Below are positions 1-64,000 of a DNA stretch of 64,000 nucleotides, in pieces. Within the stretch, counting starts at the first letter, position 1. The number at the start of each line of letters is the position of its first letter. The DNA comes from Spinacia oleracea (lineage: Eukaryota > Streptophyta > Magnoliopsida > Caryophyllales > Amaranthaceae): assembly GCF_020520425.1 (NCBI RefSeq), contig NC_079489.1, positions 15,276,001 to 15,340,000 of the forward strand. Reading direction: 5' to 3'. The notes below the pieces were generated by a model, which saw only the letters and a list, made by a program, of their open reading frames with translations, made no database searches and had not been told where the DNA came from. The position numbers were made by a program, and so were the translations under genes.

Positions 1-810
1 GAAACATAAAAGAGATTCAGGGAGCCTCGACAAGAATCTCCCCCACAGCCCTCCATATTTAGCCGCGTCACATTCAGAAAGATGCATTCGTGTGAAATTT
101 CAGACAGTAAAGTAAAAGTCCTTATGAAAATCTCTCCCGCCCCTATAGAGTGTCAGAACGGTTAATAAAGCACTTCAATATTATTATTGACGCAATAGTT
201 TGAAGGTTACTTCCACACATAATGAAATTTTTATCCAAGACTTTCCAAATTAAAGCATTTGTATTCTCAATCGGCATACCTTCCATGAATTTTAAAACAA
301 TAGGCAATTATGGGCTGATAGCCTGATACTAATGTCTTCTTGAGTTTTCTGAACGCCTTAATTGGTACTTCCTATAATCCTATAAGCCAATGGCGCAATA
401 CAATGTTGATTTGGAATCAAAAGGCTCATACAGGCCAATATGGACAAATCTAAACATCTAAACAAATCTGTACCCAACACCAGAAAAAACTGGCATCTGT
501 AATGCGCATTAGTTACCATGGTCCAGATACTCTAGATTGCAATGGGGACATAAAACCAAAACATTACTCAATCTGATATTAAATTATTCAATCAACAAAA
601 CAAAGCACTAAGCTTGAAACCAAAGTACACTTAAGCCCTTGCAATCCATCAAGTATTGAGATTACAAAGCTGATGCAGCCCTTGAAATTAAAAGAAATTC
701 TATGCAAAGGGAGGCAATACATAAGAAAGAGTTGTCACTACTCACATAGATGCATACACATAAAAACAAAACGGCAGAATCAGTATCAACTAGAAAAACA
801 AGAAACGCAC
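1..810. other. Probable further intron of the synthetase gene; nothing recognised
   Basis: Downstream, in transcript sense, of the third synthetase exon, whose GTGCG donor abuts position 811. The stretch is AT-rich and probably intron 3. I found no exon matching the next part of the editing domain and no clear repeat. Confidence 0.5.
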
Positions 811-3612
811 CTTTACATAGAAAAAATTCGCATTGATACACAATGCAAGGTTACTAGGAAGGGTCCATGGAGTTGTAGTCCATGCAACAAGAGATGCATT
901 GTGAGGATCATCCACAATGGGAAAAGTGACCAGGATTTCAGGATCAGGTACTTCCTGCATCACTTATGATGTTAACAACACAAATAACTCAACATATACA
1001 GCTATTGTGCGAGTACAAAAAATTAAAGTGATAAACAAAGTCTCCAACCTTATAATTTGAATTGGCCTCAAAATTTGATAGAGGTGTCTTCAAACCGGTA
1101 CTGTATGGCATGACCTGTAATAGACACAATATATATAATTAAAACAAAAGAGCATATATTGATTCAAGTACAGATCCATCAAGATTTTTATACACTAGGA
1201 AATGTAAAAACTGGAAGCAAAACAATAATAAACAGGGCTTATTACAAAGGTATTAGATGGATTGATTGGAATAACTATCTTGATTTAAACCTATGCAAAG
1301 GAATCTTGGATCACAAAATCCAACCGATTCAACTTAAGTAAGCCGATTATTCCAGAAAAATCCAAACAATACAAAACTAACATCAATCCCTATTGCCGAT
1401 AGTAGGCATCTAAGTAAAATGTTAGGTGTTCCACTTTGTTGGAGATAGATGGAAGGAAAAAATAAATAGTTTGTGGTTAGAATAAATTATCAAATGGAAC
1501 GCATGTATTTTTAGTCATAGAAAAAAGAAGGGTTTATTGAAAAAACAATTTTGACTTCAATCCACAAACCTAGAATACTCCATCCAAATCCAACTCCGAT
1601 CCAAATAGCTTATTTGGAGTTTACTAATATTACATTACACTTGATCCAAATAAGATACAGTTATACACGCGGCTATACTGAAAAAATAGAAGAATAGTTA
1701 TTTATCAACTTCTAAAGGTGGATGGTGTTCTGCTAGCTCAGCTCCCATATAATCCTTCATTCAAGAAAACACAAAACATTCTCACAAAGAACCCTCACAT
1801 AGAAATAAATTCCAATAGGAAAAAGGCCATACGATCATAAAACCTCCCGTCATGTTTTCATCCCAGCCAAAAAGTGTTCATTCTATTTTATATAGGATCA
1901 ACCAAGATGACAAGTTACATTTTCTTCATATGCGTCCTCACTCCAAAACATTGCTAAATCTACATTAGGTTCTCCTGAAAGAATGGCACTTGTCCTAAGA
2001 AAGTATTGATAAGCTTGTGGCTTCTCATTGCTTCCCTTATACGAAGTATGATTTCAGAGGAAATGTGTTTGTTCAAAAACTATACACAAATATATGGAAT
2101 GAATTCTTTTGACATTTGTACTGTTTTTTTGGAATTATGCGATCACTTCTGTCATCACTCATCAAACTTAGCCAAGAGGCCCAAGACAGTTGTTAGAGTC
2201 TTTACCCATTCAAATACAGGGAAACAAAACAAGCTACAAATTGTTGAGACCAATTAAAACTACCAAGCAATTACCAACCCAGACCTATTAGAATGAGAAG
2301 CCAACATCAATGACTAGATTGCAGTTCCCATGTATTTTGATGAATTGTATCATCATTATTAATATTGTTAACAGGATTGATGTTCACCTTGATTTTTTAT
2401 TGGACTCTAGTTATTTGAACTTTTGAAGACCACACTTATCCAAACTAATAGATGTCTACCAAATCCTTAGTTAGTAATACAACTACTGTAGTCAGCTCAG
2501 TGGAAACAAGAAATATCCACAAACATATCACCCTTTTATAGACATGATAATGCAGATATATCAGACCATGATCTCATCAACCCAGTAAACAGCCAATAAT
2601 AGATATACAACTCAAGTCTAAGCATTGAACCCTTTTAATTGTGGCTGTCTAACAGAAAAATCTTTCCAATGTAATGTTCCTTGTCAGTAAAAACAGTCTC
2701 TAATGCTTAAGACTGAACTCTCCTTATTCAAATTAAAACCTGCCGCATAAAAAGCACACTAATTCAGCTAGCACTCAATGCACATAACCCAAATGTCAAT
2801 TAACCCACAATAACAATGTAAACAAGTAAGGAAACCAGTAATCTAAATTAACTCTTTGGGGAAAAAAACATCAAAACCCTACTTTTAACACTAAAATCAG
2901 TCACTCAAATCAAAACACCCACTGACATTCAAACCAAAACCTGAAATCCCACATTACAAAACAATTAAAAACAGCATACATTAGCTAGCTTAGTTCGTAA
3001 TACCGGAGACCATGTATCAAATCCTGTCTACATCACTAACCTTCCAAGGAAACAATCAAAAGAAAAACAAGCACAAACCTTAAACCCGCGATAAACAAGC
3101 CCCTTCTGATGCAGCTGAGAAAAGACCCACCAAATAGACTCCATAAAACCTAAGTCCATAGTCTTATACCCATTCTGGAAATCAATCCACCTTCCAGCTC
3201 TTCTCACAATCTGCTCCCACTCATTCACATACCTAGTAACAATTCCTCTACATTGTTCATTATATTTATCAATCCCCATCTCGATCACATCGGACCGACT
3301 TTTAATCCCTAGCATGGAATCAATTTCATGTTCAACGGGTACTCCGTGACAATCCCACCCAAAACGACGGGTGACATGGTGACCCGTCATTGATTTGTAC
3401 CGGGTTACAATGTCTTTGATGGTACCAGCAAGGAGATGTCCGTAGTGTGGAAGACCTGTAGCAAAGGGGGGGCCATCGTAGAAGATGTATTCTGGGTTTT
3501 TTGAGGTTTTCTCCAATTGGGTTTCGAATGCTTTGATTTTGTCCCAGAATTCCAGGATTTTTTCCTCTTCTTTTGGAAAGGAGAAGTCTTTTCCCTCGCA
3601 TACGTCTTCCAT
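811..3612 (-). CDS. Isoleucyl-tRNA synthetase, cytosolic type (5' part, partial)
   Basis: Class I aminoacyl-tRNA synthetase that charges tRNA-Ile in the cytosol. Three exons are visible on the minus strand: 3612-3079 (178 codons), 1114-1049 (22 codons) and 954-811 (48 codons), all phase 0 with GT/AG borders. Residues 43-60 carry the [15 protein letters not shown] core with the class I HIGH signature as HYGH (residues 56-59), followed by the [10 protein letters not shown] and [10 protein letters not shown] blocks. Exon 2 reads [16 protein letters not shown] and exon 3 holds [15 protein letters not shown], the start of the editing (CP1) region, ending NANFFYVK. The start was chosen because [16 protein letters not shown] aligns with known eukaryotic cytosolic enzymes and no transit peptide precedes it. 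About 250 of roughly 1,180 expected residues are present. I could not find the next exon in bases 1-810, so the rest should lie beyond the left edge. No break seen. Confident in identity. Confidence 0.95.
1115..3078 (-). other. Intron 1 of the isoleucyl-tRNA synthetase gene
   Basis: The 1,964-bp stretch between the first two exons has a GT donor after the GFK codons at 3079 and a CAG acceptor before 1114. It is AT-rich. I see no transposon ends or coding exon inside it; the short open frames at 1159-1341 and 2006-2257 have no recognisable content. Confidence 0.85.
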
Positions 3613-4080
3613 GATTGGAGAATGTGAGAGGAGGAGGAGAAAGTGCGGCGGTGGGTCTGCAGAGTGCGGCGGCGGGGAGGAGGAGCTAGGGATATTGACT
3701 GAGGATGGCTAAGCACAAGTGAGCTTGGGAGAACTGTTACTTTGGGGAAGACAGATAAATTGTACGAGTTCGCTCAGGTCGAATCGGGTTCGAGTTGGTC
3801 AATCACAATATAAGGGGTTTTTTATTTAAAAAAAACATCACCTTCCAAGTTCCAATGGGCTTTTAAAAGAACTAAATACGTACGATACAAGTTGGTGAAG
3901 TTGGTTGGAAGCTACTCCTTCCATCTTTTTTACGTTTTCCTTTTTTTTTGTCCCAAAATAATCTTTATATTTCTTTTTATATTATCACATAAATTCTTTA
4001 ATATTCTATCAAAATTTGTGTCCAATGATTATTTTAACCAATTAAATTTCATTGGGCAATATAACGCAATTTGTACAAGT
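3613..4080. other. 5' UTR and promoter region of the synthetase gene, then spacer
   Basis: On the minus strand this lies upstream of the synthetase ATG. The first 110 bases are GC-rich and CT-rich on the transcript strand, as expected for a 5' UTR. I cannot place a TATA box with confidence. The open frames here are antisense shadows. Confidence 0.5.
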
Positions 4081-4198
4081 GAAATACCATTACGAGGTTG
4101 ATTAACGACAACATTAAAATCCTATTGTTGAAACATTGTGAAATACCATTACGAGGTTGATTAACAACAACATCAAAACCATATTGTTGAAACATGTT
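4081..4198. repeat. 59-bp tandem duplication
   Basis: The segment beginning GAAATACCATTACGAGG at 4081 is repeated from 4140 with about five substitutions, giving two adjacent copies with a 59-bp period. No coding role is visible. Confidence 0.85.
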
Positions 4199-5227
4199 TT
4201 ATTGAGTTGAAGTGAAAATATTATTTATTAAACAGAGCTCAAAGGAGAAACTTAAGTTCAAGCTCGGTAAAATTAAATCAAACCCAAGCACAACCGTGAT
4301 AGAGTTCGATCCTGTTAGGCTTTGACTAGCCCTACCAACAAGTGTTTGGATCAACTGGTAAGAAAATTGTTCCAACTTTATCAAGATCACGGGTTCAAGC
4401 CTTGAGAAAATAACATCATTTGTTGGTACAAGTGACAGTAGAACTTCCACATATTAAAGTCTGACATGGCACGAATTCAAATCAGTATGAATAGATCACT
4501 GGATGAGATATCTTCTTTTTTTCATTTATATTTTCACAAACCGTTGACTATTTGACTACTCCATATGTTACACCATCGACACAAAAAGAAGCACGGAGCG
4601 TTTGTTCACTTCACCTGAATTTCAATTATATTTGCTGACGTCCATCTTTAAACTCATGACCTCTCATATGTTAATGCAAAGTTTTATCCATCACCCCAAC
4701 AATGAAACTTATGACTCTAAAACAATTTAAAAAAGAGAAAAGTCGTACTTATGAATGTAGGTAATTCTATAAAACTATAATGCACAAAATTTATTTATTT
4801 GAATAACAAATTTTCTCTTAATTAATTTTTATTCATTTACTAATCAAATCATCTTATTTAGGTAAAATATAAAGCCATGAAATTAACATAGAAAATAATA
4901 AGAAAAATAATGTTGCGCTTTCTTTTAGCTAATCAAGTGTGTGTTTTTTTTCTTCTCCATAATGTATTTCAACTTTGTAACTCAATTAAAAATTGTAACT
5001 TATAAATATTCTTATAAGTTATAAGTAAAGTAGTACCAAAACAAGAAGTTTTACACAAAAAATTTAAATTACTCAAAAATTTAGTTCACTGATTATTGGT
5101 TAACCAATTTTAATACGGAGTATTAAACTACATATATTATGAAATTCATAATATTCTCAAACTGCATATATAAAGAAATTTATAATTGAATTTGAAATGA
5201 ATCCTAACACTTATAAAGCCTTGAACT
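4199..5227. other. AT-rich spacer
   Basis: I see no gene, structured repeat or transposon end in this stretch. Short open frames have no recognisable content. Confidence 0.4.
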
Positions 5228-5721
5228 TCTATTACTATTCACCCAATAGTGCACTTACCATTTTGCCCCCATTTTGTACCTTAATTTTTTTTTTTTTGTC
5301 TTATTCTTATCAATAGTGTGTGGACAATTATATCCTTTGTCATATAGTTACCATGTGTCTCTTTTTTTATTTTCTTTTTTCTTGTTTTCTTCTATTTTGC
5401 CTTACTCTTTCTTCCTTTTGTTGGGAACCAATAACCCATCCTACCAAATTTATCGCGTCACACTTTCTAACCTAGCTTTCCTCCGTCCTCTTCTCGTCTC
5501 TCCTATCAATGTTGCTTGTGGAATACTACAACATCAATGACACAATTATTGTGAACGTATGTATGATTTCATATTATTTATTACACGCAGTCGAACTTTA
5601 ACATTGTTTTTCTAGCATTTAACGTAAATTTGTAAATGTGAGTTTTTAACATAACATTTCTGCAAACTAAATTTGTATACCTTGGGGAATCGTGCGCACT
5701 AGCGCACGGTCCAACAACTAG
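5228..5721 (+). mobile_element. Probable small Helitron (3' end clear, 5' end tentative)
   Basis: The right end has the Helitron signature: a GC-rich hairpin (CGTGCGC, loop ACTA, GCGCACG, 5692-5709 region) followed by a short spacer and the terminal CTAG at 5718-5721, then a host T. A candidate left end, TCTATTACTATTCACCC, begins at 5228, but the base before it is T instead of the expected A, so the left border is uncertain. No Rep/helicase coding sequence is present, so it would be non-autonomous. Confidence 0.45.
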
Positions 5722-5781
5722 TTATAAAAAAAACTCAAACTATATGCAACACTCTGGGGCATCGCCCAGGTCTCTAACTAG
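5722..5781 (+). mobile_element. Second Helitron 3' terminus
   Basis: Sixty bases after the first end lies another hairpin (GGGC-ATC-GCCC, 5758-5768 region) followed by AGGTCTCTAACTAG and a host T. Both ends are followed by TTAT. The simplest reading is that the first Helitron inserted close to the 3' end of an older one. Confidence 0.5.
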
Positions 5782-5894
5782 TTATCTTATTTAAATGACC
5801 ATGAACTTATCTTAATTTATCTTATCTTATCTTATTCATCCTTATTGGAAAATATAAAAAGGCATCATTTGAACATATTAACGCTTATCTTATA

Positions 5895-6153
5895 CTCCAT
5901 CCGCTTCGAAATAATGGGGACAATTTACCTTTTTATGATCGCCAATGTAAATCTTTGGACATTAATATCTCTAATTTTATATTCGTACAAATTATAAAAG
6001 TTGATATTCTGAAAGTACATATCGAGACAAATCAAACAAGATCCCTCATGATTATATTTTTCCTTACCCATAAATCACAAATGATAGTCAAAATTGAAAT
6101 TTGTGAATAGTGTCAAAAGTCAAAGTGTCCCTATTATTTCGAAGCAGATGAAG
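5895..6153. mobile_element. Stowaway-type MITE
   Basis: Terminal inverted repeats CTCCATCCGCTTCGAAATAA (left) and TTATTTCGAAGCAGATGAAG (right) flank about 260 bp, with TA on both sides as the target duplication. There is no coding capacity. The ends are of the Tc1/mariner (Stowaway) type. Confidence 0.85.
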
Positions 6154-6280
6154 TATTATCTTATCTTTTTTTTGGCAAATAAAGTTATATTATTACCAAA
6201 AGGGCAGCTTAACAAGCTTTACAATGATAGCAAGAACACAAAGGCAACAACAGCAACAACAAACAACTAGCTACAAACAC

Positions 6281-9200
6281 CTAGCTCAATAACAACTGCC
6301 TTTGGCTATCACTAGCTCTACAAGCAACACGAAATTTTACATCCTGAAGCACAGCCTTAGGATCTCTGCATTTGTGATTAAACACCATCTCATTTATCTG
6401 TATCCAGATGCCATAAACACATTCAGCAAAGTACATAAGCAGCAGCTTATGTCTATCCCCAATCCTCTTTGTAGCCTTCAAAATCCATAGCAGCTCTTGA
6501 TCAAGGTTAGAAGGTCTCCTGGCAAAATGTAAACTGTCTAACACTGATTGCCAAATACTAGCAGCAAACTCACAGTCAAAAAAGAGATGAGAAACAGATT
6601 CAGGACATTTTGAGCATAAGGGGCAAAGATCATCAGTCACTACTTTCCACTGAAGTAGCCTATCTTTTGTTGGCAACCTGTTCCATAACACTAGCTAAGT
6701 AATGAATAAACTTTTAGGAGTGGTTGTATTATTACAAACAACTCTCCTCCAAGGAACTTTCACTTGATCCCCCATTAACTGGTACATAGCTTTAATAGAG
6801 AATTTGCCCTTCTTACACACTGCATCCCACCCACCAGCAGCAACAACATATTGGTGAGAGGTGAGAATCTTCTTTAATGACCAAGAAACTGAAGCAGGCC
6901 ACTGAAAAGGATATCTCCCTTTAATATAGTAAGCATGCACCCATCTACACCACAGCTTGTCCTTTTTATGAGTGAGAGCCCATAACAGCTTAGAGACAAC
7001 AGCTTTGTTCCACAAGCTCATTTCTTTGAGGTTCCACCCACCTGCACTTCTGGGAAGACATAAACTATGCCAAGCAACTAATGACTTCCTAGATGGGTCA
7101 GTATGACCTGTCCAAAGAAAGATTCTGCAGTAGTTTTGGATCTCCTTAATTACTTTCTTTGGGAGGATGAAGATTTGGCACCAGTAGGCTTGCAAACTTA
7201 GCAAGATAGACTGAACAAGTTGTAATCTACCAGCATAGGAAAGATTCCTAGCTGTCCAAGATTTAGCCCTACTAATGACTTTATCAATCAAAGGCCTGCA
7301 CTGATTATAGACCAGCTTCTTTGTAGACAGAGGTACACCCAAGTATCTGAAAGAGAATTGGCCTTCAGGAATATGAACCAAATCAACTATTGCTCTCCTT
7401 TCTGAAGCATTAACCCCACCTATATAAATATTAATTTTGTCCAAGTTAGCTTCCAGACCAGAAGTTTTAGAGAACTTAGAAAAAGCATCAAAGGGGTCAG
7501 CTCTTGCAAACATTAGCAAGTCATCTGCAAACATCAGATGTGTGATAACAAGCTTCTCACATCTTGGGTGGAAATTGAAATCAGGGAGAGATTGCAAGTG
7601 TTGGAGGTGTCTGGTAAGATACTCCATTCCCAAAGCAAACAGAAAAGGTGACATTGGGTCACCTTGCCTCAAACCTTTCCTAGCTCTAAAGGGGAGAGTA
7701 GGGGAGCCATTGATCAGAATACTGTAGGAAACAGTAGTAATGCAAGCCATTACCCACCCAACAAAACACTCAGGGAAGCCAAGCCCCATCATTACATCTT
7801 TCAAGAAGGGCCACTCAATAGAATCATAAGCTTTTTTTAAATCAACTTTCAGCATGCATCTGGGGGAGACATGAGACCTAGTGTAACCTTTTATCAGCTC
7901 AGTAGCCAACAAGATGTTACCTGCAATCTGTCTTCAAGGAATAAAACCTGATTGAGCTTCATTCACAACTTCACTAATCACAACTTGCATTCTAGTGGTT
8001 AACACTTTGGAAACCAATTTATAGACCACATTGCAGCAAGCAATAGGTCTAAAGTCTTTAACCAAAGTAGGGTTAAGAACTTTGGGAACAAGAGTGATGG
8101 ATGTAGTGTTGAACTGAGGTAACATAGTGTTAGACAAGAACAACTCCTTAACTTCTCTATAAACATCTCCTTGATTATATGCCAAGACCATCCAGACCAG
8201 GAGCTTTATCATCTCCAATAGCTTTCAGGGCTAGATCAATTTCATCATTAGTAACCTGTCTAATCAGCCACTTCTTAGCAGAAACACTAAGTGTTGGCCC
8301 TTTTCTCAAAGTAGGCAAGTGCACAGAAGGGAGAGAATGAGCAGAAGAACCAAGCAAAGCTTTATAGAAAGAGATAACTTCCTTCTGAATAGCCTCAGCA
8401 TCAACTAATTTGTTGCCATTAGCATCATATAGGATAGAGATCCTATTTATTCTGTTTCTTTCTTTCTTTCAGTGAGGAGAAGAAATAGTGGTGATTAGAG
8501 TCCCCCACCTGCAACCACTAAATTCTAGATTTTTGCCTTAGAGCAATCTCATCTACTTTGAGCCATTTCCTCAAGTCAGTTATACACTCAATTTCTTGCA
8601 GGTGCAACTCAGTGGTAGGAGCAGTAACCAAATCTTGTTGTACAGATGCCAACAAGGTTCTAGCTTTGTCAATCTTCTCAGCAATACCAGAAAATTCCTC
8701 CCTATGGAGACTCTTCAACTTACACTTCACTTGTTTCAGTTTACACCAAAGTTGGAACATACATGTACCAGCACCAGGAGAGTCCCAAACTGCTTTCACC
8801 AATGGTTCAAACTGTGTATGATCAGCAAGAAAATTCAAAAATCTAAAAGGTTTACCCCCTTCTGGAACATCAGGTAAGCAAGAGATCATTAAAGGCACAT
8901 GATCAGAGATAGAGAAGTTTAAATACTGCACAGGCACCCCACTGAATTTCATCACCCAGGCAGGATTACCCAAGCACCAATCTATTCTACTTGCTACTTT
9001 CCCCACACCAGCCCCTTTATGCCAAGAAAAATAACCACCAACACTCTGCAGAACACACAATCCAGCAGAAACAACAAAATTGTTAAAGTCACAAGTTTCA
9101 GCAGCTGTAACAGGACATCCATTAATTCTATCACCATCAGCCAAGATGGTGTTAAAGTTACATGACAAGATCCATGGGTATGCCCCCACACTGGCTTGAA

Positions 9201-9588
9201 TCTGTAACAGAGCTGACCATAAGCTTTTCCTATCCTCAATAGTATGCAGCCCATACACTGCAGTGAAATACAGATAAACACTCCCAGATCTATCCCTAAC
9301 CACACAGTGAATGAACTGCTCATGGCATGTTAGGATAGACAAATCCACCTCAAGGTGTTGCCAACCTAACCAAATCCTGCCCCTAGGGTTGTCTTTATAG
9401 TTCTCTCCCCAGCTCCAGTATCTACCAAACTTACTAGAAAGTTGCTTGAACTTTGTTTCTTTAACGCTAGTTTCAATTAAGGTTATAACATGAATACTAT
9501 TCTTATTTAAAAGCTGCTTAACCTCAACAATCTTACCATGATCATTAAGGCCTCTAACATTCCATGAACAAAGACTAACCTTCTTCAT
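6281..9588 (-). pseudogene. LINE ORF2: endonuclease + reverse transcriptase + zf-RVT, broken
   Basis: ORF2 starts at 9588 with MKKVSLCSWNVRGLND, the opening of an exonuclease-endonuclease-phosphatase domain. Later motifs are SCNFNTILADGDR and SDHVPLMIS. The reverse transcriptase follows: KVDLKKAYDSIEWPF, GLRQGDPMSPFLF and the catalytic FADD box (HLMFADDLLMF) near 7520. The C-terminal zf-RVT domain reads DDLCPLCSKCPESVSHLFFDC (split here as DDLCPLCSKC and PESVSHLFFDC). Breaks seen: a Q-to-stop change after KSRI near 8518, a frameshift in the run of AAG near 8465, a short deletion with frameshift near 8180 after KAPGLDG, a G-to-stop change after SGFIP near 7933, and a W-to-stop change after SLFIT near 6693. 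Otherwise the reading frame is readable throughout, so decay is moderate. Confidence 0.9.
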
Positions 9589-9834
9589 GATTAGGTGATT
9601 GAGTAACAGTGTGGTCATCTCCAACGTCAGTCATATCCCCATCAGTTATTTCTTTGAACCCCAAATCACTTGAAAGAAATGTGAATGGATTACTAGGACT
9701 CATGTTTCTCATTCTAGAAGGCCCTTTGGTCCTTCTGGTTACAATCTGCCAGTCAACATTTCCACTAGCTTGTGGACAACTTGAGTGTGAGGTGGTGTAT
9801 GTGCATTGGTACTTACAACCTGTGGTTGTTCAGC

Positions 9835-10969
9835 CTATTGCATCTGCTTTGGCACCCAAACTTTCTTCACAGCTGGTTTAACAGGCTTAGCCTTTTGTAT
9901 TTTATCACAGTCATGACCCACTACATTGCAAGGTTTACAGAATTGTGGCTTCCAATCATATGACACTGGTTGCTTAAAAGCTTTCCCAGTAGTATCCTCT
10001 ATCCAAACATGATCAGGCAATGGATTAGTGACATCCATTTCAATCAGTACCCTAGCAAAGGAAACCCTTTCTTGCCTTGTTGTGCACCCATCTGCAAATA
10101 AAGGAACTCCTAGCAAGCTGCTGATCCTGCTAATAGAATCACTACCCCAACAGTTGAGAGGAAGGTTAGGAAATTTCACCCACATTGGAATAACCTTAAG
10201 AACTTCTTCATAGAAATTGAAATTTGCTACCCAAGGCTTAATAATGACAGGTTTACCATAGAAGGTATAGGGTCCACCAGCAACTATAGTGTTTTTGTCT
10301 TCTACATTAGCAAACTTAAGGATGAAGTAACCCTCATCATGGTAGAAGACCTGTGGTTGTGTCACATTGCTCCACACAGCAGCCATAAACCTCTTGACAG
10401 AGGCAATAGTGGGGGATTCCCCCACCACATACATGACTATCGCAGCCTGCCATTTATCAGCCATAGAATCCAACTCCTTCTGCTGGAGTTGAGCTACTTT
10501 CCTACCATCTTTAACAAGAGGATTAATAAATCCAAGCTCAGCCCCCTTCAAAGCCATTTTCGAACCAACAAATAAGTTTTTCCAAGGATCAGCAGGTAGA
10601 GTAACAACAGGGTCTACAATCACATGAGCACTAGCATTGCAATTATTAGAGTTTTCATTACTTGCATGGCTCAACCACAACAGGAACAACAGCAGGGGAT
10701 TGTGAAAAAACAGAGTCCGTACAATTTTTTTCGTTCAATCGACCATTCCAGGTTAAGCCAAGCTCAAGATTTAGTGCAATTATGACTCTATGGAGTTTCT
10801 TAGGGATCATACCAGCCGAAGGATGCACTAGATCTGAGTGAATGAGTTCATCATCGTCTTCAATCAGCGCAAAACTGGAATCATCTGGGTTTCCATTTCG
10901 AGCATCAGTATCTCCTTGAATGATATCACAAGTAGCAGGAATCGTACGAGAATCATCTTCCGAAGCCAC
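9835..10969 (-). pseudogene. LINE ORF1: DUF4283 / zinc-knuckle protein
   Basis: ORF1 of the LINE. The first reading frame (10969 to about 10660, MASEDDSRTIPATCD...) is acidic and is separated by one frameshift from the main frame (to 9835, about 280 residues). The main frame carries the DUF4283 region (KWQAAIVMYVVGESPT, GYFILKFANVEDKNTIV, GGPYTFYGKPVIIKPW) and a C-terminal cysteine/histidine cluster (FCKPCNVVGHDC) like the zinc knuckle of plant LINE ORF1 proteins, then a basic tail. Such proteins bind the LINE RNA. A stop follows KQMQ before ORF2. Confidence 0.8.
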
Positions 10970-11139
10970 CGGAGAAGTTACCGGAGCAGTAGTCTTCTTT
11001 TCCTCCCCATCAATGGAGGGGTGCGCACGTTAGTAAACACCCTTAACGTACACCACGCTCAGCAAGATAGAGAGAGAAAAAGAGAGTATCTTATCTTACA
11101 TCAACTTATCTGACCTTATTAACTCCCTTTTTTTACACA

Positions 11140-11432
11140 AATTATTATTTACTAGTGGTGTATAAAAATATTGTACACTAGATTAAAAGTTAACTCAAAG
11201 TGATTAAAAGTTACCCTTATGTAGAGTTATCTATTTTTTAGTGATAAAATTTTTCATTTTAATAAAAAATATTTTTCAAAATCACTAATAATATACGTAT
11301 AAAATTAATCATTTAACCCTTTAAAAATGTTTATCTATCAACTTTTTTACATAAATATAATAGTTACAAAAAAAGGTAAACGTTAGTTTGCTGTACAAAA
11401 AATTTATTGTACACCTTGTACACGCAATACCT
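11140..11432. repeat. Dispersed AT-rich repeat, copy A
   Basis: About 290 bp that recurs, diverged, at 46505-46830. Shared blocks include TTTTTCAAAATCACTAATAA, TTTATCTATCAACTTT and a closing TTGTACACCTTGTACACGCAA. No clear terminal inverted repeat or coding content; it could be a degenerate MITE. Confidence 0.7.
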
Positions 11433-11451
11433 TTTTTTTTCCAATCTCATA

Positions 11452-11490
11452 CTAGTAGTTGGTAGCGCGGGTTGCGCAGTGTGGCTGAAA
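11452..11490 (-). mobile_element. Helitron 3' terminus on the minus strand
   Basis: Read on the minus strand, a GCGC-AACCC-GCGC hairpin is followed by TACCAACTACTAG and a host T (A at 11451 on the plus strand). This matches a Helitron 3' end whose body would extend to the right. I found no matching 5' end; the CACTA insertion at 11706 may lie within it. Confidence 0.4.
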
Positions 11491-11730
11491 ATTTCAAATT
11501 TGGCATCGATGGTGTTCTAGCACCTTATGAGTATATGAAATAGTCGTATTCATTAATTTACCGTGCTTTCATACCACAAAAGTGAACTTATAAATCAACG
11601 TACAATTTCAGATATTTCGAATATGATATCTGAATTTTTTTAATGTAAAACGTGAATAGTTGTTTAATTTTTATTGAATTCAGATCGATTTCGGATTTTT
11701 GGGTACACTACTACATTTCTAATCAAATGC

Positions 11731-11905
11731 GACGGTTTAGGAAAGTGTAATGCGACACCTCACATAGAACCGTCGCATTAGATGAGGCTAATGCAACGGT
11801 TTCCTCTATAATACACCATGAAGTTGGGCTAATGTGACGGTTGTGATAAACCGTCGCATTAGATTGTCTAATGCAACGCCTTTTGAGACTAATGCAACGC
11901 CTGTG
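11731..11905. repeat. CACTA left subterminal repeat array
   Basis: Multiple copies of AATGCGACGG / CCGTCGCATTAG and the variant AATGCAACG in both orientations. In En/Spm elements such subterminal motifs bind the element-encoded accessory protein; here that role is inferred. Confidence 0.85.
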
Positions 11906-11929
11906 AAAATAAATATTACCTCACATTAA

Positions 11930-13833
11930 ATTGTCATAATATTACTCTTTTCCCTCCCATTATTCCCAAAATTTTAAAACCCCTGAATATTTTCCCCGAA
12001 AATTTTAAAACCCCGCCCTTGTAAATTTTCCCCCAAAATTTTTATACCCAAAATTTTCATACAGCTTGAATTGTTACCAAAAAAAAACAAGAAGAAAGAA
12101 ATGGCAACAGAAATCAAAAAACACAAAGACGTAATTATTCTAGAGAGAGGAGGGAGACTCAAGAAATTCGTGAAGTAGATCGACGGTCCTTCATCGCAAT
12201 TCACGATTCGCAATTCAAAATTCGCAGTTCGCAATACGCAGTCACTGGTTCTAGGGTTTAGAGGATCTGCAATTCGCAAGCAGAGGGTTTAAAAGGTCTG
12301 CAACATCACCAAGAAGAAGGTAGGGGACGACGAAGGAAGGAGACAGATCCCATTCAAACTCTACTCCCGTACAACATATTCACAAACTCTCGCAAGGTTT
12401 CCTATTTTGATTAAATTTCTGTCCTCAATTGCGTTTAGGATTTGCTATTTAGGATTTTGATGATTTGCAATCATAGGTGTTACATGTCATCTCTTTGCAA
12501 TAATTTGATTTTCGTATCCCTTTGTGCTTCAACGTTCTCTGATTCTGTTTTTATTTTTCCTGAGCAATTTTATTTTACTTGAGTTTATTTTTATGTGCAA
12601 TTGTTTTTACTTGAGTTTATTTTTCCTGAGCAATTTTATTTTACTTGAGTTTTTTTTTTTATGTGCAATTTTTTTTACTTGAGTTTATTTTTCCTGAGCA
12701 ATTTTATTTTACTTGAGTAATTTTTTAGACTAAAGCCTGCTGTATTTCGCCACAATAAATTGATCTTCCTGGTTTATTTTAGTTCGATAAATCATCTGCC
12801 TCGTTTTGATTTAACACAATTCTGCTCTACCGCGCTTGATAAAAGAACTTAAAACTCTGTTATGAGAAAATTTTCGGTTTTTCCTGCAGTGATAAAAACT
12901 GTATTGTCTTGCAAAGTTTCAATTAGATCATCTGAAAACAACTAAATTTTCTAGTGATGGTGTTTTTGTAAAGTACATGTTTCAATTCGACTTCTATTCA
13001 CATGTTGGCTTTAGCCATGACCTTATGTACAAGTTTCTCTTGGCACTTAATGAACTTATATATATTGCTCCTGATCTCTGAGGTTCTCCTGTATTGTGTC
13101 TTAGCCGAGATAATAAAACAACCCCTCGAAAAAGTTTACAACCTTAGAGTATAATGGATGGACAATGTCTTAGCCGAGGTTCTCATGTATGCTGTTTCTT
13201 ACACATTTTTAATCACAGTTAATTTTTATTGGTGCATTTTTCAACCTTTGACATCTTTAACTGATGCACCAAACAAAACCTGAAAGTTCATGTATTCAGT
13301 GATATTATACACTTTAGAGATGAACCTGAAAGTTTTCATCATTTTCTTGTAACATGATAGAAAACTACAACAATTCCTGTACTAAATTAGTAAATGCTAG
13401 AGTCTGCAGGACCTTTTTTTTTCCTGATTTTTGATGAACTCATGATAAGGGATAGCTGCAATTCTGCAAACAGACCTAGTGCAGCAGCTGTTAAATTGCA
13501 TCCATAATCATGTGTCTGTGAGTTAGCTTCTAGATTATTTATGTTCACTTATTAGCACAAATTGTGAATGTACCCACCGGCCGGACTCCCTGTCCATTCC
13601 ACCTTCGGATAGGGCACATGTCATTTGGTAGGTTATCACAGCCTGAGGTACTTGGTAGGCTTTGTATTGTCTCAACACCATTGTTCTCCTCAACCTTCCC
13701 AAATTACTGAGAATAGGCAAAATAGAAACTTAATTCAAAGATGTGGAGATTGAGATTAAGGCATATAAGGTGGAAATAACAAAATAAACATGGAGAGGGG
13801 AGAGAGGCCAAGAAGAAACCAGAAGAAGAGACC
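11930..13833. other. CACTA interior, left part; unrecognised
   Basis: CT-rich, GA-rich and intron-like sequence, possibly the 5' UTR and first exons of an element gene, but no protein motif could be recognised. Includes a short minisatellite (12551-12725). The open frame 13535-13720 (minus) has no recognisable content. Confidence 0.4.
12551..12725. repeat. Short minisatellite in the CACTA interior
   Basis: Nearly three copies of a 60-70-bp unit built from TTTTTCCTGAGCAATTTTA and TTTTACTTGAGTTTATTTTT with TATGTGCAATT spacers. Units vary mainly in T-run length. Confidence 0.8.
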
Positions 13834-16726
13834 TGTAATCCCCCGTAATTTTATACATTTTATTAATATATTTTAACGTATAAGTAATTATATTAAAATA
13901 GAATTTACGAATTTTGAAATAAATATTTAAGTAACGAATATTTATTTTTATACGTTTTAAATATTTCAACGATTTATGAAATTAAAATTATTTTAGAACT
14001 TTTTGTTGAAAAGAAATCGAATTACAAAAACCGTTTGAATTTGGAAAACAATCCTAATGGGTTTTGGATTCAAACACTTAAACTCAATCCTAGTTCTAGC
14101 CCAAAATGATAAAGCCCAAATAACAAAAACTCAAATTCTTTACTCCCTCCTCTTTCTATTTCACGTGAAAACCCAAAACCCAAAACCCCTTCCCTTCTCC
14201 TTCACTTTCACGTGAACCAGGACCCTCAACCCTCAACCTCATTGTTGCTTCCGCCACGCCGCCAAACCAGTCGTCGGAGACCACCGTTGTCCCTCACCGC
14301 AGCTTCAAACGCCGGTAACTCCTCCATCTCTTGCTTCATTGTTCTTGCTTCTCCTTCGTTCTTATTCTTATCCTCTTGGTTGTTTTTGTTGCTCTCTGCC
14401 GCCACCACCACTGCGCAACTGGTTGCGCCGCACCATCACAGCCACCGTGCACTGTTGCTGCACCGCCCAACTCGCCAACCAACGTTTTCCATCATCCTCT
14501 TTCTTGTTTCTTCATTTTCACGACAGCAGCCAAGCACGACTAAGTGCGACCACCGTAGTCACCACCACCAGGCTCCAGCCGCGTCGCCCGTTCCCCGCGA
14601 CCACCGCCCTGTGCCGCGCCGCCTGTGCTCCGCCGGCCAGCCTCCTCTCTCCTCTTTAATTCTTGGTTATTTCTTAAACCCTAAGTAACTAATTATTTTA
14701 ATTAAATATAGTTGTTAATTTAAATTATGTTCTTGATATTAAATTTATAATTTTTATGGTTTGAACATGATTTTCAGATTTGGGTTGAGATTATAAACGA
14801 ATTAATTTTCAGTTTTTGATTAAAATATAAGTTAGGGTTTAATCATGTTTTATTAATTCGAATTATATTTTCTTGAATTAAAGTTATAGTTTTATGATTT
14901 AAATTATAGATTTCAGATTATACGAATTATATAATAAAGTTACTAATTTTCAGATTATATTATATTGGTTAAATTAGTGCTTTTAAGTAGTAAAGTGTGA
15001 CTTTTGAGGTTTTAAAGGCTTTAAATCATAATAGAAAGATTATATATTATTAAAGTTATTATTTTTATGATTTTAAAGATGTCGAATATATTTTGAGTAA
15101 GCTTTTAATTATTTTAGATTGCTGTAAATTTAAAGTATGATGCTTTGAAAGTTTTCAACGAATTTCAATAATTAATATAATAATTATGATGCTAGGAAAC
15201 CAAATATTCAAGTTTCGATATTGAAAAATGTTCTAATTATGTTTAGGAAGGGTTTGAAGCTCCCTAATGTTGTTGAAAATTCAATATGAATTGATATGAG
15301 TCTATATTGGTTGTTGTTAGGTGGAGAATTCTCCGTAGGCGACTTTTGAATTATTAAAGTGGTCTTGCAGTTTGTTTACACAAGGTACGTACATACCTGC
15401 GTGCTTGGAATGTGTGCTAATTGTTGAAATCATGTTGATATTATTGTTGAACTTGGTGATGTTGATATTATAGACAAACTTGGTTATATGGAATGTGCAT
15501 GTTTAATACTGTTGGACAAACTTATTGAACTTATTTTGCACTATAAGAACTGTAACATGTTAGTATGGATGTTTGATACAAACATGTTGGTTGGGAACAC
15601 TAGATTATTCTATATGATTGGGTTGGATCGATTGGTTGTTGTTCCCTTTCTATCTTTTCACTACTTTATAAGGGCGGAGGACCTTGTTTAGTAAGTTGAA
15701 ACTCTATGCCCATATACAGGGTTGCTCATGGTTAAAGGAAAGGTTGGTTAAGTTGGAATGAGTCTTGATTTATGCTTTTATGATCACTTACTTAATTCCA
15801 AGATAAAAACAGTTGTGAACAAAGGTGAATTGTCTGTCTTATGTAATGGTTGAGTCATAACGGAATCTCAATTTGTAAATCATGTAAAGTGAAACTGAAT
15901 AGCAATAGCTTTAGACTGTGCACGTCTGAAGTGACGGACAAACAGGAGTTGGGGTTCATGGTGGTAGCCCATGGCCTTTTCTGGGACCGGATTGATCACC
16001 GTGTCCTATTTTTATTTAAACGTTCCTCGATATCGCAGGTCACTGAGGTTACGGAGTCGCGCCCGTACCTCGTCTTCCTTAGTGAAGACTTCTGGATGGT
16101 CAACTCGGTCCATTGTCTATTTCAACTAGAATAATATTATTGCTAAAAGTCTAGCCTAGTCTAGTCTGGTCAAGTATGGTCGTCAAACTATCATGTTTTG
16201 TCTGCCCTTGTTTGTGTTCATTAGTATCATGTTAGGGTTGTTCGTTTAATAGAATCATGTTAGGATTATTATTGATTTAGTATGTAGTACTCAGCTTTGC
16301 TGATTACGTGCTTTTGCTTGTGCATGTTGATCATGGCTATGCCTTATTGATCCTGTGATGACCCAATCTTTGGTGAGCAGTCTCTAAGGATCAATAAGCA
16401 TTGTCCATCTGCAGGTTTGAAGATGTTGCATCATTGGGATCGGGAATAGAGAGCTTGTATTTAGTTTTGATTTACTAAGTTGACTTGGGTTTGCTTAATT
16501 GGACTTTAAACTTGTCATACTATTTATATTTCCTTATTTTCGTTGGTTGATTTTTGGGACTAAACCTGTAATCGATTATTTATAAACCTAAAGTTAGTTT
16601 TATGTTTTCCGCTGCAAAATTCTGAATAAGCCGTTACGTTTTCACACGGGCGATAATGCCTTGATAATTCTCCACGTTTATATTAAAAGGTTATTTTAGA
16701 AAATTGAGAATTGTCGGGGTGTTACA
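13834..16726 (+). repeat. Left LTR of the Gypsy-type element
   Basis: 2,893 bp, TG...CA ends. A GC-rich, C-rich block at about 14215-14660 contains open frames rich in Pro, Ser and Arg; the rest is AT-rich. These frames recur unchanged in the right LTR and are not host genes. Confidence 0.93.
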
Positions 16727-19700
16727 AAGTGGTATCTAGAAGCTAAGGTTTTACTTTAACAATTTTTTTTAGGCGCCTAACTATCTAGTTATTTAAAATG
16801 AATTTCTTAAAAATCGAGCTTCTACGCATTATAGTGTTCAAAAATTGGTACTTTTTTTGGGGGGCCGATTTCCTTTTATCTTGTTTGAAAGTATATAATA
16901 TTTCTTATTTAAGTTCGGAATTAACTTATTTATTCGAAACTTTTCGTTTATGTGAATTAAGTACGTTTTTCTTTATTTTCGAAATTAAATTAAATATATT
17001 CGAAAAAAATAAAATAAAAATCTTATTCCTTAAGTATATTTATTCGTTTAATATTTATTCGTTTAATAAATATTTATTCGTTTATTATTTATTCGTTTAA
17101 TAAAAATTTCTTATTAATTATTCGTAAAAAAAAAAAAAAAAAAAAAAAAATTATTTTATCTATTCGTTTATTATTAATTCGTTTAATAAACTTTTTTCTT
17201 ACTAATCGTTCTTGTTTTATTCTTTAAATTCTTCAATGTTTGACCTATTATGATTTATTATGAGAGATGGGTAATATAGGAAAGGGCATATAGGATAGAA
17301 TTATATGTGCATTAGTAGTTAATTGCTAGCATAAGAAGTTAATTGCTATGTGCATGTGTTAAATGTTTAAGTGTTGCATGTAAATGTGCATAGAAATTGT
17401 TTGATTCCACAAAACTTATTGTTTTATTGAATTCTGATTATGCTTTGGTTGGGAAATCGTTAGTAAGATCTTAAGTTGTTTGTTTCATGAATAAAACGCT
17501 TCTTTCCAAGTACACCAACATAGGATCCTTCGAGAAGATCGACGAATACTGAGGATCTAGATTTCACTTCACAAATTTCCAAGGAAAGAACAAATAGACA
17601 AGATGCCTTAAACATTTGAAGTTGTAATAGTTAGTTTGTTCTTAAATGTTTTGGAGAATAAGTAGCAAAGCTACAACAGTTTAAAGTTAAAGCAATAAGA
17701 GTTTGAGTTATTCTTTATTCTTTTAAGGATGTATTAAACCTTTATAGAATTAGCAATAAAAGTTAAAGCATTCGTTTCCAATGTGAGAATTCCATAATTC
17801 GCCAACAATAGTTTATGTTTATGTCATAGAACTTTTAATTTTATTTTGAGGACAGGTGTGTTGTGGATATTTAGGATTGTTATTAACATTCTTTTGGGAA
17901 ATAGAGTTAGATCATTGATTATCCAAAGGATCAAGAGTTTATTTTGGGCACGCAAAGAGAATGTTTTCTTCTTTATTCTACCTTATTATTCGCGATGATT
18001 GAAGTTATTCCTTGTTTCTCAGCTGAATGTTCTGCATGCAAATATCATTCGTAGATGATTGTTCATTTTATGTGAATTTTGGATGTTGGTGTGATATTAC
18101 ATTGCTAGAGGATAATATAAGTAAAGTTTTGAACCTGAATTAGAGTATATTAATCTCAGGTCGCGTTCTAGGATGACCAACAGTAATGACATAGATGCTG
18201 TTATTCGCCTCTTGGCGGAAAAGCTGACCCTACGTTTTTAGAAAACCGGGTTGGAGAGTTTGAGAAATCGTTTGGGGTTGTGAACTGTCCTGAGAATATG
18301 AGAGGGGGTCAAGTTGTCATGTATTTGAAAGATGATGCCGATTTATGGTGGAGAGAGAATAGAGTTAGGCTTAGCGCTGCTGAGAGATTCAATTAGGATT
18401 CAATTGTTACTGCCTTAAGGGAAAGTTTTACCCTACCTTTTATGAGAAAGCAAAAGTTTAGGAATTCATAAACCTTAGTATGAGGAGCACGACCATAGCT
18501 GAATACGATGCAGACTTATAGCATGACCACCTTAGGATTAAATGGGGAAACCTTTATGTCTTTAGATATTGTGTATGGGAAAGCTGCTCATATTTATGGC
18601 CTGTAGTCCAAAAGGGACAAGAAAAATGTTGTTGGGGAGAAAATAAAAGAGTTTAATGCTGGGGAAAACCAAAGGAATTTCAAGAGGAATATGAATGAGA
18701 ATATCAATGGGAATGGAAATAGAAATAGAAACTTTCAAGGAAGGAACAAGCAGGGTCACAACAATAAGAACCAATATGAGAGAGTGTATCACTGTAAGAT
18801 GTGCAATAACAACCATCCTGGTAGGAATTGTAAGGGAGAATTAATGAACTGTAACTATTGTCAGAAAAAGGGGCATAGGAAGTATGAGTGCGTTACTAAG
18901 CAGAAAAGGGAACAAAATGGTAATGAAGTGGTAACCAGGTGAAGTCGGGATTTAACCAGTCCAGAAATTAGAGTTCGAAGCCTATAGGGTCGCAAGACAG
19001 CCAAGGAAACCTCCATAAGTCTGCTAATTAGAATAACAACCATAACAAAGCCCCGGGTAAACTGTTTGTGATAAGTCGAAATGAAGCTGAACGACCTGTT
19101 GACTTAGTTTCTGTTACTTTTCTATTAACTCCGTGCTAGTTAGAAAGTTATTTGATCCGGGGAAAGCTTATTCTTTTGTTTCGTCATCTCGTATTAAGAG
19201 TCTGAAGTTAGTAGATTTTGAGGTGATTGATTTACCTGTTAGTATACCTACTGGTATAACCTTAAGGTGTACCAAGTTATTTAAGAACTTTCCTTTGAAG
19301 ATAAAAGATTGCGTTTTCTTTTTGACTTGATAGAGTTTAATGAGAAACCTAGATGTAATTCTGGGAATGGACTGGCCAAGTTTTTGCAAGGCTAAGGTAG
19401 ATTGTGAAATTCCGAAAGTAAGTTTAAGGAACCCTATGGGAAGGTTGACCTCATGTGGATGTTTTGAGAAGTCCAAGAACCTTAGTTATTTCTGTAATGC
19501 AAGTGAGGAAATTGATGAATAGAGAGTGTGAACGATTTTTCTGTAGTGTGTTAGAGGTGAGTAAAGAAGTTGGAGTTAAAATCGAGGATGTTGCCATTGT
19601 GAATGGATTCATTGATGTGTTTCCGGGTGAAGTTGCGAGTATGTCACCTGCTAGAGCCTTTGAGTTCATTATAGAGTTAAATTCTGAAACGGCACCTATA

Positions 19701-21505
19701 TCCAAGGAACCATATAGCATGACACCTCCTGAAATGAGCTAATTAAGACACAATTACAAGAGTCGTTTCGTTAAGGGGTATATTAGGCCTAGTGCATAAC
19801 CGTGGGGAGCTCCTGTGTTGTTTGTTAAGGAGAAAGATAAGAGTATGGAACTATGCATCGATTTTAGGGAGCTAAACACCATCAATAACAAGTATCCCTT
19901 GCCTAGGATAGATGACATATTGGATCAATTGAATTGGGCGAGTGTGTTCTCGAAGACTGATTTGCGTTTGAAGTACCACCAATTGGGAATAGCTGATAAG
20001 GGTCTAAGACCTCATTAGGATTCGTCATTGTCATTATGGGTTTTAGAGTAACGTCTTTTGGGTTAACCAATGCACCTGCATTAATTATAGACTTGATGAA
20101 TGAGATTTTCTACGAATTCCGAATTAAGTTCGTTATGATGTTATTAATGATATCCCTATTTATGCAAGGAATGAGAAAGAGCATGACAAACACTTGAGGA
20201 TTACTTGGAGACGCTTAGGAAGAATCTAGTTTTATTAAATGAAGTATACAAATCTTGAAGTCATATGTGTATAAGTGACACCGACAGAAAAGTGAAGGAC
20301 TAAATTGATTGAGAACTATGTTACGTAAGGGAATAAATTTAAGAGAAGATTTGAGTGGTCCAGGATCGTTGGAAATCATTGTTGGCTGGAAAAGATGAAA
20401 AGAAATACATGAATTGGTGCAAGAGCTAAGAGTTAAGCCCAAAAGTTATACACCCATGAAAAGTGTAATGAGGTTCGGTATCAAGGAAAAGTTGAACAGA
20501 AGGAGTTTCTGTAGATCATGCTAAGATTCAAGCTGTGAGTGAGTGACCTACTCCAAAAAACGTGTCCGATACTTGAAGTTTTATAGGCCTAGATGACCAT
20601 TATAGGAGGTTGTGAAAGACTTTTGGAAGAAAGCAAAACCAATGACCAACTTGTTGAAAAAGGAATCGAAATTCAAGTGAAGTGAGAAATGTGAGGAAGC
20701 TTTCTAGATTTAGCTGTTGTCGCGTCAATTTAAACCTTATAAGGCTAATTACCAAACCCATGACCTAGAGTTAGCTGTTATGGTGTTATCTACGAATATT
20801 TGGAGACATTACCTTTATAGGGCAACATATAAGATCCTTACCGAGAACAAAAGTCTGAAATTTTGGCAATAAGGTCCAGTTGAATCTTGGGGACAACATT
20901 GAAAATGAATATTTCTTTCCACCCTGCAACCGATAGACAGATTGAGATTACTAACGGAATTTATGTTGAAAACCTGTGTTATTGACTCTAAGGGTAATTG
21001 GGAAAGCCACCCAGGTTCGATTGAATTTTCGTGCATCAATAGTTACCATGCAAGCATTACGATGTCACATGTTGAGGCATTGTATGGAAAGAATTATAGA
21101 AGTCTTACTTGTTGGAATGAGTTTAGTGAGAATATTGTATTGAGGACATAATTCGTTGAGGAAGAAATACCCAAAGTTATTCCCTGAGATGAGTTACGAG
21201 GGCGTAACTCGTTTTCTTTAAGAGGGTTAGAATGCGATATAAATTCGCGCTTTTTACCTATTTTTATGGTATTTTATGCATTTTATGCTCATTTTTAGCA
21301 ACTTAAACATGTTGGTGCAAAGTAAATAAATTCTCCGCATAAGAAAAAGGTGTTCTTGAGTAACACAAACATCTTTGAGTTGGCAAATGAGTGCACAAGA
21401 GTGTCACAAAGTACTTCTACAGTAAGAATAAGTTGAAAACTTTTGAAAAATGTGTGAATTTTCGTGTCAAGTTTCGGGACGAAACTTCTTTTAAGAGGGG
21501 TAGAT

Positions 21506-24398
21506 TGTAATCCCCCGTAATTTTATACATTTTATTAATATATTTTAACGTATAAGTAATTATATTAAAATAGAATTTACGAATTTTGAAATAAATATTT
21601 AAGTAACGAATATTTATTTTTATACGTTTTAAATATTTCAACGATTTATGAAATTAAAATTATTTTAGAACTTTTTGTTGAAAAGAAATCGAATTACAAA
21701 AACCGTTTGAATTTGGAAAACAATCCTAATGGGTTTTGGATTCAAACACTTAAACTCAATCCTAGTTCTAGCCCAAAATGATAAAGCCCAAATAACAAAA
21801 ACTCAAATTCTTTACTCCCTCCTCTTTCTATTTCACGTGAAAACCCAAAACCCAAAACCCCTTCCCTTCTCCTTCACTTTCACGTGAACCAGGACCCTCA
21901 ACCCTCAACCTCATTGTTGCTTCCGCCACGCCGCCAAACCAGTCGTCGGAGACCACCGTTGTCCCTCACCGCAGCTTCAAACGCCGGTAACTCCTCCATC
22001 TCTTGCTTCATTGTTCTTGCTTCTCCTTCGTTCTTATTCTTATCCTCTTGGTTGTTTTTGTTGCTCTCTGCCGCCACCACCACTGCGCAACTGGTTGCGC
22101 CGCACCATCACAGCCACCGTGCACTGTTGCTGCACCGCCCAACTCGCCAACCAACGTTTTCCATCATCCTCTTTCTTGTTTCTTCATTTTCACGACAGCA
22201 GCCAAGCACGACTAAGTGCGACCACCGTAGTCACCACCACCAGGCTCCAGCCGCGTCGCCCGTTCCCCGCGACCACCGCCCTGTGCCGCGCCGCCTGTGC
22301 TCCGCCGGCCAGCCTCCTCTCTCCTCTTTAATTCTTGGTTATTTCTTAAACCCTAAGTAACTAATTATTTTAATTAAATATAGTTGTTAATTTAAATTAT
22401 GTTCTTGATATTAAATTTATAATTTTTATGGTTTGAACATGATTTTCAGATTTGGGTTGAGATTATAAACGAATTAATTTTCAGTTTTTGATTAAAATAT
22501 AAGTTAGGGTTTAATCATGTTTTATTAATTCGAATTATATTTTCTTGAATTAAAGTTATAGTTTTATGATTTAAATTATAGATTTCAGATTATACGAATT
22601 ATATAATAAAGTTACTAATTTTCAGATTATATTATATTGGTTAAATTAGTGCTTTTAAGTAGTAAAGTGTGACTTTTGAGGTTTTAAAGGCTTTAAATCA
22701 TAATAGAAAGATTATATATTATTAAAGTTATTATTTTTATGATTTTAAAGATGTCGAATATATTTTGAGTAAGCTTTTAATTATTTTAGATTGCTGTAAA
22801 TTTAAAGTATGATGCTTTGAAAGTTTTCAACGAATTTCAATAATTAATATAATAATTATGATGCTAGGAAACCAAATATTCAAGTTTCGATATTGAAAAA
22901 TGTTCTAATTATGTTTAGGAAGGGTTTGAAGCTCCCTAATGTTGTTGAAAATTCAATATGAATTGATATGAGTCTATATTGGTTGTTGTTAGGTGGAGAA
23001 TTCTCCGTAGGCGACTTTTGAATTATTAAAGTGGTCTTGCAGTTTGTTTACACAAGGTACGTACATACCTGCGTGCTTGGAATGTGTGCTAATTGTTGAA
23101 ATCATGTTGATATTATTGTTGAACTTGGTGATGTTGATATTATAGACAAACTTGGTTATATGGAATGTGCATGTTTAATACTGTTGGACAAACTTATTGA
23201 ACTTATTTTGCACTATAAGAACTGTAACATGTTAGTATGGATGTTTGATACAAACATGTTGGTTGGGAACACTAGATTATTCTATATGATTGGGTTGGAT
23301 CGATTGGTTGTTGTTCCCTTTCTATCTTTTCACTACTTTATAAGGGCGGAGGACCTTGTTTAGTAAGTTGAAACTCTATGCCCATATACAGGGTTGCTCA
23401 TGGTTAAAGGAAAGGTTGGTTAAGTTGGAATGAGTCTTGATTTATGCTTTTATGATCACTTACTTAATTCCAAGATAAAAACAGTTGTGAACAAAGGTGA
23501 ATTGTCTGTCTTATGTAATGGTTGAGTCATAACGGAATCTCAATTTGTAAATCATGTAAAGTGAAACTGAATAGCAATAGCTTTAGACTGTGCACGTCTG
23601 AAGTGACGGACAAACAGGAGTTGGGGTTCATGGTGGTAGCCCATGGCCTTTTCTGGGACCGGATTGATCACCGTGTCCTATTTTTATTTAAACGTTCCTC
23701 GATATCGCAGGTCACTGAGGTTACGGAGTCGCGCCCGTACCTCGTCTTCCTTAGTGAAGACTTCTGGATGGTCAACTCGGTCCATTGTCTATTTCAACTA
23801 GAATAATATTATTGCTAAAAGTCTAGCCTAGTCTAGTCTGGTCAAGTATGGTCGTCAAACTATCATGTTTTGTCTGCCCTTGTTTGTGTTCATTAGTATC
23901 ATGTTAGGGTTGTTCGTTTAATAGAATCATGTTAGGATTATTATTGATTTAGTATGTAGTACTCAGCTTTGCTGATTACGTGCTTTTGCTTGTGCATGTT
24001 GATCATGGCTATGCCTTATTGATCCTGTGATGACCCAATCTTTGGTGAGCAGTCTCTAAGGATCAATAAGCATTGTCCATCTGCAGGTTTGAAGATGTTG
24101 CATCATTGGGATCGGGAATAGAGAGCTTGTATTTAGTTTTGATTTACTAAGTTGACTTGGGTTTGCTTAATTGGACTTTAAACTTGTCATACTATTTATA
24201 TTTCCTTATTTTCGTTGGTTGATTTTTGGGACTAAACCTGTAATCGATTATTTATAAACCTAAAGTTAGTTTTATGTTTTCCGCTGCAAAATTCTGAATA
24301 AGCCGTTACGTTTTCACACGGGCGATAATGCCTTGATAATTCTCCACGTTTATATTAAAAGGTTATTTTAGAAAATTGAGAATTGTCGGGGTGTTACA
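21506..24398 (+). repeat. Right LTR of the Gypsy-type element
   Basis: Same length as the left LTR. All six open frames of 60 residues or more in it match those of the left copy residue for residue, and every stretch compared by eye is identical. Confidence 0.93.
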
Positions 24399-24403
24399 AG
24401 ACC

Positions 24404-26735
24404 TCCCTTTGCATTCTTCTTGACCAAAAAATTTAGAAGCTGCAAGCTGACAAGTACTTATGATGTCTATTTTGCATGATAGGTTAATAAGAATGGTGAA
24501 AGTCCAAAGTATAAAGAGAGACAATATTGATAGAGGATCTGCAGCTATACACCTATACTTAAGCACGTCAATTGAGCATGAACTACATGCTGGACTATTT
24601 TCGTTTTCCAGAAGCTTGGTATCGACTTTTATACACATCATTAGGTTTATAGGTGGTACATATACGGGTTACACAGGGTCTTCTTTCCTGCTAATTCATT
24701 CTTCTGACTGAAATTTACCGCTTCATACCTCTTTCTCCCCAATACTTAGGCATATATGGCTCTTCTAGATCTCCAGGGATACCAGATAGGTTTCATTAGA
24801 ACAATACTTCTTTGCTTCTTTGCTCTCAGACTCCGAGGAATCAATCGTCAGACCGTCCACATACTAAGTGAATAACAAAGGATCAACATAAGTAATACCT
24901 TTATTATTTTCTTTAATCTTATTAAAAAGGATAAAGTTATATAAAGTTTGGTAGCTAATTTTCTTTCTATTCTTCTCTTTAATTGAATTTGATTTGATAG
25001 CGTTGTGTCTAAGATTATATCTCAACCTCAAGAAGCTAATCCCTAAATTTGATTTGATAAAATTTGTTATTCTTGAATTTTCAATTCCAAAGAATGCATC
25101 TAGTGCGCACATGTTAGTGAGAAAAATGGGCAGTCCCTTTTATCGTGCTTATACTGAGATTGCCTCTCTGTTTCTGTTTGAGTTTGTAGGTTGAAAGATT
25201 GAATGGAGCAATGTCTCAGATATATCTGAAGCTACAGGTGACAAGTCCTTATTGCCTTTTGTTTTCTTCCATTATTTTTGATTTCATGTTCTTTAAAGCC
25301 ATTTTTCAGAATTGCAAACTCCAGTTAACTATGAACCAGTTAAGGTTCAGGTTTTAGAGGTTATAGTACGAACTTTTATACATATTGAACTATATATAAG
25401 CTAAACCATATTTCATTTTCGGATGCTAGCTTTGGCCAGTCTGGTATATTTATGTAGTCAACCAAATTAGTGTATAGTACTGAGCCATGATGAGTTTGCT
25501 GGTTCCTGTAAACTCATTGCTTCTTCTTCATCTAGATTATCTCTCCTTTGGATTTTGCAGATTGGAAAGAGATGCTTTGCCTCTTTAACGTTGAGGCAGA
25601 ATTTCAAGTCTAGCATTGATAGAGATCCTACATTTAATGAGGTATACTTTGTCGACATGTTTTTGTATAGGAAACATGGATGATAAGAACTTTTGTCACC
25701 TCCTTGGACTAATCCTGCCGTTGAATAGTTCATAATAATCACAATTTCATGAGTTGTTTTCTCATTATAACCCCTAGTGATATTTAACTCTCCATAATAC
25801 TCCCAAATATGTAAAGTATGATACCACTTGAAAATTGGGTGTGTTATAAGTTATTCAAGGTAGTATTTGTATAGATGTCTTGGGTGTGTTATTAGTTATT
25901 CAAGGTAGTATTCATATTTATTCAAGGTAGTATTTGTAGTTATGTTTTTAGGGGTCAGTTAATAGTTGTTCATGTAATGCTACTGTGGTGGCTGTTTTAT
26001 TTTTGCCGCAGGGAGGTTCTGAGAGCATGGTGTGGCAGGTCTGCTGCTAGTTTTTTTTTTACTGTTGAGCAGCTGCAATGTGCACTATGCTGTCTGTTGT
26101 GAGCAGTGCTGCTCCGAGGGGAGTCACTGGGTTTCTGCTTCTGCTCAACTTGCATTGTTGCTGTTGTTGAGTGACAGATGCAGGGTCCAGGTTTGAAGAC
26201 TTGTTAGATGTTCTGTTAGACCGGAAGCTATTGTTGCAATGGCTTGAAGTTTAGTGGTTGCGTGCATTTTCTTGTTTAAGTAAAGATGAGTAAAATCTGT
26301 AATGTTATGGGTAGTGAAATCGGATACCTTTAAAAATAGTTTTATTTAAGAAAATATGAAAGTTATTATATTATTTATCGTGTTTTAGCTAGTGTACTAT
26401 TTTTTAATTTGTGGCCTTTTGTGATTTAAACTTGTAGGAGCATGCGGAGCTAAACGGAGAAGAAATATAGATCTAGCAAATGAGACGGTGGAAGCTCTTA
26501 TTTGTTTTTGCATCATTTTGTGATTTCTAGTAATGTTAAGTTTGTTTTTTATGGATATTAATTATGTCATTAGAAACACTTAGTGAACAACTATTTTGTA
26601 ATGTTATGTGTATTAATATTGTAATATTACTCTTTAAGTCAATGAAAATCTTTTATTATTGACATCCTTTCTTAATTTAGAATAATAATTCTAATTATTA
26701 TTATTTTTTATTATTATGAATAAATTAACCCGTTG
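24404..26735. other. CACTA interior, right part; possible spliced transcription unit
   Basis: Several plus-strand blocks look like exons bounded by AG and GT: about 25190-25237 (RLNGAMSQIYLKLQ, then GTGAC), 25560-25640 (IGKRCFASLTLRQNFKSS... ending PTFNE, then GTATAC) and a terminal block at about 26437-26470 (EHAELNGEEI then stop). I do not recognise the product. It may be an element gene or captured host exons. The stretch between holds AT-rich intron-like sequence. Confidence 0.35.
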
Positions 26736-26737
26736 CA

Positions 26738-27116
26738 TTAGGTCCTGAACAGATTTATTTTGACAATAAATTACCGTTGCATTAGGCTAAAACGCGTTGC
26801 ATTATTTCTTTAAGCCATCGTAGATATCCGTCGCATTAGCTAAAATAACCGTCGCATTAGCTAAAATAACCGTCGCATTAGCAAAATTGCCCGTCGCATT
26901 AGCTAAAGAACTAATGCGACACCCCATCTAAGGACCGTCGCATTAGATGTTTATCTAATGCGACGGTATTAATTTGCCGTTGCATTAGGTCACTGATCGT
27001 CGCATTAGGCCTAATGCAACGCCACCGGATGCAAGGGTCATTTTTGTCGCATTAGGTCTAATGCGACGGATTTTGATGCCTAATGCAACGATTTTAGGCG
27101 TTGCATCTGATAAGAA
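26738..27116. repeat. CACTA right subterminal repeat array
   Basis: About fifteen copies of CCGTCGCATTAG or its variants (CGTTGCATTAG), in both orientations, some spaced regularly by AAAATAA. They match the array at the left end and define the subterminal domain. Confidence 0.9.
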
Positions 27117-27130
27117 ATGTAGTAGTGGTA

Positions 27131-28411
27131 ATCGATCCAAAGATTTGGATATCCCAAACTTTCGGATCGGATCCGGATCACATTTTTCCGATCCGAAAAT
27201 TTCGAATCGGATCAGATCCTATATCAATTGAACACCCCTAATACGTAGTATATGTTCTACGTTTTATTACCTTAGATAAATTAGGATACTGTAATGACAT
27301 AAGGCTATCCTAATTTCAATGTATTTTTCCTTTTTAAAAAAAGAGTTGACAAGTTGGATACATGGAACTCGATACTATACACGGTACATGTTCTACATTT
27401 TATTTGAATAAAAAATGACATGCAAACGTATATGAGAACTTTTATCTTGTTCCCGATTGTATTTATAGTTAAGTTTACATTTTCTTATTGATCGGTTGTA
27501 CTAAATCGTAAATAAAGAAAACCGATAAAGTTAATTAGTACAAAAAAAGACATTTGGTACATTTACCCAACTCTAAATATACTTCATACTTAAGAGAAAG
27601 ATTATTAGATTAAGGAGTATGAGTTGAGAGACCTAAGAAATATGCAGTGAAATGTTTAGATTAACGTCTCAATAAGACTATTGCCCTTAGTAAAGGTAGT
27701 TGACAAATTAGTTAAAAAGAAATTAAGATAATTAGTTAAGAAGAAGTAAAATGAATATTTGGCACATGGAGAGTTACTGTTTATAAGGACTAGTAAGTTC
27801 AGTAACTGATCTCCCACTTTTTAAAGTGTAGAGATTATCTCATTTTATCTTTTTTTTTTTACAGTAAAAGTAATTCATTAATAAAAAGTTATTCGGAATG
27901 TACAAAAGAAATTTGAATCTAACAAATACATAACAAATCGAATCAAATAAAGGTTTCCTTCATCAAAACTAAGGCCGTTGAGTAGATCTTGCACTGCGGG
28001 ACATCTCTCGCACATATCGCTAGAATATACAGCTTTTTTTGGAGGGACAATCTAACGATGTGTTGTAGTCGCGATGGTGGTTTTAATTTTGATTGCATTC
28101 GACAAATTGATAACTTTTGCGATCCCACATAATTCTCTACGAATGAACAATTTCACGGATTCATTAGATATGTGATCCTGGAAAAAAGAAAAAATAAGAA
28201 AAAATCACCCTCGGAAGGAGGAGAAGAAAAACCCTGTATTTTGAGGGAGATAAGATCCTCGCAAAAGAGGAAGCGTTATTATAAATCTAAAGACAAATAA
28301 AACAAACAGAAGAAAAAATAACAAAAGGACTAATATTGGGGTTTTCCACCAGTAAAAACCGATGGAAGGCCCTAAAAAATCAATAAAAGAGATAGGGTTT
28401 GAGAGATCTCA
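27131..28411. other. Spacer with a possible retroposed fragment
   Basis: AT-rich. On the minus strand, about 28250-27855 ends in an A-run of about 11 (T-run at 27850-27860 on the plus strand), which could be the 3' end of a LINE or a retroposed transcript. No target duplication or protein domain was recognised. Otherwise empty. Confidence 0.3.
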
Positions 28412-29988
28412 TCAATACCTAGTATTTAAAAAACATAACCATCTCCATTTCAAGGACACATAAGCAACATCATTTTGAAGACACGTGGCGGACACATAAG
28501 AATTAACGTACATTTTAAAAACACGTGGCCTTCAATCCTCCCTTTCAGATTCTATAACCTCCAAATTTAATTTAATTCAATGAATTAATGAATCGGTTTC
28601 TTCAATTGCTAATCTTCTCATCTTCTCCCTCCACCTTCCCTTCCAATGTAACTGAAATGAGTTTGTCATTAACTCATGACATTCCTTACAAATTCAACAT
28701 CCCTTATAAGTACCTCACTTTCAGATACTCACTTGGATTGCAATTTTCATCCCAAACTATTAAGGCACAATTGAACGTTGTCGACTGCCTCAAGATCTCT
28801 GGTGACTTTCTATCTCTTTCACTCTATTTTAAGTTGAATTCCATTTATATGTATATATAAGCAGTTGATAGTTGATAATTATTATTGAAATCGATGTGCA
28901 TGATTCAACAATAAGATATTCTATCAAAGGATTGGATTATAAGGTGAAAAGGGACCATGCATGTTAAACAAGGGGGTGATGAGAGTCTAATTTAAATTTT
29001 TGGAAAATGGTTTCAGTTATGAGAGACTATTTTCTACAATTTTAGACAGCAAAATTATTGATCCATCTTAGATGAAACCATTCTTTTGCGGGATTAAATT
29101 GGCATTCTCTTTGTAAATATATGCATTCGTGTAGATTGCCGTTATTTTTTCTTTTAAGCATTACAATAGCGGCTTGTGTAATTGTGCTTAGGCTCTGTTT
29201 GATAACTCATTTCAGTCGACTTAAATGATAAGTTGTCTGAAATTTTAGCAACCTTATCATTCTAGAGCTGTTTGGTAAACAGTCCGGACTTAATTTCAGG
29301 TGCTAAAATGGACTGAAATTGAGACGCTACTTCAATTAACGTCTGGAGATCAGTCCACAAATTTCAGCACTGTTTTTCATTTTTATCAAATTAATACGGG
29401 TAATCAAAAAAGAAAGTTGGTTGTAGGATCTCCATTCTCAGCTTCAACTATGCAAGTACACAGCTCCCCTTGACTGCATCATTCATCGTTCATCAATTCT
29501 CATATCAATTTATCCAATCACAATCTATCGCCTTTTTGTGTGATCAATGCCTAGAAATCAAATTTTGCTAATACTTCTGATAAATTTCCAGCAATTTGAT
29601 GTGTTTTACGGCGATTCGTAAGTGGAACTTAAGGTTTTTGACAAAAATATGGACTAAATTAACGATTTTGAAGATCTAAAAGAAAGAAAATGACTGGTAA
29701 TTGGTACTTGATTGTAGTGAAGAAATAGGGAGGGGGGCAATCCGTGGACTATGGACCATGGTGCACAGTGAGCATGGTGCACCATGTGCACCAAAAGAAC
29801 ACATGTGCATAAACAAAAGAACATGACACTACGGCAATAGAACATGCCGGGGGGGAAGGCGGAAGAAACAATGAGCAGGAGCATAAATATTTTCTTTTTT
29901 TGAGGGAATGTAAAACAAAAGAATATACTTCGTATAAAAAAAGGAAGAAAGGGAGTATAGAAACCCATCTATCATTCTTTATCATATA

Positions 29989-30312
29989 TTCCCTCGTATT
30001 TATTTAAGAGATACACTTGGCCGGACACGGGTATTAAGAGGGAGAATTGAATTAAATAAAATAATAAAGCAAGTGGGGTTGGGTAGATATTTTAATAAGT
30101 AAACTAGTGGGGACCATGTCATTTTTGTGGGGTGGGAGGTGGGATGGGTTTATGAAATGATTTGTTTAATAGGATGGTGGGTCATAGGGTAAATTAGATG
30201 TATTATTTAATTAGATGGTGGAGTTGATAAGTTACTAAAAATGGCAAGTGTATCTCTTAAATAAATACGGCCGGAAAAGACAAGTGTATCCCTTAAATAA
30301 ATACGGAGGGAG
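29989..30312. mobile_element. Stowaway-type MITE (family S1)
   Basis: Ends TTCCCTCGTATTTATTTAAG (left) and CTTAAATAAATACGGAGGGAG (right; 21 bases, here shown as CTTAAATAAATACGG and GAGGGAG), TA duplicated. The right end is doubled: a second AAGTGTATCTCTTAAATAAA block lies just inside. Same family as 41004-41746. Confidence 0.85.
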
Positions 30313-30392
30313 TAATATCAACTTTAGTATTTAAATAGTACATCATGTATTATTATTTTATTTATGACAATTAATAGAATAAAAAAATAGTA

Positions 30393-30652
30393 CTCCCTCC
30401 GTCCCTTAATACTCGACCTGTTTTGACTTTTTGCACTATTCACATAATTCACTTTGACCCTATTTTATTTATAGTATATGAAAATAAATGTTAGTATATA
30501 ATATAGTGTTGGCTTCATCTTAATATGTATTTTCAAAATATTAGTATTTTTATAAGTTTTTATAATATATAGTTAAAGAAATCGGTGGTCAAAGTTGTGC
30601 AATGGTAAGCGTGTCCGGTCAAAACAGGTCGAGTATTAAGGGACAGAGGGAG
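30393..30652. mobile_element. Stowaway-type MITE (family S2)
   Basis: Ends CTCCCTCCGTCCCTTAATAC and GTATTAAGGGACAGAGGGAG, with TA on both sides and an inner repeat continuing through CTCGACCTGTTTTGAC. About 260 bp, non-coding. Confidence 0.9.
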
Positions 30653-30974
30653 TATAACTAAAAATCAACAACTTAAACAATAAATTTTACCAAACAATTT
30701 ATCTAATAAGTTAATTTATCAGTTTCAGCACCTTATCAGTTTCAGTTATCACCTTACCAGTTTCAGATAACTTATCAGTTTCAGCTTCGTTTCAGTTAGT
30801 TTTGACAAACAGAGCCTTAAGGTAACTTATCATTTGTTTGAAAATTGTAGTTTCTCCCTAAAAAAAAAATAGTTTCAAGTGAGTAAAAGCCCGTGCGAAA
30901 AACGGAAAACAAAAGCTAGTTTTATCTTTATTAAAGTGAAAATAGGACGAAGAAAATGGAGGTTGAAAAAAAAA

Positions 30975-32004
30975 GGGAAATTCCCACTAGTACACTCTTG
31001 TTATTGGCTTTTGCCAATGGTACACTCACTTACAAATATATTACCAATGGTACACTTAAACTGTTAACTTCCTTACTATCCTCAATTTTTTTTCCATTAA
31101 ATAGTTTAACCATAGTTCATCATTAGAATTAAAAATAAAAAAACAAATAAAACTTAAGACTTTTGATAAACGCAGAAACCTAAAGAGCTCATCTTCCTAT
31201 CTTCTTCCCCTGTCATCTAAAAACGTAAATAAAACTACATAGTCTACTCTTACCTTTCGAATTCTAAACTTTAACAACAAAATTGTTGAGAAATTATTCA
31301 ACTTCACCTCAATTGTTGAATCAATTATCCGACCCTATAAGTCTTATTAACTATGAAATTAGCCCCAAATATATTTTCCGGTGAAATTATTACCGAAAAT
31401 TACTGAAATTATAGAAATACATCTGACACCTCAAATAAACATACGGTTTCTTTGATTCTTCTCGTGTGCGGTATATCTTTTTTGGGCCTCCTCCCAAATC
31501 AATCTTTTGCCCGCTATGTAAGAAGGCCGATGTTTTTACCCCTACCAAACTCCATGGATGTTGCACCTAATTCCTAAAGCAAATTAATCAAACACAATCA
31601 TGAACTTTAATGTATTATTGGATTCCCCCTATACTTGATCAAATGATAATTGCAACACAAGAGAGCTTAGCAATCAACGTTTTAGACCACTCACCCATTT
31701 CAGTTTAGCAGTGACCTTTGAGCACAAGAGATTGGAGATGAAAGGGTGTCAGACTGAGATATTAATTAAGGAGAAAGATGGGAACTTATAGAGTTGTGGA
31801 CTGTGGAGTCGAGGCCTCATGGGTAGCAAGAACAAGTTATTTTTAATTTTGAATTCTAATGATGAACTAGGGTTAAGTTATTTAATGAAAAAAATTAGGA
31901 TGGTAGGGAAGTCAATAGTTTAAGTGTATCATTGGAAATATAATTGTAAGTAAGTGTATCATTAGCAAAAGTCAATAATAAGAGTGTACTAATGGGAATT
32001 TCCC
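30975..32004. mobile_element. Mutator-like element with long inverted repeats
   Basis: Inverted repeats of about 165 bp begin GGGAAATTCCCACTAGTACA on the left and end TGTACTAATGGGAATTTCCC on the right. Each side is flanked by exactly nine A residues (30966-30974, 32005-32013), consistent with a 9-bp target duplication. The two arms differ at roughly one base in eight, so the insertion is old. No transposase or recognisable captured gene. It ends about 330 bp upstream of the peroxidase start codon. Confidence 0.75.
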
Positions 32005-32013
32005 AAAAAAAAA

Positions 32014-32331
32014 TCAAAATCGACTCGAAACCACAAGCAAACAAAATACGTCAATTCAAAGAATCTCACCTTGATAGGTCATGTGCTCCCAATTCCATCC
32101 AGAGTGAACAACAAAGCTAAGGAGGAGAATCAACATCGACAAGATGTCATTCATATCTGCAATTATACTTCTTCATTTTCTATCTGTTAGTTTGGGGGTA
32201 GTTGACTAGTTGGGAATTCGGATCATTCAATGTGCTGCAAACATGCGCAACTACCACCCCAGTCCCATCCATTCCAAAGAGGAAGATGTAAAAAAAGGTT
32301 CATAATTTAGAGTTGCAGTAACAAATTAACA
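32014..32331. promoter_or_regulatory. Proximal upstream region of the glutathione peroxidase gene
   Basis: The only non-transposon sequence between the MULE and the peroxidase ATG. It must contain the core promoter and 5' UTR unless these lie in the MULE. I cannot assign a TATA box with confidence. Confidence 0.4.
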
Positions 32332-35300
32332 ATGGGTTTAGGGAAATTGACACATTGGGTCTCTCTCCTCTTTCTGGGCTTTGCTGTTACCCTTTTCTAC
32401 ATCTACCCATCTCCATCTTCTCAACAATCAGCTGAAGAATTGCCCAATTCCATTTATGATTTCACTGTTAAGGTAATTGTCAACTGTCAATCAGATTATT
32501 TGTTTTTAGGGTTCAGTTTTTTTTGCTCATTACTTGCTAATTACTTACTAGTTACAACTATGCATTACCCCTTTTATAGTTTATGATGAGTGTGTTAATT
32601 GTAGTGTTCAATTTCAAATTCCCATATTTTTAGGGGTTTCCGATTATATTTATGATTTATACACCATTTGTTAAGCTTGAACTTGTTCAGAATTGGGTTT
32701 TATATTTATGATTTGATTTGTACACCATTTGTTAAGCTTGAACTTGTTCAGAATTGGGTTTAATAAAAATGTGTTGTGTTTGATTGCAAAAAGGTACTTG
32801 TGATTTTCTAATTTGGGGTGATTTACCCCTTTTGGATCAAAGGAAGGGATATATATGATGTCAAGTTGCGTTGTAGTTGTCTAAATAGGTGTTAATGGTT
32901 TGATCGTATTTTGTCTTGTCATGTACAAAGTACTACGGAGTAATCTTGTGGCGTTGATTCTTTGATTTTCAAGCCTCAGTATGAGCCTATGAGGTGATAC
33001 CGCAATAATGTAAAGTAGATATTGATGTTGTTCTTGGGATGATCCTTTTTTTAGTATGATATTGTGAAAACATACAACCTTTGAAATTGGCTGTTGATTC
33101 TAGGATTACCCTTCTTGAGTAGTATGAAATATCCTAAACAACCTTGTTTGGTTCAACTATTTCAACTAGTGTGTGAAATTGTGAATTAATAAGGCGGCTT
33201 ATTGATGTCTGATTTGTTGTTCACTTCTTATGGATAAACAGGATATCCATGGTAAAGATGTAAGCCTCAGTACTTACAAGGAAAAGGTTCTTCTGATTGT
33301 CAATGTCGCTTCCCAATGGTAAATACAATTCTCAATTCCCTTTGTATTCTCTAGTGGCGTGCTGTTATGTGTTTCCTTGAATCCTTATATGCATCAATCT
33401 CATCAGTTTTCTAAGAACAGCCTTTTGATGTTTCTGTAGACACTATCATTTTCATTAAAGGTGGTGAAATATCTTTGCTGAATTTTAGTTTTATTGCATA
33501 GAAAAGCGGAAGAGTATTACCTATTCACAAGAACTACCCAGTAGAGTTCATCTGGATGGATTTGGAATAGGCTAAAGCTAAACCGTGTGAACCCACATCA
33601 CTTTAGTTAAGGGCTTAAGGCCTGGTAATTGAACCATAACGTGCAGAAAAAATACCCTCTCTCCAAGTCTTGCCTGATACACCATATATTTCTCATAATC
33701 TAGTTTTACCATGTATCTTTTCTCGCGTTGAAATTTTTTAGAACGACCTATACAGACTTGCTTGCCATCGATCATCTGGATGCATTTTGCAACCCACAAA
33801 TGCAAGTAATCTGAATATTTTTACTTTCTCCTAGAAGTTTGCGAGAGGTCATTGAATTTAACTTAACTGCTGTCAGATTTTATTAGAGTAACAACAACAA
33901 CAACAAAGCCTTAGTCCCAAAATGATTTGGGGTCAGATTTTATTAGAATGCTCTTGAAATTTATTTGATTAGGTTAATTCCTGTTGATCCTCACAGAGTC
34001 ACGGGTCAGTCCAACATGATTTTTTTTATTAGAGTGCTCGCTATGATGTGGTCCCATGTGGATACATAAATCTGTTTTTCCCCTCAAAGGTTTTTCCCTT
34101 TGGATTTTTCTCATTTGAGGATTTCGTTTTCTTAAAAGTGCAGTGGTTTAACAAAGTCGAACTACAAGGAATTGAACATTTTGTATAAGAACTACAAGGA
34201 CCAAGGTTTGTTCTTTCTCCAACAGTACACTTTTGTAAAGTTTTTCTTACAGTATCTAATTGTCTTAGATGTATGTTGGTGTGTATGTCATCTATGTGAT
34301 AGGCTTTGAAATATTAGCCTTCCCATGTAACCAGTTTGGATGGCAAGAACCAGGAAGTAATGAAGAAATCAATGAAGCAGTCTGTTCTTCTTTTAAAGCA
34401 GAATTCCCTTTATTTCAGAAGGTAATACATCTCTCAAAGCATGAAACGAGACCCAGCTGGTGAATAACGTACCGCTAAATGAAACACAATCATATTATAT
34501 GTGCTTTTTATTTGTTCAATCAATTAGATCTTACACTTTTTCTTCTTTTACTGAGGGTTGGCTTAACTAAGTATCTGTTATCTGGTATTTGCTTAATTTC
34601 TGTTTCTCTGTCCTTTTTTAAAATAATTTTCTTATATGTGTGTGTGTGTGGGAGTTTAGGTGTGTGTGTTTCCGTTCCTGTATTTCGACCAGGTTTCCTG
34701 TCAAACGATTATATATTTACCTTCTTTTCTTGAAATAACTTAAAATTACTTTTAAGGGTTTTTGTTTGACTTTTTGTACGAGTAATGAATGGAACGGAAC
34801 CATTGATATCATTTTTTACAAGAATTTCCCTCTAGTGAAAATATTGGAATTTAATAATCTTCAGAAAATATTTTGCGTAGGAGGTTTCCAGATTAAAAGA
34901 TGATACCACTGGTAGAATAATCTGACATTTCTCATCTTTGTTTCCTGTTTATCTGCATCTGCAATTATTGAAAGTTGAAAGTTGAAAGAGAGACTTGTCT
35001 TTCAATTTGATAATAGGTCTTAACTCTAAGATCTTGACACAAGATTACTAGAGAATGGCATTTGCTCTAAATGTGTATCAATACCTGCTGAGACTTCACA
35101 CTGTAGCTCAAGTAAAATAGACACCGATTGAAAACCATCTGAGGACCTACAGACTAGCAAATGAAACTCGTTTATTCATAAATAGCTTCATCATCATTTT
35201 TAATGCAAGCTTGTATTGCTACCATAAGAATGTATCTTTCCTGGAAAGTTTTTGCCTCGCCTTCTAGTGGAAAATTAACTTTATTAATACCCTACTCTTA

Positions 35301-35861
35301 CTGAACTGGAAAACATATGTAAAATAAAGTTGTAGGAAAAGAAAAACACAAGCTGTTTATCTCCAAGCCATAGATGAGCTCATGAGCCCTTGATGCAGAT
35401 TTTGTCCTTTGGTCAATCTCTTTTGTTCTTATAGAGTAGAAATTCATTGTTTAGTTTCCCATCCTTGCTTGACCCTGAAGTTTCTTCTAATTTGTGATTG
35501 TTGTGAATCTCAACAATTCCATGGAGTATATACAACTTACAAGCTGGTTATGTAAACTCCGCAGATAGATGTCAACGGGAAGAATGCAGCACCACTTTAC
35601 AAGTTTTTAAAATCAAAGAAATCCGGCGTAATATTAGATGAGATCAAATGGAACTTTGCGAAATTTTTGGTGGACAGACAAGGAAATGTTGTTGAGAGAT
35701 ATGCTCCTGTGACCTCCCCCCTGAAAATTGAGGTTTGTTTAGTACTTTCTTCTGTTTTCCTGTCAAAAGTTTCTTGTTTTTCCCCCCTTCTCTGAATTCT
35801 GTTTCCTCCCTCCAATTATTTGTTGCAGAGTGAGATTCAAAACCTCCTGGAATCATCTTAG
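32332..35861 (+). CDS. GPX3: Glutathione peroxidase (thioredoxin-dependent type), membrane-anchored GPX3-like
   Basis: Reduces H2O2 and lipid hydroperoxides; plant enzymes of this family mostly use thioredoxin. Six exons: 32332-32472, 33242-33318, 34144-34205, 34303-34421, 35565-35732 and 35829-35861, giving 199 aa with consistent GT/AG phases. Residues 8-25 form one hydrophobic helix without an obvious cleavage site ([17 protein letters not shown]), as in Arabidopsis GPX3, which is membrane-anchored in the secretory path. Peroxidatic Cys73 (NVASQCGLT) is split by intron 2 (TG|T). Gln104 (FPCNQFG) and Trp162 ([10 protein letters not shown]) complete the catalytic triad. Cys121 (EAVCSSF) is 48 residues after Cys73, the spacing of the known resolving cysteine. 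It has Cys, not selenocysteine. All family motifs are intact. Subfamily assignment is inferred from the N terminus and length. Confidence 0.96.
32647..32762. repeat. 61-bp tandem duplication in peroxidase intron 1
   Basis: The block around ACACCATTTGTTAAGCTTGA (32661 and 32722) occurs twice with a 61-bp period, nearly identical. A local, recent duplication with no coding effect. Confidence 0.85.
33888..33931 (-). mobile_element. Short SINE remnant in peroxidase intron 2
   Basis: A 44-bp insert reading, on the minus strand, GGGACTAAGGCTTTG followed by a TTG-repeat tail. It is flanked by a 16-bp direct repeat GTCAGATTTTATTAGA (33872-33887, 33932-33947). The TTG-repeat 3' tail recalls tobacco TS-type SINEs. 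Only the 3' end is present. Confidence 0.6.
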
Positions 35862-36268
35862 ATCTGAGACTCGCAAATTGTGAAGAGAAAACATGCAGGA
35901 CTTGATTTTTGAAGTCTGTTATTGTAATTCTGGTTGATTTTGGAAATTGTGGATGTGTGATGATGAAAATTGACTCGCCTTACGATTATTGTATGATGGA
36001 AATGATGTTGTAGTTGGAAAAGGGTTAAGGGGTGAAGGAATTGAACATCAATATCAGCAAAGAAACACTGATGTTTTAGTGTAGGCTTCAACAAGGTAGT
36101 GGGAAAGTTTATAGTGGGATTAGGAGCATTGTTCAACCTCGATGAATTAAGCAGCTTTCAGTTCCCTGCAATAATTCTACCGTACCTCTGTTAAGGCCAT
36201 TAGCTCATAACAACCTTATGTTGTTGGAAGTAACATTCTGTCTGGCTCTGCTGCATGCATACCCTTAA
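35862..36268. other. 3' UTR and downstream of the peroxidase gene
   Basis: Follows the stop codon at 35859-35861. It probably includes the 3' UTR. No perfect AATAAA was identified close to the stop, and no other feature is seen. Confidence 0.4.
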
Positions 36269-36482
36269 GAGGGTGTTTGGTTTGCGGATTTTTGGTTGTG
36301 AGGTATGGGTTTGGACTTTGGAATGGGCAAAACCTATGCCTTTTATTTGGTTTATAAAATTTCATTCTCCGATATAACCAAACACATGCTATTAGGAATC
36401 AAGTTCCAAGACTTCCAACCCCAAACCATCATAGTTTCATTTCTGATTCCAAACCACACCACTATGGGAATCAAATACCCCC
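36269..36482. mobile_element. Tourist-like MITE
   Basis: Ends GAGGGTGTTTGGTTTG and AATCAAATACCCCC are inverted repeats with mismatches, flanked by TAA on both sides (36266-36268, 36483-36485). 214 bp, non-coding. Confidence 0.7.
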
Positions 36483-37070
36483 TAAAAGATAACAATGCCG
36501 TCTTAGCTTAATGATTAAAAGTTTAAAACCAAGGGCTCATATGTACAATATATTATATATGCCTGAATTCCCCTATCCATTTGTAATTTGTAGATATCCG
36601 TACCTAAAAACATATTACGTTTAGAGATCAAAAAATGTACTACGTATAAATTAATTGGAATTACCGACATCAATGAACATGTAAAAACTGGTAGTTTTTT
36701 TTTGGCGTATAGAAGAACTGTCAGAAGATCTTCGAGTACTTGGCATGGTGCATGGAAGTAGAATCGAAGACAAAAAGAAAATGTAGAAACTGTGTCAAAA
36801 GGATTGTCATGGGAAATTCATTACTTTACAAACTCGTAAAAAGATACGGAGTACTACGCACTACGTATCGGAGGAATATAATACTTCTTCCGTTCAATAA
36901 TACATGCATTACAACATGGAACATCGAGAATTGGACACATTTTAAAAATCGAGTAAAAGGACGAGAAGAGACTTGTATGAATTACCTACAAAACCCAAGT
37001 GAGTAGTACGTAAATTAGATGTTTTTTTTATTCGAACGTAAATTAGATGTTTACAACATGAAAAGAAATA
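36483..37070. other. AT-rich spacer
   Basis: Nothing recognised. The plus-strand open frame 36740-37006 lacks recognisable motifs and support. Confidence 0.4.
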
Positions 37071-37384
37071 CTACATTCGTTTTATAAAGATTTTTACAGT
37101 TATTATTTGTACTAATATTTAAGATAAAAGTAGAAATTTTTTTTAATATAATAAAATATTGATAGAGTAAGATAAATGTGTAAAAAGGTGTGTGAGTGTA
37201 AGAATAAAACGAATAAAATAAAAAAATGTGAGTGAAAAATTACAAAAATATGTGGGGTAAGAAGGATAAGATAGTAAATATAGTAAATATTTATGTCAAA
37301 AAATAATAAAGTAAATGTAAAGAATATTATGAAACGGACAAAAATAAAAATTGTAAAAGATCGATTATTTTAAAATGGAGGTAG
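37071..37384. mobile_element. Degenerate Stowaway-like MITE
   Basis: Ends CTACATTCGTTTTATAAAGA and TTTTAAAATGGAGGTAG are imperfect inverted repeats with TA flanks. 314 bp, AT-rich, old. Confidence 0.55.
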
Positions 37385-38948
37385 TATTTCGTATTTGATT
37401 TCCTTAAAAGGTAGCAACACTCTTTTGTGAAACTTTAAAAAATTGTAGTGAACGTTGTTATATGTAGTACTCTGTCTCCATAATATTTAAGGAACAAATG
37501 AACGATACGCTTTCCCTAATTATTTTGTAAGACACATAACTCTTGATAGTCTTAAGATTGAACTTTGACAGTAAAATACTCTTAATAAATACTTCCTCCC
37601 GTTAAATACAGCTGCAATATTTTACTTTTTGCACTATATATATAATTTACTTCGTTTATTTTTGAAGATTTATATTTTACGAAAAATATTTATATGGGAT
37701 CTTGTTAGATTCCTGTTAATGTATACTTTGTGAAAATTAATTTTCTATAATTTGGATTTATCGATTGTTAAAGATATTAATTATTCAAGTTATACGTTGA
37801 TAAACGTAAAATACAAAGCGTTGCAACTAAAAAAACGGACGAATTACTTTATTTTTCTCACATAGGCTTCAGAACCATCCCGATCAAGCAACATCACTCA
37901 AGTCCTTCAATAAAACAAGGTACTCGAAGATTTTAACTACGGGTTCAATTATAAACACAATACAGCATGGACATGGACCAACATAGGTTGGCATAAAAAT
38001 AAAGGATAAAAATCTTATCTTGGATTAATGGAAATGCAGATAACATTACCTCCTTTTTTCAACACCATCTACCTCAAGATCAGATTTAGCTAGTTGTCAA
38101 TTGAAAAGAGCCAAAAAAAATTATCAAGGTTTTTGTCTTGTATTTAAGAAAATTACTTTAATATTTTGAACATTTTTTTTATAATTGTTTGATTTTATTC
38201 CCTTTTGTGTGTTTTATACTTGGCCTTTTTAAGTTAAAGAGTTAAGTTTTGACCACAAAATTAAAATATGACCTACATGGCCAAATTTGGTTGATAATGA
38301 TGGGCCAAATTTGGTTTATTTGGTCGACCAGCTCAAGGTGGATAATGAGTAGCCAAATTTGGCTTGTTTAGTGAACTTATTTCAGTTCAATTCAATTCAA
38401 TTTAGCATAATAATTTACTTTAGCTTAGCTTCGTTCAAATTCAATAAGTTCATATGAATTTGTTTCCAATTTATATTCATTCATTCCAAAATAACAAAGT
38501 GTGGTTACATTTGCTTCATTGGAGCTTGCGTTGGGTCTTATGCTGAAATCTTCAACTTCAACTTAGGTTTCATTTCGAGCTTGTATAAGCACGCAATGCA
38601 TGCGTAATATTATGAAAATTTAATCTTTTAAAACAAGTATTATACGAGGTATATACTCCATAGTTGCTTAGATAAATTGAAAAATTATACGAAGTATGTT
38701 TTTGTTTTGAAATAATCTTTTTATAACATAGAGATAGTAAAAGTATAAATAGATAATTATCTTTTTAAGTTATCAACATTTGGGAACTACTTCGTAACCA
38801 ACATCGATCTCTGAGCCTCAAGTCTACCTTAGTCATGCTTGGCTAATGTAATTATCAAAACGAGTTGGAGAGCGAAAGTGATTTTTCCTTGAATGAAATA
38901 CGAGAGAGGAAAAATAACCCTTGAGCTAGTTGTTTTAGAGAATGTTTA
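37385..38948. other. AT-rich spacer
   Basis: No gene seen. Around 37590-37850 there is a weak pair of ends (ACTTCCTCCCGTTAAATAC and AAAAACGGACGAATTACTT) that may be a worn MITE. A stretch around 38385-38470 repeats TTCAATTCAA-like motifs. Confidence 0.4.
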
Positions 38949-39282
38949 GGCCCCATTTGGTAGGGCGTAAAACATTTTCTTGAAAAACAATTTTCCTCTG
39001 TTTTCAATTTTACATTGTTTGGTTTGCAAAAGAGTGTAAAATTATTTTTCTTCCGAGTAAAATTGCTCTCCCAATGATGGAAAATCATTTTCTCTTCAAA
39101 ATGAAGGGAAAATTATTTTCTTGTACACTCCTTTCACTACCTGCTTACTTTCCCTTTCATTTTGCTTTCGTTTCACCATTTTTCTTACATGGAGCCAAAC
39201 AACGGAAAACTAATTTTAGAATTGTGTTTTCCATAAAAATCGTTTTACACTGAAAATGTTATACACTCAACCAAACGGAGCC
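38949..39282. mobile_element. Tourist/Harbinger-type MITE
   Basis: Ends GGCCCCATTTGGTAGGGCG (left) and CAACCAAACGGAGCC (right) flanked by TTA on both sides (38946-38948, 39283-39285). 334 bp with subterminal GGAAAATNATTTTC-like palindromic motifs. No coding capacity; the minus-strand open frame here is incidental. Confidence 0.8.
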
Positions 39283-39920
39283 TTAATGTTAGTTTGACGC
39301 GCTTGTCGAATTAGATTTTTGAGCTACACTAGCTACTTTTAAGTTGTAAACTCCCTCAATGTTGATTACAAGAACTTATAGCTTGCATAAAAACACTACA
39401 ATTACTGAAGACCAAATATTTGTTATTACTTAATTATTTATACAAGCTTGTAGTTTTGTTGAGCTACACTTCTTGCAAGCATGCATGTTAACTATTTATT
39501 ACAAGCTTGTAGTTTTGTTGAATTACAAACTACGTACATTTCCAATAAAATTACAAGTAGGTCCTTTACACGCTACTAAATGTGAAAATATTTTTCTTCT
39601 TAAAAAAACATATGAATTTTTTTCTTTATAAGTATACAAATATACAATGTCACTCAATATACTACGGCATTACTACCTCTAAAATGGTAACGATGATGAT
39701 ATTTTAAAAATATAATAATAAATTAAGACATTCAAGGACGAGAATCCATTGTCATATACATCGACATAATTCTTACATATTCACATATACTGTAAATCCG
39801 TTATCAATTTATCATTACCTCCCGTTATTATTGCCCGCCCTATCAAGCTTGTCGTCTGAAGTGTAAATACATTTCAGTAGCTAACAACCACTAAAATATT
39901 AAGAAGTCAAGTAACGTCTA
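39283..39920. other. AT-rich spacer with a short direct repeat
   Basis: TACAAGCTTGTAGTTTTGTT occurs twice (near 39442 and 39499). No gene or clear transposon end. Confidence 0.4.
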
Positions 39921-40307
39921 GGCTATGTTCTCTTAATTACTTTTGTTTCTTATTACTTACATTTGTTAATATCAAATCAGATCGGAACAGAGAATAGAAA
40001 TTCAGTTTAGACCCCATACTAGACTAGACCTGGGAAAATCACACCAGATAAATAACTAAAAAAAGCAGACCAGACTAGACCTGACCAACCAAAGAGAACA
40101 AACGTTCTTTTGGACATAGTTTCATTTTAGCTTAATTTCACTAAGTTCATTCCAGTTCAGTTCAATTCAAAAGAATATTGCCTAAGACCCTATTGTTTTG
40201 GACTTTATTTCAGTTTTATTCAGTTTAGTTCGGTTTAGTTTATCAACTTCATTAGTTCAATTCAATTTCACTCAATTGAGTTTATTTCAGTTCATAAGAA
40301 CAAAGCC
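39921..40307. mobile_element. Candidate MITE with GGCTATGTTC ends
   Basis: GGCTATGTTCTCTTAA on the left and TTCATAAGAACAAAGCC on the right are imperfect inverted repeats. Flanks are CTA and TAA, so a target duplication is not convincing. Interior rich in TTCAGTT/AGTTCA motifs. Confidence 0.45.
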
Positions 40308-41003
40308 TAAATATGGTAAAATTTCCACAAATTTGCATGGATATTTTGTGTGCATTGGTGTGACTGCTCGTGGTTTATAGACAATGCTAAGTCACGGAGT
40401 CTATTATAATCATTGTCTTGTAGGTGCCATCAAAGGCACTACTTGTTAAATTTCATATCTCAATCATTTCAAACACCTTACACCTATATCGTATATTTTT
40501 GGAATTTTTAACAATTATATGGCAAATGTCTTGACTTGGTGAAGCAAGAATAACCCCATTAGAAAAAAAATACATCAAGATGGACCAAATTTGATCGCAA
40601 CTTGTTGTCTTTCTTACAATCAATACAGTGTTACTAGTCCAATGTCGACGAACTATGGGGCTACCAAAACGAATAATACTTAAAGTACGAGTAGTCGAGT
40701 ACCAACTAGTTGTACATCACAAAGTTTCCTGACAAATAGTACATGCACCACATTTCTTTTAACACATTACTCGGTAGCTTTTTGTTTTCATGATAGCACC
40801 TCAACTTTTCCCCACGATCTCCAAAATGTTAACAAAAATAAAAAATAAATCACATTTGAAAGTTTTTTAAATGCTTGAGTAGTTTTTCTTAGTGTAAAAT
40901 GAAAAATTAGCAATTATAGTTTCGGCTTTATCATAGCAAATTAGTGTACACAAGCTTATTAAAATTCTAACCAGTTTCTTTTACCAGTAAAACAACGTCA
41001 ATA
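40308..41003. other. AT-rich spacer
   Basis: Nothing recognised in this stretch. Confidence 0.4.
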
Positions 41004-41746
41004 CTCCCTCCGTATTTATTTAAGAGATACACTCAGGGCCGGCTAAAGGGAGGTCCAGGTGGACCTCCATCACCGGGCCACAAAATTTTGGGGCCCCAAA
41101 AAGAAATTATGTTGGTTAAACCCCCAAAAAACAAATATTATATATTTAATAGCTGCTTTATAATTCAATATGTAATCTTTATCCCAGTTGGTTTGGACTC
41201 ATAAGTGTGGTAGCTGAAACCTGGGTTCGATTCTTCCCCATGCCCCCTTTTTTATTTTATTTTATTTTATTTTTTTCATGTCCATCGAATCTTTACATCA
41301 ATTTTCTCAAACCATCACACATAAAACGTTATACCATATTATTAATTTGACTCTATATTTTGTATAAATAAAACAATATTAATATAAAAATTATGTGTTT
41401 ATCTTAAATAATTACCCGTAAAAATTATTAGGGGCTCAATATCTGTATTTTAGCACAGGGCCTCCAAATTGCCGGAGACGGCCCTGGATACACTTGGCCG
41501 GGCACGGGTATTAAGAAAAAGAATTGAATGAAATAAAGTAATAAAACAAGTGAGGTTGAGTAGATATTTTAATAAGAAAAACAAGTGGGACCATGTTATT
41601 TTAGGGAGTGGGGAGTGCGGTTGAAGTGTAGATATATTATTTAATTAGATGGTGGTGTTGATAAGTTACTAAAAATGGCAAGTGTATCTCTTAAATAAAT
41701 AAGGCCGGAAAAGGCAAGTGTATCCCCTAAATAAATACAGAGGGAG
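41004..41746. mobile_element. Stowaway-type MITE (family S1) interrupted by a hAT MITE
   Basis: Ends CTCCCTCCGTATTTATTTAA and TAAATAAATACAGAGGGAG with TA flanks (41002-41003, 41747-41748). The body matches the MITE at 29989-30312, including the doubled right end. A 453-bp hAT-type MITE is inserted 30 bp from the left end. Confidence 0.85.
41034..41486. mobile_element. hAT-type MITE with 8-bp target duplication
   Basis: Ends CAGGGCCGGC and GACGGCCCTG are inverted repeats. GATACACT is duplicated on either side (41026-41033, 41487-41494) and lies inside the Stowaway end, so the insertion order is certain. Interior has the CACAAAATTTTGGGGCCCC motif. Confidence 0.9.
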
Positions 41747-41748
41747 TA

Positions 41749-42340
41749 TTAGAAAAGTTCAATTCTGAATTGTAGGAGGAATCAGAAAAAATTTCGGAAA
41801 ATGACCCGAATATGTAATTTGAAATGGAGTAATTTCCAAATTTGAAAATTTGAGTTTGTAATTGCAAAGAATCAAATTTATTGGGTTGTATTTAACAAAT
41901 TTTCCTGCAAATAATACAAACATTTATACAAATACCAAACTTTAAGATTTCATGATGTACAAGTATTTAAAATTTAAAAATGATACAGTTCACCCTTAAA
42001 CAAGAGATGGAGATCCCCAACAAAATACATGCATATACAAGACCTAAAAGGCTAAAACAATAAAAACACCATAATGTCCATACACTATAGAAATACCCTA
42101 ATAATATCTACTACTACTACTACTACTACTACTACTTGTCTCTATGTACGTGATTATGTAATTAGGCTGTAACTTACATATCTTTAACATCTAGCTATTT
42201 CTCACATTCACATTCATTATTGTGACTTATCTTGACGTTGGATTTCCCTTCGTTGGATTTGCCTATAAGAAGGTCTATGACTCATTGGTCATGTTAGGTC
42301 CATCTTTGGGACTATTCTATACTCTCTACTTTCCAAAAAA
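41749..42340 (+). promoter_or_regulatory. Upstream region of the hybrid proline-rich protein gene
   Basis: Contains a CTA trinucleotide microsatellite (about 42109-42136, nine units) and a likely TATA box, TATAAGA, at 42264-42270, 70 bp before the start codon, which fits a short 5' UTR. The remainder is AT-rich without recognised elements. Confidence 0.55.
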
Positions 42341-45300
42341 ATGGGGGCACATAATGTGGCTACTCTTTGCCTACTTCTTGCTACTGTTTTCACTTCCTTA
42401 GCAATTTCTAGTTCCCATTCCCTTCCTCCTACGCAGCCACCCAAAGCATATTGTCCACCCACGGAAAGTCCTCCACACACTAAGCCGCCAAGCCATCATC
42501 ACAAACACCCTCATCATCCACCCCATAAACCACCTCATACTCCCCCAAAATCACCAGAAAAACCACCTCCCCATCATCATCCTTACAAGCCACCTAAAAC
42601 ACCACCCACAAAACCACCTCATCACCCACATAAACCACCCCATCACCCACCTAAACCACCTCCAACACCCCCGATTGTTAGTCCACCAAAACCTCCGGTT
42701 GTTAGCCCACCTTCAACACCTCCAGTGGTGACCCCTCCCTCAACACCGCCGGTTGTAACCCCACCTTCAACACCTCCAATTGTCACCCCACCCACAACAC
42801 CTCCAGTTGTAAGTCCACCAAAGCCCCCGGTTGTTAGCCCACCTTCAACACCTCCAGTTGTGACTCCACCGACAACACCCCCAGTTGTAAGTCCACCTAC
42901 AACACCTCCAGTAGTAACCCCACCCACAACACCCCCGATTGTAAGTCCACCTTCCACACCTCCAGTGGTGACCCCACCTTCAACACCTCCAGTCGTGACC
43001 CCTCCCACAACACCCCCGATTGTAAGTCCACCTTCCACACCTCCAGTGGTGACTCCACCTTCAACACCTCCAGTCGTGGCTCCACCCACAACACCCCCTG
43101 TAGTCGGTCCACCAAAACCACCGGTTGTTAGCCCACCTTATACACCTCCGGTTGTGACCCCTCCCACAAAACCCCCTATTGTAAGCCCACCAACAACACC
43201 TCCAATCGTAACACCACCTACAAAACCTCCAGTTGTAAGCCCACCATCAACGCCTCCAGTTGTGACCCCACCCACAAAACCACCACCATCAACGCCTCCA
43301 GTTGTGACCCCACCATCAACACCTCCAGTTGTGACTCCACCAACGAAACCCCCACCATCAACACCTCCAGTTGTAAACCCACCATCCACACCTCCTGTTG
43401 TAAGCCCACCATCAACGCCTCCAGTTGTGACCCCGCCCACAAAACCACCTCCATCAACACCTCCAGTTGTGACACCACCTACAAAACCACCGGTTGTAAG
43501 CCCACCATCAACACCTCCAATTGTGACCCCACCTACAAAACCTCCAGTTGTAACCCCACCATCAACACCTCCAGTTGTAACCCCACCATCAACACCTCCA
43601 GTTGTGACCCCGCCAACAAAACCTCCGGTTGTAACTCCACCATCAACACCTCCAGTTGTAACCCCACCAACAAAACCTCCACCATCAACACCTCCAGTTG
43701 TGACCCCACCCACAAAACCACCACCATCAACACCTCCAGTTGTGACCCCACCAACAAAACCGCCACCATCAACACCTCCAGTTGTGATCCCGCCAACAAA
43801 ACCTCCACCATCAACACCTCCAGTTGTAACCCCACCAACAAAACCGCCACCATCAACACCTCCAGTTGTGACTCCACCTACAAAACCACCACCATCCACA
43901 CCTCCAGTTGTGACACCACCAACAAAACCCCCGGTTGTAACCCCACCATCAACACCTCCAGTTGTAACCCCACCCACAAAACCTCCTCCATCAACACCAC
44001 CGGTTGTGACTCCACCTACAAAACCCCCACCATCAACACCACCAGTTGTGACACCACCATACACACCTCCAGTTGTCACCCCACCAACAAAACCCCCAGT
44101 TCTTACTCCACCATCAATGCCTCCAGTTGTAACCCCACCCACTATACCTCCACCATCAACACCTCCAGTTGTGACCCCACCCACAAAACCACCACCATCC
44201 ACACCTCCAGTTGTGACCCCACCAACAAAACCACCACCATCCACACCTCCAGTTGTGACACCACCAACAAAACCCCCGGTTGTAACCCCACCATCAACAC
44301 CTCCAGTTGTAACCCCACCCACAAAACCTCCTCCATCAACACCTCCTGTTGTGACTCCACCGACTAAACCCCCACCATCAACACCACCAGTTGTGACACC
44401 ACCATCCACACCTCCAGTTGTCACCCCACCAACAAAACCCCCGGTTGTTACTCCACCATCAACGCCTCCGGTTGTAACCCCACCCACTAAACCCCCGCCA
44501 TCAACACCACCAGTTGTGACACCACCTACAAAACCCCCGGTTGTAAGCCCACCATCAACACCACCAATTGTGACCCCACCAACAAAACCTCCGGTTGTGA
44601 CCCCACCTTCAACACCCCCAGTTGTGACCCCACCAACAAAACCGCCACCATCAACACCTCCAGTTGTGACCCCACCCACAAAACCACCACCATCCATACC
44701 TCCAGTTGTGACCCCACCTACAAAACCACCACCATCAACACCTCCAGTTGTGAACCCACCCACAAAACCACCACCATCAACACCTCCAGTTGTGACTCCA
44801 CCTACAAAACCACCACCATCAACACCTCCAGTTGTGACCCCACCAACAAAACCCCCGGTTGTAACCCCACCATCAACACCTCCAGTTGTAACCCCACCCA
44901 CAAAACCTCCTCCATCAACACCTCCGGTTGTGACTCCACCATCAACACCACCAGTTGTGACACCACCATCCACACCTCCAGTTGTCACCCCACCAACAAA
45001 ACCCCCGGTTGTTACTCCACCATCAACGCCTCCAGTTGTAACCCCACCCACTAAACCCCCACCATCAACACCTCCAGTTGTGACACCACCAACAAAACCC
45101 CCGGTTGTAAGCCCACCATCAACACCTCCAGTTGTGACCCCACCAACAAAACCCCCGGTTGTGACTCCACCTTCAACACCTCCAGTTGTGACCCCACCAA
45201 TAAAACCGCCACCATCAACACCTCCAGTTGTGACCCCACCTACAAAACCACCACCATCAACACCTCCAGTTGTGACCCCACCCACAAAACCACCACCATC

Positions 45301-46231
45301 CTCACCTCCAGTTCTGACACCACCAACAAAGCCCCCGGTTGTAACCCCACCATCAACACCTCCAATTGTAACCCCACCTACAAAACCTCCTCCATCAACA
45401 CCTCCGGTTGTGACTCCACCTACAAAACCCCCACCATCAACACCGCCAGTTGTGACACCACCATCAACACCTCCAATTATCACCCCACCAACAAAACCCC
45501 CGATTGTTACTCCACCATCAACGCCTCCAGTTGTAACCCCACCCACTAAACCCCCACCATCAACACCTCCAGTTGTGACGCCACCTACAAAACCCCCGGT
45601 TGTAAGCCCACCATCAACACCTCCAGTTGTGACCCCACCTTCAACACCCCCGGTTGTGACCCCACCTTCAACACCTCCGGTTGTGAGCCCCCCATCAACA
45701 CCTCCGGTTGTAAGCCCCCCATCAACACCTCCAGTTGTGACTCCACCTACAAAACCTCCAATTGTTACCCCACCCTCAACACCCCCGGTTGTTACCCCAC
45801 CCACAACACCTCCAATGACCCCACCCATGACACCCCCAGTTGTGACCCCACCCATGACACCCCCGGTTGTGACCCCTACTCCACCAACTCCGTCACCTAC
45901 TCCTCCAGGAACAGTTTGTCCTCCCGGAACACCCATCCCATCCCCGCCTTCGCCACCAAAACAACCAACATGCCCCATTAATGCGTTGAAGCTGGGTGGG
46001 TGTGTTGACGTGCTAGGAGGACTAATACACATTGGATTAGGAGGACGTGCTAAGAATGCTTGTTGTCCTTTGTTAGGCGGGCTTACTGGTTTGGATGCTG
46101 CAGTATGCCTTTGTACTACAATAAGGGTAAAACTTTTGAACATTAATCTCATTCTTCCAATTGCTCTTCAAGCTTTGGTTGATTGTGGCAAGTCTCCACC
46201 TCCTGGATTCCAATGTCCTGCCAATTTTTAG
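42341..46231 (+). CDS. Giant hybrid proline-rich protein (HyPRP) with eight-cysteine domain
   Basis: A single exon encoding 1,296 aa. Residues 1-26 are a signal peptide (CLLLATVFTSLAISSS core), so it is secreted, presumably to the cell wall. Residues 27-110 are Pro/His/Lys-rich (HHHKHPHHPPHKPP). About residues 110-1190 are near-perfect repeats built from TPPSTPPVV (9 aa), TPPTKPPVV (9 aa) and TPPTKPPPSTPPVV (14 aa). Residues 1210-1296 are the Hydrophob_seed/LTP-like 8CM domain with C-C-CC-CxC-C-C spacing (NACCPLL, VCLCTT, VDCGKS, FQCPANF). Family members are usually 130-450 aa, so the repeat region is hugely expanded. The frame stays open through more than 3 kb of repeats, which argues that it is functional and selected. 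A structural or surface-binding role is inferred from the family. Confidence 0.95.
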   Translation: MGAHNVATLCLLLATVFTSLAISSSHSLPPTQPPKAYCPPTESPPHTKPPSHHHKHPHHPPHKPPHTPPKSPEKPPPHHHPYKPPKTPPTKPPHHPHKPPHHPPKPPPTPPIVSPPKPPVVSPPSTPPVVTPPSTPPVVTPPSTPPIVTPPTTPPVVSPPKPPVVSPPSTPPVVTPPTTPPVVSPPTTPPVVTPPTTPPIVSPPSTPPVVTPPSTPPVVTPPTTPPIVSPPSTPPVVTPPSTPPVVAPPTTPPVVGPPKPPVVSPPYTPPVVTPPTKPPIVSPPTTPPIVTPPTKPPVVSPPSTPPVVTPPTKPPPSTPPVVTPPSTPPVVTPPTKPPPSTPPVVNPPSTPPVVSPPSTPPVVTPPTKPPPSTPPVVTPPTKPPVVSPPSTPPIVTPPTKPPVVTPPSTPPVVTPPSTPPVVTPPTKPPVVTPPSTPPVVTPPTKPPPSTPPVVTPPTKPPPSTPPVVTPPTKPPPSTPPVVIPPTKPPPSTPPVVTPPTKPPPSTPPVVTPPTKPPPSTPPVVTPPTKPPVVTPPSTPPVVTPPTKPPPSTPPVVTPPTKPPPSTPPVVTPPYTPPVVTPPTKPPVLTPPSMPPVVTPPTIPPPSTPPVVTPPTKPPPSTPPVVTPPTKPPPSTPPVVTPPTKPPVVTPPSTPPVVTPPTKPPPSTPPVVTPPTKPPPSTPPVVTPPSTPPVVTPPTKPPVVTPPSTPPVVTPPTKPPPSTPPVVTPPTKPPVVSPPSTPPIVTPPTKPPVVTPPSTPPVVTPPTKPPPSTPPVVTPPTKPPPSIPPVVTPPTKPPPSTPPVVNPPTKPPPSTPPVVTPPTKPPPSTPPVVTPPTKPPVVTPPSTPPVVTPPTKPPPSTPPVVTPPSTPPVVTPPSTPPVVTPPTKPPVVTPPSTPPVVTPPTKPPPSTPPVVTPPTKPPVVSPPSTPPVVTPPTKPPVVTPPSTPPVVTPPIKPPPSTPPVVTPPTKPPPSTPPVVTPPTKPPPSSPPVLTPPTKPPVVTPPSTPPIVTPPTKPPPSTPPVVTPPTKPPPSTPPVVTPPSTPPIITPPTKPPIVTPPSTPPVVTPPTKPPPSTPPVVTPPTKPPVVSPPSTPPVVTPPSTPPVVTPPSTPPVVSPPSTPPVVSPPSTPPVVTPPTKPPIVTPPSTPPVVTPPTTPPMTPPMTPPVVTPPMTPPVVTPTPPTPSPTPPGTVCPPGTPIPSPPSPPKQPTCPINALKLGGCVDVLGGLIHIGLGGRAKNACCPLLGGLTGLDAAVCLCTTIRVKLLNINLILPIALQALVDCGKSPPPGFQCPANF

Positions 46232-46298
46232 TTTTTATGTTTTTTTAATTTCTCTGTTATTTGGCATTTTAAGTGTACGTACGTTAAACGTTTAAGTG

Positions 46299-46304
46299 AA
46301 TAAA
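46299..46304 (+). terminator. Polyadenylation signal of the HyPRP gene
   Basis: A perfect AATAAA lies 68 bp after the stop codon of the proline-rich protein gene, in AT-rich sequence, a typical position for a plant near-upstream element. Confidence 0.6.
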
Positions 46305-46504
46305 GTCTATTTTTCCGCAAGTAAATAGTATTCATTGTACGTCAACGCTGAATGGAAAAAATATTGCAAGTTTCATAACTTTATATTTCTATGGATTTAT
46401 TTGTACTCCACTCTTTAGTCACACGAGAGAATCTACAATTTAATTATCAAGATGTGTGTTATTGAATTTCCAGTCAACTTAATATTATGTTGTCCGTAAA
46501 TTCT
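46305..46504. other. 3' flank of the HyPRP gene
   Basis: AT-rich 3' UTR and spacer; nothing else seen. Confidence 0.4.
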
Positions 46505-46830
46505 TATTTACAAGTGTTGTGTAATAGATATTGTACACCGGAGTTAAAATTAAGTCAAAATGTTTAATAGTTACTCTTACATATGTAAAAGTTATCTATT
46601 TTATTGTGATCATATTTTTCATTTTAATACAAATTATTTTTCAAAATCACTAATAATATAAAATTAATCATAATAACCCTTTAAAATGTTTTTATCTATC
46701 AACTTTATTTTTTATAATATAAAAGTTAATCAAACATATCAAAAGTTACAAAAAAAAAAAAAACTGCGTAAAGTTATCTTGATGTACAATAAATTTAATG
46801 TACACCTTGTGCGCGCAAGACTTTTTGTAT
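46505..46830. repeat. Dispersed AT-rich repeat, copy B
   Basis: Diverged copy of the 11140-11432 repeat in the same orientation, with shared blocks such as TTTTTCAAAATCACTAATAA and a closing TGTACACCTTGTGCGCGCAA. No coding content. Confidence 0.7.
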
Positions 46831-47540
46831 ATTTAGCCTTTCTCTATCGTTATTCTCCTATTAACGTATTGCATGTATACAAAATAGTATGTTTGATGCT
46901 TTTTATCTGTTTATAAATAGTTGTAAGGTTTTGTCTTTCACGATTTACAATGTATATCCGTGATTGTATCTTTGAAAATATACGTTGAGAATATATTTTA
47001 CTCAATCAATAACTTTACATATAATAATGCTAGTCTTATATGCACGCGATGCATACATGCGAATATATGAAACAGATTTGTGTTATTACATTTAAACCTG
47101 AAATGACATGTAAAAATAATAATATAAATGCGATGCTTGCAAATATAAGAAACATATAAGTTAGATCGAGCCGAACGCATATAAACAGATTGATTAATTA
47201 AAATGGTAAGAATTTATTAAGGGGCTAGATTGATTAAAATGCTTCTTTGGGCTTTCCTATTGGGTAAGTTGTTATTATATCATCTATTCTTTAAGTGTGA
47301 AGGGTATTTTAGTAATCCAAGGGGACACCAAAAATATATTTAATAATAGTGATTTGTTTTACATATTAGTAGAAAAATTAAAATCAAAGTTGGATAATAT
47401 ATAAAACAATATAAAAAGTCAAAGTTGTGTAACTATTTTAAAACCGAATAATATATAATTACTTTATATAAATGTCACTCTCGGTCTTTAAAATAAATAA
47501 ATCATGATGTATTGACTTATCATAAGGGAAGAAATATTAA
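46831..47540. other. AT-rich spacer
   Basis: No gene, RNA gene or clear repeat seen. Confidence 0.4.
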
Positions 47541-47911
47541 GGCCATATTCGGTAAAAGTAGCGGTAGCGGGTAGCGGGTAGCGCTTGGAGTAGCGGGTAG
47601 CGGTGAATAGTCGTGGGTAACAGTTAGTTGTCAAAGTAGCGAGTGAGTAAATAACATGAGTGTTCGGTAAAAGTAGCGGTTGATATCGTAACGTAAAGTA
47701 AAAGCTGAAATATTATTTTAAAACTTTACTATACATTTGTCAACCCGCAACCTTAAGCGCTAAAAATTTTAATGTTTGATAAAAGCTACCCAACCGCTAA
47801 CCGCTACATAAACCGCTACCTTGCCAAACACTTACAAATTCTACAAGTAGCGTCTTCTTGATTAGGTCAAAACGTTACCCGCTACCCCAAACGCTACAAC
47901 CGAACGCACCC
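47541..47911. mobile_element. Tourist-like foldback rich in GTAGCGG motifs
   Basis: Ends GGCCATATTCGGTAAAAGTA and CTACAACCGAACGCACCC are imperfect inverted repeats flanked by TAA (47538-47540, 47912-47914). GTAGCGG occurs many times on the left and CCGCTAC/ACGCTAC on the right, so most of the 371 bp can fold on itself. Non-coding. Confidence 0.75.
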
Positions 47912-48405
47912 TAACTCAGAGCTTCATTACGGAGTACGGGATCGAGTACTTGTTTCTTAATAGTAAGAACTTGTTTTTCATACAATTCACGATCATTTTA
48001 TGGATTTTTGTGTGACGGAGAAGGTACATTTCAAGGCTACTATTTTTCATACAAGTACTTTCAATGGGAAAAAAGGAAAGAAAAAAAGAACCATACACTA
48101 CCTTAATTATGCGTGCTCTTAAGAACAGATGAAATTATCTCTGAGCCCTTTATTGGCTTGAGTATGGGCTTGCGATTGGGCCTTTTAGTTTTCGTGGATT
48201 TAAATACGTTTTTAAATTGTCGTGGGTCAACAACGGGTCGTTAGTGGGCGGGTCGTTAGATGAGCAATGAAAAATGAAAAAAAAGCCGTGTGCAAGTACA
48301 AGTGAATACGAAGCTATACACATAAGTTTTTGTATCATTATTATTATAGTTTTCAAAATTATTGCGGTATAACCCTATAATGACTCTGTACAATAAAAGC
48401 CCTGT
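47912..48405. other. Spacer
   Basis: No gene recognised; the short minus-strand open frames at 47916-48098 and 48150-48356 have no recognisable content. Confidence 0.4.
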
Positions 48406-49699
48406 TGTAATACCCCGAATTTTTAAAACTAGATTAATTATGCTTAATTATTTTTATTTAGCTAAAATCGTTTTAAATCCTAATTTCAAACTTTATTTTA
48501 ATTTAACGAAGCTTCATTTCGTTTGGAATTTTAATATTGTTACCCGATTTATTTTTCAGATTATATAATTTAATTTTATATTTACGATCTTAACGACGTT
48601 TCTAAATCGTAATTATTTTCGAATTTCTAATAATTTCGAAACGTTCTTATTTTATTCAAAAACTAAATTTATTTTTCGTTAATGATATTTTTTATAAAGA
48701 ATTATTTTAGCTAAACATTTCTATTTTTAGTAGTTTCCAAAAATAGCGAAAACAATTCTGAATTTTAGTTCAACTATGCAAAACTACGAAAATGCCCTTG
48801 AAATATCAAAATTTCATTTCTCTTCTTCTCTCTTTGCTCTCCACGTATAAGCCAGAAGGAAACTCATCCTTCCTTCTTATCTTCCCAAAAATCAGACTCA
48901 ATTCATTGCAAAGTCCCAATTGCTTCTTTCTTCTTCTTTTACAAATTCAGTTGTTCAGAATTTGAGTTCAACCTCAAACCAAAAATCCAAATTCAATTCC
49001 ACTTCCCTCCTCTTCTCTGATTCGAAACACCACCACCACAACAGCCACCGACCACCACCATTCCCACCACTGTTCGACCACCACCCCAGCACCACTCGGC
49101 CACCCAGAAACGCCACCACGCCCCACCGTACTTTCCCCTGCTCTCCTCCTCCTTCGTCGCAACTCCTCTGCCCTCCCCTGCCTCCCTTTTTCCTCGTTTC
49201 CCTTGCTGCGCCACCACACCGCAACCACCACACCCCGTCACCCTCACCATTCGGTGAACCAAGCTCTGCCGTCCCAAATTTCCCGGCGAGCCCCCACTGC
49301 CTCCTCCCAGAACCACCCCAAAGCACCCCTGAAACTCCCACTTGTTATTTCCCTGTTCGTGCTCCCCTCCCTCTCTCCCGTCGTTCTCCCGCAAGAAGAC
49401 AACCACCACCACCGTCGCCTCCGACGCGGGTTCACGTGGCTGCGCCGCCCAGCTTAGACGCCCTCCCTCCTCTCCTCTCTCCTTCGTGCTCCCCTGTCTC
49501 ACCCCACCCTCTGCCTTGTTCCTTTCCAGAAACCAAAATCAATTTTGGTTTTGGTTTTTATTCTCCTTAAAACCCACAAATTAATTGGGCCACTCTAATT
49601 TGGGCTTTTGGTAAGAAATTAGTTGCTATTTCAGATTTTGTAACTTATTAATCTCCATGTTTTAATAAAATTTTATGATATAATTATTATTATTTACTA

Positions 49700-52639
49700 C
49701 TCCCTCCGTTTCTTTTTGATGTTCCTGTTTGGAGTTGTGGGTGGAAATTAAGAAACTGGAATCTTTTAATGATTGGGGGTAAGAGTAATGATTGGGTGTA
49801 AGAGATTGGTATTTGTGAATAAAGTAAGGAGAGAGAAAACATTAAACAAATAAGGATAATTGAGATATTTTATTTAATTAAAGGGAAAATCAGAAAATCT
49901 GTTACAAAAGGGACCACTTTTGTTGAGTTGGGGACCTCAACACAAAAAACGGACCAATGAGAAGTCTGTGTTCTCAAACACATGGATCAGTTTCATCATT
50001 TTTTCCACCAAAAAATTTGAGGGAAATTTCCCTCCAAAATGAAAATTAGGATTTCCCTCCAACTAAAAAAACAGAGTACACATATAAAAGACTTCTTGTT
50101 TTGCAAACATAAATACAACTTGATAAAACTTCCAACCTCAATCTCTGACATAACTTGGCTTCCAAAAAAAAAATACCATGGCTTCAGATCAAGAGGAAGA
50201 TGAATTCCTCGGATTTTCAGATGATGAAGGTGATGGTTCCAGCACGGATTCTGACTCGGGGGACGAAGGAGTTGCTGTTGAAACTGATGCAGTGCCCTTA
50301 AATGCTCATCAATACGGGGACATGGAGCAATTTCAGCAAGTACCAGATTTAAATGAACTGGCACAAGACTTTCCAAATGAAGATGAGACAGCATCAGCAA
50401 ATTCAGCAAACTCACAGGTTGTTCCATATTTATTTGATTTAAACACCCCTCAAATAGATGAGTCAGAAACACCTCCATACCATCAAACATCAACTCCAAT
50501 TAACATTGTTCATCATAAGCCGGGGAAGCAAAGGTTAACTGTTGGATTGAAGTTGGAAATTTTGATTTTCCTGCTTCGTAGGAAAAAACCAGGTTTAGAG
50601 AAACTCATTAAGGGGACAATCACAGAGGCAGCAATCAAGTATGATTACACTCCAAGAACAATCGGAAAAATATGGAACAAGGCTAGGAGACAGCAGGAAG
50701 CAATGCAAACATATGATATGTCCACCAACTTCCACAAATGTGGCAGAAAAAGAAAAGAAGTACCATATGAACAAATTGTAGCGATTGCAATGGGGGACAT
50801 AACATGTATTATAGATCTTGCAAGGATGCTTAATTTGAGCCCGTCAACAGTTTGGAGATTAATCAAGAGAAAGGTGTTAAAGGCTCACTCAAGTCCCTTA
50901 TGTCCCGGCATTTCAGAAACTTGCAAGATGACAAGAATGAGATGGGTACTTAGATTAATTATGGATTACTCAATACCACATGACCCAACATATTATGGCA
51001 TGTTTGACTTCGTTCACATAGATGAAAAATGGTTTTACCTAACACAGAAAAGTCAAAGAGTATATCTTGCAAACAATGAACCAAAGCCACACAGAATTGG
51101 AAAGTCAAGAACAAAAATCCCTAAGTTTATGTTCATGGCAGCAGTGGCAAGGCCAAGATGGGGTGATGATGGGAATTGTGAGTTTGATGGAAAATTGGGT
51201 ATTTTTCCATTCACAAATTCAGTTGCAGCTAAAAGAACATCAAAGAACAGAGTGAAGGGGACACTAGAAACCAAGCCAGTGAAGTCAGTGAATCAAATAG
51301 CAACAAGGGCCATGATGATCAACATGTTAATTCCAGCAATCAAAGAGAAATGGCCACCTCATGTCGGGGAAAAGGTGATATACATAATTCAAGACAACGC
51401 AAAAGCACCCATATTGCAATCTGATCCAGAGTGGCAACAACACTACAAACAAGATGGGTTTACTTTTGTATTAACTCAACAACCAGCAAACAGTCCAGAT
51501 TGTAACATATTGGATTTGGGATTTTTTAGGTCAATACAATCACTCATGCATAAGAAAATGCCAAAGACAGTGGAAGATTTAAGTGGAGCAGTGATTGACG
51601 CTTATAAAGAACTTCATCCAAAGACATTGTCTAATGTGTGGATGACACTCCAATATGTGGGAAATGAAATTCTAAAACACAAGGGAGACAATAACTACCA
51701 ACTTCCACACAACAAGAAAAAAATTTTAGAGGATGAAGGCAATCTGCCAGAACAAGTGAAGGCACCAATATGGGCAGTGAATGAGTGCACACAACTCTAT
51801 GATGAATGGAAAGCAAATCAATGAAGCAAGGGGAAAAAGATAGGTAACTTTTTGTGTTTTGGGGACATGTTTTGAAAGTAACACGAATATTTAAAATGTC
51901 ACTTTTGTGGGCTTGAATGTAAGCATTACATGTAGGCAAAACATTTTGTAAGTGTCAATCATTTTGGAAAATTCAATGAATGAAATCAATGTTATTAATG
52001 AGAATGTTGTTTTTTAATTTATAACATAACATAACCAAGGCAAGACAAGAAAAAGGCAGCAAGAACAAGGAAAAAGGCAACACAAATATCCTTGTTCTGA
52101 CTTTTATAACAGAACATAACCAAGGCAACACAAATATAACCAACATAACAAAAAAGATCAAACATAACATAACTTTATAACATAACATAACCAAGGCAAC
52201 ACAAGAAAAAGGCAGCAAGAACAAGGGAAAAGGTAACAAGAAAAAGGCAGCAACAACAATGCACAGGGGACATGTTTAGAAACAAACAACACACAAAGAT
52301 CTCAGAATGTCCCCAAGCATCCCTGACACAAACCCCAACCACTAATACTTAGCTCCTGAAAAGCATCATTGATGCTAATGGCGCATGAGTGTTAATGGAA
52401 GAAAGGGTTTGAGTCTCAGCACATGATGACTCATCATTGATCACACAAAATATGTTATTTTGGGTCTAAAGGGGACAACTAGCAACTAAGTAAACAAGAC
52501 ATGAATTCAATTTCATTGTTGCCCAAGACATTAAAACTGGCAAAAGATCGGAAAGCCAAAACAAATCATGTCAAAGTAATTAGTTTCTTAATTTCCACCC
52601 ACAACTCCAAACAGGAACATCAAAAAGAAACGGAGGGAG
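49700..52639 (+). mobile_element. Mariner-like element with perfect 58-bp TIRs
   Basis: Left inverted repeat 49700-49757 and right inverted repeat 52582-52639 match at all 58 positions, with TA at 49698-49699 and 52640-52641. The 2,940-bp element holds one intact transposase gene. It has what a self-mobile plant mariner-like element is expected to carry. The CTCCCTCC ends are the same as those of the Stowaway MITEs in the window. Confidence 0.9.
50178..51824 (+). CDS. Mariner-like transposase, plant DD39D type
   Basis: Cuts and pastes the mariner-like element. One uninterrupted exon of 548 aa; the start is in good context (ACCATGG). Residues 1-110 are acidic and low in complexity. Two helix-turn-helix-like segments follow (about residues 135-175, with ITEAAIKYDYTPRTIGKIW, and 205-235, with IDLARMLNLSPSTVWRLI) for TIR binding. 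The catalytic triad is Asp in VHIDEKWF, Asp in IIQDNAKAP and Asp in NILDLGFF, the last two separated by 39 residues, the DD39D spacing of plant mariner-like elements. The C-terminal KTVEDLSGAV and WMTLQYVGNEILKHKGDN segments are also typical. Length is in the usual 500-550 aa range. No defect seen, so it may be active; this cannot be shown from sequence alone. Confidence 0.95.
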   Translation: MASDQEEDEFLGFSDDEGDGSSTDSDSGDEGVAVETDAVPLNAHQYGDMEQFQQVPDLNELAQDFPNEDETASANSANSQVVPYLFDLNTPQIDESETPPYHQTSTPINIVHHKPGKQRLTVGLKLEILIFLLRRKKPGLEKLIKGTITEAAIKYDYTPRTIGKIWNKARRQQEAMQTYDMSTNFHKCGRKRKEVPYEQIVAIAMGDITCIIDLARMLNLSPSTVWRLIKRKVLKAHSSPLCPGISETCKMTRMRWVLRLIMDYSIPHDPTYYGMFDFVHIDEKWFYLTQKSQRVYLANNEPKPHRIGKSRTKIPKFMFMAAVARPRWGDDGNCEFDGKLGIFPFTNSVAAKRTSKNRVKGTLETKPVKSVNQIATRAMMINMLIPAIKEKWPPHVGEKVIYIIQDNAKAPILQSDPEWQQHYKQDGFTFVLTQQPANSPDCNILDLGFFRSIQSLMHKKMPKTVEDLSGAVIDAYKELHPKTLSNVWMTLQYVGNEILKHKGDNNYQLPHNKKKILEDEGNLPEQVKAPIWAVNECTQLYDEWKANQ

Positions 52640-53740
52640 TAATTAGTAATTAGTAATTAAAAGGCAGCATGCACAAGTCAAAGGATTCGATTTAGACAAC
52701 CATTTCATCATTGAACATAAGCAATTTCTAAATGATTAATTACCTCATCACCAATTTACCAAAGGGGATACATGATCACTCAATCATGTGAAATGATCTC
52801 TATTCCCTTTGGGAAATGGTGATGAAGGACATGTTTAGAAACAAACAACACACAAAGATCTCAGAATGTCCCCAAGCATCCCTGACACAAACCCCAACCA
52901 CTAACACTTAGCTCCTGAAAAGCATTATTGAAGCTAATGGCGCATGAGTGTTAATGGAATAAAGGGTTTGAGTCTCAGCAAATGATGACTCATCATTGAT
53001 CACACAAAAGCAATAACAAGGCAGCAATGAACAAGGCACAACAAAAGTCAACCATGCAAGGGAAGTCACAAGATCAAGTTCAATCTCTAAGTAAACAAGA
53101 CATGAATTGCCTCTCCGATCTAATGCCAGTTTATATGTGACGGAATCAATTTAATTGTTTCCAAAGACATTTAAACTGGCAAAAGATCAAAAAGCCAAAA
53201 CAAATCATGCTCATTTTGTTCTCAGATGTCCCCAAGCTTCATAGTTACAAATCCAAACTACAAACACTTAGCGCCTGAAAAGTATATCAAAAGACATACT
53301 AATGGCAGCATGAGTGGTTGTAGTTATTTAGACTTGCTTCTCAGCATTTAAAAGACTAATCATTGAACACATATACACAAGGAACATAAAGGGGACAATA
53401 AACAACACAACAAACAAGACGTTAATTGTATTTTGATCTTCCCGTTTCTATTTTTGGACATAAATCTTGACCAAAATACCTTATATGTCCACATAATTAC
53501 ACCAAATACCTTAGAATCTTTTCAAATTCAACCCTCAAAATCATCACCTTTCCTTATTTAATTATTTTATCTTTCCCAAAAACCCCACCCACCCCTCCCT
53601 TTGTAAATGTCGTTGTGTTGCTTGCTTCTCAGCATTTAAAAGACTCATCATTGAACACATATACACAAGGCACATAAAGGGGACAATAAACAAAACAACA
53701 TACAGGACAAGAATTGCCTCCACGAGAATTGACTCATCAC
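52255..53740. repeat. Dispersed direct repeats across the inner TIR
   Basis: A block of about 200 bp (GGACATGTTTAGAAACAAAC... to CATCATTGATCACACAAAA) at 52270-52470 recurs at 52828-53008 with about 95% identity. Weaker third and fourth copies of parts occur near 53220-53420 and 53625-53720 (ACACATATACACAAGG, AAAGGGGACAATAAACAA). The repeats link the transposase element to the extra right-hand segment. Confidence 0.8.
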
Positions 53741-54132
53741 AAACCACCATGGACAGATTGCAAACAGGTGCAAATCAACTGAATACAGGGACATATGATC
53801 AATAGAGGGACATATTGGCATACCATCATATCAGAACTGAATACAGGGACATATTGGCATACCATCGTATCAACATTTGCATACATGGACATATAGTATC
53901 ATCATTTGCATACAATCATAAACCAAAACAGGGTCATATCAGCATGAATGAAAACAGAGCATTTTCCAATATATAAACCCTCCAAACTCCACATGATACA
54001 ACAAATCCTCCTTCATCAACAACAACAAATCCAACCCTGCCAGCAAGAGATCACACTTGCTGGCCTACAATTTCAACAGCTGACCATGTTTACTACATTG
54101 CTAATTAAAATTAAAAGAGGGGACAGACTTAT

Positions 54133-55551
54133 CTAATCATGATCATCTTGATCATCTGCAACAGTCGTGTCTTTATTCTTTGAATAAGGGAACGCTGATG
54201 ATTCTTGCCCAGAGGACACAGCAGAATTGCCATCCTCATTCTCACACTCACCAACGTAATATAGTTCCCACGAGTCAGACCGAGTGGGTTCCTTGCACGC
54301 AATAGGGGACATAAAATACGGGTCATTAGCATCATCAAAAAAACAGAGTCTTTAAAATTACAATGTTTTTTTAACCAACCAATTCATGATTTATGCAACC
54401 AAAAGATCCACGATTTCATGACATGCAACTCAACAAAAACCCACATGCAAATGAATAAAAATCATTTACATCAACACATTCAACTGAAACCCATTATAAC
54501 ATCAAAAAACGAGATAAATTCAAAAAATCCCCAAAATAATCAGGCAAATTCAGATCCACGATTTTATGACATGCAACTCAACAAAAACCCACATGCAAAT
54601 GAATACAAATAATTTTCATCAACACATTCAACTCAAACCCATTATAACATCAAAAAACGAGATAAATTCAAAAAAACCCCAAATAATTCAGGCAAATTCA
54701 GATCCACTTTTTATGACATGCAACTCAAAAAAAACCCACATGCAAATGAATTCAAATCATTTTCATCAACACATTAAACTGAAACCCAATATAACATCAA
54801 AATACGAGATAAATTCAAAAAATTCCCAAATAAATCAGGCAAATTCAGATCCACTTTTTTATGACATGCAACTCAACAAAAACCCACATGCAAATGAATA
54901 AAAATCATTTTCATCAACACATTCAACTCAAACCCATTACAACATCAAAAAACGAGATAAATTCAAAAAATCCCCAAATAATTCAGGCAAATTCAGATCC
55001 ACTTTTTATGACATGCAACTCAAAAAAAACCCACATGCAAATGAATTCAAATCATTTTCATCAACACATTAAACTGAAACCCAATATAACATCAAAATAC
55101 GAGATAAATTCAAAAATTCCCCAAATAAATCAGGCAAATTCAGAACCCCCATTTTTTGACATGCAACTCAACAAAAACCCTAATTTTTCAGATCTTAACC
55201 ATAAATACAAACAAACACAAGAATTTATACCTCATCTTTGTCATCTTCTCCAAAAAAGCGCAGATCTGCGGCTGTGGGCAACCGATCGTCGTATTTCGAT
55301 TCGACCTCTTCACCAGGCTCTACCTCCCACTTCTCGAACCACGCCTTTAGATAGTTACGAGTGCTCGTATTCTCCTTCTGGGCCATCATTCTATTATGCA
55401 AAAACTCCGCCGAATATGAGTGCTCGCCGTTAGGGGCACTTACAGTTGGGACCCCAGTCACAACTTGGATCTGAGATTTGTTGGCCAGAAGTACCCAACA
55501 AATAAGAGGCCAAACTTTTTGAAGTCGAAGACCCCATACAGATCGGAACAA
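54133..55551 (-). CDS. Possible second gene in the mariner-like unit, two exons, unknown function
   Basis: Exon 1 (about 55551-55231) reads ...NGEHSYSAEFLHNRMMAQ and KENTSTRNYLKAWFEKWEVE, then PGEEVESKYDDRLPTAADL and RFFGEDDKDE, ending at a GT donor (GAG|GTATAA). Exon 2 (54291-54133) follows a CTAAT branch-like site and a GCAAG acceptor and reads EPTRSDSWELYYVGECENED, then a very acidic tail ending ADDQDDHD and stop. Phase is 0 at both borders. Nothing is recognised by family. It is a small acidic protein on the strand opposite the transposase. Its true start is uncertain: the frame opens at 55551, a different frame has ATG at 55537 (MGSSTSKSLASYLLGTSG, stop soon after), and an internal MMAQKEN start is possible. 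It could be an element accessory gene or a captured host gene. Confidence 0.4.
54418..55190. repeat. 147-148-bp tandem repeat inside the second gene's intron
   Basis: About five and a half copies of a unit starting ATGACATGCAACTCAA at 54418, 54566, about 54713, 54861, about 55008 and 55156. Units alternate in two types, so the pair starting at 54566 is repeated as a 295-bp higher-order unit at 54861. It lies entirely between the proposed donor at 55230 and acceptor at 54292. The plus-strand open frames here are artefacts of the repeat. Confidence 0.9.
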
Positions 55552-57449
55552 TAAAAAACCCTAGAAATCTCCGACGAAAACCCGCAAAAAAATTTGGAAC
55601 AAATCAACTCGCAACGACAAAAAGGGACGATTATAGGGGACAAATTTATAGGGGATCTGATCAGATCAATATTTGGATCAAAGTTTTTGAAGATTTTCAC
55701 TCGAAAGCTCTTCAGATCCGAGAGAGAGGAGGAGAAAATGAGAGAACAGAGGCGGAGATTATTAGGGTTTTCTGAAGAACAGAGGAGAGAGAGAGAGAAC
55801 ATAGGAGGTTTCTTAAGAGAGAGAGACGGAAAATGAGAGATGAGGAGGTTGAATGAGGGGAGAGAGAGAGAGACAACGACGTTTAAAAAGGGAGGGGTGG
55901 GTGGGTTTTTTCGGAAAGATAAATAATTAAATAAGGTATGGTGATGATTTTGAGGGTTGAATTTGAAAAGATTCTAAGGTATTTGGTGTAATTATGTGGA
56001 AATATAAGGGTATTTTGGTCAAATTTTATGTCCAAAAATAGAAACAGGAACATCAAAAAGAAACGACGTAAATAGAAACAGGAACATCAAAAAGAAACGG
56101 AGGGAGTAATAAATTATTTATTATTTTCAGGTTTAATTATCGATTTTCCTAAAATAAGTTACTGGTTTATTTATAAAAATGGAGTTTAGATAATATTTTC
56201 ATGAAAACCGGTTTTAAGAAATATAAATATATATTTCGATTAAAATTTCGTTTAATAATAATATTTCCATTAAATTTCGGAATTATACTTTTTATTAAAA
56301 TTCGTTAACTATAAATTCATTACTTATAAAATTTATTATTTATAAAATATCGATTTTAGATTATTTATTATTTTAAGTAACTAATTGAATGATTTAATAT
56401 TCTGAAAGAAATTGGACTTGGAGCTCAGGAAGAACGATCCATCAAACGGGAAGTGTAAAACGACGGTTGAGGTAACGGCTATTGCTAGTACCCGCAATTC
56501 CCTTCCAAATGTGTTTATTATGACAATATGATTGAATTTATGAACTGAATGCTTTGACATGTTTTATTGAATTGCGGGAAATGAATTATGTTTTGATTGA
56601 ATAATTTATTATAATATGATTTGATGGAATTATTCCTTATATTATGATTGATTGAATTTCTTATAAAATGATATTATGATTGATTGAATTTCTTATAAAA
56701 TGATGTTTATAAGAAACCATGAAAGAAAGGATGTTCAATCGTATGATCCAAAGGAAATATGTTACTTCAATCGAAGTAAAAAGGCTAAAATGTAAAATTG
56801 AACGAAACATGATAAATGAAAGTGAAAGACCTAGTCCGTTTGGCAGTATATGTTCACAGGTTACGATTCTCGGTCATGCATGTACCCATGGGGCATCCGC
56901 CCATTGAGCCAAGGCTCTCATGTTTTTCGGGCCAAGGCCCCATGTTTTATGGACAGCGGTCCATCGTGGAAGACGTTCCACCATGTCATACTTGTCACGG
57001 CTAGCATGTGCACCCTAAATCTATAAATGAATTAAATAAAGGACTTTATAAAAAGTTTTACTAAATTCTATTCTCCCTGTGTTATTAAATAAAATGAGTT
57101 GAAATGAATTTACGTTGCTAGGGTAGTCGTTACTGAGTCTTCGGCTCACCGTTTAGTTTTCCGTTTTAGGTACTGCGGGGAACGATGGACACGAGTAGTG
57201 GCGAGGAATTCCACTTTAGTATCAATCGCCTAGTTTATGCTTAACGTTGTAATAGTTTAATTAAAGACTTTTAGTAAGTTATGTACTTTTATTTTGAGGA
57301 CTATTATATTATTTTGGGAGTTCTAATAGATTATGAATGATGGTTGCCTTGTAATTCCCAAGAGGGAGTTACGGCAGTAATGTCCCGACCAAATTAGGTT
57401 AATTCCGCTGCTTAATTTCTTGAATTAGGGGTCGGGGCGTTACACCTGT

Positions 57450-57530
57450 CTAATAAGAGTCCTCCCAATAAAAGCCCTATTAACTTAACCCTAACCCTAT
57501 ATCTATTAGACTACCTTGTTCAATAACCAA
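57450..57530. other. Short spacer next to the solo LTR
   Basis: CAATAAAAGCCCT occurs just left of the solo LTR and again here, so the target was a small tandem repeat before insertion. TTAACCCTAACCCTAT is too short to be telomeric. Confidence 0.5.
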
Positions 57531-57538
57531 GTCTACCT

Positions 57539-58389
57539 AGAGCTGTCAAAAATTGACCCGACCCGAAAAACCGACCTGAACCGACCTGTCTTTTTAAGGA
57601 CCTGGATCCGACCCGAGACCCGAAATTTTGTTAAAATAGGAAACCCGTAACCCGACCGTATCCAACCCGTTAAAATCGACGACCGATTTCGACCCGTTAA
57701 TGCATGACCCGGACCCGAACCTGACACCCGACCGCAAGATAACCGATAACAAAACTGAGTCAGCTTACCCGACCGAATAATGACCCGAACCCGATTCAAC
57801 ACCCGACCCGATGTCAACCCAAAACGATTATAACCCGATGAAACCTGTTATTGACTTAATTCGTGACAACCCGTTACCTGAATTTACGCGACCTGTTGAC
57901 GAACCGATTTGTCATTGACCTAACTAAATATTAACTTACATCAAGTTAATATTGTTTTTTATAATTACCTAATCTAGAACAAGCGAAAAGCGTTAACCAA
58001 ATTTATAAAAGTTAATTATAAGGTTAAAACTTGACTTAGACCTAATAACTATCATACCCGGTCTTAACCCGTGTCCGAAGTGAACCCGACCTGACTTTTA
58101 ACCGACCCGGTAATTATCCGATCCGAACTTGACCCGACTCGTTAAGACCCGAACCCGTAATTGTACCCGACTAGAAAAAGACCCGACCCGAACCCGAACC
58201 GAACCCGGCCTATACCGAAACGAAAAAATAACCCGACATGACCCGAATTTTTTTCAACCTGACCGAATCCGACCTGAACCCGACCTGCACCCGGTTATAA
58301 AATGACCCGACATGACCCGACCAGATCATGACCCGAGACCCGAGATGACCAGACCCGGACCCAACTCGAGTAACCGTTTTGACAGCTCT
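57539..58389. mobile_element. Foldback element packed with GACCCG motifs
   Basis: Ends AGAGCTGTCAAAA and TTTTGACAGCTCT are inverted repeats. GTCTACC flanks both sides (57531-57537, 58392-58398), with two extra bases on the right, suggesting an imperfect 7-8-bp duplication as in hAT elements. Inside, GACCCG, ACCCGA and CCGACC recur dozens of times, making an 850-bp GC-skewed body in an AT-rich setting. Non-coding; the short minus-strand frames are a product of the repeats. Confidence 0.75.
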
Positions 58390-58619
58390 CTGTCTACCCA
58401 ATACGTACTTAAGTACTTCGAGTTGACGGATTGTTAATCAGTGCGTGATAAATTATTTTGTTACAAACTTACAATATTTCGTTGTTCCTTGATTTGTCAG
58501 CTCATCAAGACATAAAGTAGTGTAAATGTGTAATGTGTTTTTGGAGATTTAAATGTGGTAAAAATGAACAATTTTTTTTGTCCGACATGAGTATAAAGGG
58601 CATCGCAAATTATAAAATA
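58390..58619. other. Spacer
   Basis: AT-rich; nothing recognised apart from the 9-bp MULE duplication at its right edge. Confidence 0.4.
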
Positions 58620-59951
58620 CGGATATTTCATGAAATACCCCCGAGTTTTGCCTTAATTCACCAAATGCCCATCAAGTTCCAATAATTCACCAAATACCCC
58701 TCACAAATGACTTAATACCCCAAATACCCATCCATGACGTCATCATCCTTAATTAACTCAATTATCATCTAATTAACCCACCCATTTACCCATTTTTCCT
58801 AATTAACCCATTTTTTCCTAATTAACCCATCTTCTTCCTCTCACTCCTTCCGCCACCAACCCTTCTTCCTCTCCCTTCTTCCGCCACCACATCGCACCCG
58901 TTTTCTCCCTCGTCGACCCATCACCGCCGCCACCACCTCGCCCCATCACCGCCGCCACCACCTCGCCCCCATTTACCATTGAAGCCCCTCGCCTTTTCCT
59001 CCTCCCTCACGCCCTCCCTCCCTACATTACCACCACCGCCGCCACTCATCACCACCATCTGATCTCCTCCCCCGACAACACCAACACCACTCATCATCAC
59101 CATTTTTATTTCCTTTGCAAATTCCAATTCTTCAAAGCAAATGATGCGTCAAATCTCATCAATCGACATCCAAGAACAACTCTAAACCCAATTATCATCC
59201 TCCTCCAGATCCACTATCTTTCTTCAAAATAAACCCATCTTTTTCCATTATTGATTTCTTTGCATTATTTAGGTTTTCATCTCCAATTTTTTTTGGATGA
59301 ATTCGCACTTTTCATCTCCCTATATCACACAAATCAAATTTTCATTCAATTCACACTTTTTCAATTAGTTAATTCCAGCCAAAAATTCGTCTTAATCGAA
59401 TAATTTTCAGCCAAAAATTCTAGTTGCTTCCTTCTCGTTTTCCAGCCAAAAATGGCGGTGCAAGGTGGGTTTGGTAAATTGGTGGTGGTGACCGAATGGT
59501 CCAGAAAAAGGGAGAGAGTTTGAGTAGAATCTTGATTTTGTGGTCCCTGAATTATGGTGGTTTCTAGGGTTCCTGGGCATTGAGTTCGACGAGGACGAAG
59601 GAGATGGCGGGGTGCTGGAGGCAGTAGCAGGGGGCTTCCATGGAGGAAAGGGAATGAGGAACAAGGGTGACCGAATCAATTGAGGTGGGTGGTGGGTTAA
59701 TGGAAGAAGGAAGGGGAGTGAGAAAAGAAAAAGAAATGGGTGGGTTAATGGGTGGGTAATTAAGGATTAGGGGGTTAATGAGGGATTAGGTGAGTAATTA
59801 GATCGTAATTGGTCGATTATGAGGATGATGACGTCATAGAGGGGTATTTGGGGTATTAAGTCATTTGTGAGGGGTATTTGGTGAATTATTGAAACTTGAT
59901 GGGCATTTGGTGAATTAAGGCAAAACTCGGGGGTATTTCATGAAATATCCG
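58620..59951. mobile_element. Long-TIR Mutator-like element
   Basis: Inverted repeats of about 130 bp (left begins CGGATATTTCATGAAATACC, right ends GGTATTTCATGAAATATCCG) differ at only a few positions. TATAAAATA is duplicated on both sides (58611-58619, 59952-59960), the 9 bp expected of MULEs. The 1.3-kb element lacks a transposase. The interior holds a CT/CCG-rich block (58830-59130) with a repeated CATCACCGCCGCCACCACC unit, and a GA-rich block (59450-59700), which look like pieces of a gene 5' region and may be captured host DNA. Confidence 0.88.
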
Positions 59952-60063
59952 TATAAAATAAGAAAGGTGTAATTTGGACATGTGACCACTAGTCCTAGAC
60001 AAAATTGGTTGTTGTTCAACTCTGTAGCTTGGTATGGGCAGCACCGCAGCACGCTTGAGACAT

Positions 60064-60415
60064 TATGGCTATGTTTGGCAAAATTAACTGAAATAGAGCT
60101 AAAACTGATAAGTTAGCTGAAACTGGAAAAGTTGTAGCTGAAACTGATAAGGTGCTGAAACTAATAAGGTACCTGATTAGATGAGTTGTTTGGTAGAATT
60201 AAGGGTTTAAGGAGCTGAAATTTATAAAATAATTATTTTAAATAAAAATTTAAAGCTAAAATACGTGAAAATTTAAGGACCTTAAATTGAAACGTTACTT
60301 TGAGTACCTTTCAAAACCTTATATTCTATTCAAGGTGCTTGACAAACAACTCTAATAATTTAAGGTGACTCAAAATTTCAGCACCTTATCATTTAAGATG
60401 CCTGAAATAACAAGC
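60064..60415. mobile_element. Tourist-type element related to 29191-30816, right end worn
   Basis: Begins GGCTATGTTTGGCAAAATTA and continues with AACTGATAAG motifs that align with the reverse complement of the right part of the 29191-30816 element. The last part aligns with its left part (TTTCAGCACCTTATCATTTA). The terminal GCC repeat is not present on the right. Confidence 0.65.
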
Positions 60416-60768
60416 TTTCAGTCATTCAGTGCAGCACATTTCAATTGAAATGATGAATAATTGTGGTATACTAGATAAACGGCCATTTTTACTAACTAGG
60501 TATTCTTTTATGGGAAAAAAAAAAGCGGATAATACAATTTTCTAGTTTGTGTTTAAGCATGAATATAAGTGGACTACTGTTACATTTCATAGAAATTGGA
60601 GGAGGCGAGTTCGATTGACATTAGTGAGAGTAAGAACTCAAACTTTGGTATTTTTCTTCGGAGAAATAAGGCACTTCATATGTGCGTACCATCGTGTGTC
60701 AACAACTAACATTTATGACATGATTACTTGTCGAAATTTTTACTGTGTTAGACACTAATTGATAGAAA

Positions 60769-61091
60769 CTAGTTTGTGAGCCCGTTCTAAGAACGAGCAA
60801 TTATATAGTGGTTATTTACCCGTTTTTAAAGTGCCAAATTTATTGAGGGTTTGTGATTTTAGTGGGAATATATTATTTGTAGAGGTGAAAGTTGAAAAAC
60901 ATATTAATACTTCGTACAACAAACAACAAAAGAAAAATAAAAAAATAAAAAACAAATGGATGGATGAAAAATGGGAATGACACATGTCAAAAAAAAAAAT
61001 TAAAAACAAAAACAAATGTATGGTTAAAAGATGGGGGTGACACGTGTCATCCAATTATCAATGGTTATCCTTTTTAAATACTAGGTATAGA
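60769..61091 (-). mobile_element. Small non-autonomous Helitron
   Basis: On the minus strand it starts TCTATACCTAGTATTTAAAA at 61091 and ends with a CGTT-CTTAG-AACG hairpin, GGGCTCACAAA and CTAG at 60769. The flanking bases are A (5') and T (3'), the Helitron insertion site. 323 bp, no coding capacity. Contains a CACGTGTC-rich interior. Confidence 0.75.
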
Positions 61092-61220
61092 TTTGAGGGA
61101 ACTGACATGTCAAATGACGTGGCGTAATTTTATTATGATTGTCAACTTAACAATTAAATGCTTTAAAAAATTTCTTTTTCTCTATCCATTTAGGTTGATT
61201 ATGGTGCAAATGGTAACTAA

Positions 61221-62418
61221 CACTACTAGAAAAAAGCTTTATAACGACGAACTTATTTGTCGTAATAGGTCCAAAAAGTGGTCGTTAAAACCTTTAACGA
61301 CAAACTAAGTTCGTCGTTGGTTTTGTCGTAACAGGTTCCGACGTTATTGGTTTTAACGACGACGTTCGTCGTGAATTTTACACGACAAAATGATAGTTCG
61401 TCGTTACTTATTTAACGACAAAATGAACGTTTGTCGTTATGTATTAACGACGATTTGTTTTGTTGTCGTTATAGGTATTTTTTTAATGTCGAACATATAG
61501 AGAAGAACGACAAACAATGTTGACGTAAAAAGAGGTTAAATTTGTATTTTGACTTTTCTTGCAACGACAAAATATTTTGTCGTAATCATTATTACACAAA
61601 ACTAATAGTAGTTTGTCGTTAATGTAAGTATTCTGCAACCTGCTATTTTGTTCAAAATCATAAAAAAATATAATAATAATTTCATTCAGCATAATAAACA
61701 TTTTATCATATCTGATATATAAAATCAGGTTCAGTGAGTCAAAACAACCATTCTAATAAGATAATCACATGTTCTTACTTAGGTGAAATCTATAACTCTT
61801 TTTTCTTAAACTAAAACAAAGAAAAACTACACCAAAGATCATGTGTAAGATCATGTGTAGCTGCTTCCCGTGTTCAAGCATTTGCCATTTCTGATAGGAT
61901 AGGATCATCAAGCAGTTGACATCAGCATTTCTAATCCTTCTTGTGCAGTAGGAATAGTATCATTAGCCTGTGACAATCTTTAAGATGTATCTTTAAGTTG
62001 TATTCCTCCTCGCAAACCTATAACCCAATGCTAGAGACTTGGATTTAACCTTTATGAGACAAAACAAACAACATAAATAAAATGAAAATTACATCCGTAG
62101 CAATTGTAGGTAAGTATTATCAAAGTCACCTAAAGAAAGTCAACCCTCAATTCATTCTCTTTGCATTACCATATATCGCCTATTTTCTTGAATTGCTTGA
62201 TATGCGATTCAATCCTTTCGAGCGTAATTTAGCTCCAGGTAAGGAAAATCACCTTTAAATGTAGGTGCAAGACATTTTATAAGATCTTCTTCTACGCCGC
62301 TTGTAGTAGTTACAACAACATCGACCTGAATATAAGCAAATACCAAACTTTTTAGTCAAATACTCCAATCTAAGAGAATAGGAAAAAAATTAGAATACTA
62401 AACTATTTGTTGCATAAC
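61221..62418. mobile_element. One end of a second CACTA element
   Basis: Begins CACTACTAGAAAAAAGC at 61221, followed by about 250 bp of subterminal repeats (AACGACGAA, TTCGTCGTT, TTGTCGTTA, ACGACAAA) in both orientations. No opposite end is present up to the window edge. The element is interrupted at 62419 by the Copia-type LTR and presumably continues beyond it. Bases 61780-62400 hold no recognised exon. Confidence 0.75.
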
Positions 62419-64000
62419 TGAAGGAAATAATGCCCTTGGTCCAAGTATGCATTCTATGATAAGTCTAATAAATGCGGTTCAGTATTAATTAACAAGTTAA
62501 TAATTCAGTGAAATCAAGTGAGCTGAATGCCTAGCTAGAGGCCGCTTCAGTTCAAGTGGAATTAATGATATTAATCCACAGCTTACTCTTGACTGAACCC
62601 GTAGGGTCACACAAATAGTACGTAAACGGATCAAGTATTTAATGGCATTAAATACTCCATCTATGAATATTCGGAATCGACGGATCTTGGTTTCAGTGGG
62701 AGCTGAGATCGTCACAGGCAAGAAATGAATACTCCGGAAACGATGATATTACCGGAAACGGAAATATGGATCGTATCGGAAATATAAATATTATCCAAGT
62801 CGTAGATGTTGCCGGAAACGGAAACATGGTACGTATCGGAAAATATTATCGGAAATGGAAATATTGCCAGAATCGAAAATATTGCCGGAAACGGAAATAT
62901 TGTCAGAATCGGAAATATTATCGGAATCGGAAAATCATTCCGGAAACGGAAATATTAAATATTTGTTCGAAATGGAAATTAATTCGGGAATCGGAAATAT
63001 TAAATATTGTTCGTATCGGAAATGAATTCCGGAATCGGAAATTTAATCGGAAGCGTATCGTACGAATAAGCATCGGACGAGGCCTGCCGGACGAGGGCCC
63101 AGCACGAAGCCAGGCCATCGCCCAGCAAGCCAAGCGCGCCACACGAACAGCCAAGGCCACGCCAGGCCCAGCGCAAGGCCAGGCACAGCAGGCCGAGGCA
63201 GCGCGCACAGCGCGCACAGCGCGCGCAGGAGCTACGTGGGCTTGTAGCTCGCGTAGGCCTCGCTGCGTGGGCTGCTGCTCGCACGCACGCGCATGGGCGG
63301 CCCATCGTGGCTGCCGTGTGTGTGTGCGTGAGTGTTTGTGTTCATGCACGATTCCTAAAACATGCAGAGTTCGGTTAATGATTAAATTCCTAATTCTATT
63401 AGATAAATTAATTAATTAGAGTTCTTGTAGGATTCTAGGTTTAATTAATTTTTATGTGGATAGGATTCCAATTCCCTTTCCATACCCCTATAAATATGTG
63501 GCCTGGGTTCACAATTTATAACGAGTTTAAAAAGTATTCAAAGTGAGTTTTTGAGAGAAAAATTCAATCACACATCTTGCTCAAAAGTGCCGAAAATTCT
63601 AGTACCTTAAGGGCGATTCTAGTTGGTCAATCTTAAGGCGGATCCGGACGTGCTGTGGACTATCTACGGAGGGACGACACTTGGAGTCCTAAAGACTTGT
63701 TCTTGTTCGGTTCGGGCGCAGCTAGGGAAGGCACGCAACAAAGAGTATGCATCTAAATTATGCTATATGATTATGTGTAAATAATATGTATTCCTGGGTT
63801 AATGGTTGTTTCCGCATGATTTATGTAATATCATATGTATCATAACCTAACAGTGGTATCACGAGCCCCTTATTATTTTCATAATCTAATTTGCATAAAC
63901 ATGGTTAAATATTACAAATTTGCAAGAATTAAAAGGGGTGATTAATTTTCGTAATTGTTAATTAATTGCAAATTGCGTTAATTTAATTATACGTACGCAG
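62419..64000 (+). mobile_element. Copia-type LTR retrotransposon, left part only
   Basis: The LTR runs from TGAAGGAAATAATGCCC at 62419 to CATAACCTAACA at 63852 (1,434 bp). It is followed after one base by a primer-binding site, TGGTATCACGAGCC, similar to the initiator-Met tRNA site TGGTATCAGAGC. A TATAAAT box lies at 63489-63495. The internal region starts at 63853 and runs off the window, so coding state and right LTR cannot be judged. Assignment to Copia is from LTR size and primer site and is tentative. Confidence 0.7.
62735..63060. repeat. CGGAAA-type repeat array in the Copia-type LTR
   Basis: Irregular 12-24-bp units based on CGGAAACGGAAATATT and CGGAATCGGAAATATT, more than twelve in number, followed by a GC-rich block (63070-63350) with GCGCGCACAGC-like repeats. 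The 217-residue open frame across it is a repeat artefact. Confidence 0.8.

Follow-up and report, generated by a model that had tools for sequence, protein, structure and literature searches.

The window, by which we mean the whole 64,000-nt stretch of spinach DNA analysed, contains a mariner-like element with a transposase frame on one strand and, tail to tail with it on the other strand and inside the same ends, a candidate second gene that we named ORFB in this analysis. The features are as follows.

49700-56106, unstranded: apparent two-gene plant mariner-like element of family A, 6407 bp, with CTCCCTCCGTTTC at 49700 (+) and 56106 (-)
49692-49730 and 56076-56114: inverted arms of the element, 97%, a few flanking bases included
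49698-49699, unstranded: left TA target-site duplication
56107-56108, unstranded: right TA target-site duplication
50178-51824, plus strand: transposase frame, open, 548 aa, DD39D
52582-52649, unstranded: internal inverted copy of the left end, 68 nt, 96%
53431-53616, unstranded: inner arm of the subterminal inverted repeat bracketing ORFB, about 186 nt
55873-56058, unstranded: outer arm of the same repeat, about 186 nt
54133-54291, minus strand: ORFB exon 2 with the stop codon (54133-54135)
54292-55230, minus strand: ORFB intron, phase 0, 939 nt, GTATAA...TGCAAG
54404-55180: 148-nt tandem repeat in the ORFB intron
54421-55166, minus strand: eleven TTGCATGT motifs, all on the ORFB sense strand
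55231-55537, minus strand: ORFB exon 1, 307 nt and frameshifted in the window, 306 nt in 19 other parsed copies

Not only does the window transposase have the DD39D catalytic triad of PlantMar elements, the spacing of 39 having been counted by hand on its translation, but CTCCCTCC terminal inverted repeats and the TA duplication are present in all 13 copies with both ends printed (the window, L011, L013 and L019-L028). The ends read TA-CTCCCTC in 13/13, and the left end of L023 is CTCCCTCT. PlantMar elements are described as typical Tc1/mariner of 2-6 kb in an extract of PMC7325037, and plant mariners usually have a single transposase according to the excerpted text of PMC4423477; an earlier note on this DNA gives one gene as the normal description of such elements. 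The elements described here depart from that usual description in having two genes and 6.2-7.5 kb, and we keep them in PlantMar because the size and gene count are descriptive and not phylogenetic.

Pairs similar to the subterminal repeat that brackets ORFB occur in about eight other family A copies (L009-L011, L013-L018), and none is listed for L012, also of family A, or for the B copies L019-L023 and L025. Pairs similar to the internal copy of the left end occur in L009, L010, L015 and L016, with a shorter one (34 nt) in L012. Outside the element, CCCGA units are repeated densely at 57533-58340 of the window, apparently as another repeat.

Could the two genes belong to two neighbouring units, a transposase-only mariner at 49700-52639 and a separate ORFB unit at 53431-56058 with its own inverted repeat? 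Both repeats do exist, in the window as well as in several further copies of family A, and the internal left-end copy at 52582-52649 possibly delimits a 2.9-kb transposase-only sub-unit. However, L011 and L013, for which no internal end copy is listed, hold both genes between the outer ends, no inverted end copy other than the outer pair is listed for L019-L023 and L025 of family B (the comparison being uninformative for L024, L026, L027 and L028), and alignments of near-identical B and C copies span the whole element, from one outer end to the other. On the L011/L013 layout and the outer-end alignments we rejected two adjacent independent units, which we consider highly improbable.

The two-exon reading that the earlier note had proposed stands, its junction 55230/54292 being that of the intron found at 54292-55230, with both exons on the minus strand. 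Both exons were found in 21/21 loci, consisting of the window and 20 loci of 9.0-9.9 kb (L009-L028) selected for matching ORFB, transposase or both; donor and acceptor strings were likewise present in 21/21, although those strings had served as search keys. The distance from the ATG to the donor is 306 nt in 19 of the 20 parsed copies among these loci (307 in the window; L011 was unparsed), and 18 of the 19 copies with a 306-nt exon 1 are open across both exons, L013 having a stop. A second set consisted of 20 shorter regions from further copies: 15 have the donor at nt 306, the remaining five are without the required start or donor, and several copies have stops. ORFB is broken in the window, where a frameshift lies about 35 codons into exon 1, and also in L011, L013 and several of the second-set copies. 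The proposed extension of the frame upstream toward 55551 did not survive: the other parsed copies instead keep a start codon whose position corresponds to window 55537, and the upstream frame is not the kept one because exon 1 of the window is 307 nt long and frameshifted. The ORFB intron is presumably spliced.

Is ORFB a chance reading frame? In a protein search of the genome with exon 1, the best 150 of 266 candidates were scored, all with E 7e-29 or better, and 146 of these 150 have no in-frame stop within the match. When the codons of CDWGxxCxCP were sought exactly across the whole genome, there were 203 matches, versus 0 for the reversed control pattern. Differences between families are distributed over codon positions 1:2:3 as 23:19:54, 19:12:48 and 14:18:52, and both the frame and the intron borders are kept between families, contrary to what a frame absent from other copies would have given. 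A chance frame is ruled out by at least 150 genomic exon 1 matches, the kept frame and selection between families.

Of four between-family comparisons of the full ORFB frame, one is saturated; the other three have dN/dS of 0.116, 0.103 and 0.078, with bootstrap upper limits of 0.22-0.24, and these ratios are rough since between-family dS is near saturation. Taken separately, exon 1 is saturated in three of these four comparisons, and exon 2 has ratios of 0.17-0.29. The transposase has a dN/dS of 0.14-0.26 in ten family pairs, and ORFB exon 1 lies below it in six of the seven computable pairs, with three pairs saturated; pair C-F is the opposite, at 0.38 for ORFB versus 0.21 for the transposase. 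The comparison of synonymous with non-synonymous change that the earlier note had suggested thus yields between-family ratios of 0.08-0.12, comparable to the transposase, and judged from these substitution patterns ORFB is evidently kept by purifying selection between families. Within families the full-frame ratios run from 0.14 to 0.91 with limits that span 1 in 7/8 comparisons, and values for exon 2 by itself go up to 3.5; such wide ratios are expected of copies that decay after insertion, and they give no within-family proof of selection.

Host genes are captured by plant transposons, and ORFB could be such a captured fragment, riding along without function for the element. A passenger would decay, yet a full frame with dN/dS near 0.1 and an unchanged intron position persist across diverged families, with at least 150 matches, and no Pfam match comes near its cut-off. 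We rejected the passenger fragment, which we regard as improbable, on the between-family dN/dS and its likeness to that of the transposase. As to its origin, ORFB may or may not have been captured from a host, an alternative that the earlier note had named; Pfam, NCBIfam and PDB gave no relative.

Among 678 candidate transposase copies, 79 were scored; in 51 of them ORFB exon 1 is found on the opposite strand, 3.1-4.6 kb downstream, and the nearest exon 1 match is never on the same strand as the transposase, both statements applying to the matches listed. For the transposase at C2:86496941 the nearest scored match is upstream, but another is listed 3.4 kb downstream. Windows were fetched for 20 of the other 28 transposases, and 18 of them held exon 1 (only its last 19 codons in L037), whereas ORFB is absent from its expected place in L047 and L048. 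ORFB is therefore present at the same place in 69 of the 71 judged copies (51 plus 20), across diverged families of this genome, in tail-to-tail pairing with the transposase on the opposite strand; the earlier note had asked whether such matches always sit next to transposases. In the reverse direction, a transposase was found beside the ORFB copies L068 (in L069) and L052 (in L071), none was matched in the 9.5 kb of L014, L017 and L018, where ORFB is present, and none lies within 3 kb of the ORFB copy L049 (L070).

Near-identical copies at unrelated sites (L019/L020/L021 and L026/L027/L028) stop at TA and CTCCCTCC on both sides and hold both genes inside their common terminal repeats. Since these alignments go no further than the outer ends, the two genes travel together as a single unit. 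The layout, a convergent transposase and putative accessory gene inside shared ends, resembles that of MuDR. In the light of this pairing and co-mobility, the kept splice sites and frame, and the between-family purifying selection, the second gene that the earlier note had thought possible becomes the best explanation. With a probability of about 0.85, on sequence evidence, ORFB is a second element-borne gene of a PlantMar (DD39D) clade, convergent with the transposase in one mobile unit of 6.2-7.5 kb and encoding an acidic accessory protein of about 155 residues that purifying selection has maintained through the divergence of several families.

How far does ORFB spread among the mariners of this genome? 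An exact search for the codons of the transposase motif HIDEKWF found 270 sites genome-wide versus 0 for the control, and the ORFB neighbourhood was scored at 100 listed sites (C1 to C3), with codon spelling as a proxy for family and ORFB recognised by its exact motif plus eight added rows, a recognition that misses diverged ORFBs. Among listed sites with the spelling of families A, B or C, a tail-to-tail ORFB lies within 10 kb in 57/69 and within 20 kb in 64/69, one B site also having a same-strand ORFB within 12 kb; with other spellings, a recognisable tail-to-tail ORFB was seen in 2/31. L072 (C1:102700200-102702100) represents a distinct mariner lineage, its transposase being 51% identical to that of the window over 335 residues, and no recognisable ORFB was found at the six sites of its spelling among the 100 listed. 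ORFB thus appears to mark one clade, and most other mariners here would be without ORFB or have one too diverged to recognise.

The predicted ORFB protein has 154-155 residues and is indeed acidic, as the earlier note had stated, with a pI of 4.28-4.60 in three copies. Exon 1 was compared in 33 distinct protein sequences, which come from 44 open copies of few families. They begin with MGSSxS[KR], where M1, S3, S6 and K/R7 are found in 33/33 and G2 and S4 in 32/33 each, followed by residues 8-14, which vary; the search key for starts fixed M1 and restricted residue 2 but left residues 6 and 7 free, and there are synonymous codon differences at G2, S3, S4 and S6. The consensus for N-myristoylation is an MGxxxS/T start with a basic residue 7, and the ORFB start, with G2 in 32/33 and S6 and K/R7 in 33/33, is a putative site of this kind. 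Further along comes a C-x5-C-x-C-x4-H cluster made up of C26, C32, C34 and H39, all four of them kept in at least 32/33. No relatives of ORFB were found in Pfam, NCBIfam or PDB, and of 74 pattern matches in viral contigs none was confirmed. The best weak Pfam match, a caulimovirus coat domain at E 0.011, is below its cut-off and is not believed. An AlphaFold model of exon 1 from the 33 sequences is of low confidence (mean pLDDT 49).

It is possible, though less likely than not, that ORFB is a direct transposition cofactor acting in DNA binding or in transposase import or assembly, like PIF/Harbinger ORF1. ORFB is the constant company of the transposase under comparable constraint, and Harbinger mobilisation requires two element proteins, as an extract of PMC2836001 states. 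Against a cofactor, the protein is acidic, and the Pfam scan of three spliced ORFB proteins detected no Myb or other DNA-binding domain, the Myb-like domain being the hallmark of PIF/Harbinger ORF1; mariners without recognisable ORFB coexist in the same genome; and a transposase cassette mobilises the bamboo element Ppmar2 in yeast, according to the excerpted portion of PMC9632168.

In 39 ORFB introns parsed from the window and 60 loci (L009-L068), TGCATG occurs 309 times in the ORFB sense orientation versus 14 antisense, and TTGCATGT 271 times versus 0. Every parsed intron has at least three TGCATG, and 37/39 have at least one TTGCATGT, the exceptions being L055 and L062. Many of these introns are near-identical copies, so that the independent evidence amounts to four groups, whose representative introns have no BLAST similarity to one another whereas the exons align, and in each of which the TGCATG array is present. 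The spacing is partly in 52-nt steps in families B and C and follows the 148-nt tandem unit in family A. Outside the intron there are 0 or 1 TTGCATGT per element in 11 elements checked, and the window as a whole has 14 copies, 11 of them in the ORFB intron, versus 2.85 in shuffles. A test of shared words was negative: three introns have 23 8-mers in common against a shuffled mean of 24.0, not above chance, and two 8-mers with at least two copies in each of the three against 1.26 shuffled, so that the case for the array rests on density and orientation. An oriented DNA array such as that of VANC21, a motif recognised at the RNA level and tandem duplication would each fit that orientation. TGCATG is presumably the core of the host RY/B3 site, and we also take it to resemble the animal RBFOX motif.

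Does ORFB bind this array and lower methylation, as an anti-silencing module of the VANC kind would? That TGCATG arrays recur in four intron groups with no BLAST similarity to one another speaks for such a module, as do two points in an extract of PMC5735166: the short motifs bound by VANC21 lie in dense arrays and share one orientation, and the tandem repeats of the VANC21 and VANB21 introns belong to such arrays. We nevertheless think this rather unlikely. No protein family relation was found in the Pfam scan, the motif is common to diverged families whereas VANC targets differ between families (same extract of PMC5735166), and shuffled introns share as many 8-mers as real ones. A host factor may read the array instead, since TGCATG is also the presumed RY/B3 core.

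What, then, might ORFB do? We infer that it aids proliferation of the element without catalysing transposition. The leading mechanism, which we hold tentatively and place only slightly ahead of a direct transposition cofactor, is that ORFB is a host-facing, membrane-tethered regulator. On this view N-myristoylation of the MGSSxS[KR] start would anchor ORFB at membranes, a metal or a partner might bind at the C-x5-C-x-C-x4-H cluster, the acidic parts may make contacts, and host control of the element, by silencing or signalling, could be dampened; the TGCATG intron array might boost or time ORFB expression. A membrane anchor is not easily reconciled with DNA binding at the intron array, and we know of no other DNA transposon with a membrane-tethered accessory protein. 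In its fullest form, which is speculative and on balance unlikely, this regulator reading would have a plant mariner clade gain a host-control gene, an independently evolved mariner counterpart of the mudrB/VANC strategy. Its product would be a small protein with a lipid anchor and a metal cluster that counters host silencing or signalling, and its expression, from the element's far end, would be under the control of an oriented TGCATG intron array.

Together with their small non-autonomous derivatives, plant mariners outnumber all other DNA transposons in rice and other grasses, as the excerpted PMC4423477 has it. In the part of the open-access literature covered, most subscription papers lying outside it, we found no plant mariner described with a second gene. 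The evidence points to a hitherto unrecognised helper protein in plant mariners. If the selected second gene is true, mariners too have evolved accessory proteins, and the clades with and without ORFB, as well as the families with many near-identical copies, offer a natural comparison for the roles of accessory genes; for annotators, ORFB is a family to separate from host genes.

Comparison with known systems places the element among PlantMar (Osmar, Soymar, Vulmar, Ppmar, Dcmar) by its CTCCCTCC ends, TA target site and DD39D transposase, and sets it apart by its 6.2-7.5 kb and its second, convergent, predicted spliced gene. VANDAL elements, which are of the Mutator type, and their VANC genes differ from ORFB in the motif, which here is common to diverged families; the accessory gene and the intron motif arrays and tandem repeats are alike (extract of PMC5735166). 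In the Pfam scan ORFB has no match near a cut-off. The two-gene convergent layout is that of MuDR (Mutator), with mudrA and mudrB convergently transcribed and the second of unknown function in the part of PMC3440606 available, but the MuDR transposase superfamily, ends and target site differ, and no sequence relation to ORFB was seen in Pfam. The target site of the Mutator superfamily is 9 bp in the extract of PMC4423477, and here DD39D and TA take the place of a Mutator-type transposase and that site. PIF/Harbinger ORF1 and the second ORF of CACTA likewise provide a second element-encoded protein beside the transposase (same extract of PMC4423477), in other superfamilies. A precedent for extra genes within Tc1/mariner itself comes from the Tec and TBE elements of ciliates, which have three ORFs in the extract of PMC7325037 and are DD34E elements.
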